Origin: Solobacterium moorei
Lineage (GTDB): Bacteria > Bacillota_I > Bacilli_A > Erysipelotrichales > Erysipelotrichaceae
Length of the DNA: 64,000 nucleotides
Assembly (NCBI RefSeq): GCF_036323475.1
Contig: NZ_AP028934.1
Span: 1,178,001 to 1,242,000, forward strand
Reading direction: 5' to 3'
Part shown: one piece after another, positions 1-64,000 of the stretch
How positions within the stretch are numbered: position 1 is the first letter of the stretch
Layout of the letters: each line of letters opens with the position of its first letter
Notes under the pieces: model-generated
What the model was told of the DNA's origin: nothing
What the model saw: only the letters and a program-made list of their open reading frames with translations
The model's database searches: none
Position numbers and translations under genes: made by a program

Positions 1-1
1 A

Positions 2-208
2 GGCTTTCGGACAAAACAGACTATGAAGAATGATGAGATTTGGAAAAAATGTCAACGATTTTCAGGTTTTACAGGTGTAATGACAGGCTTTGTGATTGTG
101 GTAATTAGCTTTCTTTTTAACAATATAACATTGATTATTTCTGCTTTGATTATCACATTCTTAAAAATAGGAATTGATATTGCCTATAGTTATAAAGTTG
201 ATTGTTAA
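2..208 (+). CDS. SdpI-family membrane protein, C-terminal part (cut by window edge)
   Basis: The reading frame is open from the first bases of the window, so the ATG at 23 is probably internal. Read from base 2, the peptide starts GFRTKQTMKNDEIWKK, which resembles the conserved G-[YF]-R-T-x(3)-M-K-x(3)-W block of SdpI/YhfL-type membrane proteins. Two hydrophobic segments follow (about residues 25-45 and 48-62). SdpI of Bacillus is an immunity protein against the SdpC toxin, but many family members have no known toxin partner and none is visible here. The gene ends at 206-208 and is followed by a terminator that has been split by an insertion sequence. The family call rests on this short block only. 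Confidence 0.6.
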   Translation, partial: GFRTKQTMKNDEIWKKCQRFSGFTGVMTGFVIVVISFLFNNITLIISALIITFLKIGIDIAYSYKVDC

Positions 209-218
209 AATTCTTCTT

Positions 219-235
219 AAAAAGAACAGTACAAT
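219..235 (+). terminator. Left arm and loop of an intrinsic terminator split by an IS
   Basis: AAAAAGAACAGTAC followed by AAT at 219-235 is matched, after the insertion sequence, by GTACCGTTCTTTTT at 1771-1784. Rejoined, the arms form a 14-bp stem with one mismatch, a 3-base AAT loop and a T-run. This is the expected terminator of the SdpI-like gene ending at 208. The IS interrupts it exactly at the loop. Confidence 0.7.
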
Positions 236-291
236 TGAGGTGACCCCTAAAAGTTAGACTTTTTACGAGATGACTTTGGTCATCTCTTTTT

Positions 292-1110
292 TTATGAAGC
301 TAGAAGATGTTGTCTGTATTGAACAGGACTCATCCATCCTAACTTTTCTTTTATTCGTTGCTCATTGTAATAATTAATAAATCTTTCTATTTTTAGCTTC
401 AGTTCATCGAAACTATAGTACATGACTCCATAGTATATTTCTTGTTTAATCAGTCCAAAGAAATTTTCCATAACTGAGTTATCAAGGCAGTTTCCTTTTC
501 GAGACATACTCTGGAAGATTCTTTCTTCTTTTAATCTACGTGTATAAGCGTTCATCTGATATGCCCATCCTTGATCAGAATGAAATGTTCTTCTATATGG
601 GCAGTCTGTAGTGATTGTAATAGCTTTCTCCAAGGCATTCATCACGTTTTCTGCAGAAGGTCTCTTACCAATTTCGTAACTAAGTATCTCACCACTACAC
701 ATATCCATAAATGGATCTAGATAAAGCTTATGTATTGTCATATGCCCCTTTGTATCGACTTCATAATACTTGAATTCAGTTGTATCTGTTGTTATTTTCT
801 GATGCGGTATATGTGTCTTGAAGCGTCTGTGAATTCTATTAGGCGCAACTCTTCCAACTGTTCCTCTATAAGAACTGTATTTTCTGCTTTTGCGAGTATA
901 AGACGTTACCTGTAAGTGAAGCTTTTGTATGATTCTCTGTACTTTCTTTTTGTTAATGATATATCCATGGTTGCGAAGTTCTCCAACGATTCTACGGTAG
1001 CCATAATCCTTATTATTTGCACGAATTTCTTGTATGTTTTCTTCAATCTCTTTATCAGGATTTTCTCTATCAAATCTCTTTTGCCAATACATATATGTCG
1101 CTTTTGACAT
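292..1110 (-). CDS. IS150-type transposase OrfB (DDE integrase core)
   Basis: This is the catalytic subunit of an IS3-family transposase, which cuts and joins DNA ends. The rve/DDE core is visible: the first Asp lies in TTDTTEFKYYE, the second in FHSDQGWAYQ, and the Glu in NSVMENFFGLIKQE. The listed start is the first ATG (1110), but the frame stays open upstream. It encodes a typical OrfB beginning (LRQKFKLKDLLLYTGMSK) that overlaps the end of OrfA in the -1 frame. The active protein is therefore probably an OrfAB fusion made by -1 ribosomal frameshifting. I could not pin down the slippery site. Intact and likely functional. Confidence 0.9.
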   Translation of the reverse strand: MSKATYMYWQKRFDRENPDKEIEENIQEIRANNKDYGYRRIVGELRNHGYIINKKKVQRIIQKLHLQVTSYTRKSRKYSSYRGTVGRVAPNRIHRRFKTHIPHQKITTDTTEFKYYEVDTKGHMTIHKLYLDPFMDMCSGEILSYEIGKRPSAENVMNALEKAITITTDCPYRRTFHSDQGWAYQMNAYTRRLKEERIFQSMSRKGNCLDNSVMENFFGLIKQEIYYGVMYYSFDELKLKIERFINYYNEQRIKEKLGWMSPVQYRQHLLAS

Positions 1111-1133
1111 TCCGGTATATAAGAGAAGGTCTT

Positions 1134-1712
1134 TTAGCTTGAACTTTTGTCGGAGACTGTTGATGACGAGTGCCGTTCTCTCATTCTTTCTTCGTCCTCT
1201 AAACGCAGCCTCCTCAGTTCTTTTAAAAATGCATTCTCTATTCTTAACCGAAGAAGTTCATCTTCTAATTTCTTTATATGTTCTACACTTGTATTAACAG
1301 AAGCTTCTTCCATGAGTTTGTTTTGAGTCTTTCTATCTGTCTTATCCATAGCTTTCCTTCGACCCTTTCGGCGTGATTTTAACGCATCAGGACCTGCTAT
1401 ACGAAAGCGATTAACCCAGTTGCCAATCGTAGCTGGGTTCTTAATGCCATTCTGTATAGCTAACTCTTGATATGTGATTTCACTTGTTAAATACAACTCT
1501 ACAATAGAAAGTTTCATTTCGAAAGAATAAACTTCATTTTCTCGTGAGCGCAATAAACCATCATTTCCAAATGCTTTATAGTTTTTCACCCATTTGTGTA
1601 GCTGGGATTTAGAGCCTAATCCATATTTTTTAGAAAGATATAGAATTCCTCCTTTACCATTCAAATATTCTAAAACTATTTTTTTCTTGAATTCAAAACT
1701 GTGTTTTGTCAT
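1134..1712 (-). CDS. IS150-type transposase OrfA (helix-turn-helix)
   Basis: DNA-binding subunit of the IS3-family transposase, about 192 residues. It carries two tandem helix-turn-helix segments: residues about 1-55, containing YLSKKYGLGSKSQLHKW, and about 60-115, containing YQELAIQNGIKNPATIGNW. A basic stretch RRKGRRK and a C-terminal coiled coil (KLEDELLRLRIENAFLKELRR) follow; the coiled coil resembles the leucine zipper of this group. The ATG at 1712 is chosen over the one at 1730 because GGAGGT lies about 10 bases upstream of it. It ends inside the upstream extension of OrfB, as expected for programmed frameshifting. Confidence 0.85.
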   Translation of the reverse strand: MTKHSFEFKKKIVLEYLNGKGGILYLSKKYGLGSKSQLHKWVKNYKAFGNDGLLRSRENEVYSFEMKLSIVELYLTSEITYQELAIQNGIKNPATIGNWVNRFRIAGPDALKSRRKGRRKAMDKTDRKTQNKLMEEASVNTSVEHIKKLEDELLRLRIENAFLKELRRLRLEDEERMRERHSSSTVSDKSSS

Positions 1713-1818
1713 AAAAATACCGACCTCCATTCGTTAGATTCTTGGTCTAACTTTTGGGGGTCGGTACAATGTACCGTTCTTTTTAGATAATAAAAATCGA
1801 TCGAAGTCGATTTAGTAG

Positions 1819-1892
1819 TGACGCGTACGGGATTCGAACCCGTGAATGCCGCCTTGAGAGGGCGGTGTGTTAAGCCGCTTCACCAACGCGCC
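1819..1892 (-). tRNA. tRNA-Glu (anticodon CTC)
   Basis: Read on the minus strand, the gene starts GGCGCGT at 1892 and ends ACGCGTC plus discriminator A at 1819. These form a 7-bp acceptor stem with one G-T pair. The anticodon stem-loop is CCGCC-CTCTCAA-GGCGG, giving anticodon CTC, which reads GAG. The T arm is ACGGG-TTCGAAT-CCCGT. The body resembles Bacillus-type tRNA-Glu. CCA is not encoded. The usual TTC isoacceptor must lie elsewhere. Confidence 0.9.
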
Positions 1893-2042
1893 GTTATTGA
1901 AGCTTGCTAATAGATTATACTAAATGAGAATCGATACTTCAATAAAAAGTTTTGGAAAATGCTTGTTGGAAGGGATGCGTAATCAATAGATATATATGAT
2001 ATACTAACTAATGCAAATATGTTTGTGTAAAGGAGTAGTTCT

Positions 2043-3914
2043 ATGTGTGGAATAGTAGGATTTGTAGATAAAAAAACACAGAGTGAAAAAGCAGTGATTA
2101 TTAAGGACATGATGGATGCGATTATTCACCGTGGCCCAAATAGTGCTGGTCAATATATTGATGACGACGTGGCTTTGGGCTTTCGTCGTTTGAGTATCAT
2201 CGACTTAGAAGGTGGTAGTCAGCCATTATATAACGAAGAAAAGACAAAAGTTTTAACTTTCAATGGTGAGATTTATAACTATCAGTCTATTCGTAAGGAA
2301 CTTGTTGAAAAGGGTTATCATTTTAAGACAAATACAGACTCTGAAGTTTTGATTCATGGTTACCAAGAGTATGGTGTAGCACTTTTACAAAAGTTACGTG
2401 GTATGTTCGCCTTTGTTATCTGGGACACAGAGAAGAAGGAGTTATTTGGTGCTCGTGACCATTTTGGTATTAAGCCATTCTATTACTACAACACGGATGA
2501 AGTATTTATGTATGGTTCTGAAATTAAGTCTTTCTTACATCATCCATCCTTTAAAAAGGAGTTAAATAAGGAAGCTCTAAAACCATACTTAACATTCCAA
2601 TATCCTGCAATCAAAGAGTGTTTCTTTAAGAATGTATATCGTTTACCAGAAGGACATTATTTCATCTTTAAGGATGATAAGTTAGATATTCAACAGTATT
2701 GGGACTTACATCAAGAAGAAAAGGATATGACCCTAGAAGAGGCTGTAAACTTCATCGATGAAACAGTACAGGAGTCTGTCGCTACGCATAAGATTGCGGA
2801 TGTAGAAGTAGGTTCGTTCTTATCCTCTGGTGTAGACTCTAGTTTGGTTGCGTCTATCTTGAAGCCTGCGAAGACTTACTCTGTTGGTTTTGGAACATCG
2901 TACAATGAGTCTACAGAAGCAAAGGCTTTAACGGATATTTTAGGATTACACAATACGTCTCGTACATTAACTGGTGAAGAGGCATTCCAATACTTCCCAC
3001 AGATTCAATATTACTTAGATGAACCAGATTCAAACCCATCAGTAGTTCCGCTGTTCTTCTTATCGGAACTTGCTGCACGTGATGTGAAGGTTGTTATGAG
3101 TGGAGAGGGTGCAGATGAATTATTTGCTGGTTATATTGATTATGGTTGGCATTCTAACTCTATGACCGTACGTAAACTTGGCGAAGCTCTAAAGAAGTTA
3201 TCCCAAAGCAAGCGTCATAAGTTATCAGAGCACTTAAAGAAATTACCAAACTTCCCTGGTAAGTTACATTTATTAAAGGCTGTACAACCAGCTGAAGAAT
3301 ACTTCATTGGTCAAGCACTTGTATTTACAGAAGAGGAAGCAACAGCAATTGTAAAGCCTGAATATCGTAAGTCACCGTCTGTGAAAGATATCGTGATGGA
3401 TAAGTATGCAAAAGTTAAGAACTTATCTGAAATCAAAAAGATGCAGTACTTAGATATGCACCAATGGATGCCTGGAGATATCTTGTTAAAGGCTGATAAG
3501 ATGTCTATGGCACACTCACTTGAGTTACGTGTTCCATTATTAGATAAAAAAATGATGGAATGTGCTGAGGTGATTCCTACAAAGTATTTATTCAATGAAC
3601 ACAATACGAAGTATGCTTTCCGCCAAGCTGCGTTCCGTCATATTCCTAAGGAGTGGGCAGCACGTCCTAAGCTTGGTTTCCCAGTTCCTATTAAGGACTG
3701 GTTACGTACAGAGAAGTTCTATCAGATTGTACGTGCAGAATTATCAAAGGACTTCGTTGGAGAATTCTTTGATCAAAAGGCAGTGTTACAACTATTAGAC
3801 GACAATTTCCAAGGTAAGGTGGACGCTCGTCGTAAGATTTGGACACTCTATACATTTATCACTTGGTATGATGTATACTTCATCCAAGGTGGCAACAAAC
3901 CTCAAGTTGCTTAG
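2043..3914 (+). CDS. asnB: Asparagine synthase (glutamine-hydrolysing)
   Basis: It makes asparagine from aspartate, glutamine and ATP in the cytoplasm. The 623-residue protein begins MCGIVGF, so Cys2 is the N-terminal glutaminase nucleophile once Met1 is removed. RGPNSAG and NGEIYN are class II amidotransferase motifs in the first 200 residues. The synthetase domain follows, with the ATP-pyrophosphatase loop SSGVDSS near residue 260 and the SGEGADELF motif near residue 360. Length matches the AsnB family. The start has a good AAAGGAG site. It appears monocistronic, closed by a strong terminator just after the stop codon. Confidence 0.95.
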   Translation: MCGIVGFVDKKTQSEKAVIIKDMMDAIIHRGPNSAGQYIDDDVALGFRRLSIIDLEGGSQPLYNEEKTKVLTFNGEIYNYQSIRKELVEKGYHFKTNTDSEVLIHGYQEYGVALLQKLRGMFAFVIWDTEKKELFGARDHFGIKPFYYYNTDEVFMYGSEIKSFLHHPSFKKELNKEALKPYLTFQYPAIKECFFKNVYRLPEGHYFIFKDDKLDIQQYWDLHQEEKDMTLEEAVNFIDETVQESVATHKIADVEVGSFLSSGVDSSLVASILKPAKTYSVGFGTSYNESTEAKALTDILGLHNTSRTLTGEEAFQYFPQIQYYLDEPDSNPSVVPLFFLSELAARDVKVVMSGEGADELFAGYIDYGWHSNSMTVRKLGEALKKLSQSKRHKLSEHLKKLPNFPGKLHLLKAVQPAEEYFIGQALVFTEEEATAIVKPEYRKSPSVKDIVMDKYAKVKNLSEIKKMQYLDMHQWMPGDILLKADKMSMAHSLELRVPLLDKKMMECAEVIPTKYLFNEHNTKYAFRQAAFRHIPKEWAARPKLGFPVPIKDWLRTEKFYQIVRAELSKDFVGEFFDQKAVLQLLDDNFQGKVDARRKIWTLYTFITWYDVYFIQGGNKPQVA

Positions 3915-3937
3915 TCGACGCAGATGCGTCGATTTTT
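3915..3937 (+). terminator. Intrinsic terminator after asnB
   Basis: A perfect 8-bp stem TCGACGCA/TGCGTCGA with a GA loop is followed by five T. It begins at the base after the asnB stop codon and separates asnB from the PAP2 gene. Confidence 0.85.
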
Positions 3938-3951
3938 AAAAGGAGATATGC

Positions 3952-4581
3952 ATGCAGGTTTTTCAAAAGAAAAATATAAAGTGGGTCATTGTACTTATTT
4001 GTATCAGTATCTTCGTATATTTGATGCAAGCAGTATGGGGGAGTCGGGTATTACCAATTGATACTTCTGGTTATGGCTTCATGTCAAAACACTTTATATC
4101 TAATTCACTAACACCAGTGATGAGATTGATTACACAGTTTGGTGGTACAATCTTGATGATTGTATGGGCTCTTGCATCATTGGTGCTGATCAAAAATAAA
4201 AGAATCGCTATCAGTGTCGTATCAAACTTAGTATTAATTGCATTGTTAAATAACATACTAAAATTGATAGTACGACGTGCCCGTCCAACTGGATTTCGTT
4301 TGATTGCGGAAACAGGGTACAGTTTTCCATCAGGGCATTCCATGGTAAGTATGGCATTCTATGGATATTTGATTTATCTGATTTATAAAAATGTTAGAAA
4401 TAAGAAGCTACGTTGGACTTTAATTACATGTTTTAGCCTATTGATTTTAATTATTGGTATGAGTCGTATTTATCTTGGAGTTCATTATACATCTGATGTG
4501 TTTGCGGGATTCTTATTTTCACTTGGATACTTAGTTATCTATACTAAATTGACTGATCCAATTGTATTTCTAAAGAAATAA
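3952..4581 (+). CDS. PAP2-superfamily membrane phosphatase
   Basis: This is an integral membrane phosphatase of the type 2 phosphatidic acid phosphatase superfamily. Members remove phosphate from lipid phosphates such as phosphatidate, phosphatidylglycerophosphate or undecaprenyl diphosphate. All three catalytic motifs are present: KLIVRRARP near residue 107, SFPSGHS near 125, and SRIYLGVHYTSD near 170. About six hydrophobic segments surround them. The ATG is preceded by AAGGAGATATGC. The substrate cannot be told from sequence; undecaprenyl-diphosphate or phosphatidylglycerophosphate phosphatase are the likely options. It is convergent with ispG. Confidence 0.88.
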   Translation: MQVFQKKNIKWVIVLICISIFVYLMQAVWGSRVLPIDTSGYGFMSKHFISNSLTPVMRLITQFGGTILMIVWALASLVLIKNKRIAISVVSNLVLIALLNNILKLIVRRARPTGFRLIAETGYSFPSGHSMVSMAFYGYLIYLIYKNVRNKKLRWTLITCFSLLILIIGMSRIYLGVHYTSDVFAGFLFSLGYLVIYTKLTDPIVFLKK

Positions 4582-4614
4582 GTAAAAACAGAGAAGCTAT
4601 TTTTGGCTTCTCTG
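4582..4614 (-). terminator. Intrinsic terminator of ispG
   Basis: The stem CAGAGAAGC (4589-4597) pairs with GCTTCTCTG (4606-4614). On the minus strand it is followed by TTTTTAC. The hairpin overlaps the last codons and stop of ispG. Confidence 0.75.
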
Positions 4615-5670
4615 CTCTTCTATAATCTTTTCGATTTCTTCAATCAATGCTTGTTTAATTTCTGCTTGCGGTACTGTACGGATAACTTTTCCTTTCCGAA
4701 AGAGAATGCCTGACTTTGAACCACCTGCAATACCAATATCAGCACGGCTAGCTTCTTGCATACCATTAACAGGACAGCCCATGACTGCGACTGTGATATT
4801 TGCCTTGATACTGTGGAGATAATCCTCCATCTCTTTGACAAGCGGAATCATGTCATACTGGATTCTTCCACATGTAGGACATGCGACTAAATCAGGTACA
4901 TCTTTAATCAAACGGAAACTACGTAGTAATGCTTTTCCGATGATCAATTCATCCTTTGGAGGACCTGATACGGAGATACGAATTGTATCACCAATTCCTT
5001 CATGTAAGAGTACACCTAATGCGGCAGAAGATTTTACGGCAGAATCCGCAAAACCGCCAGCTTCTGTAACGCCTAAATGAAGAGGATAGTTAAATGTCTT
5101 TGCGGCGAGTTCATACGCATCAATGGTAAGTTCTACATTAGAAGATTTAAATGATAAACAGATATCATAGAAATCCATACTCTCAAGAATATCGACGTGA
5201 CGCTTAGCACTTTCGACAAGAGCTTCTGCACATGGACCGCCGTATTTCTCTAAGAGTTCTCTTTCTAAAGAACCCGCATTGATACCAATACGAATTGGTA
5301 CATGCTTTTCTTTACATTTGGCAACGACGGCTTCTGTATTCTTGCGTGATCCAATATTACCAGGATTGATACGGATTGCATCAATGCCGCTATCTAGACA
5401 GATGAGGGCAAGTAAATAGTTAAAGTGTATATCTGCGATTAGAGGAATGTTGATGCGAGCTTTGATTGCTGGAATAGCACGAGCATCTTCTTCATCTAAT
5501 ACTGCTGTTCTGACAAGTTCACAGCCATTTGCGGCTAATTCATTGATTTGTGCGACTGAGTGCTCCACATCCTTTGCAGGAACATTTGTCATGGATTGTA
5601 AAACACATTTATTTTGGCCACCAATCTGGACATTTCCTACAAATATAGCACGTGTTTCAGTACGTTTCAT
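4597..5670 (-). CDS. ispG: 4-hydroxy-3-methylbut-2-en-1-yl diphosphate synthase
   Basis: IspG (GcpE) catalyses the penultimate step of the MEP isoprenoid pathway, reducing methylerythritol cyclodiphosphate to HMBPP with a [4Fe-4S] cluster. The 357-residue protein has the conserved N-terminal TIM-barrel half (VGNVQIGGQNKCVLQSMTN; IRINPGNIG). The C-terminal cluster-binding cysteines lie in ACPTCGR and VMGCPVNG. Length matches the two-domain bacterial form. The ATG at 5670 has an AAAGGAG site. An IS30 element sits about 65 bp upstream of the start, so the native promoter could be disturbed. Cysteines and length are those expected of an active enzyme. Confidence 0.95.
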   Translation of the reverse strand: MKRTETRAIFVGNVQIGGQNKCVLQSMTNVPAKDVEHSVAQINELAANGCELVRTAVLDEEDARAIPAIKARINIPLIADIHFNYLLALICLDSGIDAIRINPGNIGSRKNTEAVVAKCKEKHVPIRIGINAGSLERELLEKYGGPCAEALVESAKRHVDILESMDFYDICLSFKSSNVELTIDAYELAAKTFNYPLHLGVTEAGGFADSAVKSSAALGVLLHEGIGDTIRISVSGPPKDELIIGKALLRSFRLIKDVPDLVACPTCGRIQYDMIPLVKEMEDYLHSIKANITVAVMGCPVNGMQEASRADIGIAGGSKSGILFRKGKVIRTVPQAEIKQALIEEIEKIIEEQRSQK

Positions 5671-5735
5671 TATTTCGTCTCCTTTATGAGTACTATTATC
5701 CCACGATTATAAAATTTTATCGAGTTTTTCATCTC

Positions 5736-5957
5736 GCTCAATTTTCAACGAAAGTTCCTTTTCAACGAAAGTTCCCCATTTTTAGGGCTAAAGAGAAGAA
5801 ACATTTTACTGTAATAGTGTACTTATAAGATATTTTGTGATATTGAATATGTATAGACAGGCGATTTGGGCATACGAAAGCTCGGCTTTCAATGATGGTT
5901 TAAATTTTTTCTCATCGAAAGTTCCTTTTTGTAGGTTAGGGATATGTGCCAAATCGG
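5736..5957. repeat. Non-coding left end of IS30-A with sub-terminal repeats
   Basis: This gene-free end of the IS holds three direct CGAAAGTTCC repeats and a small GAAAGC/GCTTTC hairpin near 5877-5892. No open frame of note was seen. The same segment recurs at 57461-57682. Confidence 0.6.
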
Positions 5958-7259
5958 CTAGTGGATGATAGGTGTAAGCTTAACTTGTTTGATGTTGAGG
6001 TGAGTCAACTTGTTAAGACTTAACACCTTTTTGTTTAGTGATAGAGCGGCGATATCGATAGGTGAATTGTAGTTTAAGGATCTACGAGGATAATTGTTTA
6101 CCATGTCAGACACATAGTTGATGTCCTTCTGGGTCAATGCATTCATACTCTTTCCCTTTGGAACACATTCTCTAAAGTGTTCATGGTTCTTCTCACATTT
6201 ACCTTTCTGATCACTTCTTCCGGCCTTGCAGTAGTAGATGGATATTAGTTTTTCTCCTGTATATGCATCGGTCTCTAGACTTAGAGGATCGTGGAACTCA
6301 GAGCCATTGTCAGTAAGAATGATTGGAAAGGTCATAGAAAATAGTTCAGGTCCCAGTACATCCTTGATGATTTCGAATGCACGCTGGACAGCCAACATGC
6401 TTTTTTCCTTTAACAGAAAATATAACTGTAGATTCGATCTTGTATGCAGGAGTGAAAGGACACATTTCTCTTCATCGCCTTGCTTGCCGAGTATTGTATC
6501 CATTTGCCATATATTGATGGAAACATCTTCATTCTCGATACGTTCGAGATAGTCTTCATATCTTCTGCCTTCAAGCCAATCATAGTTGATTGGTATCACG
6601 ACATGTTTGCTGGAAGAGCGTGTTTTATATTTGACCTGACGCTTGAGGTCTACATTGATGATGGCGCCCATATGACGAAAATGAATATAACGATATGCGG
6701 TAGATACTGATATGTCCAACTGATTGTTGTGTATGATGATGTCTGGTGAAAGGTTCTGTTTGACGCCTTTCTCAAAGGCATCGACAATCATCTTCATTTG
6801 TGCTTCTGATTTCTTTGGTCCTTCCTTCCAACTACTGACATTGTCATCCCTCTGTTTTTGGGCAACATCGGCCATATAGAATACCTTTGGCAACTTGCAG
6901 GTTTTGGCATCTGGGCAATTGTTGCAGACATAGGGGAAACGAGATGTATGTTTGCATATTGGTGAAGAGATGAAATCGGAACATAGATCATTGCAGTTAT
7001 CATGTTTACAGAACTTACAACGACCTTGTAGACAGTGAGTACATAACCTTGTGCGATTACATTGATTTTGTCTACCACACTTATTATGAGTATTGGCACG
7101 GACGACAATTCTAAGATGGTGTGTTATCTCATAGCGAATGGCCTTGGGACTCCTGTTAAGAGTAAGGGCAATCATCTTGAGCGTGATGTTAGGATCAGAC
7201 AACAGATTTTGAATAATGAGTCGTTCGTCAAAAGAAAGCTGTTTGTATGTGCTAGTCAT
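5958..7259 (-). CDS. IS30-family transposase (copy 1)
   Basis: A 433-residue transposase. The N-terminal helix-turn-helix (FDERLIIQNLLSDPNITLKM) is followed by a Cys-rich zinc-finger-like segment (residues about 55-125, with CNRTRLCTHC and CKFCKHDNC). A DDE core has Asp in WQMDTILG, Asp in ILTDNGSEF and Glu in KGKCEKNHEHFRECVP. The ATG at 7259 is chosen because AAGGAGG lies 8 bases upstream. The open frame continues to 7382, but that would cross the IS end at 7373. Intact and probably active. It differs from copy 2 by one residue (Ala here, Thr there, in HFRHMG-A/T-IINVD). Confidence 0.93.
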   Translation of the reverse strand: MTSTYKQLSFDERLIIQNLLSDPNITLKMIALTLNRSPKAIRYEITHHLRIVVRANTHNKCGRQNQCNRTRLCTHCLQGRCKFCKHDNCNDLCSDFISSPICKHTSRFPYVCNNCPDAKTCKLPKVFYMADVAQKQRDDNVSSWKEGPKKSEAQMKMIVDAFEKGVKQNLSPDIIIHNNQLDISVSTAYRYIHFRHMGAIINVDLKRQVKYKTRSSSKHVVIPINYDWLEGRRYEDYLERIENEDVSINIWQMDTILGKQGDEEKCVLSLLHTRSNLQLYFLLKEKSMLAVQRAFEIIKDVLGPELFSMTFPIILTDNGSEFHDPLSLETDAYTGEKLISIYYCKAGRSDQKGKCEKNHEHFRECVPKGKSMNALTQKDINYVSDMVNNYPRRSLNYNSPIDIAALSLNKKVLSLNKLTHLNIKQVKLTPIIH

Positions 7260-7402
7260 AAAATATTCCTCCTTTTCTCCACTTTCCTGGCACATATCCC
7301 TTGTGCCATTATCATAAAAGGGAACTTTCACTAAGAAAATAGTGCAAAGAGGAACTTTTAAAAATAATTGAGGGTTTTTCATCTCTTAAAATCATAAAGC
7401 AC

Positions 7403-7431
7403 TTGGAATTGATTTATGAATATGATATACT
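7403..7431 (+). promoter_or_regulatory. Predicted sigma-A promoter of rpmG
   Basis: The -35 box TTGGAA (7403-7408) and -10 box TATACT (7426-7431) are separated by 17 bases. They lie just past the IS30-A target duplication, so the insertion left this promoter whole. Confidence 0.7.
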
Positions 7432-7463
7432 CATCATGCAAAATCTTAGGAGGATTATTAACA

Positions 7464-7616
7464 ATGGCAAGAGAGAATGTAATCTTGGTATGCACAGAAT
7501 GTGGTGAAGAAAACTACATCACTACAAGAAATAAGCGTAAGCACCCAGAAAAGTTGGAAGTTAAGAAGTACTGTCCGCGTTTACGCAAAATGACATTGCA
7601 TAAGGAGAAGAAATAA
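7464..7616 (+). CDS. rpmG: 50S ribosomal protein L33
   Basis: A 50-residue ribosomal protein of the large subunit. The sequence [19 protein letters not shown] and the ending [17 protein letters not shown] are typical of bL33. The first CxxC (CTEC) is kept; the second pair is reduced to one Cys (YCPRLRK), so zinc binding is doubtful. The ATG at 7464 follows TTAGGAGGATTATTAACA. The longer open frame from 7416 has no such site and adds residues atypical of L33. Confidence 0.95.
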
Positions 7617-7636
7617 CCTTTGTTGGTTATTTTTTT
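7612..7636 (+). terminator. Intrinsic terminator after rpmG
   Basis: AATAACC pairs with GGTTATT across a short loop, followed by a run of T. It overlaps the rpmG stop codon and ends about 10 bases before the next ATG. Confidence 0.8.
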
Positions 7637-7645
7637 ATATTTTGT

Positions 7646-8251
7646 ATGAGATTAGATATATTACCAATTGGACAGTTTGAAGAGAATTCCTACGTACTTC
7701 ATGATAATGGTCATGTTCTCTTTATTGATCCAGGAAGATATTATAAGAAGATTATGGAATATGTTGGTAAGGATGAAGTCGTTGATGGTATTGTTTTAAC
7801 ACATGGACATTCTGACCATACAGGAGCTGTGGATGATTTATGTGATGTATACAATTGTCCAGTATATATGGATTATCATGATTTACCACTTATATTACCA
7901 AGCAATGCTGGCCATTATGGATATAGTGCACCCGTATATGCATCAATTCATGATTTAAATGAGAAACAGGTTAAGATTGGAACATTTTCTTTAGAAATTC
8001 ATCATACACCTGGGCATACGGATGGTAGTATTTGCGTTCGATATAAGAATATTCTTTTTACTGGGGATACGTTATTTGCGTCTAGCTGTGGTAGAACGGA
8101 TTTATATTCAGGTAGTGATGAGAAGATGCGTCTTACATTAGAATATCTCAAGACACTTCCACATGATTTACAAATCTATCCAGGACATGGGCCAGCTAGT
8201 ACGATAGGAATAGAAGTTCGCAATAATCCATATATGATTTCTTACTTTTAA
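7646..8251 (+). CDS. MBL-fold metallohydrolase (glyoxalase II-like)
   Basis: A 201-residue metallo-beta-lactamase-fold hydrolase. The metal-binding motif THGHSDHTG lies near residue 52. Further ligands are in HHTPGHTDGS and LFTGDTLF, and PGHGP is near the end. Length and order match the small YcbL/glyoxalase II-like group, which hydrolyses thioesters or similar substrates; the real substrate is unknown. The start MRLDILPIGQFEENSYVL aligns with the usual family N-terminus. No Shine-Dalgarno sequence is visible, because the rpmG terminator runs almost up to the ATG. Confidence 0.88.
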   Translation: MRLDILPIGQFEENSYVLHDNGHVLFIDPGRYYKKIMEYVGKDEVVDGIVLTHGHSDHTGAVDDLCDVYNCPVYMDYHDLPLILPSNAGHYGYSAPVYASIHDLNEKQVKIGTFSLEIHHTPGHTDGSICVRYKNILFTGDTLFASSCGRTDLYSGSDEKMRLTLEYLKTLPHDLQIYPGHGPASTIGIEVRNNPYMISYF

Positions 8252-8308
8252 GAATTTATCAAAGTTGTTTTGTCTTAATTTCGTGTAGAATAGAAGCGAG
8301 GTAGTAAT

Positions 8309-9052
8309 ATGAAGAAATTTTTGATTGGTTTATGTTTGAGTTCGGTATTACTAGCAGGTTGTCATCAAGAGAAGTCAACCTACGTAGCGAAGGAAGATAA
8401 GATTGCGATTTCTACAACTGATTTTAAGGATGAAGATGCCCAAAAATTGGTAGAGTCTGTTTTAAAGAAACAGTATCCGCAATATGAATGTACTATAACT
8501 CAGACAATCATTAAGGGAAATAATGTCTATGGTATTTATACATATCAGAAAAATGGACGTACAATGACCCAACAGGTATCTTTATATACGGTTTCCGTCA
8601 ATAAGAATAATCACAATGATATTATCTACTTGCAGAGTTCCTTTGGTGCAGTTGATCATCGTATCACACAGATGATTGAGGAGAAGACAATTCCTACTGA
8701 TAATACGGTTGAAAAACCAAAGGATGAAAAAGAAAAGGAATTTGATCTGCCAACAACAGTCGATGATCCAGATTCTGCCACAAGTAAACAAGCAACTGAG
8801 ATTCAAAATTCTGGTGGACTTTATATTGTGCGTTTCTATCTAAATGCAGGAAGTCTTAGAATCTATGGTAAGCATACAGGTCAAGGAACCTTTGTGGCGA
8901 AACTATATGATCTAGAACAGAATATGATTGCAGAGATGGTTAATATTGAGGGATATGGAGAGTATGATCAAACGACACAGACTCCTCCAGGTTACTATTA
9001 TCTGATTGTACAAAAATCAGATGGAAAATTTGATTTAAGCTATGAATATTGA
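8309..9052 (+). CDS. Predicted lipoprotein, function unknown
   Basis: A 247-residue secreted lipoprotein. A short basic start, hydrophobic core and lipobox LLAGC place the acylated Cys near residue 18. An alpha/beta N-terminal part and an acidic linker (KPKDEKEKEFDLP) are followed by a beta-rich C-terminal part (residues about 165-247) rich in Tyr and Gly, of beta-sandwich appearance. A GAGGTAG site precedes the ATG. A terminator follows directly, so it is probably a single-gene unit upstream of comG. I do not recognise the family. Confidence 0.8.
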   Translation: MKKFLIGLCLSSVLLAGCHQEKSTYVAKEDKIAISTTDFKDEDAQKLVESVLKKQYPQYECTITQTIIKGNNVYGIYTYQKNGRTMTQQVSLYTVSVNKNNHNDIIYLQSSFGAVDHRITQMIEEKTIPTDNTVEKPKDEKEKEFDLPTTVDDPDSATSKQATEIQNSGGLYIVRFYLNAGSLRIYGKHTGQGTFVAKLYDLEQNMIAEMVNIEGYGEYDQTTQTPPGYYYLIVQKSDGKFDLSYEY

Positions 9053-9077
9053 TGTTCGAGAAATCGAACATTTTTTT
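9052..9077 (+). terminator. Intrinsic terminator before comGA
   Basis: ATGTTCGA/TCGAACAT stem with a GAAA loop followed by six or more T. It overlaps the stop of the lipoprotein gene and insulates the comG operon. Confidence 0.85.
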
Positions 9078-9123
9078 ATGGACTTGTTACATTCCTAGTG
9101 AATATAGAAGTGCGAGGGCTACT

Positions 9124-10107
9124 ATGGAAGAACGGTTGATTGAATGTTTAAAAATAGCGATGGAATTTCATGTAACAGATATCCATTTTCATCTAAAAAC
9201 ATATCCCAAAGAGAGTTTAAGTATTGAGATGAAGATTGAACAGGATGTTAGGCAAATGGTTCCGAAAGAGGATGATATACGCTTATTTCGTTATTTGATG
9301 TATAAAGCAAATCTAGACTTATCAGATATCCACCATCCACAAACAGGAAGATTTGAGATGGAAATTGACGGGCAACCAGTATCTTTACGCTTTGCACTAG
9401 TTTCAAGTTATCACAATACATCAGGCGTATTACGAATTTTGAATCAGCATTCACCACTACACATTGAAGATTTAACAATTGATTATGATACTTCGATATG
9501 GCTAAGGAATATTACCAAACATACATCAGGGCTTTTTGTGTTTTCTGGACCAACAGGTTCTGGCAAGACAACAACTCTGTATACCATTCTCAATGAGACA
9601 AAGGGAAAGAAAATCTTTACTTTGGAAGATCCTGTCGAGGTATATCATGAAAACTACGTACAAATACAAATCAATGACCATCAGCATTTATCCTACGATG
9701 AGGGCATTAAACAATTGATGAGACATGATCCAGACATCATCATGATTGGAGAAATCCGTGATAGCCAGGCTGCCTTAATGGCAGTGCGTAGTGCACTAAC
9801 AGGGCATTTGGTTGTGACGAGCTTACATAGTCAGAATTGTATGTCTGCGATTGATCGTCTTTTAGATTTGGGGGTGAATATGTATCAACTTAAGGATGTG
9901 CTGATTGGTGTATCAAATCAAAGGTTATTTAATCTGGGCGCTGGAAAACGTTGTGGTGTATATGAATATATGAATCGAAAGGAGGTGGCTTATGCCTTGG
10001 AACATCGATGTGTTTCCAAAACGTTTATCTCACTGCAACAACAATTACAATGTGCAGTTAAGAAAGGATATATTGCGTCGGATTGTCTGGAGGAATACAC
10101 GCTTTGA
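9124..10107 (+). CDS. comGA: Competence pseudopilus assembly ATPase ComGA
   Basis: A cytoplasmic secretion ATPase of the type II/IV (GspE/PilB) family that powers assembly of the DNA-uptake pseudopilus. Walker A (GPTGSGKTTT) is near residue 142, the Asp box (FTLEDPVE) follows, and Walker B (DPDIIMIGEIRD) is near 205. At 327 residues it has the short form typical of ComGA. The ATG at 9124 (MEERLIECLKIA) is preferred: the open frame reaches back to 9049, but those codons overlap the upstream terminator and do not resemble the family. It is first in a seven-gene run. Confidence 0.9.
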   Translation: MEERLIECLKIAMEFHVTDIHFHLKTYPKESLSIEMKIEQDVRQMVPKEDDIRLFRYLMYKANLDLSDIHHPQTGRFEMEIDGQPVSLRFALVSSYHNTSGVLRILNQHSPLHIEDLTIDYDTSIWLRNITKHTSGLFVFSGPTGSGKTTTLYTILNETKGKKIFTLEDPVEVYHENYVQIQINDHQHLSYDEGIKQLMRHDPDIIMIGEIRDSQAALMAVRSALTGHLVVTSLHSQNCMSAIDRLLDLGVNMYQLKDVLIGVSNQRLFNLGAGKRCGVYEYMNRKEVAYALEHRCVSKTFISLQQQLQCAVKKGYIASDCLEEYTL

Positions 10108-11074
10108 TAAACTGGAATGCCAAGGGATTGTAAGTTTGATGGAAAATGGATTTAGCTTTACCGATACTTTACTAATTCTGAAGACAAAAAGAAATGAACA
10201 ACGCATCACGCATGTATTAGAAAAACTAGAACAAGGACAGACGTTCAAAGATGCATTCTCTTCACTACTGCCGGTTTGTTATAGAAAGTACTTTGATAAC
10301 TTTATCCGTTATCTACCAGTACTTGAAAGTATGCGTATTTCAATAGAACTAGCAAGCCATGAAGAGCGCACAAAGCAGAAGATGATGAAGGATATGATAT
10401 ATCCGATTATCATGTTGTTTTTGATGTTTTTTGGAATGTATTTGTTCAATGGTTTTGTCTTTCCACAGATGATTACATTAATGACTAGCTTTGAGGTCAA
10501 TGTTACAAGCTATTACTTCTTACGGAGTTTGATTCAACTATTATCATGGTTAACGACATTCGTAATAGTTATGGGAATGCTGTTATGGATTGTATTTCAA
10601 CATCCGCAAAGAAAATGTTGGTTATATTGTGCTCTTGTAAAGCGTGTGCCTGATTCACTTATGGTTCAAAAGGCTTCTGCAGAATTTGCAAGATACTTTC
10701 TTGAATGCGTAAGAGTGCGCATCTCAACAATACAGACAATGAAGATACTGTTAGATATCAAAGAGAAACCTTTGGTAAGTTTGATAGCACAAGAGTTGAA
10801 TGAGTCTTTATGTAAAGGTGAATCTTTTGAAAATACGTTACATACACCATATGTAGAACATGCATTACAGCAGTTTTTTCAAATTGCTTTGCATGGTTCA
10901 AACTGTGAGAAGATGCTAGAAGGATATCTTGTAATGAACCAGCAACGACATATCAAACAAGTACGTATCTTTACGCGTAGCGTACAACTATCCTGCTATG
11001 GGACGATTGCGTTAATATTGCTTGTTGTATATCAAATATTAATGTTACCAATGCAGATGTTACAAAACATATAG
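9992..11074 (+). CDS. comGB: Competence pseudopilus membrane platform ComGB
   Basis: Inner-membrane platform protein (GspF/PilC family) for pseudopilus assembly. Three hydrophobic segments are visible (about residues 130-155, 175-205 and 330-355), with two helical GspF-like repeats between. The start is uncertain. An excellent AAGGAGGTGG lies 3-4 bases before the ATG at 9992, giving a 116-base overlap with comGA. A TTG at 10073 with AAAGGA upstream would give a start closer to relatives. Confidence 0.82.
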   Translation: MPWNIDVFPKRLSHCNNNYNVQLRKDILRRIVWRNTRFDKLECQGIVSLMENGFSFTDTLLILKTKRNEQRITHVLEKLEQGQTFKDAFSSLLPVCYRKYFDNFIRYLPVLESMRISIELASHEERTKQKMMKDMIYPIIMLFLMFFGMYLFNGFVFPQMITLMTSFEVNVTSYYFLRSLIQLLSWLTTFVIVMGMLLWIVFQHPQRKCWLYCALVKRVPDSLMVQKASAEFARYFLECVRVRISTIQTMKILLDIKEKPLVSLIAQELNESLCKGESFENTLHTPYVEHALQQFFQIALHGSNCEKMLEGYLVMNQQRHIKQVRIFTRSVQLSCYGTIALILLVVYQILMLPMQMLQNI

Positions 11075-11089
11075 ATCAGGAGGTAAGCA

Positions 11090-11386
11090 ATGAATAAAAA
11101 AGGATTTACTTTACTAGAGATGACGATTGTAATCTTAATTATCTCAATACTGTTTTTATTAGTAATACCAAATATTAAAAAGACACTAACGATTGTAAAT
11201 GATAAAGGTTGTAAGGCTTTGGAGAAGATTGCGGACTCCGCTATCATCCAATATAAACTAGAATACGATAGTTATCCCGGAAGTGTTAGTGACTTGGTTA
11301 ATGCTGGGCTATTAACCGAACAACAGATTACCTGTGATGGGGAAAAGAGTCTTGTGATCAGTGATGGACATGCGTATATCGAATAA
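11090..11386 (+). CDS. comGC: Major competence pseudopilin ComGC
   Basis: A 98-residue type IV-like pilin, the main subunit of the DNA-uptake pseudopilus. The prepilin peptidase site KKG|FTLLEMTIVIL with Glu at +5 is at the N-terminus, followed by one hydrophobic helix. Two cysteines in the C-terminal region could form a disulfide. GGAGGTAAGCA precedes the ATG. It follows comGB by 15 bases and is followed by overlapping pilin-like genes. Confidence 0.92.
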   Translation: MNKKGFTLLEMTIVILIISILFLLVIPNIKKTLTIVNDKGCKALEKIADSAIIQYKLEYDSYPGSVSDLVNAGLLTEQQITCDGEKSLVISDGHAYIE

Positions 11387-11672
11387 AGGCTTTAGTTTAC
11401 TAGAAATGTGTGTAGTGCTTTTTGTGATTTCGATATTTATGATGTTGTTACCAACGAATATGCATATGCCGGAAACGGAATATTATGGTTTTGTGGATGA
11501 GTATCTATATTTACAAAGTACTGCAATGAAACAAGCAAAAAGCATATCATTTGATGCGTATGGTGTAAGCTTTAATCAAAAGGGAAATGTGAATCAGGCA
11601 AAGACAATTCGTTTTAAGAATGAACGTACTATCATTGTAGAACTAGGTGGTGGTAGACTTGCGATTCAATAA
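11370..11672 (+). CDS. comGD: Minor competence pseudopilin ComGD-like
   Basis: About 100 residues with prepilin peptidase site NKG|FSLLEMCVVLF and one N-terminal helix. Start candidates are GTG 11361, ATG 11364 and ATG 11370. The last gives the short charged leader typical of prepilins (MRISNKG). All overlap the end of comGC, implying translational coupling. Position and pilin signature support ComGD; the C-terminal half is too divergent for independent recognition. Confidence 0.8.
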   Translation: MRISNKGFSLLEMCVVLFVISIFMMLLPTNMHMPETEYYGFVDEYLYLQSTAMKQAKSISFDAYGVSFNQKGNVNQAKTIRFKNERTIIVELGGGRLAIQ

Positions 11673-11892
11673 GAAGGGACTATTTACTGTCGAAGCATTT
11701 GTTAGTTTAAGCATCACATTATTGTTAGTTGGTCTAATCACGAGTATCGTACAAGTAAGTCACGCACAATATACAGTATTTGAAAGGAAGATACGTGAGA
11801 TGGAAGAGTCATTATTAGAAGTGATGAATGATGTAGAAGGGTGTTTACAAGCATGTCAAAAAGAAAAGGATTCGCACTCATTGAAATCTTAA
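11647..11892 (+). CDS. comGE: Minor competence pseudopilin ComGE-like
   Basis: Up to 81 residues with a prepilin-like start NKKG|LFTVEAFVSL, keeping Glu at +5, then one helix. It overlaps both neighbours. There is no ATG: GTG 11647 or TTG 11659 must be used. TTG 11659 has AGGTGG 8 bases upstream and a shorter leader, so it may be the true start. Assigned as ComGE by position. Confidence 0.7.
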   Translation: MVVDLRFNKKGLFTVEAFVSLSITLLLVGLITSIVQVSHAQYTVFERKIREMEESLLEVMNDVEGCLQACQKEKDSHSLKS

Positions 11893-12245
11893 TTTGTATT
11901 TTAACAGTATGTATCTGCATTCCAATTTTGGTACAAGTCATATCTCTAACACGCAGTGTCTTAAAAGATAGAACTTTATTACAAGACCAAATTGCGCTAG
12001 TACAATTACGTCATTATCTAGCTGTAGCGTATGACATTGAACTACAACCAACAGCTCTATCATTTCAAAGACAACATGAAGAAATGCGATTGCGTCTTGT
12101 TAATCAGAATCTCATCATACAACCTGGTACACAAATGTTCTTGATGGGTATAGAGAGTGCAATGTTTTACTTGGAGAACGATAGCGTGATTTTACGGTAT
12201 GTTAGAGATAGCCATGAATATGAAGTATTCCTATGTAAACAATAA
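11853..12245 (+). CDS. comGF: Minor competence pseudopilin ComGF-like
   Basis: About 130 residues. It starts MSKRKG|FALIEILICIL, a prepilin peptidase site with Glu at +5 and a hydrophobic helix. The C-terminal two thirds are beta-rich (QIALVQLRHYL, MFLMGIESAMFYL), in keeping with ComGF. It overlaps the end of comGE by 40 bases. ATG 11853 is preferred to the upstream start at 11841 because it gives the usual short leader. Confidence 0.78.
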   Translation: MSKRKGFALIEILICILTVCICIPILVQVISLTRSVLKDRTLLQDQIALVQLRHYLAVAYDIELQPTALSFQRQHEEMRLRLVNQNLIIQPGTQMFLMGIESAMFYLENDSVILRYVRDSHEYEVFLCKQ

Positions 12246-12549
12246 AGGTTTTATCAGTGCGTACTTTCTTGTTATCTTTCTATATGTGATAACACTTGTA
12301 ACAGTACTTAGTGTTAATCTAAATTATCAATCAAAAATACTAGAGAACTTAGAAATAATCTATGCCTATGAACGAGAAGAACTTTCAGCTATTGCTGAAT
12401 TAAAGAGAGATTTATGTACCGATATCCATTTAGAAGAAAAATATCAAATCAAAGATCGTTATATCTATATTCAACTAACAAATGAGATACTTATTGTGGA
12501 GTATGATACAGATAAAAAAGTCGTTTTGGATTATGAGGTGATCCGATAA
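12214..12549 (+). CDS. comGG: ComGG-like competence protein
   Basis: Last gene of the comG run, about 111 residues. MNMKYSYVNNKGFISAYF is a short leader followed by one hydrophobic helix, but the Glu at +5 of true pilins is replaced (GFISAY). This is in keeping with ComGG, the most divergent member. It overlaps comGF by 32 bases. Assigned mainly by position and topology. Confidence 0.7.
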   Translation: MNMKYSYVNNKGFISAYFLVIFLYVITLVTVLSVNLNYQSKILENLEIIYAYEREELSAIAELKRDLCTDIHLEEKYQIKDRYIYIQLTNEILIVEYDTDKKVVLDYEVIR

Positions 12550-12607
12550 AGTAAGGTTTTTTTGAGATTCTTCATAATTAAGAGTGTCATAAGATAGTCT
12601 TTTTGTT

Positions 12608-12613
12608 TATAAT
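12608..12613 (+). promoter_or_regulatory. -10 box of a promoter for the gene at 12636
   Basis: TATAAT lies 22 bases before the start codon. No good -35 box was found at the expected spacing (TGTCAT at 12585 is weak). It suggests the next gene is transcribed separately from comG. Confidence 0.45.
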
Positions 12614-12635
12614 GAAACTACTGGAGGCGAGTTTC

Positions 12636-13751
12636 ATGGAGAAAGTAAGATTTATTGGCAGTAAAAGAAGAACAAATACTCCTATTAGCTACCGTCAGCG
12701 TGTTGTACAGTATCGTCATAGAGCGTTTAAACGACATGCAATTTATAAAAGTTTGCAGACATCTAAAGCAGAATCTGTTATCAATCAATTGATTCCTCAG
12801 AAGTTTGTTGAAAATATCAAATTAGATGAGAATCTGGATAAGGCAAAAGCTGCACTCGGCGATGTAGGCGGAAAGGTGAAATCTTTCTTATCGGTTGCTG
12901 GAAACAAGGCAAAAGTGTCTTCTCAGCATGCATGGCAACTATTACAGGAAAAATATATATCGCTTAAAGATAGTTTTCAAAAGCGAAAAGAAGAGCGCTT
13001 AGAAAAGCAGAAGGCACTACAAGTTGCGAAAGCAGAAGAAGTAGATAGAAAAAAGTCTGTTGTAGAAGAAAAGGCTAAGCCTATTAAGATGACGCGCAAA
13101 GAAAGATTGATTGCGGAAGCGGATAGAGATATTAGTACTGCAAAGACAGATGCCTTAACAAGACTATTATTCCCAGCGTATGCGATTGATCGTCTTGCGA
13201 AAAACCACGATGATTTTATGATGTTCATAGGTGTGGTTATTCGTAATACAATCCATTGGATTGCGTTTACTTATTTCTTATCTGCAATGCTTGCTGGTTA
13301 TATTAATCTTTCACCTTTTGGATTTACTAGAATGAACTTTAGTGACACATTTATCATGTCACTAAAACTAGCATTCTTATTCATCTTATTTGAAGGAATC
13401 TATTTGGTAATTAGTGGGTTTATTGCAAATATCAAGGTATCCTATAACTACCGTCATCAACTTGCGTCATTAACTTCTATCGCAAGCTTACTTCCAACTG
13501 TGATTTATATTCTTGCGATTCTATTTTTATCAAAGTCTATGCTGGTCGGATTCTTGTTAGGTGCTCTTGGTATGGTGGCAGGAGTATATCTACGTATTCA
13601 GGCATATATAAAGTCTGCACCATTTGCGACAAGTGCACAGATGATTGTACTGATGATTGTGGTTGCTGGATTTATTTGTACTGCATACTTCTATATTCCA
13701 CTAACAATGCAAAGTACAGTGGAGATTCTAAAGACATTATTAAATATCTAA
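12636..13751 (+). CDS. Multi-pass membrane protein, function unknown
   Basis: About 371 residues. The first 170 are basic and soluble, with a coiled-coil-like Lys/Glu-rich region (QKRKEERLEKQKALQVAK). Five to six hydrophobic segments follow, from about residue 190 to the end, resembling a Yip1- or DUF-type membrane domain. The ATG at 12636 follows TGGAGGCGAGTTTC; the upstream ATG codons lie in or before the -10 box. I do not recognise a family. Its partner genes give no clue to its role. Confidence 0.7.
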   Translation: MEKVRFIGSKRRTNTPISYRQRVVQYRHRAFKRHAIYKSLQTSKAESVINQLIPQKFVENIKLDENLDKAKAALGDVGGKVKSFLSVAGNKAKVSSQHAWQLLQEKYISLKDSFQKRKEERLEKQKALQVAKAEEVDRKKSVVEEKAKPIKMTRKERLIAEADRDISTAKTDALTRLLFPAYAIDRLAKNHDDFMMFIGVVIRNTIHWIAFTYFLSAMLAGYINLSPFGFTRMNFSDTFIMSLKLAFLFILFEGIYLVISGFIANIKVSYNYRHQLASLTSIASLLPTVIYILAILFLSKSMLVGFLLGALGMVAGVYLRIQAYIKSAPFATSAQMIVLMIVVAGFICTAYFYIPLTMQSTVEILKTLLNI

Positions 13752-13817
13752 GGAGGAGAAATCCTTCTTTCTTTTTACTGGTAAGTGTAAATAAACTGGT
13801 ATATACTAAAGAGGATA

Positions 13818-13923
13818 AAACTCAGGGCAGGGTGCAATTCCCGACCGGCGGTATACCCCGCGAACCGAAAGGTTGAATCGGTGCAATTCCGATGGCGACA
13901 GTAAAGTCTGGATGGAAGAGTAA
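13818..13923 (+). ncRNA. FMN riboswitch (RFN element)
   Basis: The aptamer core is plain: CAGGGCAGGGTGCAATTCCC, GACCGGCGGTATACCCCGCG, AACCGAAAGGTT, TCGGTGCAATTCCGATGG and the GACAGTAAAGTCTGGATGG segment. The closing stem pairs ACTC (13820) with GAGT (13918). FMN binding should switch off the riboflavin transporter gene downstream. Confidence 0.97.
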
Positions 13924-13950
13924 AAGTTTTTTCATCATCAATTTTTACCC

Positions 13951-13980
13951 GAGGTGTTATCTTAGATAGCCTCTTTTATT
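13951..13980 (+). terminator. Riboswitch-controlled terminator before ribU
   Basis: GAGG pairs with CCTC and TATC with GATA, followed by TTTTATTTT. It sits between the aptamer and ribU, where an FMN-dependent terminator is expected. Confidence 0.75.
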
Positions 13981-14001
13981 TTGAGGCAAGGAGATGAAAC
14001 C

Positions 14002-14604
14002 ATGTCAGGAAGTAAGAAAGTTTTAACAACCAAATTTATTGCGAATGTAGCGGTCCTCGGTGCAGTGGCATTTGTACTGATGCTGTTTGATTTTCCGTTA
14101 CTATTTATCGCACCTAGCTTTTATAAGCTAGACTTTAGTGAAGTTAGTGTATTGATTGGTGGATTTGCATTTGGCCCATGGGCTGCAGTTCTCATTGAAG
14201 CAATCAAAATTGTTTTGAAGTTGTTATTTAAGCCTACACAAACAATGTTTGTAGGTGAACTTGCAAATTTCATTATTGGTGTTGCCTTCACTGTGCCAGC
14301 TGCGATTATCTATCGCAAGCATAAGTCAAAAAAGAATGCTCTAATTGGAATGGTGGTAGGTACATTTGTAATGGCTGCTGTCGGTATTCTAGCTAATTAT
14401 TTTGTACTATTGCCGTTCTATTCAACGCTATATGGAATGCCTATTGATGCATTTGTAAAGATGGGGGCTGCAATCTTCCCGTTTATTAAGAGTGTATGGG
14501 GCTTACTCTTTGTTTGTGTATTACCATTTAATTTAATCAAGGGCTTTGTTGTAAGTGTTATCACAAGATTGCTGTACAAGCGTATCTCAAGTTTTTTACA
14601 TTAA
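14002..14604 (+). CDS. ribU: Riboflavin ECF transporter substrate-binding protein
   Basis: Membrane S component of an energy-coupling-factor importer that binds riboflavin and works with a shared EcfAAT module encoded elsewhere. It has 200 residues with about six hydrophobic segments, within the S-component size range. An FMN riboswitch directly upstream strongly supports riboflavin as the substrate. The ATG at 14002 follows CAAGGAGATGAAACC. A terminator follows the gene. Confidence 0.93.
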   Translation: MSGSKKVLTTKFIANVAVLGAVAFVLMLFDFPLLFIAPSFYKLDFSEVSVLIGGFAFGPWAAVLIEAIKIVLKLLFKPTQTMFVGELANFIIGVAFTVPAAIIYRKHKSKKNALIGMVVGTFVMAAVGILANYFVLLPFYSTLYGMPIDAFVKMGAAIFPFIKSVWGLLFVCVLPFNLIKGFVVSVITRLLYKRISSFLH

Positions 14605-14618
14605 TCTGAAAATTCAGT

Positions 14619-14646
14619 GAAAAGGCGCAATAACACGCCTTTTTTC
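14619..14646 (+). terminator. Intrinsic terminator after ribU
   Basis: AAAGGCG pairs with CGCCTTT around an 8-base loop, followed by T residues. Confidence 0.8.
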
Positions 14647-14732
14647 GTGTGTAAATGATAAAAATGTCCAAGCGGGTAAGTGAAATAAATGCGGATATGG
14701 TATAATATTTCTGTTTATTGGGAGATGTACAT

Positions 14733-15896
14733 ATGGCTGAATTATCACGTATTAAGAAATATAAAGATTTGCGCGAGAGTATTACGCAGGATTTAGATAG
14801 TAACGACGTAACAACAACCAAAGAATTATCTCGTTTTCAAAAGAGATTAAATCAGATTGATGCGAATAATTTCCACAGAAGTGGAGATTATACAGAGAGT
14901 GCTAACGAAGGCATTCATCGTCGTGTGAGTGCTCCAACCAAAAATGTAGAGCCTGCTAAACCAGTGATTTCTGAACCAGTCACTTCTTTTGAACATGAAG
15001 AACCAGCACCTACATTGGCAAACTTTGAGGCTGGTGCTTTTACGACTGTCAATGACTTGGCTGGATATGACAATGACTATTTAGATCAGTATATTCGTGA
15101 AGTCAAACAATACAATATCGAGCAGGGTAACTCTTCTTTAGAAAACACATCCATGGATATTTTACGAAAGATTAAGGGTGATTCGATTGCGAGTAAGAAG
15201 ATTCAAGAAGCACGTAAAACACCTGTGAAAAAGCCATATTCTAATAGTACAGGTACAACTGACATTCCATTTATGTCATCAAATAAACAACGTACATCTC
15301 AACCTGCAAAACCTGTAACTCCATCACAACAAGATAATCTGTTTGATGTACCTTATACAGGTGATAACAACCATATTAACGATCCGATGAGTCTTACAAA
15401 AGAAGATATCATGGCGGAAGTAAAAAATTTAATGAATGAGAAGAAATCCAATCCACAAAATTCTCTTCCTGAGATTCCTGCCTTTACACCACGTGTTAGT
15501 CATATGGATTCTAGAGACTACGTGAGTCAGAATACATCTAGTTTTCCACCACTTGAAAATACTGCGCAGTTTAGTGATGTGTTTGGTGATCTAATGAATC
15601 CACAAGAACCATGTAGTGAGGAACAAACAAGTCACACAGCGAAAGATGATGATGCGTTTGCGATGTTTCCAAGAAAGACGGAGAATTATGAAAGCACAAA
15701 TCAACGTCTATTAAATGAAACAACACAGATGCGTGTTCAATTGGATAACTATGAAGCAAATCTAACGGATGTGAATGAGAAGATGCAGTATACAAACCAT
15801 GTGTTGAATATTGTGGTTGTTGTGCTAATTCTATTGCTTGTAATCTTATTATTACTAGCAGTTTATGGCATTGTAATGAATAGTGGTAGGGCATAA
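14733..15896 (+). CDS. Tail-anchored membrane protein of unknown function
   Basis: 387 residues. The first 320 are hydrophilic, rich in Pro, Ser, Thr and Asn and probably disordered. A predicted coiled coil (about 330-360, LLNETTQMRVQLDNYEANL) is followed by one very hydrophobic helix near the C-terminus (VVVVLILLLVILLLLAVYG). No signal peptide is present, so the bulk should be cytoplasmic. The ATG at 14733 follows GGGAGATGTACAT. It ends one base before the cmk start and is probably co-transcribed with cmk-der-gpsA. No family recognised; the layout is that of a membrane-tethered scaffold, but that is inference. Confidence 0.75.
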   Translation: MAELSRIKKYKDLRESITQDLDSNDVTTTKELSRFQKRLNQIDANNFHRSGDYTESANEGIHRRVSAPTKNVEPAKPVISEPVTSFEHEEPAPTLANFEAGAFTTVNDLAGYDNDYLDQYIREVKQYNIEQGNSSLENTSMDILRKIKGDSIASKKIQEARKTPVKKPYSNSTGTTDIPFMSSNKQRTSQPAKPVTPSQQDNLFDVPYTGDNNHINDPMSLTKEDIMAEVKNLMNEKKSNPQNSLPEIPAFTPRVSHMDSRDYVSQNTSSFPPLENTAQFSDVFGDLMNPQEPCSEEQTSHTAKDDDAFAMFPRKTENYESTNQRLLNETTQMRVQLDNYEANLTDVNEKMQYTNHVLNIVVVVLILLLVILLLLAVYGIVMNSGRA

Positions 15897-15897
15897 G

Positions 15898-16572
15898 ATG
15901 AAGATAAATATTGCGATTGATGGACCTGGAGCAGCGGGTAAAAGTACCATTGCTAAGTGTCTAGCAAAGAAATTAAATTATGTACATTTAGATACAGGTG
16001 CGATGTATCGTAGTACTGCATATAAGGCTTTACAAAATCATATTAGTTTAGAAGATGAAGAAGCTGTATGTGAGATGCTAGAACATACGAAGATGCAATT
16101 ATTGACGGATGGCTCTATCTTCTTAGATGGCGAAGATATATCAGATAAAATTCGTACTAATGAGATAAGCCTAGCAGCAAGTCTTGTATCTAAGTTGGCA
16201 AATGTACGCCGTATGCTTGTTGCACGCCAACAAGAAATGGCAAAGGAAAAGGGCTTCATTATGGATGGTCGTGATATTGGAACTGTTGTTTTAACAGATG
16301 CGGAAGTAAAGATCTATATGACAGCCACCCCAATGGCCCGTGCGAAGCGTAGATATGATCAGAATATTGCTAAGAATATTCCGACTGGAAGTATCGAAGA
16401 AATAGAGAAGGAAATCGCAGAACGCGATTTACAAGATATGACACGTGCCAATTCGCCACTTAAGAAAGCGGATGATGCGGTTGAAATTGACACAAGTGAT
16501 ATGTCAATTGAAGAAGTGACAGAACGTATCTATGATCTTGCTAAGCCTTTTATTGAAAAGGAGGTTTTGTAA
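15898..16572 (+). CDS. cmk: Cytidylate kinase
   Basis: Phosphorylates CMP and dCMP with ATP. It has 224 residues: a P-loop IDGPGAAGKST at the start, the DTGAMYRS motif near residue 35, MDGRDIGTVV near 125, and RRYDQ in the lid region. Length is that of the standard bacterial enzyme. The ATG at 15898 is chosen for the family N-terminus MKINIAIDGPG; the five codons before it lie in the previous gene. The cmk-der-gpsA order is common in Bacillota. Confidence 0.96.
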   Translation: MKINIAIDGPGAAGKSTIAKCLAKKLNYVHLDTGAMYRSTAYKALQNHISLEDEEAVCEMLEHTKMQLLTDGSIFLDGEDISDKIRTNEISLAASLVSKLANVRRMLVARQQEMAKEKGFIMDGRDIGTVVLTDAEVKIYMTATPMARAKRRYDQNIAKNIPTGSIEEIEKEIAERDLQDMTRANSPLKKADDAVEIDTSDMSIEEVTERIYDLAKPFIEKEVL

Positions 16573-17885
16573 TGCATAGTGGAGTAATCGCAATTGTTGG
16601 TCGTCCGAATGTTGGAAAATCAACAATTTTTAATCGTATTGCGGGTTCTCGTGTATCTATCGTTGAGGATTTTCCTGGTGTAACACGTGACCGTATTTAT
16701 ACAACGGGTGAATGGACTGGAAAGAAATTCCAACTCATTGATACAGGTGGTATCCAATTAGCGGATCAACCATATCAAGAAGAAATTCGTGCACAGGTAC
16801 AAATTGCGATGAATGAAGCGGATGTTATCCTTTTTGTTGTAAACGGTAAGATGGGTATGACAGATGATGATTCCTATATTGCAGGTATCTTACAGAAACA
16901 GACAAAGCCGGTTGTTCTTGCAGTAAATATGATTGATGATTCAACTCGTATGATGAATATCTATGAGTTTTATAACCTTGGTTTGGGTGATCCAATTGCT
17001 GTATCTGGTGTACACGGTATTGGTATTGGTGATGTGTTAGATGAATGTTTACGCTTGATGCCTGAAGAGGATAAAGAAGATAAGCATACAGGTATTCATA
17101 TCGCTGTTATTGGTGAACCAAATGTTGGTAAATCTTCACTCGTAAATGCAATCCTAAAGGAAAAACGCTCCATTGTTTCTAACGTACAGGGTACGACGCG
17201 TGATGCGGTAGATACACCATTTATTTATGAAGGAAAACCATATGTTATCGTTGATACAGCAGGTATTCGTAAGCGTGGCAGGGTGTATGAATCTGTTGAA
17301 AAGTATTCTGTACTAAGAGCGATGACAGCGATCGAACGTTGTGATGTGGCTTTATTTGTTATCGATGGTGAAGCAGGTATCCGTGAACAAGATAAGCATG
17401 TTGCAGGATATGCATGTGAAGCAGGGAAACCAATCGTTATTGTAGTCAATAAGTGGGATGCAGTTGAGAAGGATGATAAGACAATGAATGCGTTTATTGA
17501 GCGTATTCGTATTGAATTTGCGTATCTAAGTTATGCGCCTATCGTATTTGTAAGTGCTCTAACACATCAAAGAGTAGATACAATTATTCCGGTCGTTGAT
17601 CAGGTATATGAAAATTCATGTCGTCGTATTGCTACAAATATCCTCAATGAGGTGATTACTGATACACAGATTACAACACCAGCTCCAGCACGAAATGGAA
17701 AACGTTTCCGTGTATACTATGGTACACAGGTATCTATCCAACCACCAACATTTGTACTTTCCTGTAATGATCCACGACTCATGCACTTTACGTATGAACG
17801 ATTCTTAGAGAATTCATTGCGTCAAGCATTTGATTTTATTGGTACACCAATTCGTATTGTTGTTAGAAAGAAGGTATCCGAATGA
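16572..17885 (+). CDS. der: Ribosome-biogenesis GTPase Der (EngA)
   Basis: A double-GTPase needed for 50S subunit maturation. It has 437 residues. G domain 1 contains GRPNVGKST near residue 10 and DTGGI; G domain 2 contains GEPNVGKSS near 183, DTAGIRK and NKWD. A C-terminal KH-like domain ends VVRKKVSE. The start codon shares a base with the cmk stop (TAATG), so translation is coupled. All GTP-binding motifs are intact. Confidence 0.96.
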   Translation: MHSGVIAIVGRPNVGKSTIFNRIAGSRVSIVEDFPGVTRDRIYTTGEWTGKKFQLIDTGGIQLADQPYQEEIRAQVQIAMNEADVILFVVNGKMGMTDDDSYIAGILQKQTKPVVLAVNMIDDSTRMMNIYEFYNLGLGDPIAVSGVHGIGIGDVLDECLRLMPEEDKEDKHTGIHIAVIGEPNVGKSSLVNAILKEKRSIVSNVQGTTRDAVDTPFIYEGKPYVIVDTAGIRKRGRVYESVEKYSVLRAMTAIERCDVALFVIDGEAGIREQDKHVAGYACEAGKPIVIVVNKWDAVEKDDKTMNAFIERIRIEFAYLSYAPIVFVSALTHQRVDTIIPVVDQVYENSCRRIATNILNEVITDTQITTPAPARNGKRFRVYYGTQVSIQPPTFVLSCNDPRLMHFTYERFLENSLRQAFDFIGTPIRIVVRKKVSE

Positions 17886-18871
17886 AAATATGTGTATTAG
17901 GAACAGGTAGCTGGGGTACAGCTCTAGCACAGGTTTTAGCGGATAATCAACAAGAAGTTATTATGTGGGGTATTGATCCGTGTGAAGTTAAAGATATCGA
18001 AGTAAATCATCACAATACAAAGTTTTTTGAAACAGAAATCAATCATGACATTCATGCAAGTACAGATTTATCTGTTGTGGCAAATGCAGATGTAGTATTA
18101 GCGGCAGTTCCGACAATAGCACTCGAAGAAGTACTTACAAAGGCTAGTCAACATCTAACAAAGCCGGCGATTATTATCAATGTCGCAAAAGGTTTCCACC
18201 CTGTTACACATGAACGTTTGAGTGTTGTGATTTCTAAGATCGTTCCACAAGAAAAGTGTAAGGCTATCGTATCCTTAATTGGGCCATCGCACGCTGAAGA
18301 AGTTATTCTACGTTTGATGACTTCAGTTAACGCGGTAAGCGATAACGAAGAAGCTGCTAAGACGATACAGCACTTATTCTCTAATCAATATTTCCGCGTA
18401 TATCGTAACTCGGATGTGATTGGTGCTGAGATTGGTGTTGCCATCAAGAATGTGATGGCAATTGCGAGTGGTATTCTAGAAGGTAGTGGTCAGGGTGATA
18501 ATGCAAGAGCTGGTCTTATGACGCGTGGTCTTGCGGAAATGACTCGTTATGGTGTTGCCTTAGGTGGTAAACAAGAAACATACTTAGGTCTTGATGGTGT
18601 AGGTGATTTGATTGTTACATGTACATCACGTCACTCCCGTAACTTCATGGCTGGTTACCAGATTGGTTTAGATCAAGGTGCGAAGAAGTTCTGGGAAGAA
18701 AATAAGAAGACGGTAGAGGGTGTATTTGCATGTAAGGTTGTTTATGAAGAGGCGAAGAAACGTAATATTTCGATGCCTATCACAAATGAAGTTTATGCAG
18801 TACTCTATGAAGGGAAAGCACCATTAGATGCTATGAGAGATTTAATGGCAAGAGATTTAAAGGCTGAATAG
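17882..18871 (+). CDS. gpsA: Glycerol-3-phosphate dehydrogenase [NAD(P)+]
   Basis: Makes sn-glycerol 3-phosphate from dihydroxyacetone phosphate for phospholipid synthesis. It has 329 residues with the Rossmann motif GTGSWGTALAQVLADN at the N-terminus. Conserved GPSHAEE and the catalytic-lysine segment GVAIKNVMAIASGI follow; GLGD-type glycines lie in YLGLDGVGDLIVTC. It overlaps der by 4 bases (ATGA) and ends with a strong terminator. Confidence 0.96.
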   Translation: MKICVLGTGSWGTALAQVLADNQQEVIMWGIDPCEVKDIEVNHHNTKFFETEINHDIHASTDLSVVANADVVLAAVPTIALEEVLTKASQHLTKPAIIINVAKGFHPVTHERLSVVISKIVPQEKCKAIVSLIGPSHAEEVILRLMTSVNAVSDNEEAAKTIQHLFSNQYFRVYRNSDVIGAEIGVAIKNVMAIASGILEGSGQGDNARAGLMTRGLAEMTRYGVALGGKQETYLGLDGVGDLIVTCTSRHSRNFMAGYQIGLDQGAKKFWEENKKTVEGVFACKVVYEEAKKRNISMPITNEVYAVLYEGKAPLDAMRDLMARDLKAE

Positions 18872-18877
18872 TGCATT

Positions 18878-18904
18878 GGACATCTATGTGTGATGTCCTT
18901 TTTT
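18878..18904 (+). terminator. Intrinsic terminator after gpsA
   Basis: GGACATC pairs with GATGTCC across a 7-base loop, followed by six T. Confidence 0.85.
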
Positions 18905-18931
18905 GTGCATAAAAACTTGATAACTTAAGTC

Positions 18932-18969
18932 AAGAAGAAATTTCTAATCTTTAGTGATTTCTTCTTTTT
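18932..18969 (+). terminator. Second hairpin downstream of gpsA
   Basis: AAGAAGAAAT pairs with ATTTCTTCTT followed by T residues. It is AT-rich and could be a back-up terminator. Whether it belongs to the chromosome or to the end of the nearby IS110 element is unclear. Confidence 0.45.
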
Positions 18970-19037
18970 CGTTTTGTGCATTATTAAAACAAGAGAAATT
19001 ATATCTCCCATTTTGCTAGATTAGGTTTATACTGTTG

Positions 19038-20258
19038 CTAAGAATGATATAGAGTACCATTCTTACATAGGCTATAGATTATGACCAGTAATTTATGAGC
19101 ACTAGCAGTATAGGCAGCTTTAGACGACAATGGGCATTGGGTCTGCTGTCTTTTCTTTTTGGTGAATTCATATAGTGGATCTTCTTTGCGCAATCGATAA
19201 TTACATTGTGCACCAAGGTATAAAAGGCATCGCAAATACTTATTGCCTTTCTTTGATATCTTGAGATGCAGTCCATCAATATCTCCGGATTGTTGTATCT
19301 TTGGATTCAAGCCTGCATATGCCACGATAGCCGCTCTGTTATCAAATCGGCTTACATCTCCAAGCTCTGCTATGATACGGGCTGCCAGATTCTCTCCGAT
19401 TCCAACAATACTAACAACAGATGCAAAATAAGGACATGTTCGTGCTATCTCTATCATTTCCTTCAATAGTGAATCGCATTTTTTCTTCTGTTCCTGCACG
19501 TTCTCTATCAAGCTTGGCAATTTGACTACTTCTATATCATCGATATCACATCCTGAATAGCACTCCTTTGCCTTCTCGTAGATCTTATGTACGATTCTTT
19601 CTGTATATCCTTTTAAATGACCTGTACGATGCCCAACGGTCTTAACGATGGTATCCTCTCTATGGCCCAATAGTAAGGATGGATGAGGATATCTTTTTAA
19701 TATCTCCATTGGGAGTGGATCATACAGATTTTGATTCCCTTTAAAGGTCTTATCAATCCTTGGATATATGATATCCAGCATGGATCTCAAACTCACTTTG
19801 CGTTTCCGAAGATGAACCAACTCACTTTCATATATACGGCTCAATTGATAGAGTCTTTTGTACTCTTGTGGTTGTGCTTGATATTGTCTTAGTCCCTTCT
19901 CACAATAGTACGCTTTTGCGATATGTGCACAGTCTAATGCGTCTGTCTTATTACTATGTAGGGAGGTCTTGCGATAGGTCGCAGATAATAATGGAGAAAT
20001 GATGTAGTACCTTATCTTGTGGTCTTCAAGATATTTTTGTAGTGGTCGATGATAGACACCTGTAGCCTCAAAGATAACTGGTATATCTTCTCGTTCTGTC
20101 TTAGCTTCAAGGTCTTTGATAGTTTGCCCTAATTTCTGGAAACCATCGATCGTAGCGGAAAGCTGCTTTGGTTTTCGCATTGGATGTCCATTCTCTATGA
20201 AGGGCTGGTAGTGACAGGAACCCTTTGATACATCCACTGTAATGATTGGTCCTTCCAT
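19038..20258 (-). CDS. IS110-family transposase (DEDD type)
   Basis: A 406-residue recombinase of the IS110 family. The N-terminal RuvC-like DEDD domain has TVDVSKGSCHY, VIFEATGVYHRPL and SNKTDALDCAHIAKAY. A coiled-coil linker follows. The C-terminal Tnp domain contains VGIGENLAARIIAELGD and AYAGLNPKIQQSGD, then KKGNKYLRCLLYLGA. The ATG at 20258 follows AAAGGAGTATTCCATC; the longer frame to 20318 lacks a site. Members use an element-encoded bridge RNA to choose target and donor. The coding frame is complete. Exact element ends could not be set, as the family lacks conventional inverted repeats. Confidence 0.92.
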   Translation of the reverse strand: MEGPIITVDVSKGSCHYQPFIENGHPMRKPKQLSATIDGFQKLGQTIKDLEAKTEREDIPVIFEATGVYHRPLQKYLEDHKIRYYIISPLLSATYRKTSLHSNKTDALDCAHIAKAYYCEKGLRQYQAQPQEYKRLYQLSRIYESELVHLRKRKVSLRSMLDIIYPRIDKTFKGNQNLYDPLPMEILKRYPHPSLLLGHREDTIVKTVGHRTGHLKGYTERIVHKIYEKAKECYSGCDIDDIEVVKLPSLIENVQEQKKKCDSLLKEMIEIARTCPYFASVVSIVGIGENLAARIIAELGDVSRFDNRAAIVAYAGLNPKIQQSGDIDGLHLKISKKGNKYLRCLLYLGAQCNYRLRKEDPLYEFTKKKRQQTQCPLSSKAAYTASAHKLLVIIYSLCKNGTLYHS

Positions 20259-20530
20259 GATGGAATACTCCTTTCTTTCTGATATGCATAATGTCTTGGT
20301 AAACTTCCCCATCCCCACATCCGACTATTTTTCTGGCTTATATACGACATATCTAACTGTTTCCTGGATTGTCATCTTGATAAAGCAGCCTAAGAATATA
20401 GGAGGGAAGCAGAACGCTTTTTATTACGGACTCAATGATATCACTGGTCTAAAAGAAGGTACGTTCTCACTTTACCCAGACCAATTCCCATACATGCCTG
20501 TACGAGAAAGGCCAGAAACATTCTAGTGTC
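20259..20530 (-). other. Non-coding IS110 segment, candidate bridge-RNA locus
   Basis: About 270 bases upstream of the transposase have no convincing gene; a 94-codon plus-strand frame here has no recognisable family or ribosome site. In IS110-group elements the bridge RNA is encoded on this 5' side, and the other side has much less spare sequence. The assignment rests on position only; I did not derive the two guide loops. Confidence 0.4.
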
Positions 20531-20572
20531 CCTGACCTCTATATCATATTCTTCTTCTGAAGTTTTTTCTCT

Positions 20573-20601
20573 GAAATCAGGACTAGATTATTCCTGATTT
20601 C
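20573..20601 (-). terminator. Distal hairpin downstream of the PBP gene
   Basis: GAAATCAGGA pairs with TCCTGATTTC around a 9-base loop. It lies between the PBP terminator and the IS110 non-coding end, and no clear T-run follows directly. Confidence 0.4.
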
Positions 20602-20611
20602 ATAATAGAAA

Positions 20612-20635
20612 AGAATCTATATCGCTATAGATTCT
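20612..20635 (-). terminator. Intrinsic terminator of the PBP gene
   Basis: AGAATCTATA pairs with TATAGATTCT around a 4-base loop. On the minus strand TTTTCTATT follows. It lies 7 bases past the PBP stop. Confidence 0.75.
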
Positions 20636-20641
20636 CTTGGG

Positions 20642-23236
20642 TTATTTTGTATCTTTGGCGGCTGTAGCGTCTGGATCGTAATAGCCAGCATCAGTACAGA
20701 TGGTTTCTGATTTCTTACCACTACTTGTCATAAAGTAACCACAGGCTTTGATTTTACCTTTGAAATATTCTGGGATACCTGCATACATGTTTGTCTTACT
20801 CGTTACGGAAGTAATATAGACATCATCCTGATACAAGTCCGCATAGAATTTACCATTTGCGGATGATTGTAGGAAACTGTTGTACGCAAGACAAGCTCCA
20901 GATTTCGAAATGTTGTTATAGTTATCCTTTAGGGATATATTACGGCTGCCAGAACATGTATCTTGTGTTAGCCAATTAATATACACAATTCCATTTGAAA
21001 TAGAAGCGTTAAGGCCTGCTAAATAACTGTTATTGTTACGATAGGAACTTGTGTATTGTGTCGGTGTGTAATTTAAACCACTAGAAGATACTTGCGAGGT
21101 AATTGTCTTGCCGCCATAATTTGAACCATCATTTGTGACGTGCGGATATGTACCATAGAGATAAGTGACATCTTGTACATCACTTGGTTGAGATACGCCT
21201 CCAATTGTATCAGGAGAGATATAGGATTCAATATCTAACATATGACGATTGATTTGTCCTGGTGTATTCCAATCTCGCCAAGTAGGGAAGTATGTCATTT
21301 CACCATCGATTGCTTGGTCAAATCCATACCATACTGCATTGGTGTATTGTGATGTACTAGCGACCATCCATTTATCTTTCGCAGCTCCACTTGGGATACC
21401 GTATTGTAAACCGTCATTACCCCAGTCGGTTGTACCAGTCTTTGCATAGACTGGATAACCACTCTGTAATATCTGCATGTGATTGTAATATTTATTTTGA
21501 TTAACGTTATTTTCCATCAATTGGTCTACTAAGTAGGCACTACCAGATGAGAGTGCTCGTATGTTCTGATTTTGTGGTTCATATACATTACCATCATCTG
21601 TTAGAATTCGACGAATCGTATGTGGTTCGTTATAGACGCCTAAGTTGACCAACATCGCATGTGCAGCTGCCATCTCAGCGACGGAAGCTGTAAAGTCATT
21701 ACCACCGATTGCGTAGGATAGATGATAATTACTGTATTTCACCTGTGAAAAGCCAATCTTCTTAAGGTAATCGACCACCGCATCAGAACCAATCTTGGCT
21801 GTAACTTTCTCAAGAGTTTGGATCGCAGGGGTATTTAAGGAGTTTGCCATTGCGTCCTTGATAGTAACATCACCCTCATATTTGCCGTTATAGTTTACTA
21901 GAACACGTTGTTCTGCAGGATAGGTAATTGGTTTATCAACTAAGACTTCATCCAAAGAATATCCTAAATATTCAAATGCAAGTGCGTATTCTAATACAGG
22001 TTTGATACTAGAACCTGGCTGTTTGTATTGCTGTAGGGCACGGTTTAATAGACGTGATCCACCATCACCACCATAGTTTCTACCTCCACCAACACCAACG
22101 ATTTCACCATTCTTATTGTTGAGGGTAATCATTGCAAGCTGTACAAGGTCACTTTCAAAGTCAACGACTTCGCCATTTTGAATCGCTTCAATCTCGGTTT
22201 GAATCGTTGGATCTAATGCGGTATAGATTGACATACCGGTTGATAATGGATCAAGACCAGTCATGCGTTGTACTTCATCTAATACAACGTCTAAATAAGA
22301 TGCGAAACGTGTATTACCTGTATTAAAGTTAGATTTACCAACAAGTGTATCTTCAACTTTGATGGATTTGGCTAGTGCGCATTCTTCGCTTGTAATATAG
22401 CCATGATATTGCATCAGATCTAATACATTATTACGACGTTGTGTTGCATAATCTAGGTAGTTATATGGGTTATAGGTATTTGGTAAGTTGATAATACCTG
22501 CAAGTAGTGCAGATTCTGCGAGTGTAAGCTGACTTGCGTTTTTACCATAGTAGTATTGGGCAGCTTTTTGTACACCACGGATACGGTCACCAAAGTTTAA
22601 CTTATTTACATATAACTCAAAGATTTCTATCTTGCTGAGTTGTTTCTCTAACTGCATACTCAGCACAATCTGTTGTGCCTTATAGGAAAGGGTAGCAGAA
22701 CGCTCTGTACTGTTATCACCATCTTCGATGGAGAAGTAAGTATTCTTAACTAGCTGCATCGTGAAGGTTGATCCACCTTGTGTATTGTGACGTAATACGG
22801 TTTCTAATACAGACTTCGTAAAACGTGGAATGTCAAATCCATTATGCTCGAAGAAACGTGAATCTTCGACGGATAGGAATGCGTCAATTAAAGATTCAGG
22901 CATTTGTTCATATGGGATATTCTCACGATAGTAGGTGCCAATTTCCGTTAGGAGTGTGCCATTACCATCATAGATTTTTGAGGATTCTGTACTAATTAAA
23001 TCATCTACATTTAACGTTGGCATACCTTTTAAAAGTTTACTTGCATAGCGTACTGCATAGATGCCGCCAACGACATAGATGCCGACGACCAAAACCATAA
23101 ATACAGTTAATATCTTCTGCCAACGTAATTTACGTATATATTTCTTTCGCAATTTTTCGCGCTGCTTTTCATCTGGCTGTTCGACTTTTTCCGGATGATC
23201 AAAGTCAGGCAAAAATGACTTTTTCTTTTGTGTCAT
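20642..23236 (-). CDS. Class A penicillin-binding protein (PBP1A-like)
   Basis: A bifunctional peptidoglycan glycosyltransferase and transpeptidase, 864 residues. A cytoplasmic basic tail and one membrane helix (about residues 38-62) come first. The GT51 domain has EDSRFFEHNGFD and GGSTFTMQLVKN. The transpeptidase domain has SxxK in PGSSIKPVLEY, SxN in ANSLNTPAIQ and KTG in YAKTGTTDWG. The C-terminal 200 residues form a Ser/Asn/Tyr-rich extension with a beta-sandwich look. All catalytic motifs are intact. It is followed on the same strand by a terminator and lies 14 bases downstream of degV. Confidence 0.93.
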   Translation of the reverse strand: MTQKKKSFLPDFDHPEKVEQPDEKQREKLRKKYIRKLRWQKILTVFMVLVVGIYVVGGIYAVRYASKLLKGMPTLNVDDLISTESSKIYDGNGTLLTEIGTYYRENIPYEQMPESLIDAFLSVEDSRFFEHNGFDIPRFTKSVLETVLRHNTQGGSTFTMQLVKNTYFSIEDGDNSTERSATLSYKAQQIVLSMQLEKQLSKIEIFELYVNKLNFGDRIRGVQKAAQYYYGKNASQLTLAESALLAGIINLPNTYNPYNYLDYATQRRNNVLDLMQYHGYITSEECALAKSIKVEDTLVGKSNFNTGNTRFASYLDVVLDEVQRMTGLDPLSTGMSIYTALDPTIQTEIEAIQNGEVVDFESDLVQLAMITLNNKNGEIVGVGGGRNYGGDGGSRLLNRALQQYKQPGSSIKPVLEYALAFEYLGYSLDEVLVDKPITYPAEQRVLVNYNGKYEGDVTIKDAMANSLNTPAIQTLEKVTAKIGSDAVVDYLKKIGFSQVKYSNYHLSYAIGGNDFTASVAEMAAAHAMLVNLGVYNEPHTIRRILTDDGNVYEPQNQNIRALSSGSAYLVDQLMENNVNQNKYYNHMQILQSGYPVYAKTGTTDWGNDGLQYGIPSGAAKDKWMVASTSQYTNAVWYGFDQAIDGEMTYFPTWRDWNTPGQINRHMLDIESYISPDTIGGVSQPSDVQDVTYLYGTYPHVTNDGSNYGGKTITSQVSSSGLNYTPTQYTSSYRNNNSYLAGLNASISNGIVYINWLTQDTCSGSRNISLKDNYNNISKSGACLAYNSFLQSSANGKFYADLYQDDVYITSVTSKTNMYAGIPEYFKGKIKACGYFMTSSGKKSETICTDAGYYDPDATAAKDTK

Positions 23237-23250
23237 GGAACCTCCATTTC

Positions 23251-24099
23251 TTAGCAGATTTTAAAATATTGAATCGCAATACAGCCAATGCCTGTATGTA
23301 CTGCAATTGCGTTAGGTAATTCAATGACTTGAATCTTTGCAGTAGGAAAGCGTTCTGTCATTGTGTGATATAGATTCATTGCTTCAGAAACATTTGCAAC
23401 ATGTGCAATTGTAATGAGTGTATTCTCATCGGGGTTATCTTTGGCAATTTCATCTACCGCAGTGCTAAGTGCTTTGCGGAACGTACGAACTTTTGTTAGG
23501 GTATCAACTTTACCTGCAGTCTTTTTGTTGATTTGTAAAACAGGGATAATCTTTAAGAGTTTTCCTAATTTTGCCGCAAGTGGAGTCATGCGACCACCGC
23601 GAATAAACTGATCCAGTGTTTCTGGAACAAGTAATGTATTTGTAGAGTTGATGATATTTTCAACGAGGATTTGAATTTCAAGATGAGACTTACCTTCTTC
23701 ATACCACTTCTTAATATGCGTGATTAAGTAATCCTGGACAACTGCAGTTACATAGGTATCGATACAAATTATCTTGATATCTAAACTATTAGCAATTGCG
23801 GTCATTGTGCTGATTGTGCCAGAAAGACCATTACAAATAGGTACAGCGATGATTAATTCAACACCCTGTGCCTTTAGACTTTCAAAACATTCTTCAATAA
23901 TACCTGCAGATGGTTGGGAAGTAGTTAGAGCTTTTCCTTCCTTCATCAAGCGAATACAGTCATTTCGATTCAATGTTTCCATATCTTGATATGTTGTATC
24001 ATCTACGCTGATTTGCAAAGGAAGACTCACAATTCCTTGTTCTGCGTATTCGTGAATGGATTTTCCAGTACCACTATCTGTAACAAATGCAACTTTCAT
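23251..24099 (-). CDS. DegV-family fatty-acid-binding protein
   Basis: A 282-residue EDD-fold protein. DegV/FakB-type proteins bind a fatty acid and, in many Bacillota, present it to the FakA kinase. Features are MKVAFVTDSGTGKS at the start, the TSQPSAG motif near residue 60, an internal GGRMTPLAAKLGKLLKIIPVL block, and the C-terminal HTGIGCIAIQYF segment. The ATG at 24099 is chosen for the MKVAFVTDS start and the upstream GTGAGGTCAA. It is probably co-transcribed with the PBP gene. Binding of a particular lipid cannot be read from sequence. Confidence 0.88.
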   Translation of the reverse strand: MKVAFVTDSGTGKSIHEYAEQGIVSLPLQISVDDTTYQDMETLNRNDCIRLMKEGKALTTSQPSAGIIEECFESLKAQGVELIIAVPICNGLSGTISTMTAIANSLDIKIICIDTYVTAVVQDYLITHIKKWYEEGKSHLEIQILVENIINSTNTLLVPETLDQFIRGGRMTPLAAKLGKLLKIIPVLQINKKTAGKVDTLTKVRTFRKALSTAVDEIAKDNPDENTLITIAHVANVSEAMNLYHTMTERFPTAKIQVIELPNAIAVHTGIGCIAIQYFKIC

Positions 24100-24224
24100 A
24101 CTGATTGACCTCACTTTTAAAAATGTATCATTTAATATTATATCGCAGTTTTACCTCTTTTTTAATTTTAAACGACAACATTAACTTTTCTTTTAAGTTA
24201 TTTCTTAATAGTATCCCCTTAGGG

Positions 24225-24236
24225 TATAATAATTAC
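24225..24236 (+). promoter_or_regulatory. -10 box next to the dnaE start; probable leaderless transcript
   Basis: TATAAT at 24225-24230 ends six bases before the dnaE ATG at 24237. With normal spacing the transcript would begin at or within a base or two of the ATG. No Shine-Dalgarno sequence is present. The -35 region is poor. Confidence 0.5.
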
Positions 24237-27200
24237 ATGACTACACATCTATTCGTACGTAGCTGTTACACGTTACTGGATAGCACAATTCGCATTCCAG
24301 AGCTTGTTTCAACAGCGAAAAAATATGGATATCAAAGTGTTGCTTTGACCGACCATCATGTGATGCACGGCGTAGCGCGTTTTCTGCATGAATGCAAAAA
24401 AGAGGGAATTCATCCTATCATAGGATTAGAAGTTGATGTTTTCTATCATGAACAAAAAGTTCCTTTTTTACTACTTGCTAAAAATAATAAAGGCTATACA
24501 AATTTGATGAAGCTTTCTTCTATGCTATGTGATGGAAGAGAGTATGCAACATATGAAGAACTGATTCAATACTGTGAACATAATTTCCTTGTTGTGTATG
24601 GTGAAGGTGGATATTTTGATGCAGAACTCATCAGTGAAGATCGTACAGGAATTACACAGAAATTAGCGCTGATGAAATCAGAATTCCCTCCTTTCGATAT
24701 TGCAATTTCTTATGAAGAAACATCTTTATGGCGCTCTAAGAATGCAGTGTTAAAAGCGTTAGCGAAAGCACAAGGAATTCAGACAATTGCTTTAAATAAA
24801 ATCTATTATCTTGGACAAAAAGATTATGAAACATTAAAGGTATTATCCGCAATCAAACAGGGTACAACCTTGCGTGACAAGAATGTGACACCAATTACAG
24901 GAAGATACTTCTTATCAATCCCTGAAATGGAACAGATATATGATGCGGATGATTTACGTAGGACAGATGAAATCGCAAGCGAATGTCATTGCGATGGGAA
25001 TCTAGAAAAGACAGGGATACCTGAGTATCCATTAAAAGATGGTATCACAGCAGAGCAATACTTACCGCAATTATGTCTAGCAGGATTAAAGAAACGTTTA
25101 AATGGTGATTTAAAACCTGCGTATGTAGAACGTTTAAAATATGAATTACAAGTCATTCACCAGATGGGCTTTGAGGATTATTTCTTGATTGTCTATGACT
25201 TTATCCGTTATGGAAGACAAAAGGGAATTTATATTGGACCAGGAAGAGGTAGTGCTGCTGGTTCTTTGGTTGCGTATTGCTTAGGAATTACGATGGTAGA
25301 CCCTTTACAATATAATCTTTTGTTTGAACGTTTCCTCAACGCTGAACGTGTATCTATGCCGGATATTGACACAGATATCCCAGATATCCATCGCCAAGAA
25401 ATTATTGATTATGTATATCAAAAGTATGGTGAACAACATATTGCTAATATCATTACATTTGATACTTTAGCAGCGCGTGCTGTCTTACGTGATGTTGGTA
25501 AAGCAATGGATATTTCAAAGCGAGAAATCGATATGATTGTTGGACTGATTCCGCAAACGCCAAAGATTACGCTTAAGAAAGCGTATGAACAGAAAGAAAA
25601 ATTACGTGTATTACTCAATGCAAGTCCACAATTGATGACATATTTTAATATGGCAAAGCGGATTGAAGGACTTCCAAAAAATAAGAGTATCCATGCGGCT
25701 GGCATCGTCATGTCGGGAAAACCAATAGAAGAGATTATTCCGACAATACAAATGGCAGAGGGAATGAAGACAACACAGTTTGCTGGAAATTACTTGGAGG
25801 AAAGAGGCCTTATTAAGATGGACTTCCTTGGGCTTAAGAATCTAACAACGATTGATGAAATCGTACTGATGATTCACAAGAAAAATCCAGATTTTCATAT
25901 CCTATCTATCCCACTTCATGATGCAAAAACATATCGTTTATTTGCGCAAGCAGATACGATTGGAGTCTTCCAGTTTGAATCGGATGGCATGCGTAATTTA
26001 TTGCGGAAGATGAAGCCGAATTGTTTTGAAGATATTATTGCGGCGTTAGCACTCTTTAGACCGGGTCCTAAAGATCAGATCAATGTCTATCTAGAAGGTA
26101 GAAAGAATCCATCGTCGGTTGTATATCCATCCAAGGAATTGGAGCCAATTCTAAAGGAAACCTACGGTGTTACAATCTACCAGGAACAAGTTATGTTGAT
26201 GGCACAGATTGCGGCGAAGTTCTCACTAGTGAAAGCAGATATTCTTCGTAAGGCTATTTCAAAAAAGAATGAGGAAGAATTAGCTGGATTAAGACAAGAG
26301 TATGTACGTGGGTGTAAAGAGAATGGCTATAGTGATGAAACGGCTAGTTATCTCTTTGATTTAGCAGAGAAGTTTGCGGGGTATGGTTTTAATAAGTCAC
26401 ATGCGGTTGCGTATGGCTTGGTTGCGTATCAATTGGCATATCTAAAGGCAAACTATCCATTGGAGTTTTATACATCTATCTTAAATAGTGTGATTGGAGA
26501 TAGTACCAAGAGTGCAATCTATATTACTGAGTGTAGAAGAAAGCATATCTCTATCGAAGCGCCTGATGTAAATCGCTCCACAGATATTTATTATCACAAT
26601 GGAAAGTCGATTATTTTACCACTATCTATCATCAAAGATGTCGGAACATTAGCCGCTAGAACAATCTTGGATGAACGCGATAAGAAGGGAAGTTTTGGCG
26701 ATTACTTTGACTTTGTCGCAAGAGCTGTATTACGCAAGATTAATCGAACACAGCTAGAACGTTTGATATCTGCAGGTGCACTAGATTGTTTTGATTTAGG
26801 TAGAACCACAATGATGAATACCTTAGATGACGCAGTCAAGTATGCAAAATTGGTACAAGTTCCTTTCGGAACACAATTATCCATTGATCCACAACTTGTA
26901 TCTAAACCGGTTGTGGTTCGTATGAAGGATAGTCAAGAAGAACTCAGTGAAAATGAAAAAGCAGCACTTGGATTTAATCTGGGTGAGCAACCAATTGTTC
27001 ATTTAAGACAAAAACTAGGAATTACGTATCCGCCACTTGCGGAATTAAATAGTAATCGAGGTTTATACCGTGGGTTTGCGTATATTCAAAGTGTAAGACA
27101 AATTCGTACTCGTAAGGGAGATTTAATGTGTTTCTTAAAACTAACAGATGAAACAGGTGAAAGTGATATGGCGGTAATGCCAAATTTATATTCACAATAT

Positions 27201-27302
27201 GGTCAGTATCTTGTAAAAGGGGTTTATATTCAGTTTTATGCTAAAATTCAAGATGAAGCATCCTTTTTAGCAAATCAAATAGAAATAGTAAGGCAGAAAT
27301 AG
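24237..27302 (+). CDS. dnaE: DNA polymerase III alpha subunit DnaE
   Basis: A C-family replicative polymerase of 1021 residues. The N-terminal PHP domain (about 1-210) has LTDHHVMHG; the catalytic Asp pair is in PDIDTDIPD near residue 376. The fingers contain GPGRGSAAGSLVAY and FNKSHAVAYGLVAYQLAYLK. The C-terminal part ends in an OB-fold (RGFAYIQSVRQIRTRKGDLM). No 3'-5' exonuclease insert is visible, so PolC presumably exists elsewhere, as is usual in Bacillota. The start is set at 24237 because the 44 codons before it overlap the promoter and do not match the family. It is followed two bases later by a response regulator. Confidence 0.93.
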   Translation: MTTHLFVRSCYTLLDSTIRIPELVSTAKKYGYQSVALTDHHVMHGVARFLHECKKEGIHPIIGLEVDVFYHEQKVPFLLLAKNNKGYTNLMKLSSMLCDGREYATYEELIQYCEHNFLVVYGEGGYFDAELISEDRTGITQKLALMKSEFPPFDIAISYEETSLWRSKNAVLKALAKAQGIQTIALNKIYYLGQKDYETLKVLSAIKQGTTLRDKNVTPITGRYFLSIPEMEQIYDADDLRRTDEIASECHCDGNLEKTGIPEYPLKDGITAEQYLPQLCLAGLKKRLNGDLKPAYVERLKYELQVIHQMGFEDYFLIVYDFIRYGRQKGIYIGPGRGSAAGSLVAYCLGITMVDPLQYNLLFERFLNAERVSMPDIDTDIPDIHRQEIIDYVYQKYGEQHIANIITFDTLAARAVLRDVGKAMDISKREIDMIVGLIPQTPKITLKKAYEQKEKLRVLLNASPQLMTYFNMAKRIEGLPKNKSIHAAGIVMSGKPIEEIIPTIQMAEGMKTTQFAGNYLEERGLIKMDFLGLKNLTTIDEIVLMIHKKNPDFHILSIPLHDAKTYRLFAQADTIGVFQFESDGMRNLLRKMKPNCFEDIIAALALFRPGPKDQINVYLEGRKNPSSVVYPSKELEPILKETYGVTIYQEQVMLMAQIAAKFSLVKADILRKAISKKNEEELAGLRQEYVRGCKENGYSDETASYLFDLAEKFAGYGFNKSHAVAYGLVAYQLAYLKANYPLEFYTSILNSVIGDSTKSAIYITECRRKHISIEAPDVNRSTDIYYHNGKSIILPLSIIKDVGTLAARTILDERDKKGSFGDYFDFVARAVLRKINRTQLERLISAGALDCFDLGRTTMMNTLDDAVKYAKLVQVPFGTQLSIDPQLVSKPVVVRMKDSQEELSENEKAALGFNLGEQPIVHLRQKLGITYPPLAELNSNRGLYRGFAYIQSVRQIRTRKGDLMCFLKLTDETGESDMAVMPNLYSQYGQYLVKGVYIQFYAKIQDEASFLANQIEIVRQK

Positions 27303-27303
27303 T

Positions 27304-27972
27304 ATGGCAAAAATTTTAATTGTAGATGATGAAGCAAATATCCGTGAAGTCGTACGTGAGTATTGTGAAATCAATGGTTTTGAAACAGAAGAAGCAGAGA
27401 ATGGTTTAGTGGCAATTGAGAAGGTGAAGAATACACATTTTGATTGTGTGATCCTAGATGTCATGATGCCAGTGTTAGATGGTTTTTCTACTTGTAAACA
27501 AATTAAGAGTATCGACCAAGTTCCTGTGATTATGTTAAGCGCAAGACAAGAAGAATATGATAAGTTATTTGGCTTTGAGTTAGGTGTTGATGACTATGTC
27601 ACAAAGCCTTTCTCACCTAAGGAGCTGATTGCGCGCATTAAAGTTGTTTTAGAGCGTGGTAAAAAGACGCAGGCCAATTCCGATGTGATGATTTTTAAGG
27701 GATTACAGATTGATGTGCTCGGTAGAGTTGTGACAGTTGATGGTGAAAAAGCACCATTAACGCCAAAGGAAATTGATTTACTTCTTTATCTAGCAACACA
27801 TCCAAATGTTGCATTATCACGTGAAACGCTACTTGTAGAAGTATGGAATTATGATTATTTTGGTGATGATCGCACGGTTGATACACATATCAAGATGCTA
27901 AGACATAACTTAGGTCCTTACCGTGATTTTATTACAACAGTACGTGGAATGGGGTATAAGTTTGAAGCTTGA
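27304..27972 (+). CDS. OmpR/PhoB-family response regulator (first of two)
   Basis: 222 residues. Receiver domain: acidic DDE near residues 8-10, phosphoacceptor Asp near 51 in VILDVMMPVLDG, Thr/Ser switch in VIMLSARQEE, Lys in DDYVTKPFSPKEL. A C-terminal winged-helix DNA-binding domain follows (ALSRETLLVEVWNYDYFG; DRTVDTHIKMLRHNLG). It overlaps the sensor kinase gene and starts right after dnaE. The signal and targets are unknown. A closely similar pair lies at 46325-48458. Confidence 0.92.
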   Translation: MAKILIVDDEANIREVVREYCEINGFETEEAENGLVAIEKVKNTHFDCVILDVMMPVLDGFSTCKQIKSIDQVPVIMLSARQEEYDKLFGFELGVDDYVTKPFSPKELIARIKVVLERGKKTQANSDVMIFKGLQIDVLGRVVTVDGEKAPLTPKEIDLLLYLATHPNVALSRETLLVEVWNYDYFGDDRTVDTHIKMLRHNLGPYRDFITTVRGMGYKFEA

Positions 27973-29404
27973 TACACATGGTATCCGCTTTCGTTTGTGG
28001 CTAGCGTTCTTTACGATGGCCGTTGGCATTACGTTATTCATCGCTCTATTACAGACTGGCTTGATTCGTCCGTATTATCGTAATTCTAAGATTGCGGCAG
28101 TACGTACCGTCGCAGATCATATTCAACAAACACTCATCACAAATAATGCAAGTGGTAGTGGGGTAGAGTCTGCGATTCGTGAAGCGGTCAATAATAACGT
28201 ATGTATCGCTATTTATAATGATAGCGGAACACAAATCTACAGTGCAGATAGTTTAGGCGCAGGCTGTGCCTTACAAGATCCTAAGTCCGATGAGATTCAG
28301 GGTCTTTTAGACCTTTCAACGATTGACAGTAAACTACAGAATGGCGAACTCAGCATGAACATGACCAACCAACGTACTGGCCAAGAGATGATTATCTATG
28401 CTCGCCATATCCGTGAAAATCTTGGGAATTATTATCTGTTTGTCAATACTGCATTAGAGCCTATCGATAGTGTTGTAACATTCTTTACACGACAATATGC
28501 ACTCTATACGATTATCGTGATTGTCGTTGCCTCAATAGTGTCCTTGATGATTTCGGGTTTGGTAACTGATCCTATCATTCGTATGAAACAAGAAGCAGTA
28601 AAGCTATCACAAGCTGACTATAGTGCATATTTTGATGGTGGATCTTTGACAGAACTACAACAGCTCGCAAATAGTTTGAATACGGCTAACCGACAACTAT
28701 CAAAAATTGATGAGTTAAGAAGAGATCTTTTGGCGAATGTATCACATGATATCCGTACCCCAATGACGGACATTCGTGCATACGCAGAAATGATTCGAGA
28801 TATCTCTGGTAATGATCCAGTCAAACGTGATAAACACTTAGGGGTCATAATTAAAGAGACTGATTATATGACAAGACTTATCAACGATATGAGCGAGCTT
28901 GCCAAGATGCAATCAGGTAATTACGTACTCAATCGTACAAATATGGATCTGGCGGATAAGATTCGCGAAATTATCGAATTAAACCAAAAGTCTATCACCC
29001 AAGGTGGACAGATTGTGGAGCTAAAGATTCCTGGTACCCTATATATCTATGCGGATGAAGTAAAGATTGGACAGGTTATTACAAACCTCTTAACCAATGC
29101 CTTAAAACATACTGCCGCAGGACAACACATTACAATACAAGCGTATCGTAAGCCTGATGAGGAAACAATGCATTTTGAGATATGTGATGATGGTGAAGGA
29201 ATCCCTGAAAGTGAACTACCATACGTATGGGATCGTTATCATAAGACATCACGTTCTTTCTCACGCAATCAATTAAATACAGGCTTAGGTCTTGCAATTG
29301 TTAAAGCAATTCTAGATGCACATGATGCACAATATGGCGTTATGAGTATTGTTGGAAAGGGTTCAACTTTCTGGTTTGAATTAAGGGAAACACATGAAGC
29401 TTGA
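27962..29404 (+). CDS. Sensor histidine kinase (first of two)
   Basis: About 480 residues. One helix (about 5-30) is followed by an extracytoplasmic sensor of roughly 145 residues and a second helix (about 175-200). Then come a HAMP-like linker, a HisKA dimerisation domain with phosphoacceptor His in NVSHDIRTPMTDIR, and an HATPase_c domain (NLLTNALKHT, CDDGEGIPE, GLGLAIVKAI). The start is set at TTG 27962, overlapping the regulator by 11 bases; GTG 27944 is an alternative. It shares its end with the next gene in an ATGAAGCTTGA overlap. Partner of the preceding regulator. Confidence 0.9.
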   Translation: MKLDTHGIRFRLWLAFFTMAVGITLFIALLQTGLIRPYYRNSKIAAVRTVADHIQQTLITNNASGSGVESAIREAVNNNVCIAIYNDSGTQIYSADSLGAGCALQDPKSDEIQGLLDLSTIDSKLQNGELSMNMTNQRTGQEMIIYARHIRENLGNYYLFVNTALEPIDSVVTFFTRQYALYTIIVIVVASIVSLMISGLVTDPIIRMKQEAVKLSQADYSAYFDGGSLTELQQLANSLNTANRQLSKIDELRRDLLANVSHDIRTPMTDIRAYAEMIRDISGNDPVKRDKHLGVIIKETDYMTRLINDMSELAKMQSGNYVLNRTNMDLADKIREIIELNQKSITQGGQIVELKIPGTLYIYADEVKIGQVITNLLTNALKHTAAGQHITIQAYRKPDEETMHFEICDDGEGIPESELPYVWDRYHKTSRSFSRNQLNTGLGLAIVKAILDAHDAQYGVMSIVGKGSTFWFELRETHEA

Positions 29405-30068
29405 TTATCTAGGTGGAACAGACTTTCTCATTGACCAAGGGGAAGAGTTTTACCGTATGAACGCAGATACAGAATTACTTGGTCGCTTTCTACGTATCAA
29501 ACATCAACATCGCTTTCTTGAAATTGGTTGTAATACAGGTGCAATATTGCTGTACGCATCATTACGTAAACCAAAAGAACTGGTTGGTGTAGATTTGTTT
29601 CCAGAAATATTTGAACTAACAAGAGAGAATTTAGAGCGATATCAAGTAGATGCACAATTACATGCATGCAGGATTCAAGATTATCAAGATAAACCCTTTG
29701 ATGTGATTGCATGTAATCCACCATACTTTTCTACATCAAATCAAAATTTGATGAATGTAAATCAGTATAAAAGAGCAGGTAGACATGAAGAAAATTTACC
29801 GCTTAGTGAGCTATTTACAGCAGTGAAACGATTGTTAAAGTCAAATGGCTCGTTCTATCTTGTGCATCGTGCTAGTAGATTAAATGAGATTTATCAATAT
29901 GCAAGCAGAATGGGGATGTTACCTGTAAGAGTAACGTTTGCCTATGATCACATGAATGGGGTGGCGAAAGCAGTACTCATTGAATTTCAATTTGCGACAT
30001 CGCATGAATGTTTAATTCACGAACCAGTTTATCTAAATGATCGTAGTACATTTCCTACAATTGAATGA
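29394..30068 (+). CDS. TrmN6-like class I methyltransferase (tRNA A37 N6)
   Basis: 224 residues. It has the SAM-binding motif LEIGCNTGAILLYAS near residue 44, the acidic VGVDLFPE motif and the catalytic NPPYF near residue 106, typical of N6-adenine methyltransferases. The N-terminus (LGGTDFLIDQGEEFYRMNADTELL) matches the TrmN6/YfiC group, which modifies A37 of tRNA1(Val). It is translationally coupled to the kinase gene by an 11-base overlap. It is closed by a bidirectional terminator. RNA versus other substrate is inferred from family resemblance. Confidence 0.85.
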   Translation: MKLDYLGGTDFLIDQGEEFYRMNADTELLGRFLRIKHQHRFLEIGCNTGAILLYASLRKPKELVGVDLFPEIFELTRENLERYQVDAQLHACRIQDYQDKPFDVIACNPPYFSTSNQNLMNVNQYKRAGRHEENLPLSELFTAVKRLLKSNGSFYLVHRASRLNEIYQYASRMGMLPVRVTFAYDHMNGVAKAVLIEFQFATSHECLIHEPVYLNDRSTFPTIE

Positions 30069-30078
30069 GCTATGATAA

Positions 30079-30107
30079 AAATCCACCAATCGGTGGATTT
30101 GTTGTTT
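30079..30107. terminator. Bidirectional terminator between convergent genes
   Basis: AATCCACC pairs with GGTGGATT around AATC. T-rich tracts follow on the plus strand (TGTTGTTT) and on the minus strand (TTTTTATC). It can serve both the methyltransferase gene and the gene ending at 30116. Confidence 0.75.
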
Positions 30108-30115
30108 ATAGGCTG

Positions 30116-31159
30116 TTATGGCGCTACTGTTGGAACAGGTGTTGGAGTAGCGTTAGGATCAGCTTCTGGCGTAGGAGTTGGTGTAACTTCAGGTGTTGGG
30201 GTTGGTTCTACCGTTGGCTCAGGAGTTGATTCTGGGGTAGGTTCTGGTGTTGGAGTAGCTTGAGGATTATCGTTAAGTGTTCCTTGCGTTGTATTTGTTT
30301 CTGTTGCTGGAGCTGTTGATTTTAGAGTGTAGCATACAACTTCGGCTGGACTTAAGAAACGCATATCTGCACCAATCGTACCGACTCCGTTTGTGATATC
30401 AAGCATAAATGAATTTTGAATCAAGTGCTTTCCACGCAGATAATTGACTGCCTTATCAGGTGCATAGTAGGCTCCAAGGAAGTAGTATGCTTGACCTCCT
30501 AAAGAATGACCTGCTAGGAAGTAATCTGTTGTATCAAGAGGAACTAGTGATGCAGTGTCTGGTGTATGACAAACAGTAATAACATAGTTATCACTACTTA
30601 CATTTGCGTAAGCTGTGTTAACATCTGGCGTACTGCCTAATTCATTTTCAAGTCCAACTAATGAGATAAATCCAGATGAACCGTTATGAATGGATACAGA
30701 AGTATTTGATAGAACTTCAAAGTTTGCGGTTTGTAGGATAGATAATACATGAGATTTGATATCCGCAGTTGCACAGTCTTGATCACCTAATACTGCAAAC
30801 TTGCCGAGTGGAGCTTTGATGGAAGCTAGTGCAGTTTTGACTTCATCATCAGATTCTGTTGTGATTGTTGCGTTAGGAGCGTAGATATCGCCACCAAATA
30901 CAACTGCATCAGGAGCGATGCGATTGATGGTATCCACTAGCTTTTGTAAACGGCTTTGATTCATGTGATTGCCATAATAGATATCAGAGACATATAAGAT
31001 TTTGGTGTTATTAAGATCTTGTGGAATCTTATCCGATGTAAGTGCTTGGTAGCGTACTGTAAATTTACTTGGCGAAAGTAAGAATGCATCTACCAATAGA
31101 TATAGAATTAAACCGAATATAATACCCAAAATCAATAATATCTTTTGTATTTGTTTCAT
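30116..31159 (-). CDS. Metallophosphoesterase-fold protein with lost metal ligands
   Basis: 347 residues. An N-terminal membrane helix (about 7-28) precedes a YkuE/YaeI-type calcineurin-like fold. Metal-site motifs can be aligned but are altered: D-x-H becomes D59-I-Y61; GD is kept at GGD91; GNH[DE] becomes G125-D-Q-D; the H in CHTPD (198) is kept; G-H-x-H becomes GH218-S-L220. Residues about 280-347 form a Thr/Pro/Glu-rich repeat tail (TPEPTPESTPEP), possibly wall-spanning or flexible. The lost ligands make normal phosphatase activity unlikely. It is divergently arranged with the HAD-like gene at 31225, which is degenerate as well. Confidence 0.8.
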   Translation of the reverse strand: MKQIQKILLILGIIFGLILYLLVDAFLLSPSKFTVRYQALTSDKIPQDLNNTKILYVSDIYYGNHMNQSRLQKLVDTINRIAPDAVVFGGDIYAPNATITTESDDEVKTALASIKAPLGKFAVLGDQDCATADIKSHVLSILQTANFEVLSNTSVSIHNGSSGFISLVGLENELGSTPDVNTAYANVSSDNYVITVCHTPDTASLVPLDTTDYFLAGHSLGGQAYYFLGAYYAPDKAVNYLRGKHLIQNSFMLDITNGVGTIGADMRFLSPAEVVCYTLKSTAPATETNTTQGTLNDNPQATPTPEPTPESTPEPTVEPTPTPEVTPTPTPEADPNATPTPVPTVAP

Positions 31160-31224
31160 GTGTTTTCCTCGCGTGTATTATCATATCACATCTATGTGAT
31201 ACAATAAGCACACGAGGGAAGAAA

Positions 31225-31992
31225 ATGTTAACAAGTAAAGGCTATATCATACAATTAGAAGCATTGATGCAGCAAAAACAAGCCATGCCAGGTGCTAAAG
31301 AACTGATTCATGCATTCCAAATGGAGAATATCAGTTATTTGATTTTGACAGAGCGTTCTTCTGTAACAGCTGATGAAATATTAAATCAGTTAGAACATTG
31401 TGGAATTCATGGCGTTAGAAAAGAGAATATCTATACGTCTACAATGGCTGCAGTAGAATATATCGTTACACACGATAAAAAGGCGATTGATGTTGATTAC
31501 ATCGGTGGTAAGGGAATTCGCCAGGTGTTGACTGATACAGGTTTTCACATTACCCATCATCATCCACAGTATTTCTTTGTGGGAATGGACAGTAATTTAT
31601 CTTACGATGAATATCAGGATGTCTTTACACATTTAAGGAAGGGGAGCCAACTTGTGTCTGTGGATCATCGTCGTATTCAAATGGTTGATCAAGTTGAAAA
31701 GATTGGCAATGGCACAATTGTGCGTATGCTAGAGTATGCGGCTGGTGTAAAAGCGATGAACTTTGGTTGTGGAACAAGGATCTTATTGAAGTTCGCAAGT
31801 AAGCATCTACCATATTCCTTAAGTGAAATAATCATGATTGGAAATCGCTTTAAGAAAGATATTGTACCTGCATTACAGTTAGGAATGTTGACGTTCTATG
31901 TCGCGGGTAGTGAAGAGATGATGAAACAAGGTATAAATGATGAATTTCATCCAGATTATATTCTGGATGACTTAACAGGATTATTACGATAG
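31225..31992 (+). CDS. HAD-IIA (NagD-like) protein lacking catalytic residues
   Basis: 255 residues aligning end to end with NagD/PGP-type HAD phosphatases: KGYIIQLEALM at the start, MPGAKELIHAF, SYLILTERSS, YFFVGMD, IMIGNRFKKDI and a final DYILDDLTGLL. The catalytic positions have changed. The nucleophile Asp is Q10 and the general acid Asp is E12 (Q-L-E-A-L for D-x-D-G-[TV]); the motif III GK is G181-C182; the first motif IV Asp is N207; the last Asp (212) is kept. Very likely not a phosphatase; a binding or regulatory role is possible but unproven. A GAGGGAAGAAA-type ribosome site precedes the ATG. The NifX-like gene follows 21 bases later. Confidence 0.78.
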   Translation: MLTSKGYIIQLEALMQQKQAMPGAKELIHAFQMENISYLILTERSSVTADEILNQLEHCGIHGVRKENIYTSTMAAVEYIVTHDKKAIDVDYIGGKGIRQVLTDTGFHITHHHPQYFFVGMDSNLSYDEYQDVFTHLRKGSQLVSVDHRRIQMVDQVEKIGNGTIVRMLEYAAGVKAMNFGCGTRILLKFASKHLPYSLSEIIMIGNRFKKDIVPALQLGMLTFYVAGSEEMMKQGINDEFHPDYILDDLTGLLR

Positions 31993-32013
31993 AAATGAAA
32001 AGAGGAGAGCGAT

Positions 32014-32349
32014 ATGAAGATTTTGGTTCCAATAGAGAATGGTATGATTTATCAACATTTCGGTCATACACCTGCATTTCGTTTGTATGATGTTGAAGGA
32101 AATACGGTTCTTCATACAAAGGATTATGTAACAACTGGACATGGTCATGTGGTGATGTGCCAGATAGTGTTAGATTTAGGTGTTAATGTTGTGATTGCAG
32201 GAGGATTTGGTATGCCTGTACAGAAAACACTATCTTCCAATGGTATTCAAATTTATGGTGGCGTTAGCGGTAGAGCAGATGATGCAGTACTTGCATATCT
32301 TGCTGGTACACTAGCGTATGATCCAGATATTCCCGTCTTTAGAAGTTAG
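32014..32349 (+). pseudogene. NifX/NifB-type Fe-Mo cofactor-binding domain protein, 3' end replaced by an IS
   Basis: The frame MKILVPIENGMIYQHFGH with GHGHVVMCQIVLDLGVNVVIAGG-type features matches the small dinitrogenase iron-molybdenum cofactor-binding fold (NifX/NafY-like), common in anaerobes without nitrogenase. The IS1634-type element enters after codon 106 and substitutes PVFRS for the native ending, which survives at 34398-34427 as AKQHCECHH. The intact gene would be 115 codons. The truncated product keeps nearly the whole fold but loses the Cys/His-rich tail, so it may still be made and fold. An AGGAGAGCGAT ribosome site is present. Confidence 0.82.
32169..32331 (+). repeat. 163-bp direct repeat, left copy (target duplication)
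   Basis: This segment, GTTAGATTTAGG to CAGATATT, is identical over 163 bases to 34235-34397. Both copies directly abut the IS1634-type element, so it is read as its target-site duplication. Confidence 0.92.
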
Positions 32350-34234
32350 CACCATTAATCTTTAGGAGCACATTTTTAATAAAGTAATTCAAGTCCAGTA
32401 TTGATGGGCTTTTCTTATTGTTCAAAAACTTGACAAATTCATTTTTATCTATTCCTTTTAATGGTGTAATGGTGTATTATATAGGAGGGTGTTTTATGGC
32501 TTATTTCCTTAAGGTTGCTAAACAACAAAACAATACGTATCTCGCTGTTTATGAATCTTTTTATTCTCCTGCTACCAAAGGTACCAAACATCGTTGTATC
32601 AGGTCTCTTGGTTCTGTTTCTAAACTGAAAGCTGCCGGTATTGATGATCCTGTTGCTTTCTACAAAGATGAAGTAGAAAAAATGAATCTGTATAACAAGC
32701 AAGATAAGATCAAGAAAATTACTTCCGTTTCTCCAAGAAGATATCTTGGCTATTTCCCTTTGAAATCCATTCTTGAAGATCTTGATATCAAGAAGTTTAT
32801 TGATCTGTATAAATTCACTACCGATTTTGAATTTGAACTTTATGAAGTTCTTTCTCTTCTTATATATGCTCGTTGTGTTTCTCCCTGCAGTAAATACAAA
32901 ACATATTATGAAATCCTTCCTCAGCTTCATATTCCTTATGCATTCAACTACGATCAACTATTGAGTGCCCTGGCATTTTATGGAAATGACTATGAGAAAA
33001 TTGTTGAACTGTTCACTTCGAGAGTCCAAGACAAATATTCCATAGATACTGCTATCACCTATTTTGACTGTACAAACTTCTATTTTGAAATTGACAGAGA
33101 AGATGACTTCAGAAGAAAGGGTCCAAGCAAAGAAAACAGGAAAGCTCCTGTCATTGGGCTGGGCTTACTGCTGGATGCGAATCAAATTCCTGTTGGTATG
33201 AAGCTGTATCCTGGAAATGAATCAGAAAAGCCTGTATTGAAAGATGTACTGAAAGACTTGAAGGAAAGACATGAAGTACACGGAAAAACGATACGGGTAG
33301 CTGACAAGGGACTGAACTGTTCAGAGAATATACTTTCAGCTTTGGCAAACGGCGATGGATATCTCTTTTCCAAATCAGTCAAGCAGCTGCCTGAAACAGA
33401 AAAGGTATGGGTTCTACTACCTAATGACTACAAAGCAATCAAGGACAGAAATGGCAAGATCATTTATTACTGTAAAGAATGCATCGATGAATTTCCATAC
33501 ACATATACAGATGAAAGCGGAAAAAAGAAAAAAGTAAACATCAAAGAAAAAAGAGTCGTCACATACAATCCGACACTGGCAAGAAAACACAAATATGAAA
33601 TAAACAAGCTTGTAGAAAAAGCCAAAGGTCTGTCCGTATCACTTGTAAAGAAAAATGAATATGGGGAAAGCGCAAAATATGTCACTTTCAGATCTACTTC
33701 AAACGGAGAAGAAACAGAAGATAAAGTAAAGGCCATCATCAATCAGGAAACGATAGATAATGACTTGAAACTGGCCGGTTACAATATGCTTGTCACATCT
33801 GAAACAAAGGTGGATGCCAGACAGATATATGAAACATACCACAACCTGTGGAGGATAGAAGAATCATTCAGAATCATGAAATCAGACCTAGATGCAAGAC
33901 CTGTTTATTTACAGCTTGAGAATACGATCAAGGGACATTTCTTAATATGTTATCTTACTGTACTGCTGCAGAGAATATTTCAATTTAAAGTCTTGGAAAA
34001 CAAATATTCCTCTTCAGAGCTGAATGAATTCTACAAAGGATTCCAGTTCGTTGAAGGAGAAGACAGTTATACAAACATATCCATAGGCACCAACTTCATT
34101 ACCGAATTATCAGACATGACAGGATTACCTTTAGACAATTATTTTTTATCTCCAACAAAACTAAAAAAGGTGTTGAACTATAGATTCTAATCTGTAGTTT
34201 TACACCATTTTTTAATGTTTAACTCTAAAGTCAG
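32332..34234 (+). mobile_element. IS1634-type (IS4 superfamily) insertion sequence
   Basis: 1903 bp lying exactly between two identical 163-bp repeats. The ends are imperfect inverted repeats (CCCGTCTTTAGAAGTT at the left; CTGACTTTAGAGTT as reverse complement of the right). It carries one transposase. Very long, variable target duplications are a known trait of IS1634 of Mycoplasma, which fits. The perfect identity of the repeats suggests a recent insertion. Confidence 0.9.
32496..34190 (+). CDS. IS1634-type transposase
   Basis: 564 residues. The N-terminus MAYFLKVAKQQNNTYLAVYE with KHRCIRSLGSV is typical of IS1634-group IS4-superfamily transposases. The DDE core has Asp in ITYFDCTNFYFE (about 180-195), Asp in IRVADKGLN (about 270) and a Y(2)R-type Glu segment YHNLWRIEESFRIMKSD (about 445-462). 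The ATG at 32496 follows ATAGGAGGGTGTTTT; the longer frame from 32418 has no ribosome site. Codon use (many CTG, AAA) differs slightly from neighbouring host genes. Intact. Confidence 0.92.
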   Translation: MAYFLKVAKQQNNTYLAVYESFYSPATKGTKHRCIRSLGSVSKLKAAGIDDPVAFYKDEVEKMNLYNKQDKIKKITSVSPRRYLGYFPLKSILEDLDIKKFIDLYKFTTDFEFELYEVLSLLIYARCVSPCSKYKTYYEILPQLHIPYAFNYDQLLSALAFYGNDYEKIVELFTSRVQDKYSIDTAITYFDCTNFYFEIDREDDFRRKGPSKENRKAPVIGLGLLLDANQIPVGMKLYPGNESEKPVLKDVLKDLKERHEVHGKTIRVADKGLNCSENILSALANGDGYLFSKSVKQLPETEKVWVLLPNDYKAIKDRNGKIIYYCKECIDEFPYTYTDESGKKKKVNIKEKRVVTYNPTLARKHKYEINKLVEKAKGLSVSLVKKNEYGESAKYVTFRSTSNGEETEDKVKAIINQETIDNDLKLAGYNMLVTSETKVDARQIYETYHNLWRIEESFRIMKSDLDARPVYLQLENTIKGHFLICYLTVLLQRIFQFKVLENKYSSSELNEFYKGFQFVEGEDSYTNISIGTNFITELSDMTGLPLDNYFLSPTKLKKVLNYRF

Positions 34235-34427
34235 GTTAGATTTAGGTGTTAATGTTGTGATTGCAGGAGGATTTGGTATGCCTGTACAGAAAACACTATC
34301 TTCCAATGGTATTCAAATTTATGGTGGCGTTAGCGGTAGAGCAGATGATGCAGTACTTGCATATCTTGCTGGTACACTAGCGTATGATCCAGATATTGCG
34401 AAGCAGCATTGTGAGTGTCATCATTAA
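34235..34427 (+). pseudogene. 3' remnant of the NifX-like gene with right copy of the 163-bp repeat
   Basis: 34235-34397 repeats 32169-32331 exactly. It is followed by the native last codons encoding AKQHCECHH and a TAA. An ATG at 34215, inside the IS end, is in frame and could give a 70-residue peptide, but no ribosome site is visible, so this is treated as a fragment. Confidence 0.85.
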
Positions 34428-34470
34428 GCATTGAAAAAATAAGTGATGATTGTTAATATATTGGTAATGC

Positions 34471-34672
34471 AGTGATAAAGAATAGTAGTGAGTGATTCAT
34501 TTCCAGAAAGCCGTGGGGTGATGTGACACGGTATGATGACCTACATGAACTCGCCTTTTGAGCAAACGTAACTTCTGCGTTAAAGAAGATTTGAGGTGTA
34601 TGATTGATTTACAATCATAAACTAAGGTGGTACCGCGTATATAACGTCCTTAGAGTGGGGCGTTTTTTATTT
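34471..34672 (+). ncRNA. T-box leader (leucine) controlling leuS
   Basis: A stem I region with AGTGATAAAGAATAGTAGTG is followed by the T-box AAGGTGGTACCGCG (34624-34637), which contains the tRNA-end-pairing bulge TGGT. A terminator follows: ACGTCC with GGGGCGT, then TTTTTT (34644-34668). CTC at 34550-34552, in the GAACTCGC context, is the likely specifier codon (Leu). Uncharged tRNA-Leu should promote readthrough. Confidence 0.92.
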
Positions 34673-34689
34673 TGAGAAGGAGATTGATT

Positions 34690-37089
34690 ATGTCATTTGA
34701 TCACAAGAAGATTGAAACAAAGTGGCAACAGTATTGGGACAAACATCAAACGTTTAAAACAAATGGTTATGATTTTTCAAAGCCTAAATATTATGCGTTG
34801 GATATGTTCCCGTATCCATCTGGTTCTGGTTTGCATGCAGGTCATCCGGAAGGATATACAGCAACGGATGTTATCTGCCGTATGAAGCGTATGCAGGGCT
34901 TTAATGTATTGCATCCAATGGGATTTGATGCCTTTGGTTTACCGGCAGAACAATATGCAATTAAGACTGGTAATAACCCAGCTACATTTACAGAAAAGAA
35001 TATCGAGACATTCAAAAAGCAGTTACGTGCCTTTGGTTTTAGTTATGATTGGGAACGTGAGATTTCTACTGCAGATCCTTCTTTCTATCACTGGACACAA
35101 TGGATCTTTAAACGACTCTTTGAAGATGGTCTTGCGAAATGTGTTGATATGCCAGTGAACTGGTGTGAAGAGTTGGGCACTGTACTTTCAAATGATGAAG
35201 TTATTGATGGTAAGAGCGAACGTGGAGGATATCCTGTCATTCGTAAGAATATGCGACAATGGGTTATCGATATTCCAGCATATGCTGAGAAGTTATTGGA
35301 AGGTCTTGAAACAATTGATTGGCCAGAGTCTACAAAGGAAATTCAACGCAACTGGATTGGTAAGTCTATTGGTGCCCAAGTAACATTCAAGGTTGATGGT
35401 CATAATGATAGTTTTGTAGTATTTACAACCCGTTGTGATACATTGTTTGGTGCAACATACTGTGTGCTTGCTCCTGAACATGTACTTGTTGAAAAGATTG
35501 TAAGTGGCGAGCAAAAGGAAGCAGTAGATGCGTATCGCAAAGAATGTGCGACGAAATCTGATCTCGAGCGTACAGAACTAAATAAAGATAAGACAGGTGT
35601 ATTTACAGGTGCGTATGCGATTAACCCAGTCAATGGCAAGAAGATTCCAATTTGGATTTCTGACTATGTACTAGCAAGCTATGGTACTGGTGCGATTATG
35701 GCTGTACCTGCACATGATGAACGTGACTATGCGTTTGCGAAGAAGTTTGGCTTGGAAATCATTCCAGTGCTAGCTGGTGGCGATGTGACGGTAGAAGCTT
35801 GGACACAGGATGGTCTACACATTAACTCAGAATGGCTAGATGGTTTAAATAAGCAGGAAGCTATTGATAAGATGATTGAATGGTTAGAATCTAATCATAT
35901 TGGTCAAAAGAAGATTAATTACAAGATTCGCGAATGGATCTTTGCACGTCAAAGATATTGGGGTGAACCAATTCCTGTCGTTCATCTAGAAGATGACCGT
36001 TATGTGGCGATTAGTGATGAAGAGTTACCACTTGTACTTCCGGTATTAGATGACTATAAGCCAAGTAAGGGCGGACAATCTCCACTTGCTAAGGATGAAG
36101 AATGGGTAAACGTGACTGTAGATGGTATCAAGGGTAAGCGCGAAACAAGTACAATGCCTGGTTCTGCTGGTAGTAGCTGGTACTTCTTACGTTATATTGA
36201 TCCAAAGAATGATAAGGCAATCGCAGATCCAGAACTACTCAAACACTGGATGCCAGTTGACCTTTATGTCGGTGGACCAGAACATGCGGTAGGACACCTA
36301 TTGTACTCTCGTATGTGGAATCGTTATCTTTATGATAAGGGTATCGTTACTACAAAAGAACCATTCCAAAAGCTAGTTCACCAAGGTATGATCCTAGGTG
36401 CGAATGGCATTAAGATGGGTAAGCGTTATCCAGAGTTTGCAATTGACCCAAATGTATTAATTGAACAATATGGTGCAGATACTGTACGTCTATATGAAAT
36501 GTTTATGGGACCATTGGAAGCCAGCAAGCCATGGAGTGAGCAGGGTGTTGATGGTGCACATAAATGGCTTGAGCGTGTACATCGTCTAATTGTGGAGTCA
36601 AATAAGCTTAGCAATATAAATGATGGTTCCTTAGATGAGGTTTACCATGCGACAGTTAAGAAGGTCACAAGCGATATTGAAAGCTTGAATCTCAATACAG
36701 CGATTTCACAGATGATGATTTTCATCAATGAATGTTATAAGGCTGATACACTGTATAAGCCATACATGGAAGGCTTTGTACAAATGTTTGCATGTTATGC
36801 GCCACACCTAGGCGAAGAGCTATGGCAATTCTTAGGCCATGAGAATACTTTGACATTTGAAGCTTGGCCAACTTACGATGAAAGTAAACTTGTAAAGAAT
36901 CAAGTTGAAATGGTTGTACAGGTCAACGGAAAGGTTCGTGGTAAATTTATGGCAAACATTGATGAAGATAAGAAGATTGTGGAAGAGATGGCACTTGCTT
37001 TACCATCTGTACAAGCACAGATGGAAGGCAAGACAGTTCGTAAACTTATTATCGTTCCAAATCGTATTGTAAATATCGTTGTTGGATAA
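34690..37089 (+). CDS. leuS: Leucyl-tRNA synthetase
   Basis: Class I synthetase of 799 residues that charges tRNA-Leu. The HIGH-type motif is LHAGH near residue 46; a CP1 editing domain contains [12 protein letters not shown] and [22 protein letters not shown] is conserved. The KMSKS-type loop reads KMGKR (in [11 protein letters not shown]). A C-terminal anticodon-binding domain ends [14 protein letters not shown]. The ATG at 34690 follows AAGGAGATTGATT. Preceded by a leucine T-box and followed by a tetraloop terminator. Function is secure from overall architecture and the T-box. Confidence 0.96.
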
Positions 37090-37112
37090 AAACTACCTTC
37101 GGGTAGTTTTTT
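37089..37112 (+). terminator. Intrinsic terminator after leuS
   Basis: AACTACC pairs with GGTAGTT around a stable TTCG tetraloop, followed by a T-run. Confidence 0.88.
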
Positions 37113-37188
37113 GTTTACCGTCATATGTATCATCAGTTTGATATGGTTAGATAGTAGATTATTTGATATAATGCAAAAGGTAAAAATT

Positions 37189-37932
37189 ATGGAAGAATTC
37201 AAGGTAACGATAGAAAAATTTGATGGTCCACTTGATCTGATGTTACATCTGATCAAAGAGAAACAAATGGATTTGATGGACTTAGATATGAATGAGTTAA
37301 CTGACCAATACATTGCGTACTTAAACTCTATGCAACAATTGCATTTAGAAATTGCAGGCGAGTATTTGGCTGAACTTGCGACTTTAATCGAATACAAGTC
37401 GAAGCGTATGATTCCTGGTAATAAAGAAGAGCTAGCAGATGAGTACGAAGAAGATCCAAAGGAACGTTTGGTTCGACGCTTGTTGGAATACCAGCAATAC
37501 AAGGAGGTTAGTGAAAGCCTAAATGCCTTGTTTGAAGAACGCCAAATGATGATGGGAAGACCTCTCAGTACGGAAGTTGATCAATGGCTGAAACATTCTG
37601 ATGAAGAGATGAAGGTTAAAGGAAATCCGTATGATCTAATGAAGGCGATGAAGCGCATCTTGATGCGCATGCAGTTATCGAAACCAATTGAAGCCCGTTA
37701 TACAGTCAAAGAGATTTCAATGGAAGATCGTCAGCTTGAAGTGCGTGCAAAGTTAGACCGTCTACCTGAAACCTTTCGCTTTGAAGCATTATTAGACGAT
37801 GTGCATGAACCCCAGATGTTCATTGCGACATTCTTAGCTGTTTTAGATCTTGCGCGTCAACACAAGTTATTCTTTACGGTTGATGAACAAGAAGTTATTT
37901 GGTTTAGAAGAGGAGAGATGGTGAATGAGTGA
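37189..37932 (+). CDS. scpA: Segregation and condensation protein A
   Basis: Kleisin subunit of the SMC-ScpAB condensin that organises and segregates the chromosome. It has 247 residues with the N-terminal motif FDGPLDLMLHLIKE, the YLAELATLIEYKSKRMIP segment and a C-terminal winged-helix (FIATFLAVLDLARQHKLFF). The ATG at 37189 is chosen for the family start; AAAAGG precedes it. A TATAAT at 37167 suggests its own promoter. It overlaps scpB by 8 bases. Confidence 0.93.
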   Translation: MEEFKVTIEKFDGPLDLMLHLIKEKQMDLMDLDMNELTDQYIAYLNSMQQLHLEIAGEYLAELATLIEYKSKRMIPGNKEELADEYEEDPKERLVRRLLEYQQYKEVSESLNALFEERQMMMGRPLSTEVDQWLKHSDEEMKVKGNPYDLMKAMKRILMRMQLSKPIEARYTVKEISMEDRQLEVRAKLDRLPETFRFEALLDDVHEPQMFIATFLAVLDLARQHKLFFTVDEQEVIWFRRGEMVNE

Positions 37933-38578
37933 GATGGAAAATCAGACAATCGTAGAAGATAACGCTGCTGTATTGGATGAAGAATTTGATGAAACAACTT
38001 CAGCATCAGAAGAACAACAACCAGATCCAAAGGAGCACATGCTGGCAATATTAGAAGGACTATTATTCCTTTGTGGCGATGATGGCTTATCCATTGAGCA
38101 GGCTGCCGCATCCATGGATGCCAGTGAGGAATATGTTGCAGAACTTTTTGATGATTTACAGAAATATTACTTACAAGAAAGCCGCGGTATTGAGATTGCA
38201 CGTTTTGGTGAGAAGTATCGCTTTTTATCCAAGGCATTTATTCATGAAGCTGCCAAGAAATTATTCCAAACCTCTACCGAAGCTAAGCTTTCTAATGCGG
38301 CTTTAGAGACATTGGCAATCATCGCATATAAACAACCAATCACACGTGTTGAAATTGAAGAAATTCGTGGCGTAGGTGCAGATGTAATGTTACGTAAACT
38401 GGTGGCTAGAGGTTTAATTCAAGAAGATGGCCGTAGTGAAGCAGCTGGAAGACCAATTTTATATTCTGTTACAGATGAATTCTTAGATTCCTTTAAACTA
38501 TTGAGTTTAGATGAATTACCAGAGCTTCCACAATTTGGCACAGAAGATTCTGATAATGGGGAGCTATTCCATTCCTAA
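37925..38578 (+). CDS. scpB: Segregation and condensation protein B
   Basis: Winged-helix partner of ScpA in the SMC complex, 217 residues. An acidic N-terminal tail of about 35 residues is followed by two winged-helix domains (AILEGLLFLCGDDGLSIEQA; LETLAIIAYKQPITRVEIEE) and the VLRKLV-type and GRPILYSVT motifs. The ATG lies within the scpA end, so translation is coupled. Function from family; the pair order scpA-scpB is standard. Confidence 0.93.
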   Translation: MSEMENQTIVEDNAAVLDEEFDETTSASEEQQPDPKEHMLAILEGLLFLCGDDGLSIEQAAASMDASEEYVAELFDDLQKYYLQESRGIEIARFGEKYRFLSKAFIHEAAKKLFQTSTEAKLSNAALETLAIIAYKQPITRVEIEEIRGVGADVMLRKLVARGLIQEDGRSEAAGRPILYSVTDEFLDSFKLLSLDELPELPQFGTEDSDNGELFHS

Positions 38579-38598
38579 TGGAGATGAGGGTTAGATTC

Positions 38599-39084
38599 AT
38601 GTTGAAGAAATTTATTGTTATATTAACGCTATGCTTCCTAGTAGGCTGTACAACTCGTCGTAATACTTCCGTGACACATGATACAAATCGAGTGTTAGAC
38701 GCAGGGAAAGTCGCTTCCCAATTACTACGAAAATTAAACCTATCAGATTCCATGGAACAAGTGAGTGATAAGGTCATGGATAGTGTCTTTATGCAGGGTG
38801 AAGATTTGACGGATGATAAGGTTGCCTATCTTGCGACAGATAAAGGAAACTCGAATACAATTGCTGTTTTTGTTGCAGATGAAGATACAAGTGTTGATGT
38901 ACTCCGCCAGCACTTACTTACCTATCTAGATACACAAAAAGTAACGATTGAAAACAATTATCCAACCGAAGTATTTAAGATATCAAATGCAATTTTAGAG
39001 GATAATGGTAGAGTAGTCATACTCGTTGTGGCTGATAACATCGAGGGTGCACGCAAGTGTGTTAATGACATACTTGAAAAATAA
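38599..39084 (+). CDS. Small lipoprotein, DUF4358-like
   Basis: 161 residues with a lipobox (CFLVGC, acylated Cys near residue 16) and an alpha/beta domain. The pattern DKVMDSVFMQGEDLTDDKVA, NTIAVFVADEDT and VVILVVADN resembles DUF4358-type lipoproteins found in many clostridia and relatives. The ATG at 38599 follows GAGATGAGGGTTAGATTC. It begins 20 bases after scpB and may be in the same transcript. Role unknown. Confidence 0.72.
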   Translation: MLKKFIVILTLCFLVGCTTRRNTSVTHDTNRVLDAGKVASQLLRKLNLSDSMEQVSDKVMDSVFMQGEDLTDDKVAYLATDKGNSNTIAVFVADEDTSVDVLRQHLLTYLDTQKVTIENNYPTEVFKISNAILEDNGRVVILVVADNIEGARKCVNDILEK

Positions 39085-39121
39085 ATCAAGCAGTTGTTTC
39101 TAATGAAAAAGGAGAGAAGCT

Positions 39122-40417
39122 ATGATTGAAAGATATTCCCGACAAGTAATGCGTGATGTATGGAGTGAAGAGGCAAAGTTTCAGGCTTGGTTAGATGTAG
39201 AAATTCTAATCGATGAAGCCTGGTCAAAGCTAGGTGAAATTCCAGCTGAGGACGTAGAAAAGATTCGTGTGAATGCGAAGTTTGATGTAAACCGTATTCT
39301 AGAAATCGAACAGGAAACAAAACACGATGTAGTCGCATTTACCCGATGTGTATCTGAAAGTCTTGGCGAAGAAAAAAAGTGGATTCACTATGGTGTTACT
39401 TCCACTGATGTTGTAGATACTGCAAATGGTATTCGCTTTAAGAATGCTAATCGTATTTTGCGAGAGGATATTCATACATTTATGGATATTCTTAGGACAA
39501 ATGCACTTAAGTACAAAGATACAGTTATGATGGGTAGAACGCATGGCGTGCATGCAGAAATCACAACCTTTGGTCTTGTATTTGCGTTATGGTATGAAGA
39601 GATGAAGCGAAATTTAGAACGCTTTGAACTTGCATGTAAGGATGTTGAAGCAGGTAAGATTTCTGGTGCAGTAGGAACATTCGCAAATATTCCACCATTT
39701 GTACAAGATTATGTATGTGAAAAGCTAGGCATTCAAAGTGCTGCTATTTCGACTCAGGTATTACAACGTGATCGTCACGCGCATTATTTCGCTATCTTAG
39801 CTCTTATCGCTTCTTCATTAGAACAGATGGCAACGGAAATCCGTCACTTGCAGAGAACGGAGGTTCGTGAAGCGGAAGAACATTTCAATAAAGGGCAAAA
39901 GGGTTCAAGTGCAATGCCACATAAGCGTAACCCAATTGGTTCAGAGAATATCTGTGGTGCTGCAAGAGTGATGCGTGGATATATGCTAGCAGCGTACGAA
40001 GATATCCCACTATGGCATGAAAGAGATATTTCTCACTCGGGTGTAGAGCGTATTATCTGTGCAGATGGAACAGAGCTATTAGATTACATGTTAAATCGTT
40101 TTGGAAGAATTCTTAAGGATTTAACAGTGTTCCCAGAAAATATGAAGAAGAATATCTGGTTAACCAATGGTGTAATCTTCTCTCAACGTTTCATGTTAAA
40201 GCTCATTGAAAAGGGCTGGTCACGTGAAAAAGCGTATGATACGGTACAACCACAGGCAATCAAAGCATGGGAAAATAATCTCAATTTTAAAGAGTTGATG
40301 TTAGCAAATTCTGATGTAACAAATACTTTAACATTAGAAGAAATTGAGGATTGTTTTGACCCAATGTACCATGTACGTAACGTTGATGAAATCTATAAAC
40401 GTGTTGGGATTCTTTAA
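39122..40417 (+). CDS. purB: Adenylosuccinate lyase
   Basis: Cleaves SAICAR and adenylosuccinate, releasing fumarate, in purine synthesis. The 431-residue protein has the N-terminal RYSRQVM motif, the [12 protein letters not shown] and GRTHGVHAE motifs with catalytic His, and the signature [11 protein letters not shown]. Length is typical of the shorter bacterial form. An AAGGAGAGAAGC site precedes the ATG. purA lies 4 kb away in the opposite direction. Confidence 0.96.
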
Positions 40418-40435
40418 AATAAAAAGATTAGAATG

Positions 40436-40472
40436 AAGGCTGTATGGATGAATTTTCATGCAGTTTTTTCTA
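40436..40472 (+). terminator. Intrinsic terminator after purB
   Basis: GGCTGTATG with CATGCAG (one bulge) around a 10-base loop, followed by TTTTTT. Confidence 0.6.
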
Positions 40473-40629
40473 TTATGAAAATAACAACAAATTATAAAAT
40501 ATGTAAGTTATTTTTAATGTAGTAGCATTAACGCTAACAAAGGTTTTTGGATACCGTAGAATATCAGCATTATGGTTTGAAAGTTGAAAATCATATGTTG
40601 ATATAATCAAAAAATAGGTCACTGATTCA

Positions 40630-40878
40630 ATGAACAAAGATCTAAGAAATTACGTGCAGGATTAACATTTTAACTTCTTTAGTACTTGTTGGTAGTTATA
40701 TGGCTTATACAGAAGAAACCAACATAGCATCAACGCAAGAAACCCCAGCAGCCACTTCAACTCCAAAGACAGCACAGATACTTCAAATCTTTCTGGATAT
40801 GTAGCAGCACTTCTTGCGGCTTTTGTAGGATTTAGTGTCACAGCCGTAAATAGATATAAGTTAAATCAGATTTTCTAA
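40630..40878 (+). pseudogene. Decayed small surface protein with sorting-signal-like tail
   Basis: Three pieces in three frames form one plausible small secreted protein. A basic and hydrophobic start (KLRAGLT, then ILTSLVLVGSYMAY) is followed by a Thr/Ser/Pro-rich spacer TNIASTQETPAATSTPKTA. Then, one frame on, DTSNLSGYVAALLAAFVGF and VTAVNRYKLNQIF lead to a stop. PKTA-DTSN plus hydrophobic stretch plus basic end resembles an LPXTG-type sortase signal that has lost its key Gly. At least two frameshifts are required, so it is called a pseudogene. This is the only content seen in the 500-base gap besides the purB terminator. Confidence 0.55.
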
Positions 40879-40921
40879 TGAATAACGAGTTCGATAGTTG
40901 ATTCTATTAACTTTTTTATAA

Positions 40922-41674
40922 CTACTGAATCATAAATTCAATGCATATTGTTTCAGAAGTATTATCGGGAACATTATGGAATATAGAGTAAATATAGATA
41001 TCCCCATATGTTTTAAAACCTTCTTTTTGAATTCGATTCTCTAATTGCTGTAACTCATCTAAACTGATTAATTCATTGGTTTTAACTTCTTTGATAATTC
41101 TATAAAACTTATGTTTTTCGATTACTTGATAATTACCTTTTATATTCTTGTTTTGTTTATTCAGTAAGAGTCCAGTGTCTTGCGGATAATTTTGTTTGTT
41201 TTTATTATTTTCTTGAATTCTAAATACCAATCTAGATACTAGAATTTTGTGTTGATTCTTTGAAGTATTTGATTTTTGAACATCAAAGGTTGGGTAAAAA
41301 TATTGAGTAGGGTGAATGCCTATATCATAATCAATACCATGATTATATTTTTGTAGTAAATGGTATGTATCTGATGCTAAACGATATTTTGTTTCTGCCC
41401 AAAACGCTTCTTCTTTCAAATATTCTAATTGAGTATTAAATGATTCGATTGCTAAAGGTATATTACCATTTTTTAATATTTTTCCAATTTCTGTGAGTGT
41501 TATTCCTAGACTACTATAAAACTTTATAGTTACTAGAATATGAATATCACCCATACTGTAATCACGATAATGATTTTCAGGGTTTCTACTCGGATGTAAC
41601 AATCCTTTCTTTTCGTAAAAGCGAATCATATCTTTTGAAATTCCTGTAGCAATACTAGCTTCTTGTATATTCAT
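40922..41674 (-). CDS. MerR-family transcriptional regulator
   Basis: 250 residues. The N-terminal MerR helix-turn-helix (NIQEASIATGISKDMIRFYEKKG) and wing (NHYRDYSMGDIHILVTIKFY) span about residues 1-75. A helix links to a C-terminal beta-rich domain (ICIEFMIQ at the end) that could be a GyrI-like ligand-binding fold. No metal-binding Cys cluster typical of MerR or CueR is seen, so an organic ligand is more likely. AGGAGAAAT precedes the ATG. It is divergent from the reductase gene at 41777, whose promoter has a MerR-type operator. Confidence 0.88.
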   Translation of the reverse strand: MNIQEASIATGISKDMIRFYEKKGLLHPSRNPENHYRDYSMGDIHILVTIKFYSSLGITLTEIGKILKNGNIPLAIESFNTQLEYLKEEAFWAETKYRLASDTYHLLQKYNHGIDYDIGIHPTQYFYPTFDVQKSNTSKNQHKILVSRLVFRIQENNKNKQNYPQDTGLLLNKQNKNIKGNYQVIEKHKFYRIIKEVKTNELISLDELQQLENRIQKEGFKTYGDIYIYSIFHNVPDNTSETICIEFMIQ

Positions 41675-41716
41675 ATTTCTCCTATCTTTGTGAAAAGTTG
41701 AACTAAAATAACTATT

Positions 41717-41747
41717 TTGACCTTAGAATAGTTCTAATGTTTATAAT
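41717..41747 (+). promoter_or_regulatory. MerR-type promoter with 19-bp spacer and palindromic operator
   Basis: The -35 TTGACC (41717-41722) and -10 TATAAT (41742-41747) are 19 bases apart, the over-long spacing that MerR-family activators correct by twisting DNA. The spacer contains the perfect dyad TTAGAA-TAG-TTCTAA (41723-41737). It reads toward the FMN/FAD lipoprotein gene. Confidence 0.88.
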
Positions 41748-41776
41748 CAAAATATCAAATAAAGGGAGGGAAAACA

Positions 41777-43963
41777 ATGAATAGAATATTAAAAAGTATT
41801 CTATGCGCAACTATTACAGCATCTTTAATTGGCTGTAATAGTTCCAAAGAAGCAAAGTACAAGGCAGGTACATATTCTGCTGAAGCATCAGGACATAATC
41901 CAGGGGTTAAAGTAACAACAGAATTTAGTGCAAATGAATTAAAGAAAGTTACGGTTGATGCATCAAATGAAACAGAATCAATTGGCGGTAAAGCAGCTAG
42001 TGAACTAGAAAAGCAATTACTAAAAAATCAATCTGCTGAAATTGATGGAGTGAGTGGAGCTACTGAAACATCAAATGCTGTTAAAAATGCATTTAAAGAT
42101 ATCTTGTCTCAAGCCCAAACAAAGCCTGAAACCAAAGAAATGAAAGCTTTAAAAGATGGTCAATATACAGAGACTGTTGCTAGCTTTGGGGTATCCGGTA
42201 TGATGACGGGCGTTGTTACAATAAAGGATAACAAGATTACAGACATTGAAATTACAGAAGAGCATGACTCTGAAACAGCACAATGGTTTAATGTTGCAAA
42301 AGAAAAATTAATTCCTCGTATTCTAGAAGCACAGTCAGTTGGTATTGATTCTATTACTGGTGCCACAACATCTTCAGGTGCTATCAAAAACATCGTTTCT
42401 CGTGCAATTGAATCTGCTGGTGGTGATGTAAGTGATTGGTCCAAGGCTTCTGAAAAGAAGACGGATGTAAAAAAACTAGATGGATACGACGTGATTGTAG
42501 TTGGTCTTGGTGGATCTGGTGTTTTATCCTATGCATCAGCGGCAAAATCAGGTGCGAAAGTATTTGGTATCGAAGCTGCTGGTGAAATTGGTGGAAATTC
42601 TGCATCTGTATATGGCCCTATGGCACTAAATTCAAAGAACTTAAAAGATAAGTACAACAATGGTCAAGATTATATAAATGCTGATGATGTATATAATACT
42701 TGGATTAAGTATGTTGGTACAGAAGAGAAGGAGGATGTCATTAAGAAAGCTGTATATAACTCAGGAAATGCTCTTGATTATTATATGGATAACTTTGATT
42801 TCAGTTTTGATGGAATGAATGGATTGTTAGGTTCATTTGTTGTTCCAGAATGGACGAAAGAATGGACTGTATATACTGCTGATAATAAGAAATGGTATAA
42901 ATTTGGACCTGACCATACATATCAGTTTAAACATGCGTTAGATAAGGCAAAACAGATGAATGAAAAGAATGACTATATGCTAGAACTATCTGCTAAGGAA
43001 TTAATTACAGATAAAGATGGAAAAGTCGTTGGTGTAAAGGCAATTTCCTATGATGGTACAACATATGAAATCTATGGAAAAACTGTTATTTTAGCTACAG
43101 GTGGGTTCTTAGGCAATGATGAAATGATGAAGGAAGTATATGGTAGTTCAGTCCATAAGATTGGCGATACAGTGAATGACGGAACTGGTATTAAGATGGG
43201 TCAATCTGTTGGCGGTGCTACATATGCGTTAGGTACATTGCCAATGGTACATATCTCACAAGTTCCAAATATTATTCGTGATGATTCATTAACAGCTGAT
43301 CAAAAGGCGATTCTTTCTGCTCTTGCAATTACTCAAGATGCAAAACAAGTAAATGAGAAGGGTGAGCTTTTGTCGAATCTTGATGAATCTGGTACAGAAA
43401 ATAAGGAACTAACTGTTGGTGTTGTGTTTGCACCGGGATTCCATTATTACAATGCGTATACGCAAGAACAAATTGATGCAATCAAAAATAAAGGATTATC
43501 TGAAGCAACGTCTAAAGTAAGTGTGTTTGGTTTAGACCAAGGTGGTAAGGTTCCTGCTGCGAATACACCAATTACAGATTTGGATAAGATTATTGATGCT
43601 GCTATAGCGACAAATAATGCATTTAAGGGTACGGCTAAAGAACTTGCTGAAAAACTAAACATGGATGAAGACGTTTTAGCTAAGACTTTAGGTAGTGATA
43701 AAGATACTTATTATCTATTTGAATGCGCAGGATATTCATATGGTACTGTTGGCTCATTGGATGTTGATGTGAATATGAATGTTCTAACTAAGGATGGTAA
43801 GCCAATCACTAATTTATTTGCGGTAGGACAAGATTCTGAAGGTGTTGGAAATAAATCTGGTGCAGCATATTCACCGTGGGGTGGTCAGGCACAGTCTTGG
43901 ACATTTGTATCTGGTCAAATTGCTGGTGAGCAAGCGGCTAAGGTTGCTAATGAAACAAAATAG
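41777..43963 (+). CDS. FMN- and FAD-dependent fumarate reductase-like lipoprotein
   Basis: 728 residues. The lipoprotein signal (ATITASLIGC) anchors it outside the membrane. Two tandem FMN-binding domains follow, each with the site of covalent FMN attachment: DGVSGATETS near 92 and DSITGATTSS near 193. A FAD_binding_2/flavocytochrome c domain begins YDVIVVGLGGSGVLSYASAA near 235 and ends with SAYSPWGGQAQSW-type residues. The family includes extracellular reductases of fumarate, urocanate, cinnamates and similar acceptors fed by flavin-based electron transfer; the substrate here is unknown. GGGAGGGAAAACA precedes the ATG. Regulated by the divergent MerR protein, by inference. Confidence 0.88.
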   Translation: MNRILKSILCATITASLIGCNSSKEAKYKAGTYSAEASGHNPGVKVTTEFSANELKKVTVDASNETESIGGKAASELEKQLLKNQSAEIDGVSGATETSNAVKNAFKDILSQAQTKPETKEMKALKDGQYTETVASFGVSGMMTGVVTIKDNKITDIEITEEHDSETAQWFNVAKEKLIPRILEAQSVGIDSITGATTSSGAIKNIVSRAIESAGGDVSDWSKASEKKTDVKKLDGYDVIVVGLGGSGVLSYASAAKSGAKVFGIEAAGEIGGNSASVYGPMALNSKNLKDKYNNGQDYINADDVYNTWIKYVGTEEKEDVIKKAVYNSGNALDYYMDNFDFSFDGMNGLLGSFVVPEWTKEWTVYTADNKKWYKFGPDHTYQFKHALDKAKQMNEKNDYMLELSAKELITDKDGKVVGVKAISYDGTTYEIYGKTVILATGGFLGNDEMMKEVYGSSVHKIGDTVNDGTGIKMGQSVGGATYALGTLPMVHISQVPNIIRDDSLTADQKAILSALAITQDAKQVNEKGELLSNLDESGTENKELTVGVVFAPGFHYYNAYTQEQIDAIKNKGLSEATSKVSVFGLDQGGKVPAANTPITDLDKIIDAAIATNNAFKGTAKELAEKLNMDEDVLAKTLGSDKDTYYLFECAGYSYGTVGSLDVDVNMNVLTKDGKPITNLFAVGQDSEGVGNKSGAAYSPWGGQAQSWTFVSGQIAGEQAAKVANETK

Positions 43964-43973
43964 ATATTCACAG

Positions 43974-44005
43974 AAAAAGAACTTCACAAGCATGAAGTTC
44001 TTTTT
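43974..44005 (+). terminator. Intrinsic terminator after the reductase gene
   Basis: AAAAAGAACTTCA pairs with TGAAGTTCTTTTT, a 13-bp stem around a 6-base loop that includes the T-run. Confidence 0.85.
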
Positions 44006-44008
44006 CAG

Positions 44009-44038
44009 CAAAAATCCATATCAACGCGTGATATGGAT
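44009..44038 (-). terminator. Intrinsic terminator of purA
   Basis: ATCCATATCA pairs with TGATATGGAT. On the minus strand TTTTTGC follows. It lies just past the purA stop. Confidence 0.8.
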
Positions 44039-44045
44039 TCTATGA

Positions 44046-45332
44046 CTATTTTAGAATATCTCTTAATACGATATTTGCGTTACGATCTGGTCCTACGGAA
44101 ACGAGACAGAACTTTGTGCCTGTATATTCTTCAATGAAGCGTACATACTTTTGACAGTTTACTGGTAATTCATCAAATGTTCTTGCATTAGATATATCTT
44201 CTGTCCATCCATCGAAGTACTTATAGACTGGTTTTGCTTTTGCATAGTCTTTTAGAGAAGCAGGGACTGTATCATATTCTTTGCCTTCGATTTCATATCC
44301 TACACATACTGGCAACTTGTCGTATCCTGTTAGGATATCTAGTTTTGTTAGTGCCATTTCGGTTAGACCATTAATTAATACAGCTTGTCGGACAACTGGT
44401 AAGTCTAACCAACCTACACGACGTGGTCTTCCGGTAGTAGCACCATACTCTGAACCTTTTTCACGAAGAGCATGTGCTTCATCACCCTGTAACTCTGTAA
44501 TAAATGGTCCTTCACCAACACGTGTGGAGTAGGCCTTAGTTACACCGATAATATGGTCTAGCTTGCGTGGAGATACACCAGCACCTTCACATACACCGGC
44601 AGCTGTAGGAGATGATGAAGTGACATATGGATATGTACCATAGTTGATATCCAACATATTAGCCTGTGCACCTTCAAATAATACAACTTGTTTTGCGTCT
44701 AATGCTTTGTTGATTTTGTCTGTAGCATCGCAAATCATTGGCAATAGACGTTCTCTATATTCCTTGAATGTAGCTACCATTTCATCGTAATTAAATGGTT
44801 TTGCATTAAAGAGTTTAACAATTTCTTCGTTCTTTTGTGCGAGTACTACCTTTAACTTTTCTTGGAATACATCCCAATCACGTAAGTCACAAACGCGGAT
44901 GCCAATACGTGTATATTTATCGGCATAACATGGACCGATACCATTCTTTGTTGTACCAATCTTACCAGCACCTGCACGCAGCTCTTGTAATTCATCAATC
45001 TTCACATGATATGGCATGAGAAGGTGAGCACGGTCACTGATCTTTAAGTGATCACATGTAAATCCTTGTGATTCTAATGTATCAATTTCTTTAAACAATA
45101 CGGAAAGGTTAACAACGACACCAGGTCCAATAATGCATGTGGCATCTGCGTTTAAAATACCTGATGGTAATAAGTGTAAAATGATCTTTTTATTATTAAC
45201 GACAACAGTATGTCCTGCGTTATTACCGCCTTGGAAACGAACCACCATATTGACGTTAGTACCCAATAAATCAACGACTTTTCCTTTTCCTTCGTCGCCC
45301 CATTGGGAACCTACAACTACATATCCCGACAT
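44046..45332 (-). CDS. purA: Adenylosuccinate synthetase
   Basis: Forms adenylosuccinate from IMP, aspartate and GTP. The 428-residue protein has the GTP-binding start VVVGSQWGDEGKGKVVD with catalytic Asp and the GGNNAGHTVV motif with catalytic His. KNGIGPCYADK and ATTGRPRRVGWLD are also conserved. Full length and intact. The ATG follows AAAGGAGATATATC. Monocistronic with its own terminator. Confidence 0.97.
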   Translation of the reverse strand: MSGYVVVGSQWGDEGKGKVVDLLGTNVNMVVRFQGGNNAGHTVVVNNKKIILHLLPSGILNADATCIIGPGVVVNLSVLFKEIDTLESQGFTCDHLKISDRAHLLMPYHVKIDELQELRAGAGKIGTTKNGIGPCYADKYTRIGIRVCDLRDWDVFQEKLKVVLAQKNEEIVKLFNAKPFNYDEMVATFKEYRERLLPMICDATDKINKALDAKQVVLFEGAQANMLDINYGTYPYVTSSSPTAAGVCEGAGVSPRKLDHIIGVTKAYSTRVGEGPFITELQGDEAHALREKGSEYGATTGRPRRVGWLDLPVVRQAVLINGLTEMALTKLDILTGYDKLPVCVGYEIEGKEYDTVPASLKDYAKAKPVYKYFDGWTEDISNARTFDELPVNCQKYVRFIEEYTGTKFCLVSVGPDRNANIVLRDILK

Positions 45333-45440
45333 GATATATCTCCTTTAACGCAACAATAATATCATATATATCTTGAATATAGGCAAAATAGAGAAAAATT
45401 ATCAATGTTTATAGTAAAATGGGTAAAGAGGTGATTAAAA

Positions 45441-46268
45441 ATGAGTGAGAGAAACGCAAAGGGAAAAACACCGGAAGACTATGGCTTCCGTATGCCTAAT
45501 AAAAAAGGTATTCAAAAATTTGAATTACATGAAGGCGCAAGCGTCAAGAAAGTAATTGGTATTGTATCAGGTAAGGGTGGTGTAGGTAAGTCATTTGTGA
45601 CATCTATACTAGCAGCTATGATGCAAAAGAGAAATCATAGAGTAGCTGTACTAGATGGTGATATTACAGGGCCATCCCAAGGTAAATCTTTTGGTGTTAC
45701 ATCAAAGGCTGAAGGTTTTAAGGGTACAATCTACCCAGCCATCACAAAGAATGGAATGCAGTTAATTTCTTCTAATATGTTGCTGGATAAGGATGAAACT
45801 CCAGTTATCTGGCGTGGTCCAATGGTGGCTTCCATTCTCCAACAATTTTATTCAGAGGTATTATGGGAAGCAGTAGACTATATGTTTGTAGATATGCCTC
45901 CAGGAACAAGTGATGTTCCATTAACTTTATTCCAATCAGTACCATTAGATGGAATTATCGTTGTTACAAGTCCACAGGATTTAGTATCTATGGTTGTTGA
46001 AAAGGCAATTAACATGGCATCAATGATGAATATTAAGGTGCTAGGTCTAGTTGAAAATATGTCCTATGTACAATGCCCTAACTGTGATGAAAAGATCTAT
46101 GTCTTTGGTAAATCACATGCACACGAAGTAGCGCAGAAGTATCATTTACCATTACTTGCACAGATTCCAATGAATCCAGAGATCCCAGCTGCTGCAGATA
46201 AGGGGTGCATTGATGAAGTAATCGTCCCAGAGTTAGATATTGTAGCAGAATTCATCGAAAGTATTTAA
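45441..46268 (+). CDS. Mrp/NBP35-family P-loop ATPase (Fe-S carrier)
   Basis: 275 residues. The deviant Walker A GIVSGKGGVGKSFVTS lies near residue 38, LDGDITGPSQGKSFG near 70, and the CPNC pair (YVQCPNCDEKIY) near 215. The latter bridges a labile 4Fe-4S cluster between subunits. Family members scaffold or carry Fe-S clusters to client proteins. AAGAGGTGATTAAAA precedes the ATG. No terminator separates it from the response regulator 57 bases downstream. Confidence 0.9.
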   Translation: MSERNAKGKTPEDYGFRMPNKKGIQKFELHEGASVKKVIGIVSGKGGVGKSFVTSILAAMMQKRNHRVAVLDGDITGPSQGKSFGVTSKAEGFKGTIYPAITKNGMQLISSNMLLDKDETPVIWRGPMVASILQQFYSEVLWEAVDYMFVDMPPGTSDVPLTLFQSVPLDGIIVVTSPQDLVSMVVEKAINMASMMNIKVLGLVENMSYVQCPNCDEKIYVFGKSHAHEVAQKYHLPLLAQIPMNPEIPAAADKGCIDEVIVPELDIVAEFIESI

Positions 46269-46324
46269 AGTATTCACGTACTGTTCACACGGTTTTACTA
46301 AGATATTCATAAGGAGGGTGTTCC

Positions 46325-47008
46325 ATGACAAAGATTTTGATTGTAGATGATGAAGCGAAGATTCGCGAACTGATTATTAAATATGCAAAGCATGAAGGTT
46401 TTGAAACGGCTGAAGCTGCTGATGGCATGGAAGCAGTAGAACTATGCGAAAAGAATAACTATGATCTTGTTGTCATGGATATTATGATGCCTCACTTAGA
46501 TGGCTTTTCTGCAGTGAAAGAAATTAAGAAGACAAAACCACAGTTGCCATTTATTCTTTTATCCGCCTTAGGAGAAGAATATGATCGTATTCATGGCTTT
46601 GATGTTGGTGTTGACGATTACGTTGTTAAACCATTTTCTTCGAAGGAATTGATGATGCGTATTCATGCCATCTTAAAGAGAGTACATCCTGTAGAGGCTG
46701 TGCCTTCTGAACAGTTTCAGATTGATGGAATGGTGATTGATTATTCTGCACGTACTGTAACGATTGAAGGTCAGCGTATTCAGTTATCACCAAAGGAGTA
46801 TGAGCTTTTAGTATATCTAGTAAAGAATATGGGTATTGCCTTAACACGTGAACAACTATTACAGAATGTATGGGGTTATGATTTCTTTGGTGATGACCGT
46901 ACTCTAGATACACATATTAAACTGTTGCGTAAAAATCTAGGTGACTATGCAAAGTATATTATTACGTTGAGAGGAGTTGGCTATCGTTTTGAAAAAGTTA
47001 ACGCCTAA
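46325..47008 (+). CDS. OmpR/PhoB-family response regulator (second of two)
   Basis: 227 residues; paralogous to the regulator at 27304. Receiver domain with acidic DDE at 8-10, phosphoacceptor Asp in VVMDIMMPHLDG near 52 and Lys in DDYVVKPFSSKEL. The winged-helix domain has LTREQLLQNVWGYDFFG and DRTLDTHIKLLRKNLG. A strong AAGGAGGGTGTTCC site is present. It overlaps the kinase gene. Signal unknown. Confidence 0.92.
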   Translation: MTKILIVDDEAKIRELIIKYAKHEGFETAEAADGMEAVELCEKNNYDLVVMDIMMPHLDGFSAVKEIKKTKPQLPFILLSALGEEYDRIHGFDVGVDDYVVKPFSSKELMMRIHAILKRVHPVEAVPSEQFQIDGMVIDYSARTVTIEGQRIQLSPKEYELLVYLVKNMGIALTREQLLQNVWGYDFFGDDRTLDTHIKLLRKNLGDYAKYIITLRGVGYRFEKVNA

Positions 47009-48458
47009 ACAAAAAAAGAATATTAGTTTACGTTGGAAGATTGGTCTATATCTTTCTGTATTCTCATTTGTGCTTGTTGCGATTGTATTCATATTTCAGG
47101 CTTTATTATTGGAACCGATGTATGAAGCAAGTAAAAAACGTACAGTTGAGAATGTATCAAATGCGATTGTCAATATCGTAAAAGAGGATGATGATGCGGA
47201 CGATATTGAAGAGTACATTAACATTGCTCAAGAAACCAATGAAACATGCATACGTGTATTGCGTGAGTCGGAGGTTTTTCCAGGAACATATGAAGATACT
47301 TATCTGGAATCAGGTGGTAAAAATCTAGGCTGTCGTTTATATAAAATGTCATCGAATGAAATCTTAACGCAGATTACAAATGCGGAGAATAGTGATAAGG
47401 GTGAATCGATGGTTGTGCAAGATACAAACTTGATTACACCAACCAATGGTGAACGCTTCCGCAATATTACCTATACTCGCATTATTAAAGACCATGACGG
47501 TAATAAATCAATTGTCATGGTTTACAGTAATATCACACCGATTTCTACGACAAAGAAAACATTGTCAATGCAGATGTGGTATATCTCTGCAATTATCTTA
47601 GTTGCAGTACTGGTGTTAACATATATCATGTATCGTACGATTGCGCGTCCACTGATTTTAATTAATCAATCTGCGAAAACTTTACCGGAAGGGAAGTATG
47701 AACGTGTAACTGTTCAAAATTATCATGAAGCGGAAGAGTTAAACGACACGCTCTTAACTGCTGCAGAAGATATTCAGCAAGCAGATAAAGCAAAGCGTGA
47801 TTTAATTGCGAATGTATCGCATGACCTTCGTACACCACTCACAATGATTTCTGGCTATGGTGAGATGATGAAGGATCTTCCAGAAGAGAAGACAGATGAA
47901 AATATTCAGGTAATTATTGATGAATCCAAACGCTTAACGGCATTAGTTAATGATTTGCTCGATTTATCAAAGCTGCAAGAAGAAAAGATTCATTTAGAGA
48001 AAGAAAACTTTGACTTAACAAAGGTATTACATACACAACTTCAAAAATATGATGTTTATCATATGCAAGAAGGATTTACGATTGATACAGAGTTATCAGC
48101 TGAAGCAATCATCAACGCAGATATCAAACGTATTGAACAAGTGTTTAATAACTTCATGACAAATGCTATTAACTATAGTGGTGATAAGAAACATATTATT
48201 GTTCGTGAAATCTTAGAGAATAATAAAGTTCGTGTAGAAATTCAAGACTTCGGAGAAGGTATTGCAAAGGATGATATCTCTAAAATCTGGGATCGTTATT
48301 ACAAGATTGATAAGGAACATGTCCGTGTATCAAATGGTTCTGGTATTGGATTAGCAATCGTTAAAGAGATACTTGAATTACACAATGCCAAATATGGTGT
48401 TATTAGTAATCTTGGAGAGGGTAGTACATTCTGGTTTGAATTTCCTATTGTTAAATAA
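46989..48458 (+). CDS. Sensor histidine kinase (second of two)
   Basis: About 489 residues. First membrane helix at about 18-42, an extracytoplasmic sensor to about 195, and a second helix (ISAIILVAVLVLTYIMYRTI). HAMP, HisKA (His in NVSHDLRTPLTMIS) and HATPase_c (NFMTNAINYS, QDFGEGIAKD, GSGIGLAIVKEI) domains follow. The start is set at TTG 46989, giving MKKLTPKQKKN; TTG 46977 has its GGAG directly adjacent. It overlaps the regulator by 20 bases. Same architecture and start arrangement as the kinase at 27962. Confidence 0.9.
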   Translation: MKKLTPKQKKNISLRWKIGLYLSVFSFVLVAIVFIFQALLLEPMYEASKKRTVENVSNAIVNIVKEDDDADDIEEYINIAQETNETCIRVLRESEVFPGTYEDTYLESGGKNLGCRLYKMSSNEILTQITNAENSDKGESMVVQDTNLITPTNGERFRNITYTRIIKDHDGNKSIVMVYSNITPISTTKKTLSMQMWYISAIILVAVLVLTYIMYRTIARPLILINQSAKTLPEGKYERVTVQNYHEAEELNDTLLTAAEDIQQADKAKRDLIANVSHDLRTPLTMISGYGEMMKDLPEEKTDENIQVIIDESKRLTALVNDLLDLSKLQEEKIHLEKENFDLTKVLHTQLQKYDVYHMQEGFTIDTELSAEAIINADIKRIEQVFNNFMTNAINYSGDKKHIIVREILENNKVRVEIQDFGEGIAKDDISKIWDRYYKIDKEHVRVSNGSGIGLAIVKEILELHNAKYGVISNLGEGSTFWFEFPIVK

Positions 48459-48496
48459 AAAATCATGTACTTCATAATGAGGTATATGATTTTTTT
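48457..48496. terminator. Intrinsic terminator after the kinase gene; intron landing site
   Basis: AAAAAATCAT-GTAC pairs with GTAT-ATGATTTTTTT (one imperfect pair). The T-run ends at 48496, and the group II intron begins at 48500. The A-rich left arm gives a T-run on the minus strand too, so the hairpin originally also served the convergent nucleoside hydrolase gene. Confidence 0.75.
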
Positions 48497-48499
48497 AGA

Positions 48500-50435
48500 G
48501 TGTGACGGGCATGTCGCAAACCTAACTGGTGAAAGTCCAGTCGTAGGTAGTTACCGCCAAGCGTAGCGAACCACAAGCCGTAAGCCGTGAGGCTTTGGGT
48601 GAAGGAAGTGGTGTAGCGATTCTTTCGAGGTTACGAACAGAAATCTGATATAAGGCTAAATGGAGGGTGAGATTGCTCTACAAATCGAAGCCCAAAAGGT
48701 AAACGTAAAACCAAAACAGTAAATCAGGAACTTGTGAAAGAAGAGAGAAAGGTATGTGACTTACCCCGTGAGGTCTTGTGGACGATGAATCCTAGACGTT
48801 TTCAAACAACTATAGTACCATCGGTCGGAAAAGGTCTATCACAAGAAGTCAGCTGAGCCCATAGTAGGTATACACCAGTACTGAAGGGGTTAATGTTTGT
48901 ATAGTGCAAATCACTATATGTAAGAAAATGAATACTCTGGAATTGAGATATCACCTAGAACCATAGAACGTAACTATGGATGGTGAAAAGGCAAGAAGAG
49001 AATTTCATTATTTGTGCAATAGAAGGAGGAGCAGCCATGGAATTAATGGACAAGATTCTAAGTCAAAAGAACTTACAAGAGGCGATGAAAAGAGTCAAGA
49101 GTAATAAAGGTGCATCGGGCATTGACAAGATGTCTGTGGAAGAAATTGACGAATACTTCAGTAAACATATAGAAGAAATCAAAACTTCGATATGGGAAAA
49201 GAAATACAGACCTCGGGCAGTAAAAAGAGTCTATATCCCAAAACCAAATGGAAAGAAAAGACCATTGGGGATACCCGTTGTAGTGGATAGAGTAATCCAA
49301 CAAGCAGTGGCACAAGTGTTTAGTGAACTCTATGACGAGTGCTTTAGTGAGCATAGTTACGGATTCAGACCAAACAGAAGTGCCCACCAAGCGATGGAGG
49401 AAGTACTCTTCTACCTAAACGAAGGGTGTGAATGGGTAATAGACCTAGATATTGAAAAGTACTTTGACACAGTGAATCATGATAAGTTGATATCCATACT
49501 TAGAGAGAAAGTAAAAGATGATGTAACGCTACATCTCGTAAGGTCCTTTTTGAGGGCTGGAATCATGGAAGATGGAATCATCCACAGAAATGAAGAAGGA
49601 GTTCCACAAGGAGGTCCGCTCAGTCCAATATTATCCAATATCTACCTAGATAGGTTTGATAAGGAACTGGAAAGCAGAGGGCTAAGATTCGTAAGATACG
49701 CAGATGACTGTAATATCCTCGTGAAGAGTGAGATGTCAGCCAACAGAGTCATGAAGTCTGTATCAAGTTGGCTAGAAAGAAAACTATTTCTAAAGGTCAA
49801 CATGACAAAAACAAAAGTAGTAAGACCTAGCAATAGTTCGTTTCTTGGCTTCACGTTCTGGAAAAACAAAGATGGATGGAAAAGTATGCCTACATACGAT
49901 AGGAAACAAAAACTATGTAAGAAAATAAAAGAAGTGCTATGCCGTAAAAAGGCAAGTGCACTTCCTTTATCGACTGTATTCACCCAAGTAAACCAAATCG
50001 TGAGAGGATGGATAAACTACTTCAGGATTGGCTCGATGAAGACCTTCTTAAAAGAATTTGGAGAATGGTTGCGACACAAGATACGTGTGATAATTCTAAA
50101 ACAATGGAAGAAACCAAAACGTATCTATACCAACCTACAAAGTCTAAATCGGATACTCAAGGTCAATATCTCTGATGAAAGAATCTACAGTACAGCCAAT
50201 ACTAGACTAGGTCTATATCGACAGGCAAATGGAAACACAATAAAATTCTTATTGAGTCCAAAGGTACTATCGATGAAAAGCAAAGACAGACCGGGATTAA
50301 TCAATCCACTAGAATATTATCAATCTAAGTAAAGGTAGAAACAATACAAATGTAGCGCCGTATACGAGACCCGTATGTACGGTGCAATGAGAGGGTCGAG
50401 GAATATCTGGATAAGATATTCTCACTCTACTCTAT
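48500..50435 (+). mobile_element. Group II intron with intron-encoded reverse transcriptase
   Basis: The 5' end GTGTGACGGGC matches the GTGYG consensus. Domain V lies at about 50353-50386, with the AGC triad (50354-50356) and the paired GCGCCGTA/TACGGTGC stem. Domain VI ends CTCTACTCTAT, with the likely branch-point A at 50429, seven bases before the 3' end at 50435. The ~540 bases from 48500 to the ORF at 49037 are domains I-III and hold no other gene. It lies three bases past a terminator T-run, the target type preferred by class C introns. Confidence 0.88.
49037..50332 (+). CDS. ltrA: Group II intron reverse transcriptase/maturase
   Basis: 431 residues. The reverse transcriptase domain has YIPKPNGKKRPLGIP, SYGFRPNRSAHQAM, the EGVPQGGPLSPILSN motif and the active-site YADD (RYADDCNILV) near 221. 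A maturase (X) domain with WINYFRIGSM follows. No C-terminal HNH endonuclease domain is present, so insertion probably uses replication-fork or terminator-associated targets. The ATG at 49037 follows AAGGAGGAGCAGCC. Intact, so the intron may be mobile and self-splicing. Confidence 0.93.
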   Translation: MELMDKILSQKNLQEAMKRVKSNKGASGIDKMSVEEIDEYFSKHIEEIKTSIWEKKYRPRAVKRVYIPKPNGKKRPLGIPVVVDRVIQQAVAQVFSELYDECFSEHSYGFRPNRSAHQAMEEVLFYLNEGCEWVIDLDIEKYFDTVNHDKLISILREKVKDDVTLHLVRSFLRAGIMEDGIIHRNEEGVPQGGPLSPILSNIYLDRFDKELESRGLRFVRYADDCNILVKSEMSANRVMKSVSSWLERKLFLKVNMTKTKVVRPSNSSFLGFTFWKNKDGWKSMPTYDRKQKLCKKIKEVLCRKKASALPLSTVFTQVNQIVRGWINYFRIGSMKTFLKEFGEWLRHKIRVIILKQWKKPKRIYTNLQSLNRILKVNISDERIYSTANTRLGLYRQANGNTIKFLLSPKVLSMKSKDRPGLINPLEYYQSK

Positions 50436-51366
50436 TTATCTCGTTTGCGAGTTGATTGATATCTGAAATGATTTGTTGCTCAAATTGATTCGTTTCCGCA
50501 TGCTTTAAGACAAATATCTTACTATTTGGGTTTGTTTTAAAAACTGTTTGTCCTCTTGTATCTTCACCAGAGAGGATAACGTCGCAATCACAGTGCTCAC
50601 CTTGGAATATCTCTGGTTGTAGTAGATATTCAGCAACTGCCAAATCAAAGATTGTATGTCTTGTACGTTGATGCTGGCGACCATATATTGCAAAGAAGTC
50701 CATGATACCACCAACCATTTTTGTAAGATATCGTTTATCACACATCCAATTTTGTACCGTTTCTTCGCTGATTGTACAATCATCACAACACTCTAGTGGA
50801 ATAATCACAGTTGGAACGTTACCTGAGAATATTTCTTTCGCGGCATGTGGGTCTGCATAAATATTAAACTCAGCATTTGGTATTACATTTCCTCTATACC
50901 AAGAACCGCCCATCATAACAATCTGTTCAATATGATTGATGATTGTCTGCTCTGTTTGTAATAAAGTAGCGATGTTTGTTAAAGGGGCTAGTGCCATGAT
51001 GGTTACAGGTTCTGGGGAAGAAAGAATCTTTTCCTTCATAAATGAAATAACATCTTGGTTTACTGTTTTAAGATTATGCTTTGGAAAATCAAATCCTTCT
51101 AGACCATTATATCCATGAGCAGCTTGTGGAGATGGTGGATAAACAAGTGGGCTTTCTGCACCCATGCATACAGGGATATCTTCTCTATGGATATAATGGA
51201 GAACATTTAGCATATTCTCTGTGATGAGTGGTAGTAGGTTATTACCACATACTGTTGTAATACCGAGAATATGAAAGATATCTGGATGAGCAATTGCAGA
51301 AAGAACGGCCATTACATCATCGTGTCCTGGATCACAATCAATAAGTACGTATTTCTTTTTCATCAT
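50422..51366 (-). CDS. Nucleoside hydrolase (IunH/RihA family), C-terminus rewritten by intron
   Basis: Hydrolyses ribonucleosides to base and ribose. The 314-residue protein carries the Ca-binding DCDPGHDD at residues 9-16, ITTVCGNN, MGGSWYRGNV and EFNIYADPHAA. Most conserved positions are intact. The last codons lie inside the intron: read without the intron the gene would end ANEII-stop, whereas now it reads ANEINRVE-stop. The change is small and outside the active site. The start overlaps the upstream ADP-ribosylglycohydrolase-like gene (ATGA), so the two are co-translated. GAGGGGAA precedes the ATG. Confidence 0.92.
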   Translation of the reverse strand: MMKKKYVLIDCDPGHDDVMAVLSAIAHPDIFHILGITTVCGNNLLPLITENMLNVLHYIHREDIPVCMGAESPLVYPPSPQAAHGYNGLEGFDFPKHNLKTVNQDVISFMKEKILSSPEPVTIMALAPLTNIATLLQTEQTIINHIEQIVMMGGSWYRGNVIPNAEFNIYADPHAAKEIFSGNVPTVIIPLECCDDCTISEETVQNWMCDKRYLTKMVGGIMDFFAIYGRQHQRTRHTIFDLAVAEYLLQPEIFQGEHCDCDVILSGEDTRGQTVFKTNPNSKIFVLKHAETNQFEQQIISDINQLANEINRVE

Positions 51367-53396
51367 TTCCCCTCGATTCTACAACTCAATAATTGAATAG
51401 GTTGATTGGATTCGTTGAGAATCGCTACACAGGATGGAACCAGTGTAAGACTTATCTCAAATTTTTTTGAATTAATATAGATTGCTTGCTTGTTATAATC
51501 ATAATCGATTGATGCAATTGTTTCATGCATGCATGTAATGAGTTTGCGTGTTATTATGCGATTATAATTGCTGGTAAGATAAACAGTGTTATGATCAACT
51601 TCTATTGATTGATAATCATAGCAGCCATGCCACTGGTAGCACATGTGAAGGTGAATGTTATCTTGTGGAATCCATGAAAGGGACATATTATGGATGGAAA
51701 CATCTGGACCACTGAAGTTGAATTCACTATGTGCATCTAGTAAGAATTGATTATCATGGATTGTTGCATGACCACGATGGATACGTAATCCGGAGATTCC
51801 GTAATGTTGTTTTAAACCAATATCATATCCCCAATCTTCTACTGTTAATGATAGAAAATCAATTTGGTAAGAAGGTTGTTTTATAATTTCAAAGTTGTTT
51901 ACTGTAAAATAGTTTCGTTGAATACGATTTTGGCTACGTATTATGAATCCGTATTCTAAATAGGGAATATCATTAGTGTTTGGGTGATATTCCAAATCTG
52001 TTTCTTGCGTAAAATCACTATGATAGATTTTTCCTGAATATCCTTTGATATAGATAGCTATATCAAGAGGAAGATGTTCTGGGTTATCTAAATGGCAGCG
52101 AATGATATCTCCTGGTTCAATGATTGCGGCAAACTCTGGTTCATATCGGCAATCATATACATCTTGTGGGCGAAAATAACTATGCTTATATAATTTAAAT
52201 TCTTGATTTGAAAGAATATCATCTAGGCATATTTTTAATTGATTATTTTGTACACGTAAGTTGCATGCATGGTAACGACTTGTTTCTATCTGAAAGCCAT
52301 TTGTAGCATATGGAAGAGAAAAGTCAGTCGTATGTCTAGCAATTGTTTCATCAGTAGTTGGAATGTCATGAAGTTTGCAAGCTAATGTAGCGAACTGATA
52401 TGCAGTTTTAGAAAGTGTTGTAATATTCCTTGTACCAATTGATGAAGAACATAATAGAACATCATTAATTGGCTTGATCCATTTTTCATTGATGTTTTCT
52501 ATTCCTACCATCATTCCAATAATAGAACCAACATTTCCTAAATTACAATCTGTATCGCGACCGGCTTCTGCAATTAGTTGCATTGTTAAATCGAAGTCAT
52601 TTTTTCCATACAACATTCCATATAGCATAATAGCAGTGTTTGGTAAGATATGACAAAGTCCTTCGTAGTTATCGTAACTATGCTTGTCCTCAATATACGC
52701 AAGGCATTTTTTAGTGTCATTGGGATATTGAAGATGGAAGTCTAACATTTCGCGAATTAATTGTGCATAGTTTGAATCAGGATTGAGATATGTTAATGCA
52801 CTAGTGATTATTTCTCTAGCATCGAGATGATGCCAAGCAAGAGAAATACATACAGCTACAAACTTACCACCCTCAATTCCATCAAGATCATGGGTAACAC
52901 TGCTCATTTTTTCTGCTAATGTAGTTGCGATTTCTGGTTTATCTAATGCAAGATATCCCCAGCAATCACTAAAGATTTGGCCACCGATTTGTTCGGAGAC
53001 AGCTTTTGTATTTTGTTTACAAGAACCAGAAAGGGGAGCATCTACGTGATTGATTAGGTTTAACCATGCGGTATGTTCTGTAGAAATACCTTTTCCTCCC
53101 CACCAGAAAAAACCTTTTTCATAAGGAACTACATTCAAAAGATTATTTGCCATATCTTGTACTTTCACATCATCAATGGAATGATGCTTCATTACATCTG
53201 CAAAAAACAATGGACCATTTGCATCATCGTCAGCTGCAAATTGTGAATAATCTGTAAGATAATCTGTAATTGGTTGATAACATTTACGCACTTTTGTTCC
53301 AGTCCATGATTCAATTGGAGCACCTAGGCGTATACCGATATTTTTTCCTAACCAGGAAGCGTAAATTCTTTTGTATATCTCTTTAAAAGTTGTCAT
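51363..53396 (-). CDS. ADP-ribosylglycohydrolase-family protein with C-terminal beta-rich domain
   Basis: 677 residues. The first ~340 form an ADP-ribosylglycohydrolase (DraG/ARH) fold: LGKNIGIRLGAPIESW near the start, AADDDANGPL for the usual TDDT metal motif, and GRDTDCNLGNVGSIIGMMVG for the second metal site. The remaining ~330 residues are beta-rich (DYRxEPEF-type and YQIDFLSLTVEDWGYD segments) and may bind carbohydrate; I do not recognise this part. The family hydrolyses N- or O-glycosidic bonds to ADP-ribose or related ribosides. It is coupled to a nucleoside hydrolase. The ATG at 53396 follows AGGTGCCCTT. Confidence 0.82.
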   Translation of the reverse strand: MTTFKEIYKRIYASWLGKNIGIRLGAPIESWTGTKVRKCYQPITDYLTDYSQFAADDDANGPLFFADVMKHHSIDDVKVQDMANNLLNVVPYEKGFFWWGGKGISTEHTAWLNLINHVDAPLSGSCKQNTKAVSEQIGGQIFSDCWGYLALDKPEIATTLAEKMSSVTHDLDGIEGGKFVAVCISLAWHHLDAREIITSALTYLNPDSNYAQLIREMLDFHLQYPNDTKKCLAYIEDKHSYDNYEGLCHILPNTAIMLYGMLYGKNDFDLTMQLIAEAGRDTDCNLGNVGSIIGMMVGIENINEKWIKPINDVLLCSSSIGTRNITTLSKTAYQFATLACKLHDIPTTDETIARHTTDFSLPYATNGFQIETSRYHACNLRVQNNQLKICLDDILSNQEFKLYKHSYFRPQDVYDCRYEPEFAAIIEPGDIIRCHLDNPEHLPLDIAIYIKGYSGKIYHSDFTQETDLEYHPNTNDIPYLEYGFIIRSQNRIQRNYFTVNNFEIIKQPSYQIDFLSLTVEDWGYDIGLKQHYGISGLRIHRGHATIHDNQFLLDAHSEFNFSGPDVSIHNMSLSWIPQDNIHLHMCYQWHGCYDYQSIEVDHNTVYLTSNYNRIITRKLITCMHETIASIDYDYNKQAIYINSKKFEISLTLVPSCVAILNESNQPIQLLSCRIEGK

Positions 53397-53480
53397 AAGG
53401 GCACCTGTGTATGGCAAATATTATAGCGATTATTTTGTATAAATGGAATGGCTGTAAAACGTTTGGTGTCTTTGAGAGAA

Positions 53481-53716
53481 AGCTTAAGTTTCAAAGTAAA
53501 CGCAACACGATAAGCAAAGGCAACAGATAACGAACTAATGTAGTCATTATCAGATGATTTTTTAATCTATAATGACTCTTTTTAATGGTAATATGGTATC
53601 TTCTATGTAGGGATACTTGCTTTTTGGGCGCAATGAAAACAACTGAAGGGTTTAGGTGTCAACTAAACGCAACAGTTCAGTTTGTGTAAGTCGAGTATCC
53701 GTTGGACTTCGGGGAC
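53481..53716. other. Non-coding end of IS30-B with a hairpin terminator
   Basis: AGTCATTAT (53542) pairs with ATAATGACT (53569-53577), with an inner AGAT/ATCT pair, followed by CTTTTTT on the plus strand. It would stop transcription running into the IS antisense to the transposase. ACGCAACA repeats occur near 53500 and 53663. Confidence 0.5.
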
Positions 53717-54904
53717 CTATTGAATTAGGTCTAGGCTTAGATTGACTTCATCTGGATCGATTGGTGTTAATCCAAGCTTTTTTATTGTTTTGAGTTCTGC
53801 TCTAGTGAGACATTCAAATGGTGAACGACCATCCAATGAGTCACGCTTGACGGAATTGATATGGCTCATCATTAGATTTACCTTTTCTTGTGTAAGGTCG
53901 TTAAAGGAAGTTCCTTGGGGCAGATATTTTCGAATATATTCATGATTCTTTTCAATACGCCCCTTTTGTTGGGAAGCACGGGAATCACAATAAAATATAC
54001 GACAGCGCTGTACGTTGCGTGTACCATGTTCCAAGGAAATGGGGTCCTTGAATTCAGGACCGTTGTCCGTAAGCACTACACGGAACATAGTAGCGAACCT
54101 TGCAAAGCCGATTTTCCTTTGGATGTAGTCGAATACTTCTGTTACAGAAGCTTGTGTATTTCTATTCCTTAGGAAGGCAAACATAAATTTACTCTTACGT
54201 AATAGTAGGGTTAGAAGTACCTTTTCGCCGACACCTTTCTTACCGATGACGGAATCCATCTCAGCGATATTAGCTTTCGGATGTTGGGCAATGAATTCCT
54301 GAAAGGCAGTATAATCGCGTCCCACACGGCACGATTGATTGTCTATCATTGTGTTATCGCCACGTTTGATATTCTTTTTGGAGAGCGGATAGCGAACTCG
54401 CTTGGGAAGATCTATATTGCGGATGGTGAGTTTATTGTCATTGACATAGCGGTAAAAAGTAGAACGGGATATTCCCATCTGTTCGCCATGAGTGGAGAAT
54501 ACGTGGGCGACGGTTTGCCTTTGGTCACGAATCAAAGGTGTGACGAGATTATCGAGAAATCTCAGACCTTTTTCCCCAGTACGGATCTTCTCTCTAGACA
54601 GATGAAGAGTAGATTCATAAGCACTATGTGCCTGTGCAGGGATGTAGCGATACTTTCTCTTTTTGCATGCAGAGAAACGAGGACAGCCATTGCATATCCA
54701 AGGGGCCTTCATGATACGGCTGCAGGTAGGAGCGAGAGGATGAAAGACAGAGTATTCATCAAGGATCCTATGCTTTTCAAGTTCTCTGGAAACAGTAGAA
54801 GCAGAGGCATTCAAAGCGGCAGCTATCATACGCATGGAATGATTTTGTTTGACATGCATAAGGATATTAATACGGTCTTCGAGTGTGAAATGTTTACCTG
54901 ACAT
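53717..54904 (-). CDS. IS30-family transposase (element B)
   Basis: 395 residues. The N-terminal helix-turn-helix (FTLEDRINILMHVKQNHSMR) is followed by a short Cys-containing segment (CNGCPRFSACKKRKYRY). A DDE core has Asp in AEMDSVIGKKG, Asp in VLTDNGPEF and Glu in KGRIEKNHEYIRKYLPQG. The ATG at 54904 follows CAGGAGAAAACATTT; the frame is open to 54949 but has no better site. Intact. Confidence 0.93.
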   Translation of the reverse strand: MSGKHFTLEDRINILMHVKQNHSMRMIAAALNASASTVSRELEKHRILDEYSVFHPLAPTCSRIMKAPWICNGCPRFSACKKRKYRYIPAQAHSAYESTLHLSREKIRTGEKGLRFLDNLVTPLIRDQRQTVAHVFSTHGEQMGISRSTFYRYVNDNKLTIRNIDLPKRVRYPLSKKNIKRGDNTMIDNQSCRVGRDYTAFQEFIAQHPKANIAEMDSVIGKKGVGEKVLLTLLLRKSKFMFAFLRNRNTQASVTEVFDYIQRKIGFARFATMFRVVLTDNGPEFKDPISLEHGTRNVQRCRIFYCDSRASQQKGRIEKNHEYIRKYLPQGTSFNDLTQEKVNLMMSHINSVKRDSLDGRSPFECLTRAELKTIKKLGLTPIDPDEVNLSLDLIQ

Positions 54905-55101
54905 AAATGTTTTCTCCTGGTATCTAAAATAGGAGTCCAACGGATACACAGGAATAAAGATAACATGTCACATGTTAACGCAACAGAGTGTTGCGTTTAT
55001 GTTGAAACTTAACTTCTTTGAGAGAAATGAATGTATCCTACATGCATATTGATAAAAGTATGTTATATTTAAAAATAGAAATGAGGAGGAAATTTTCGAC
55101 T

Positions 55102-56622
55102 ATGAGTGATATTTTAAATATCATTGCAGATGAAACTTTGACATATCATCAGCAAGTTTTAGCACTAGCTAGATATGCTGAGAATACAGATCATACACTT
55201 GAACTAAGTCCAGAATTAATTCAAGCAAAAGCTGATCGTATTATCTGTGATTTAGGTGAGGGAAACGCTCCATACCGTCCACGTTATATCTGTCCAGATT
55301 ACGAGTTGTTAATGGAGAAGGGCTGCAAATTTTTGCAGTTGGAAGCTCCAAAAAATCTTTATGAAGCATTAAATACACTATTGATTTTCTATCATAGTGT
55401 TCCAAGTATTACTTCTTTCCCTGTATATTTAGGTGATCTTGATGATTTACTTGAGCCATTTATACTAAAGGAAAGTCGTGAGAATGCAAAGGCAGCGATG
55501 CGTTTATTCTTATTAAATATTGATCGTACTTTAACAGATTCATTTGTGCATGCAGATGTAGGACCACAGGCTTCTGAAACAGCACGTATCTTATTTGAAT
55601 TAACAGAAGAGATGCAGCTAGCAGTTCCCAATCTTACTTTAAAGTATGATCCAGATATTACACCACGTGATTTTGCGACATTAGCTGTTAAGTGCATGAT
55701 GAAGACATCGAAGCCATCTTTTGCAAACCACAAGATGTTTACAAGAGAATGGGGCGATAAGTATGCGATTGCTTCATGTTATAACGGATTAAAAGTATGT
55801 GGAGGTGGATTTACATTGCCACGTCTACGTATGTATGAATGCTCTTTAAAGGCTAAGGATACAGAAGATTTCTTAGCAAATGTTTTACCTTACTATACTT
55901 CTATTATGTTAAAGATGATGGATAATCGGATTGAATTCTTAGTTGAAAAGACAGCATTCTTCAAGTCTAACTTCCTTGTGACAGAAGGCTTTGTGAAGTT
56001 AGATAACTTTACTGGTATGTTTGGTATGGTTGGTCTAGCTGAGTGTGTAAACCATTTATTGGGTATCAAGGATCCTAAGAAGGGCTTTGGTAACAATGCA
56101 GAAGCGGATGCGTTAGGTCTACGTATTATGGATCGTTTAGAGTCACTTGTAAATGCACATGATTCTAAGTATGCTGCAGCATTTAACCATAAGTATCGTT
56201 TACATGCACAGGTAGGTATCGATAGCGATGGACGTGAAGATTCACCGGGTGCACGTATTCCAGTTGGTGCAGAGCCAATTATTCCATTACAAATTAATCA
56301 CTCCGAAAAATTTCATAAGTATTTCCCTACAGGTATTGGCGATATCTTCAAGTTTGAAGAGACTTGGGAGAATACACCAGAGGCTGTATTAGATATTATC
56401 GATGGAGCAATCAGAAATGATATGCGCTATTTCTCAGGTTATCTTGAGAATAATGATGTCGTTCGCGTTACAGGTTACCTTGTTAAGAAGAGCGAGCTTG
56501 CAAAACTTGATGCTGGTAAGCAATCCTTGAATAACGTATCTATCTTCGGTAAAGGTGCACGTGACTATGGCGCGGCATTAGACCGTACGATTGTTAATGA
56601 TGGCGACAGCTCCAATCAATAA
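55102..56622 (+). CDS. yjjI: YjjI-family glycyl radical enzyme
   Basis: 506 residues, close to the ~516 of E. coli YjjI. The active-site Cys is expected in IASCYNGLKVCGGGF near 225. The C-terminal glycyl radical loop reads VRVTGYLVKKSEL near 455-466, equivalent to the RV-x-GY motif of pyruvate formate-lyase-type enzymes. The substrate of YjjI is not established to my knowledge. The ATG at 55102 follows GAGGAGGAAATTTTCGACT. The activase gene overlaps its end. In E. coli yjjI-yjjW lies beside the deo nucleoside-catabolic operon; here it lies beside nucleoside hydrolase and importer genes. Oxygen-sensitive, so an anaerobic cytoplasm is implied. Confidence 0.88.
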   Translation: MSDILNIIADETLTYHQQVLALARYAENTDHTLELSPELIQAKADRIICDLGEGNAPYRPRYICPDYELLMEKGCKFLQLEAPKNLYEALNTLLIFYHSVPSITSFPVYLGDLDDLLEPFILKESRENAKAAMRLFLLNIDRTLTDSFVHADVGPQASETARILFELTEEMQLAVPNLTLKYDPDITPRDFATLAVKCMMKTSKPSFANHKMFTREWGDKYAIASCYNGLKVCGGGFTLPRLRMYECSLKAKDTEDFLANVLPYYTSIMLKMMDNRIEFLVEKTAFFKSNFLVTEGFVKLDNFTGMFGMVGLAECVNHLLGIKDPKKGFGNNAEADALGLRIMDRLESLVNAHDSKYAAAFNHKYRLHAQVGIDSDGREDSPGARIPVGAEPIIPLQINHSEKFHKYFPTGIGDIFKFEETWENTPEAVLDIIDGAIRNDMRYFSGYLENNDVVRVTGYLVKKSELAKLDAGKQSLNNVSIFGKGARDYGAALDRTIVNDGDSSNQ

Positions 56623-57445
56623 AATCATCGAGTTTTCTAATGTCGATGGTCCGGGTAATCGTACATCGATATTTGTCCAAAAATGTCCATTTAAATGTCT
56701 ATATTGCCATAATCCTGAAACGATTCATATGTGTGTACATTGTGGGGTATGCGTTGAAACTTGCCCGAAAAAAGGAGAAGCCTTGGAAATCATTAACGGA
56801 AAAGTAATTTGGCATAAAGATAAATGTATTGATTGTGATACATGCATTCATGTCTGCCCACATTTATCATCTCCAAAAATTACGGAGATGACTGCGGATG
56901 ATGTCATTGAGCAACTAAAACCATTATTTCCGTATATTCAAGGTATTACGGTATCTGGTGGTGAATGTACGAACTATCCTGAATTTTTAACTGAGTTATT
57001 TACTAAAGTACATACATATAATAAAACATGTTTCTTAGATTCTAATGGAGCATATCTCTATGAACAGATGCCTGAGTTAATGGCAGTGACAGATGCTGTA
57101 ATGCTTGATGTAAAAGCATGGAACAAGTCATGGCATGAAAAGTTAACGGGCATCTCAAATGAAAATGTTCTTCGTAACTTAAAATGGTTACAAGAACATG
57201 ATAAGCTCTATGAAGTTCGTACTGTATGTATGCCTAACATGCATGATGATAACTTAACTACTGCATTAGGAGTTGTTTCTAATCTAGATCCTAACATTCG
57301 CTATAAACTGATTAAATATCGGCCATTTGGTGTAAGAAAAGAAGGTTTGCGGAAGTTAGGTAATACGATAACGACGGATGAAGAAATTCAATTATTAAAA
57401 GTTGCGTGTGAAGAACATGGGGCTAAAAATGTCATTATCATATAA
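56597..57445 (+). CDS. yjjW: YjjW-family glycyl radical enzyme activase (radical SAM)
   Basis: About 282 residues. The radical-SAM CxxxCxxC motif is in KCPFKCLYCHNPE. A ferredoxin-like insert holds two more clusters (CVHCGVCVETCP and CIDCDTCIHVCP). GITVSGGECTNYP is the SAM-binding GGE segment, with DSNGAYLY and MLDVKAW following. It generates the glycyl radical on YjjI using SAM. It overlaps yjjI by 26 bases, so the two are translated together. Start ATG 56597 or 56600. It ends 15 bases before the second IS30-A copy, which separates it from the importer genes. Confidence 0.9.
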   Translation: MMATAPINKIIEFSNVDGPGNRTSIFVQKCPFKCLYCHNPETIHMCVHCGVCVETCPKKGEALEIINGKVIWHKDKCIDCDTCIHVCPHLSSPKITEMTADDVIEQLKPLFPYIQGITVSGGECTNYPEFLTELFTKVHTYNKTCFLDSNGAYLYEQMPELMAVTDAVMLDVKAWNKSWHEKLTGISNENVLRNLKWLQEHDKLYEVRTVCMPNMHDDNLTTALGVVSNLDPNIRYKLIKYRPFGVRKEGLRKLGNTITTDEEIQLLKVACEEHGAKNVIII

Positions 57446-57448
57446 TTG

Positions 57449-59110
57449 TTATAGATTTTGGCTCAATTTTCAACGAAAGTTCCTTTTCAACGAAAGTTCC
57501 CCATTTTTAGGGCTAAAGAGAAGAAACATTTTACTGTAATAGTGTACTTATAAGATATTTTGTGATATTGAATATGTATAGACAGGCGATTTGGGCATAC
57601 GAAAGCTCGGCTTTCAATGATGGTTTAAATTTTTTCTCATCGAAAGTTCCTTTTTGTAGGTTAGGGATATGTGCCAAATCGGCTAGTGGATGATAGGTGT
57701 AAGCTTAACTTGTTTGATGTTGAGGTGAGTCAACTTGTTAAGACTTAACACCTTTTTGTTTAGTGATAGAGCGGCGATATCGATAGGTGAATTGTAGTTT
57801 AAGGATCTACGAGGATAATTGTTTACCATGTCAGACACATAGTTGATGTCCTTCTGGGTCAATGCATTCATACTCTTTCCCTTTGGAACACATTCTCTAA
57901 AGTGTTCATGGTTCTTCTCACATTTACCTTTCTGATCACTTCTTCCGGCCTTGCAGTAGTAGATGGATATTAGTTTTTCTCCTGTATATGCATCGGTCTC
58001 TAGACTTAGAGGATCGTGGAACTCAGAGCCATTGTCAGTAAGAATGATTGGAAAGGTCATAGAAAATAGTTCAGGTCCCAGTACATCCTTGATGATTTCG
58101 AATGCACGCTGGACAGCCAACATGCTTTTTTCCTTTAACAGAAAATATAACTGTAGATTCGATCTTGTATGCAGGAGTGAAAGGACACATTTCTCTTCAT
58201 CGCCTTGCTTGCCGAGTATTGTATCCATTTGCCATATATTGATGGAAACATCTTCATTCTCGATACGTTCGAGATAGTCTTCATATCTTCTGCCTTCAAG
58301 CCAATCATAGTTGATTGGTATCACGACATGTTTGCTGGAAGAGCGTGTTTTATATTTGACCTGACGCTTGAGGTCTACATTGATGATGGTGCCCATATGA
58401 CGAAAATGAATATAACGATATGCGGTAGATACTGATATGTCCAACTGATTGTTGTGTATGATGATGTCTGGTGAAAGGTTCTGTTTGACGCCTTTCTCAA
58501 AGGCATCGACAATCATCTTCATTTGTGCTTCTGATTTCTTTGGTCCTTCCTTCCAACTACTGACATTGTCATCCCTCTGTTTTTGGGCAACATCGGCCAT
58601 ATAGAATACCTTTGGCAACTTGCAGGTTTTGGCATCTGGGCAATTGTTGCAGACATAGGGGAAACGAGATGTATGTTTGCATATTGGTGAAGAGATGAAA
58701 TCGGAACATAGATCATTGCAGTTATCATGTTTACAGAACTTACAACGACCTTGTAGACAGTGAGTACATAACCTTGTGCGATTACATTGATTTTGTCTAC
58801 CACACTTATTATGAGTATTGGCACGGACGACAATTCTAAGATGGTGTGTTATCTCATAGCGAATGGCCTTGGGACTCCTGTTAAGAGTAAGGGCAATCAT
58901 CTTGAGCGTGATGTTAGGATCAGACAACAGATTTTGAATAATGAGTCGTTCGTCAAAAGAAAGCTGTTTGTATGTGCTAGTCATAAAATATTCCTCCTTT
59001 TCTCCACTTTCCTGGCACATATCCCTTGTGCCATTATCATAAAAGGGAACTTTCACTAAGAAAATAGTGCAAAGAGGAACTTTTAAAAATAATTGAGGTT
59101 ATAGATTTTG
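57449..59110 (-). mobile_element. IS30-family element A, copy 2, with 12-bp target duplications
   Basis: The element spans 57461-59098 (1638 bp), the same length as copy 1 at 5736-7373. It is flanked by TTATAGATTTTG on both sides (57449-57460, 59099-59110). One base difference from copy 1 was seen (T at about 58389 against C at about 6664). Near-identity means recent transposition. It splits the yjjIW genes from the importer genes. Confidence 0.92.
57683..58984 (-). CDS. IS30-family transposase (copy 2)
   Basis: The 433-residue transposase is the same as at 5958-7259 except for Thr in place of Ala in HFRHMGTIINVD. Helix-turn-helix, Cys-rich segment and DDE residues are all present. Start ATG 58984 follows AAGGAGGAATATTTT. 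The frame remains open to 59056, but that extension lies in the IS end and lacks a ribosome site. Confidence 0.93.
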   Translation of the reverse strand: MTSTYKQLSFDERLIIQNLLSDPNITLKMIALTLNRSPKAIRYEITHHLRIVVRANTHNKCGRQNQCNRTRLCTHCLQGRCKFCKHDNCNDLCSDFISSPICKHTSRFPYVCNNCPDAKTCKLPKVFYMADVAQKQRDDNVSSWKEGPKKSEAQMKMIVDAFEKGVKQNLSPDIIIHNNQLDISVSTAYRYIHFRHMGTIINVDLKRQVKYKTRSSSKHVVIPINYDWLEGRRYEDYLERIENEDVSINIWQMDTILGKQGDEEKCVLSLLHTRSNLQLYFLLKEKSMLAVQRAFEIIKDVLGPELFSMTFPIILTDNGSEFHDPLSLETDAYTGEKLISIYYCKAGRSDQKGKCEKNHEHFRECVPKGKSMNALTQKDINYVSDMVNNYPRRSLNYNSPIDIAALSLNKKVLSLNKLTHLNIKQVKLTPIIH

Positions 59111-59345
59111 AAATAATGATTCATGATTTTGATATTGCATTTTCTAGATAATTATGAAAAAATGAATCTGCAGATGAGTTATACTGCTTAATAGAGGAAT
59201 GCAAAATATGATAAATCAAATGCATCTAAAACTCACTGAAACACCATTTTAAGAAGTTGTTTTAGTGTCGTGTTAGATGCATTTTTCATTTTTTGATTCA
59301 CTCAATGTATCATGTAGTATCTTATTTAATTCAGGAGGGAAAAAT
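59111..59345 (+). promoter_or_regulatory. Leader region of the BMP lipoprotein gene with a long hairpin
   Basis: ATGCATCTAA (about 59220) pairs with TTAGATGCAT (about 59272). Inside it CACTGAAAC pairs with GTTTTAGTG. The stem is followed by TTTTTCATTTTTT. It may be the terminator of the upstream yjjIW transcript or an attenuator for the importer. TATGAT about 15 bases upstream could be a -10 box. No purine riboswitch core was found. Confidence 0.5.
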
Positions 59346-60437
59346 ATGAATAAGATTACCAAGTTAGTGCTTGGATCCGTAGTTGCATTATCCATGGTTG
59401 GATGTGGTAGCAATACAGATTCCAAGACATCAACAACAGCTTCAGATACAGGAGATAAGACAAAGATTTCATTGATCTTACCATATATTGGTGACCAGTC
59501 TTACTTCGACACAACTTACAAGGGACTACAGTTAGTTCAAGATGAACTTGGCGACAAAGTTGAAACAAAGTTAATCGAAATGGGTACAGACGCTGCTGGT
59601 TGGGATACGGCATACCGTCAAGCTGCAGATGATGGTTATCAAATCATAATCTCAGGTAACTTCCAATATGAATCCTATATGTTGGCTGTTGCTGAAGAAC
59701 ATCCTGAAATCAAGTTCTTAAATTTTGACTACAGTGATGCAAAGGCTAACTCTTTAGATAACGTATATTCTATTACTTACGCTGCAAACGAAGCTGGTTA
59801 CTTAGCTGGTGTAGTTGCTGGTGTTAAGACAGAGTCTGGTATTGTTGGATGTATCGGTGGTGTAGACTCACCTGGTATCCGTCAATTCTTAGCTGGTTAT
59901 ATGCAGGGTGTTTACGATGTAAATCCAAATGCTAAGGTAATCTCTGGTTTCGTTGGTGGATTTGGTGATCCAGCTACAGCGAAGGAAATCGCATTAAATA
60001 TGAACAAGCAAGGTGCTGACGTTATTTATCACGCTGCTGGTGGTTCTGGTAATGGTTTATTTGAAGCTGCTGCTGAAGCAAATTTTTGGGCAATTGGTGT
60101 TGATGCTGATCAATACGCTTCTATGAGTGGTAAGCCTGAATTAGCTAAGCATATCTTAACTTCTTCTGAGAAGAAATGTGACGTTGCAATCTTGCAATCT
60201 ATCAAGTTAATGTTAGATGGTAAGGCTGAATATGGTACACAGAAGACTTTAGGTTTCGTTGATGGCGCTGTTGGTTTAGCTGAAAATGAAAATTATAAGG
60301 CTAATATGACTGCTGAACAACTTGAAAAAGTTGAAGAAATGAAGAAGAAGCTAGCAGCAGGCGAAATCAAGGTTAATGATCAGTTAAAGGATGATAAAGC
60401 CTACGATACTTGGTTAGATAAAGTTGGTCTCAAGTAA
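59346..60437 (+). CDS. BMP-family lipoprotein, nucleoside-binding (PnrA/NupN-like)
   Basis: 363 residues. A lipobox (ALSMVGC) places the lipid-modified Cys near residue 20, then comes a periplasmic-binding fold: ISLILPYIGDQSYFDTTYKG, ISGNFQYESYMLAVAEEHPE and GVVAGVKTESGIVGCIGGV. GSGNGLFEAAAE and IGVDADQYA are typical of the Bmp/Med/PnrA family that binds purine nucleosides. GGAGGGAAAAAT precedes the ATG. A hairpin after the gene likely lowers expression of the ABC genes relative to the binding protein. Substrate assigned by family and by the neighbouring nucleoside hydrolase. Confidence 0.9.
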   Translation: MNKITKLVLGSVVALSMVGCGSNTDSKTSTTASDTGDKTKISLILPYIGDQSYFDTTYKGLQLVQDELGDKVETKLIEMGTDAAGWDTAYRQAADDGYQIIISGNFQYESYMLAVAEEHPEIKFLNFDYSDAKANSLDNVYSITYAANEAGYLAGVVAGVKTESGIVGCIGGVDSPGIRQFLAGYMQGVYDVNPNAKVISGFVGGFGDPATAKEIALNMNKQGADVIYHAAGGSGNGLFEAAAEANFWAIGVDADQYASMSGKPELAKHILTSSEKKCDVAILQSIKLMLDGKAEYGTQKTLGFVDGAVGLAENENYKANMTAEQLEKVEEMKKKLAAGEIKVNDQLKDDKAYDTWLDKVGLK

Positions 60438-60455
60438 TTCACGTTTTGAATACCA

Positions 60456-60488
60456 AAGATGCTCTATCGAAAGGTAGAGCATCTTCTT
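60456..60488 (+). terminator. Hairpin between the binding-protein and ATPase genes
   Basis: AAGATGCTCTA pairs with TAGAGCATCTT around an 8-base loop, followed by a weak CTTT tract. It is probably a partial terminator or mRNA stabiliser giving excess binding protein. Confidence 0.65.
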
Positions 60489-60504
60489 TAAAAGAGGTAA
60501 CAAT

Positions 60505-62064
60505 ATGGACAATACAATTTTGAAGTTAGATGGAATCACAAAGATATTTCCAAACGGTACTGTAGCAAACCGTAATATCAGTATTTCCTTTAATAAAGGG
60601 GAAATTCACTCTATTTGCGGTGAGAATGGCGCTGGTAAATCAACTTTGATGAATATTATCTTTGCGATTGAGAAGCAGACAGAGGGTAAGATTTCTTATA
60701 AAGGAAAGGAGATTAATTATTCCTCTAGTTTAGATGCAATTGAAAATGGTATCGGTATGGTGCATCAGCACTTTATGTTGATTCCATCCTTTACTGTTGC
60801 ACAGAATGTTGTGTTAGGTGCAGAACCTAAGAAGGCAAATGGCTTTATTGATATGGATAGAGCAAATCAAATTACCAATGAGTTAGCGAAAAAGTATAAG
60901 TTTGATGAAATTAGTGCTACTGATTTAGTAAGTGATTTGACTGTTAGTGCAAAGCAAAAAGTCGAAATTCTAAAAACACTATATCGTAATGCTGAAGTTA
61001 TCATCTTAGATGAACCTACTGCAGTTTTAACACCACAAGAAACAGTTCAGTTGTTCGAACAATTAAAGGGATTTAAGGAACTTGGACATACAATTATTTT
61101 TATTTCTCATAAATTAAATGAAGTAAAAGAAATTTCTGATCGTATTACAGTTATTCGTTCTGGTGAAACCAAGGGCACCTATAATGCGAAAGATATTTCG
61201 ATTGAAAAGCTAACAGAATTGATTATTGGTCATAGTCTTGAAAGTTCATTTGATTCTTTACGCAAGCAAGTTAAGAATAACGATAAGATTTTATCCGTTG
61301 AAAATCTATCGCTTGAAGTTGGTGGAGTAAAGAAAGTTGATGATGTTAATTTTGCGGTACATGCTGGTGAGATTTTAGGTATTGCAGGTGTACAGGGCAA
61401 TGGACAAGAAGAACTGATTAAGGTAATTACTGGTATGGAAGCCTATCAGTCTGGAAAAGTAATTCTTGGAGGTGTGGATATTTCAAAAAATGATATCTTA
61501 CATAAGCGTGAGGCTGGTCTTGCATACATTCCTGAAGACCGCATGCAAGATGGTATTGCGGCTACTGCAAGTATCCAAGATAATGCAATCTCGACATATT
61601 ACCGTAAACCAGAATACTCTGGTAAAGTCTTCATGAAGGGTAAGAATATTCGTAAAATTGCACAAGAGTTAATTCATAAATTCCAAGTAAAAACAAACTC
61701 TGAAAAACAGCGTATTAATTCGCTTTCTGGTGGTAACATCCAGAAAGTGGTAGTTGCACGTGAATGGCAAACAAGTCCTAAGTGTATGATTGCTTCACAA
61801 CCAACTCGTGGTATTGATATTGGTTCAGCAAACTATATCCATCACCAGTTAATTGATATGCGTAATAATGGTGCTGCAATTTTATTGATTAGTGCAGACC
61901 TCAATGAAGTAATGGCTGTCAGTGATTCACTGATTGTTATGTTTGAAGGAAAGATTGTTGCATACTTCAAGAACGCAAAAGATGTATCTGCAAACGAATT
62001 AGGTTTCTATATGCTAGGAACTAAGAAACAAAGTGAAGAAGAGATTAAGGAGGCGAGCAAATGA
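60505..62064 (+). CDS. Nucleoside ABC transporter ATP-binding protein (NupO-like)
   Basis: 519 residues with two fused ABC ATPase domains, the layout of NupO/RbsA-type importers. Domain 1 has Walker [10 protein letters not shown], Walker [11 protein letters not shown] and a degenerate signature [11 protein letters not shown]. Domain 2 has the altered Walker [10 protein letters not shown], the signature [14 protein letters not shown] and a Walker B segment [14 protein letters not shown] that lacks the DEP pair. These variations are normal for this group. GAGGTAACAAT precedes the ATG. It overlaps the first permease gene by 4 bases. Confidence 0.92.
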
Positions 62065-63149
62065 GTACGATGAAAAGAAAGTTTCGTGTTACTGATGATG
62101 GACCTTTTGAAGCATTGCGTATTCTAGCTTCCATTGGTATTGCGTTAATTGTAACGCTTGTTGTATTAGCGTTTGTATCAAAACAGCCACTCGCTGATTT
62201 TATACGCTTACTGACATATCCACTCAGTAAGCCAAGTTATTTTGGATATGTACTGGTAAAGGTTATTCCTTTAACTTTTGCAGGGCTTGCAACATTACTG
62301 TACTTTAGAACAAATTTATTTAATCTAGGTACAGAAGGTGTGTTCTATATCTCTGGTATTGTTGCGACAATATTCGCTATCAATCCAATATTTATGACAG
62401 GTAATAGTGTGATAGACTCTATGATTCCAATTGTGATGGCTACTTTATTTGGTGGTGTTATCTCACTTATTCCTGGTCTTATCAGTTTGCGTTATAAAGC
62501 CGATGAAATGGTTATTTCACTCATGATGAACAGTATTCTATTTGGTATTGGTTATTTTATCTTGAAGAATTTCTTGGCAGTTGGCGGTGTCAATGGTACA
62601 GCTTCTCCAAACTTTATTAAGACAGCTCGTTTACAAAACTTGATTCCAAAGACACAGGTACACACAGGTTTTATCATTATGATAATCGCTGTTATCTTAA
62701 TCTATGTTCTTCTTTACAAGACAAAGCTTGGATATGCGATTCGCATGACGGGTATCAATGCTAATTTCGCAAAGTACTCTGGTATGGGTGCGTTCGGCAT
62801 GTTTATGGCTGTACACTTCTTAGCAGGTGCACTTGGTGGTATGGGTTCTTCGGTTGAACTATTAGGCATGTATCAGGCATTTACTTGGACAGTACTACCA
62901 GGACTTGGATTTACCGGTGCTTTGATGGCAATGCTTGGTAAAAATGATCCAATTGGTGTATTGATTGCAGCGTTTGGTATTAGTTACTTGCGTGCTTCTG
63001 CACAATTATTGGCAAATGACTTACCATATATTGATATCAAGATGATCTCTATTGTAGAAGTAATTCTAACGTTGCTCATTTCCTCTCAGTTCTTCTTGAG
63101 AAAGTGGCGTTCAAGACAACTTCTAAAGGAGGAAAAGAAGAATGGCTAA
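62061..63149 (+). CDS. Nucleoside ABC transporter permease (NupP-like)
   Basis: 362 residues with about nine membrane helices of the BPD_transp_2 family. NLFNLGTEGVFYISGI is the typical N-terminal conserved segment. GYAIRMTGINANFAKYSGM is the coupling-loop motif that contacts the ATPase. GALGGMGSSVELLGM and GLGFTGALMAMLGKNDP follow. The ATG overlaps the ATPase stop (ATGA). It forms the heterodimeric channel with the next gene. Confidence 0.92.
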   Translation: MSTMKRKFRVTDDGPFEALRILASIGIALIVTLVVLAFVSKQPLADFIRLLTYPLSKPSYFGYVLVKVIPLTFAGLATLLYFRTNLFNLGTEGVFYISGIVATIFAINPIFMTGNSVIDSMIPIVMATLFGGVISLIPGLISLRYKADEMVISLMMNSILFGIGYFILKNFLAVGGVNGTASPNFIKTARLQNLIPKTQVHTGFIIMIIAVILIYVLLYKTKLGYAIRMTGINANFAKYSGMGAFGMFMAVHFLAGALGGMGSSVELLGMYQAFTWTVLPGLGFTGALMAMLGKNDPIGVLIAAFGISYLRASAQLLANDLPYIDIKMISIVEVILTLLISSQFFLRKWRSRQLLKEEKKNG

Positions 63150-64000
63150 TCTATTTAAAGACTTATTGAATGCAAGTTTTATATTCATTGTCATTCGTGT
63201 TGCGGCACCACTTGTATACGCATCTCTTTCTTCCTATGTAGCATCTCTTGCTGGAATTCCTAATATTGCGATTGAAGGTGTTATGAACTTTGCGGCTTTA
63301 TTTGGTGTTTATTTCAGTACGATTTCCGGTTCAGCATGGATTGGTTTATTAGGCGCGATTGCGGTAGGTATTGCCTGTGGTATAGTACTTTCATTCTTTA
63401 CAATTAAGATGAAAGCAAGTCCTATCATGGTAGGTATTGCGCTAAACTTATTCTCGGCAGATTTTGCGATTTACTTATTGTTACTATGGACCGGTTCAAA
63501 GGGAACAACAGCAAGCCTTCCATCAAAAGTTCTTCCAACAATTGACATTCCGTTTATCAAGGATATTCCAGTTCTTGGCGATATTGTTAGTGGACATTAT
63601 TTCTTAACATATATATGCTTACTATTAACAGTCCTATTATTTATTCTTGTCTATAAGACACCGTTTGGCTTACGCATGAAGGCTTGTGGTCTTGATGCGC
63701 ATGCGGCTGAATCTGTAGGTATCAAGGTAAATCGTGTACGTACGATTGCGGCAGTGATATCATGTTTCTTAGCTGCTTTAGGTGGTGCATATCTTTCTAT
63801 GGGATATATGTCATTCTATTCTAGCAACATGGTCGCATCTCGTGGATGGATTGGTATTGCGGCTGCAGCCGTAGGTGGAAATAACCTTGGTATTGTAGTA
63901 TTTGTGACGATGATTTTCTCAGTTGCACAAGCGATTGTAAATGTGCTGTTGCTAGAAGGCTTACCATCGGAATTAGTAAATATTATTCCTTACGTATCCG
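63142..64000 (+). CDS. Nucleoside ABC transporter second permease (NupQ-like), partial
   Basis: Open from ATG 63142 to the right edge without a stop (286 codons visible). MANLFKDLLNASFIFIVIRVAAP is followed by IPNIAIEGVMNFAALFGVYF and the EAA-like GLRMKACGLDAHAAESVGI. ASRGWIGIAAAAVGGNN is typical of the second permease. It overlaps the preceding stop by 8 bases and has GGAGGAAAAG upstream. The remaining C-terminus lies outside the window. Confidence 0.9.
   Translation, partial: MANLFKDLLNASFIFIVIRVAAPLVYASLSSYVASLAGIPNIAIEGVMNFAALFGVYFSTISGSAWIGLLGAIAVGIACGIVLSFFTIKMKASPIMVGIALNLFSADFAIYLLLLWTGSKGTTASLPSKVLPTIDIPFIKDIPVLGDIVSGHYFLTYICLLLTVLLFILVYKTPFGLRMKACGLDAHAAESVGIKVNRVRTIAAVISCFLAALGGAYLSMGYMSFYSSNMVASRGWIGIAAAAVGGNNLGIVVFVTMIFSVAQAIVNVLLLEGLPSELVNIIPYVS

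Follow-up and report, generated by a model that had tools for sequence, protein, structure and literature searches.

A predicted MerR-type promoter-operator element upstream of the gene of a probable flavinylated extracellular reductase in Solobacterium moorei

Comparative analysis of a 64-kb stretch of the Solobacterium moorei genome (referred to here as the window, whose numbering is used unless stated otherwise) identifies the element at positions 41717–41747 as a predicted MerR-type promoter-operator, with the gene of an extracellular flavin reductase as its target. The parts named in the original prediction are all present, with TTGACC and TATAAT boxes on either side of a 19-bp spacer, the initial 15 bases of which are the perfect dyad TTAGAA-TAG-TTCTAA. 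The features of the locus are listed in Table 1. The explanation that we put forward is that a BmrR-like MerR protein sits on the dyad, that the promoter is switched by a ligand, and that the product is a lipoprotein reductase with a likely neutral acceptor; taken as a whole, we consider that it has a good chance of being correct.

Table 1. Features of the predicted regulatory unit (window coordinates)
Feature	Position	Strand	Basis
MerR-family regulator, 250 aa, divergent from the reductase	40922–41674	-	Pfam MerR_1; AlphaFold model
-35 box TTGACC	41717–41722	+	Sequence; TTKAC in 23/23 related sites
Perfect dyad TTAGAA-TAG-TTCTAA (TTAGAATAGTTCTAA), predicted MerR operator	41723–41737	+	Sequence; covariation with MerR residue 15
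-10 box TATAAT (19-bp spacing to the -35 box)	41742–41747	+	Sequence
Expected transcription start (about 41754)	41753–41755	+	Position of the -10 box only
Ribosome-binding site GGGAGGG	41764–41770	+	Sequence reading
Extracellular reductase, a 728-aa lipoprotein that combines two FMN_bind domains with a flavocytochrome-c-type FAD domain	41777–43963	+	Sequence and domain matches
Lipobox-like LIGC	41825–41836	+	Sequence
First FMN attachment motif SGAT	42053–42064	+	Sequence; motif as given in PMC8238504
Second FMN attachment motif TGAT	42356–42367	+	Sequence
Active-site motif YSPWG (Y698 to G702), region of UrdA Arg560	43868–43882	+	Aligned with Y-x-x-x-G of ketosteroid dehydrogenase
Intrinsic-terminator-like hairpin 3′ of the reductase	43974–44006	+	Sequence reading

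This arrangement is rare in both the window and the genome. When both strands of the window were scanned for -35 and -10 boxes that each agree at five or more of six positions, separated by a 19-bp spacer and enclosing a dyad paired at 6/6 positions, the single match was the element at 41717–41747 (a promoter scan restricted to 16–18-bp spacers could not report it). Sixty dinucleotide shuffles of the window yielded the strict pattern once in total, so that the bare pattern is rare but not overwhelming on its own. That one match among 60 shuffled windows is what speaks for a chance dyad between promoter-like boxes in an AT-rich intergenic region, a reading that is contradicted by the conservation, linkage and covariation described below and that we find scarcely credible. 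A search of the 2.6-Mb genome for further copies of the dyad, proposed along with the original prediction, found the exact sequence once, together with 11 other sites with two mismatches; the reversed control of the dyad yields 45 matches in all, and these near-matches are therefore attributable to chance. The extended promoter-operator pattern also occurs once in the genome, even when three mismatches are allowed (the control gave none), and with this single site a wider regulon in the same genome was rejected.

The protein encoded divergently from the reductase has the organization of a MerR-family regulator. A winged HTH of MerR type occupies residues 1–69 (Pfam MerR_1, 51.5 bits against a cut-off of 21.6) and is followed in the AlphaFold model (mean pLDDT 89.7) by a long coiled-coil helix at residues 72–111 and a BmrR/GyrI-like C-terminal domain, and the dyad lies within a 19-bp spacer, in line with the 19–20 bp of the target promoters of this family. 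In a Foldseek search with the model, ranks 1–8 are BmrR entries, with 3iao being the best full-length structural match (E value 3.8e-12), and EcmrR, BrlR and GyrI (1jyh) are also listed; alignment to BmrR with VIA-align gave a Z score of 12.6 over 240 residues with an rmsd of 5.7. A profile of 23 full-length proteins also reaches BmrR, at 6e-7 across positions 3–247. A GyrI-like C-terminal fold is thus indicated by a confident model and its structural matches; a Pfam search of this part gave no GyrI domain match, and a profile of the C-terminal part alone gave just weak, unrelated matches in the PDB.

The protein has one cysteine, C244, and so lacks the usual metal-binding cysteines, as the original prediction had noted. 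Metal sensing of the MerR, CueR, ZntR or CadR type was considered and rejected, given the single cysteine and scores with the NCBIfam metal-sensor models that are far below their cut-offs. The BmrR-like model, with its GyrI-type effector domain, and the presence of only one cysteine make an organic effector likely, and the earlier suggestion of an organic-molecule sensor is consistent with a model that is of BmrR/GyrI type and not of metal-sensor type. The effector is probably the reductase's own substrate or a close relative of it.

Comparison of the window with 22 further loci (L076–L097; 23 MerR relatives in all) establishes that the operator is conserved, that it is linked to the reductase, and that protein and DNA have matched specificities. 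First, the 19-bp-spaced promoter element is found with 23/23 of the MerR relatives, and the dyad is perfect (6/6) in 16 of them. Where the two genes are divergent, 15 of 16 intergenic regions contain the 19-bp element with at least 5/6 of the dyad, whereas shuffling these regions gave an expectation of 0.015; the exception is L084, in which the dyad is 3/6.

Second, such a reductase adjoins the MerR gene at 19 of the 23 loci. A full-length MerR relative is encoded in 10 of 195 family genomes, and in all 10 its neighbor has the same make-up as the window reductase (nine divergent and one in tandem). A tblastn scan of the named genomes for MerR relatives identified 44 loci, and a reductase is adjacent at 17 of the 21 that are matched beyond the HTH versus one of the 23 matched in the HTH only (Fisher 1.3e-7). 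This grouping is by tblastn coverage; L092, which is matched at residues 1–127 only, is counted among the 21, and the one HTH-only locus with a reductase and a site is L096. The two sets of genomes are not independent, because nine of the 10 family genomes recur among the named ones. The site itself is present in nine of the 10 family genomes with a full-length relative and in none of the 185 others, with one per genome (Fisher 1e-14). Among the 19 genomes reached via the named loci, a single site occurs in each of the 14 that encode a relative, and no site in the five that have other MerR proteins. Since the degenerate site pattern was derived from the known sites and matches these by construction, the informative part is the occurrence of one site per genome and the absence elsewhere. 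The sequence distances among the MerR proteins and among the reductases are correlated (r 0.81 over 17 pairs, a value that no permutation out of 5000 reached; the correlation omits L096, which the trees include, and the reductase tree omits L084), to which common descent of the host species may partly contribute. The same switch recurs beside reductases of this kind in other bacteria of the gut and the rumen. Similar 19-bp dyad elements, on the strand reading into merR, are present at three of the 22 HTH-only control loci (L101, L110 and L112), so elements of this general type are not unique to this MerR branch.

Third, the operator and the protein covary. Operator positions 10 and 18 together make up the fourth pair of the dyad arms. 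This pair is G:C in 18 of the 23 sites and T:A in five, and residue 15 of the MerR protein is Asp in exactly the 18 with G:C and Gln in exactly the five with T:A, such that residue 15 gives the correct operator pair in 23/23. This residue is the second of the second HTH helix (residues 14–22 in the model), and none of the other residues of the 250-aa protein fits a variable operator position as well. Gln is known to read A, and Asp the C of a G:C pair. The tree requires two changes, with a single origin in 17% of bootstrap trees. Because residue 15 predicts the pair at every site, the window MerR protein very probably binds the dyad at 41723–41737. The conserved sites, the linkage of site and reductase, and this covariation support the proposal of a MerR-type operator controlling the reductase.

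The dyad could instead be a repressor or autoregulation site that serves merR only, with the reductase promoter being constitutive or located elsewhere. The intergenic region is 69–84 bp in several of the relatives, and any merR promoter must there overlap the operator. Such a role is nevertheless very unlikely, as the 19-bp spacing is kept in every one of the 23 relatives, and at L088 and L093/L145, where merR shares the strand of the reductase and lies downstream of it, the site is still found upstream of the reductase gene, some 30 bases from its start codon. We therefore favor an operator that acts on the reductase promoter.

The gene into which this promoter reads encodes, in agreement with the original prediction, a lipoprotein in which two FMN_bind domains are joined to a flavocytochrome c domain: the lipobox-like LIGC and the SGAT and TGAT motifs are present, and a further domain matches PF00890 (FAD_binding_2). 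The sequence features expected of a flavinylated extracellular reductase are found here, namely a lipobox-like motif, FMN_bind domains with [S/T]GA[S/T], PF00890, and ApbE in the genome. Its fold neighbors include UrdA, fumarate reductase, ketosteroid dehydrogenases and cyclohexanone dehydrogenase. The transcript is probably monocistronic, because the gene is followed by the terminator-like hairpin (which the scan of the window did not list) and then by a gene on the opposite strand that we take to be purA-like.

A different possibility is that the regulator, in the manner of BmrR, responds to drugs or stress in general, and that the reductase detoxifies electrophilic or membrane-active compounds and has no role in respiration. 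This would accord with the structural matches to BmrR, EcmrR and BrlR, and with the pairing of several distinct reductase subclades with the same sensor branch. However, there is no exporter or detoxification gene in the unit, which has the reductase alone before the terminator-like hairpin, and the two covalent-FMN domains of each enzyme point, if not decisively, to an electron transfer chain; we regard a detoxifying role as unlikely, and prefer a sensor dedicated to an enzyme of extracellular electron transfer.

The nature of the acceptor is where our reading departs from the original prediction, in which an unsaturated acid was suggested as the ligand. In UrdA, Arg560 and Arg411 hold the substrate carboxylate, Arg411 is also a proposed proton donor, and both are residues that were mutated (PMC7921117). 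The window reductase has neither of these fumarate/urocanate reductase arginines: the NRLGG of UrdA is replaced by SPWGG, and R411 is aligned with Asn. A profile alignment of 17 reductases has the same outcome for the Arg560 position. The Arg560-type motif is absent from the window reductase, from 17 MerR-linked relatives, and from two reductases with no adjacent merR (L160 and L161), and a pattern search of these same proteins for the RRD/TRD proton-donor motif found none.

What occupies this region is a Tyr/Gly motif. Tyr698 and Gly703 are common to the window protein and the 16 MerR-linked relatives in the 17-reductase alignment, which was made without L084 (truncated reductase) and without L096 (a shorter Tyr-containing motif, and no Arg). 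In a profile alignment, Y698 and G702–G703 align to AYPGAGG of the ketosteroid dehydrogenase 7p18, the Tyr of which was equated with Tyr487 by spacing. The Tyr487/Gly491 pair drives keto-enol tautomerisation in ketosteroid dehydrogenase (PMC5348764), and by alignment the window reductase has this pair. The motif argument rests on sequence alignment because the active site is poorly modelled in the reductase structure (pLDDT <50 at 686–704).

The absence of the carboxylate arginine, the presence of a Tyr/Gly ketone-binding motif, and the ketone dehydrogenases among the structural neighbors lead us to expect a neutral acceptor, and a carbonyl or phenolic compound appears more likely than an unsaturated acid; this is the weakest step of the argument. 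Recognition of an unsaturated acid (fumarate, urocanate, cinnamate or similar) by both sensor and reductase would be in keeping with the grouping of the reductase fold with urocanate and fumarate reductases. Moreover, of the 11 PF00890 proteins compared in this genome (the window gene and L132–L141), six have the Arg (acid) motif and five do not, and for these six paralogues acid reduction is likely. With the carboxylate Arg replaced, no Arg at the R411 position, a Tyr/Gly motif as in ketosteroid dehydrogenase, and neither Arg560-type nor RRD/TRD motifs in the compared relatives, an unsaturated acid is unlikely here, and this part of the original prediction is not supported.

We propose that a dimer of the BmrR-like MerR protein would occupy the dyad inside the over-long 19-bp spacer. 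Without ligand, RNA polymerase would be on the promoter but unable to use it; binding of an organic effector to the GyrI-like C-terminal domain would distort the DNA and realign the -35 and -10 boxes, and the single downstream gene would then be transcribed from about 41754. In the product, the two ApbE-type covalent FMN domains would take electrons from a donor in the membrane and hand them to the FAD site, and the FAD site would reduce the extracellular acceptor. In this scheme we infer the mode of activation, the effector, the substrate and the electron route.

Each component is of a known kind, in promoter architecture, sensor fold and enzyme architecture alike. BmrR, the multidrug-efflux activator of Bacillus subtilis, shares the HTH, the coiled coil and the C-terminal effector domain with the window MerR protein, and its promoter has an over-long spacer; however, the two proteins are only 14–17% identical, the window protein has no Pfam GyrI match, and its target is a secreted reductase and not an exporter. 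KstD (4c3x, 7p18) and cyclohexanone dehydrogenase (8am3) share the reductase fold, and the Tyr-x-x-x-Gly motif aligns to the ketone-binding Tyr487/Gly491, but these are dehydrogenases without FMN domains. The Shewanella UrdA and the flavocytochrome c fumarate reductases have the FAD domain and fold in common with the window reductase and are also extracytosolic, but the window reductase lacks counterparts of Arg560 and Arg411 and has tandem FMN_bind domains; in enzymes of the UrdA/fumarate-reductase type, FMN_bind or cytochrome domains bring the electrons (PMC8238504). Meheust et al. (2021) describe flavinylated fumarate-reductase-like enzymes that have the same FMN_bind and PF00890 architecture and for the most part no known substrate; the word MerR is absent from the main text of that paper (PMC8238504).

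The best NCBIfam match of the window reductase is VprA, the vinylphenol reductase of Lactiplantibacillus. VprA was rejected as its family home, the score with NF053717 being 98.2 bits and far below the cut-off of 600, and a search for a true VprA in 395 genomes of the class found none (control genomes gave no match either). Dedicated LysR-type regulators beside flavin reductases include VprR, encoded next to VprA, and HcrR (PMC10295242). The VprA/VprR pair and the window locus are thus alike in having a dedicated regulator beside a flavin reductase, but VprR is of LysR type whereas the window regulator is a MerR protein. Among the open-licence papers searched, we found none on a MerR protein controlling a flavinylated reductase.

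We tentatively suggest, as a generalization about which we have more doubt than confidence, that these loci represent an unnamed BmrR-like MerR branch dedicated to Tyr-type extracellular flavin reductases, in which each sensor would induce its own reductase on a neutral carbonyl or phenol acceptor from the diet or the host; the branch would span Erysipelotrichaceae, Lachnospiraceae and other Clostridia, with the switch in Oribacterium being rewired to a small terminator-ended RNA. Few flavin reductases of gut bacteria have a known acceptor, although a single genome of this type can encode around 12 of them. Where one sensor and one operator serve one reductase gene, they would offer a direct route to the substrate, as the inducer of the promoter is a candidate acceptor. 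Compounds from the diet or the host could be screened with a reporter that carries the 31-bp element, and the active-site comparison favors neutral enones, quinones and vinyl phenols over acids for such a screen.

A point against the pairing comes from the Oribacterium-group loci (L080–L082), where merR and the site are present but no reductase lies next to them. What follows the MerR promoter here is a conserved sequence of about 75–80 bases (L080:4844–4923 on the minus strand, and the matching stretches of L081 and L082), which has unconserved flanks and terminates in a strong hairpin, with CCCCCUAA as its loop, and a U run; the hairpin in L082 contains one compensatory pair change. The stretch is present in three of 17 genomes of the genus, and an Rfam search of L080–L082 gave no match. 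It may be a MerR-controlled small RNA, and we regard it as a candidate. One of these three genomes (G556) also encodes a close reductase of 63% identity (L160), which has neither merR nor the operator beside it.

Some aspects of the S. moorei genome provide additional context. ApbE is encoded beside an Rnf operon (genome coordinates G000:C1:826981–833500; L142 and L144), in which one protein has two FMN_bind domains and another has one more, and we take these to be RnfD-like and RnfG-like, respectively. A multi-flavinylated RnfG has been proposed as a second electron path to extracytosolic acceptors (Meheust et al., PMC8238504), and the operon, with its extra FMN_bind domains, is perhaps the electron source of the secreted reductases. 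Among the PF00890 paralogues, L132 (at 992.7 kb) shares the Tyr motif of the window protein but has no MerR site. Finally, the translated reading frames near the locus include a 450-aa group II intron-type reverse transcriptase ORF at 48980–50332 on the plus strand.
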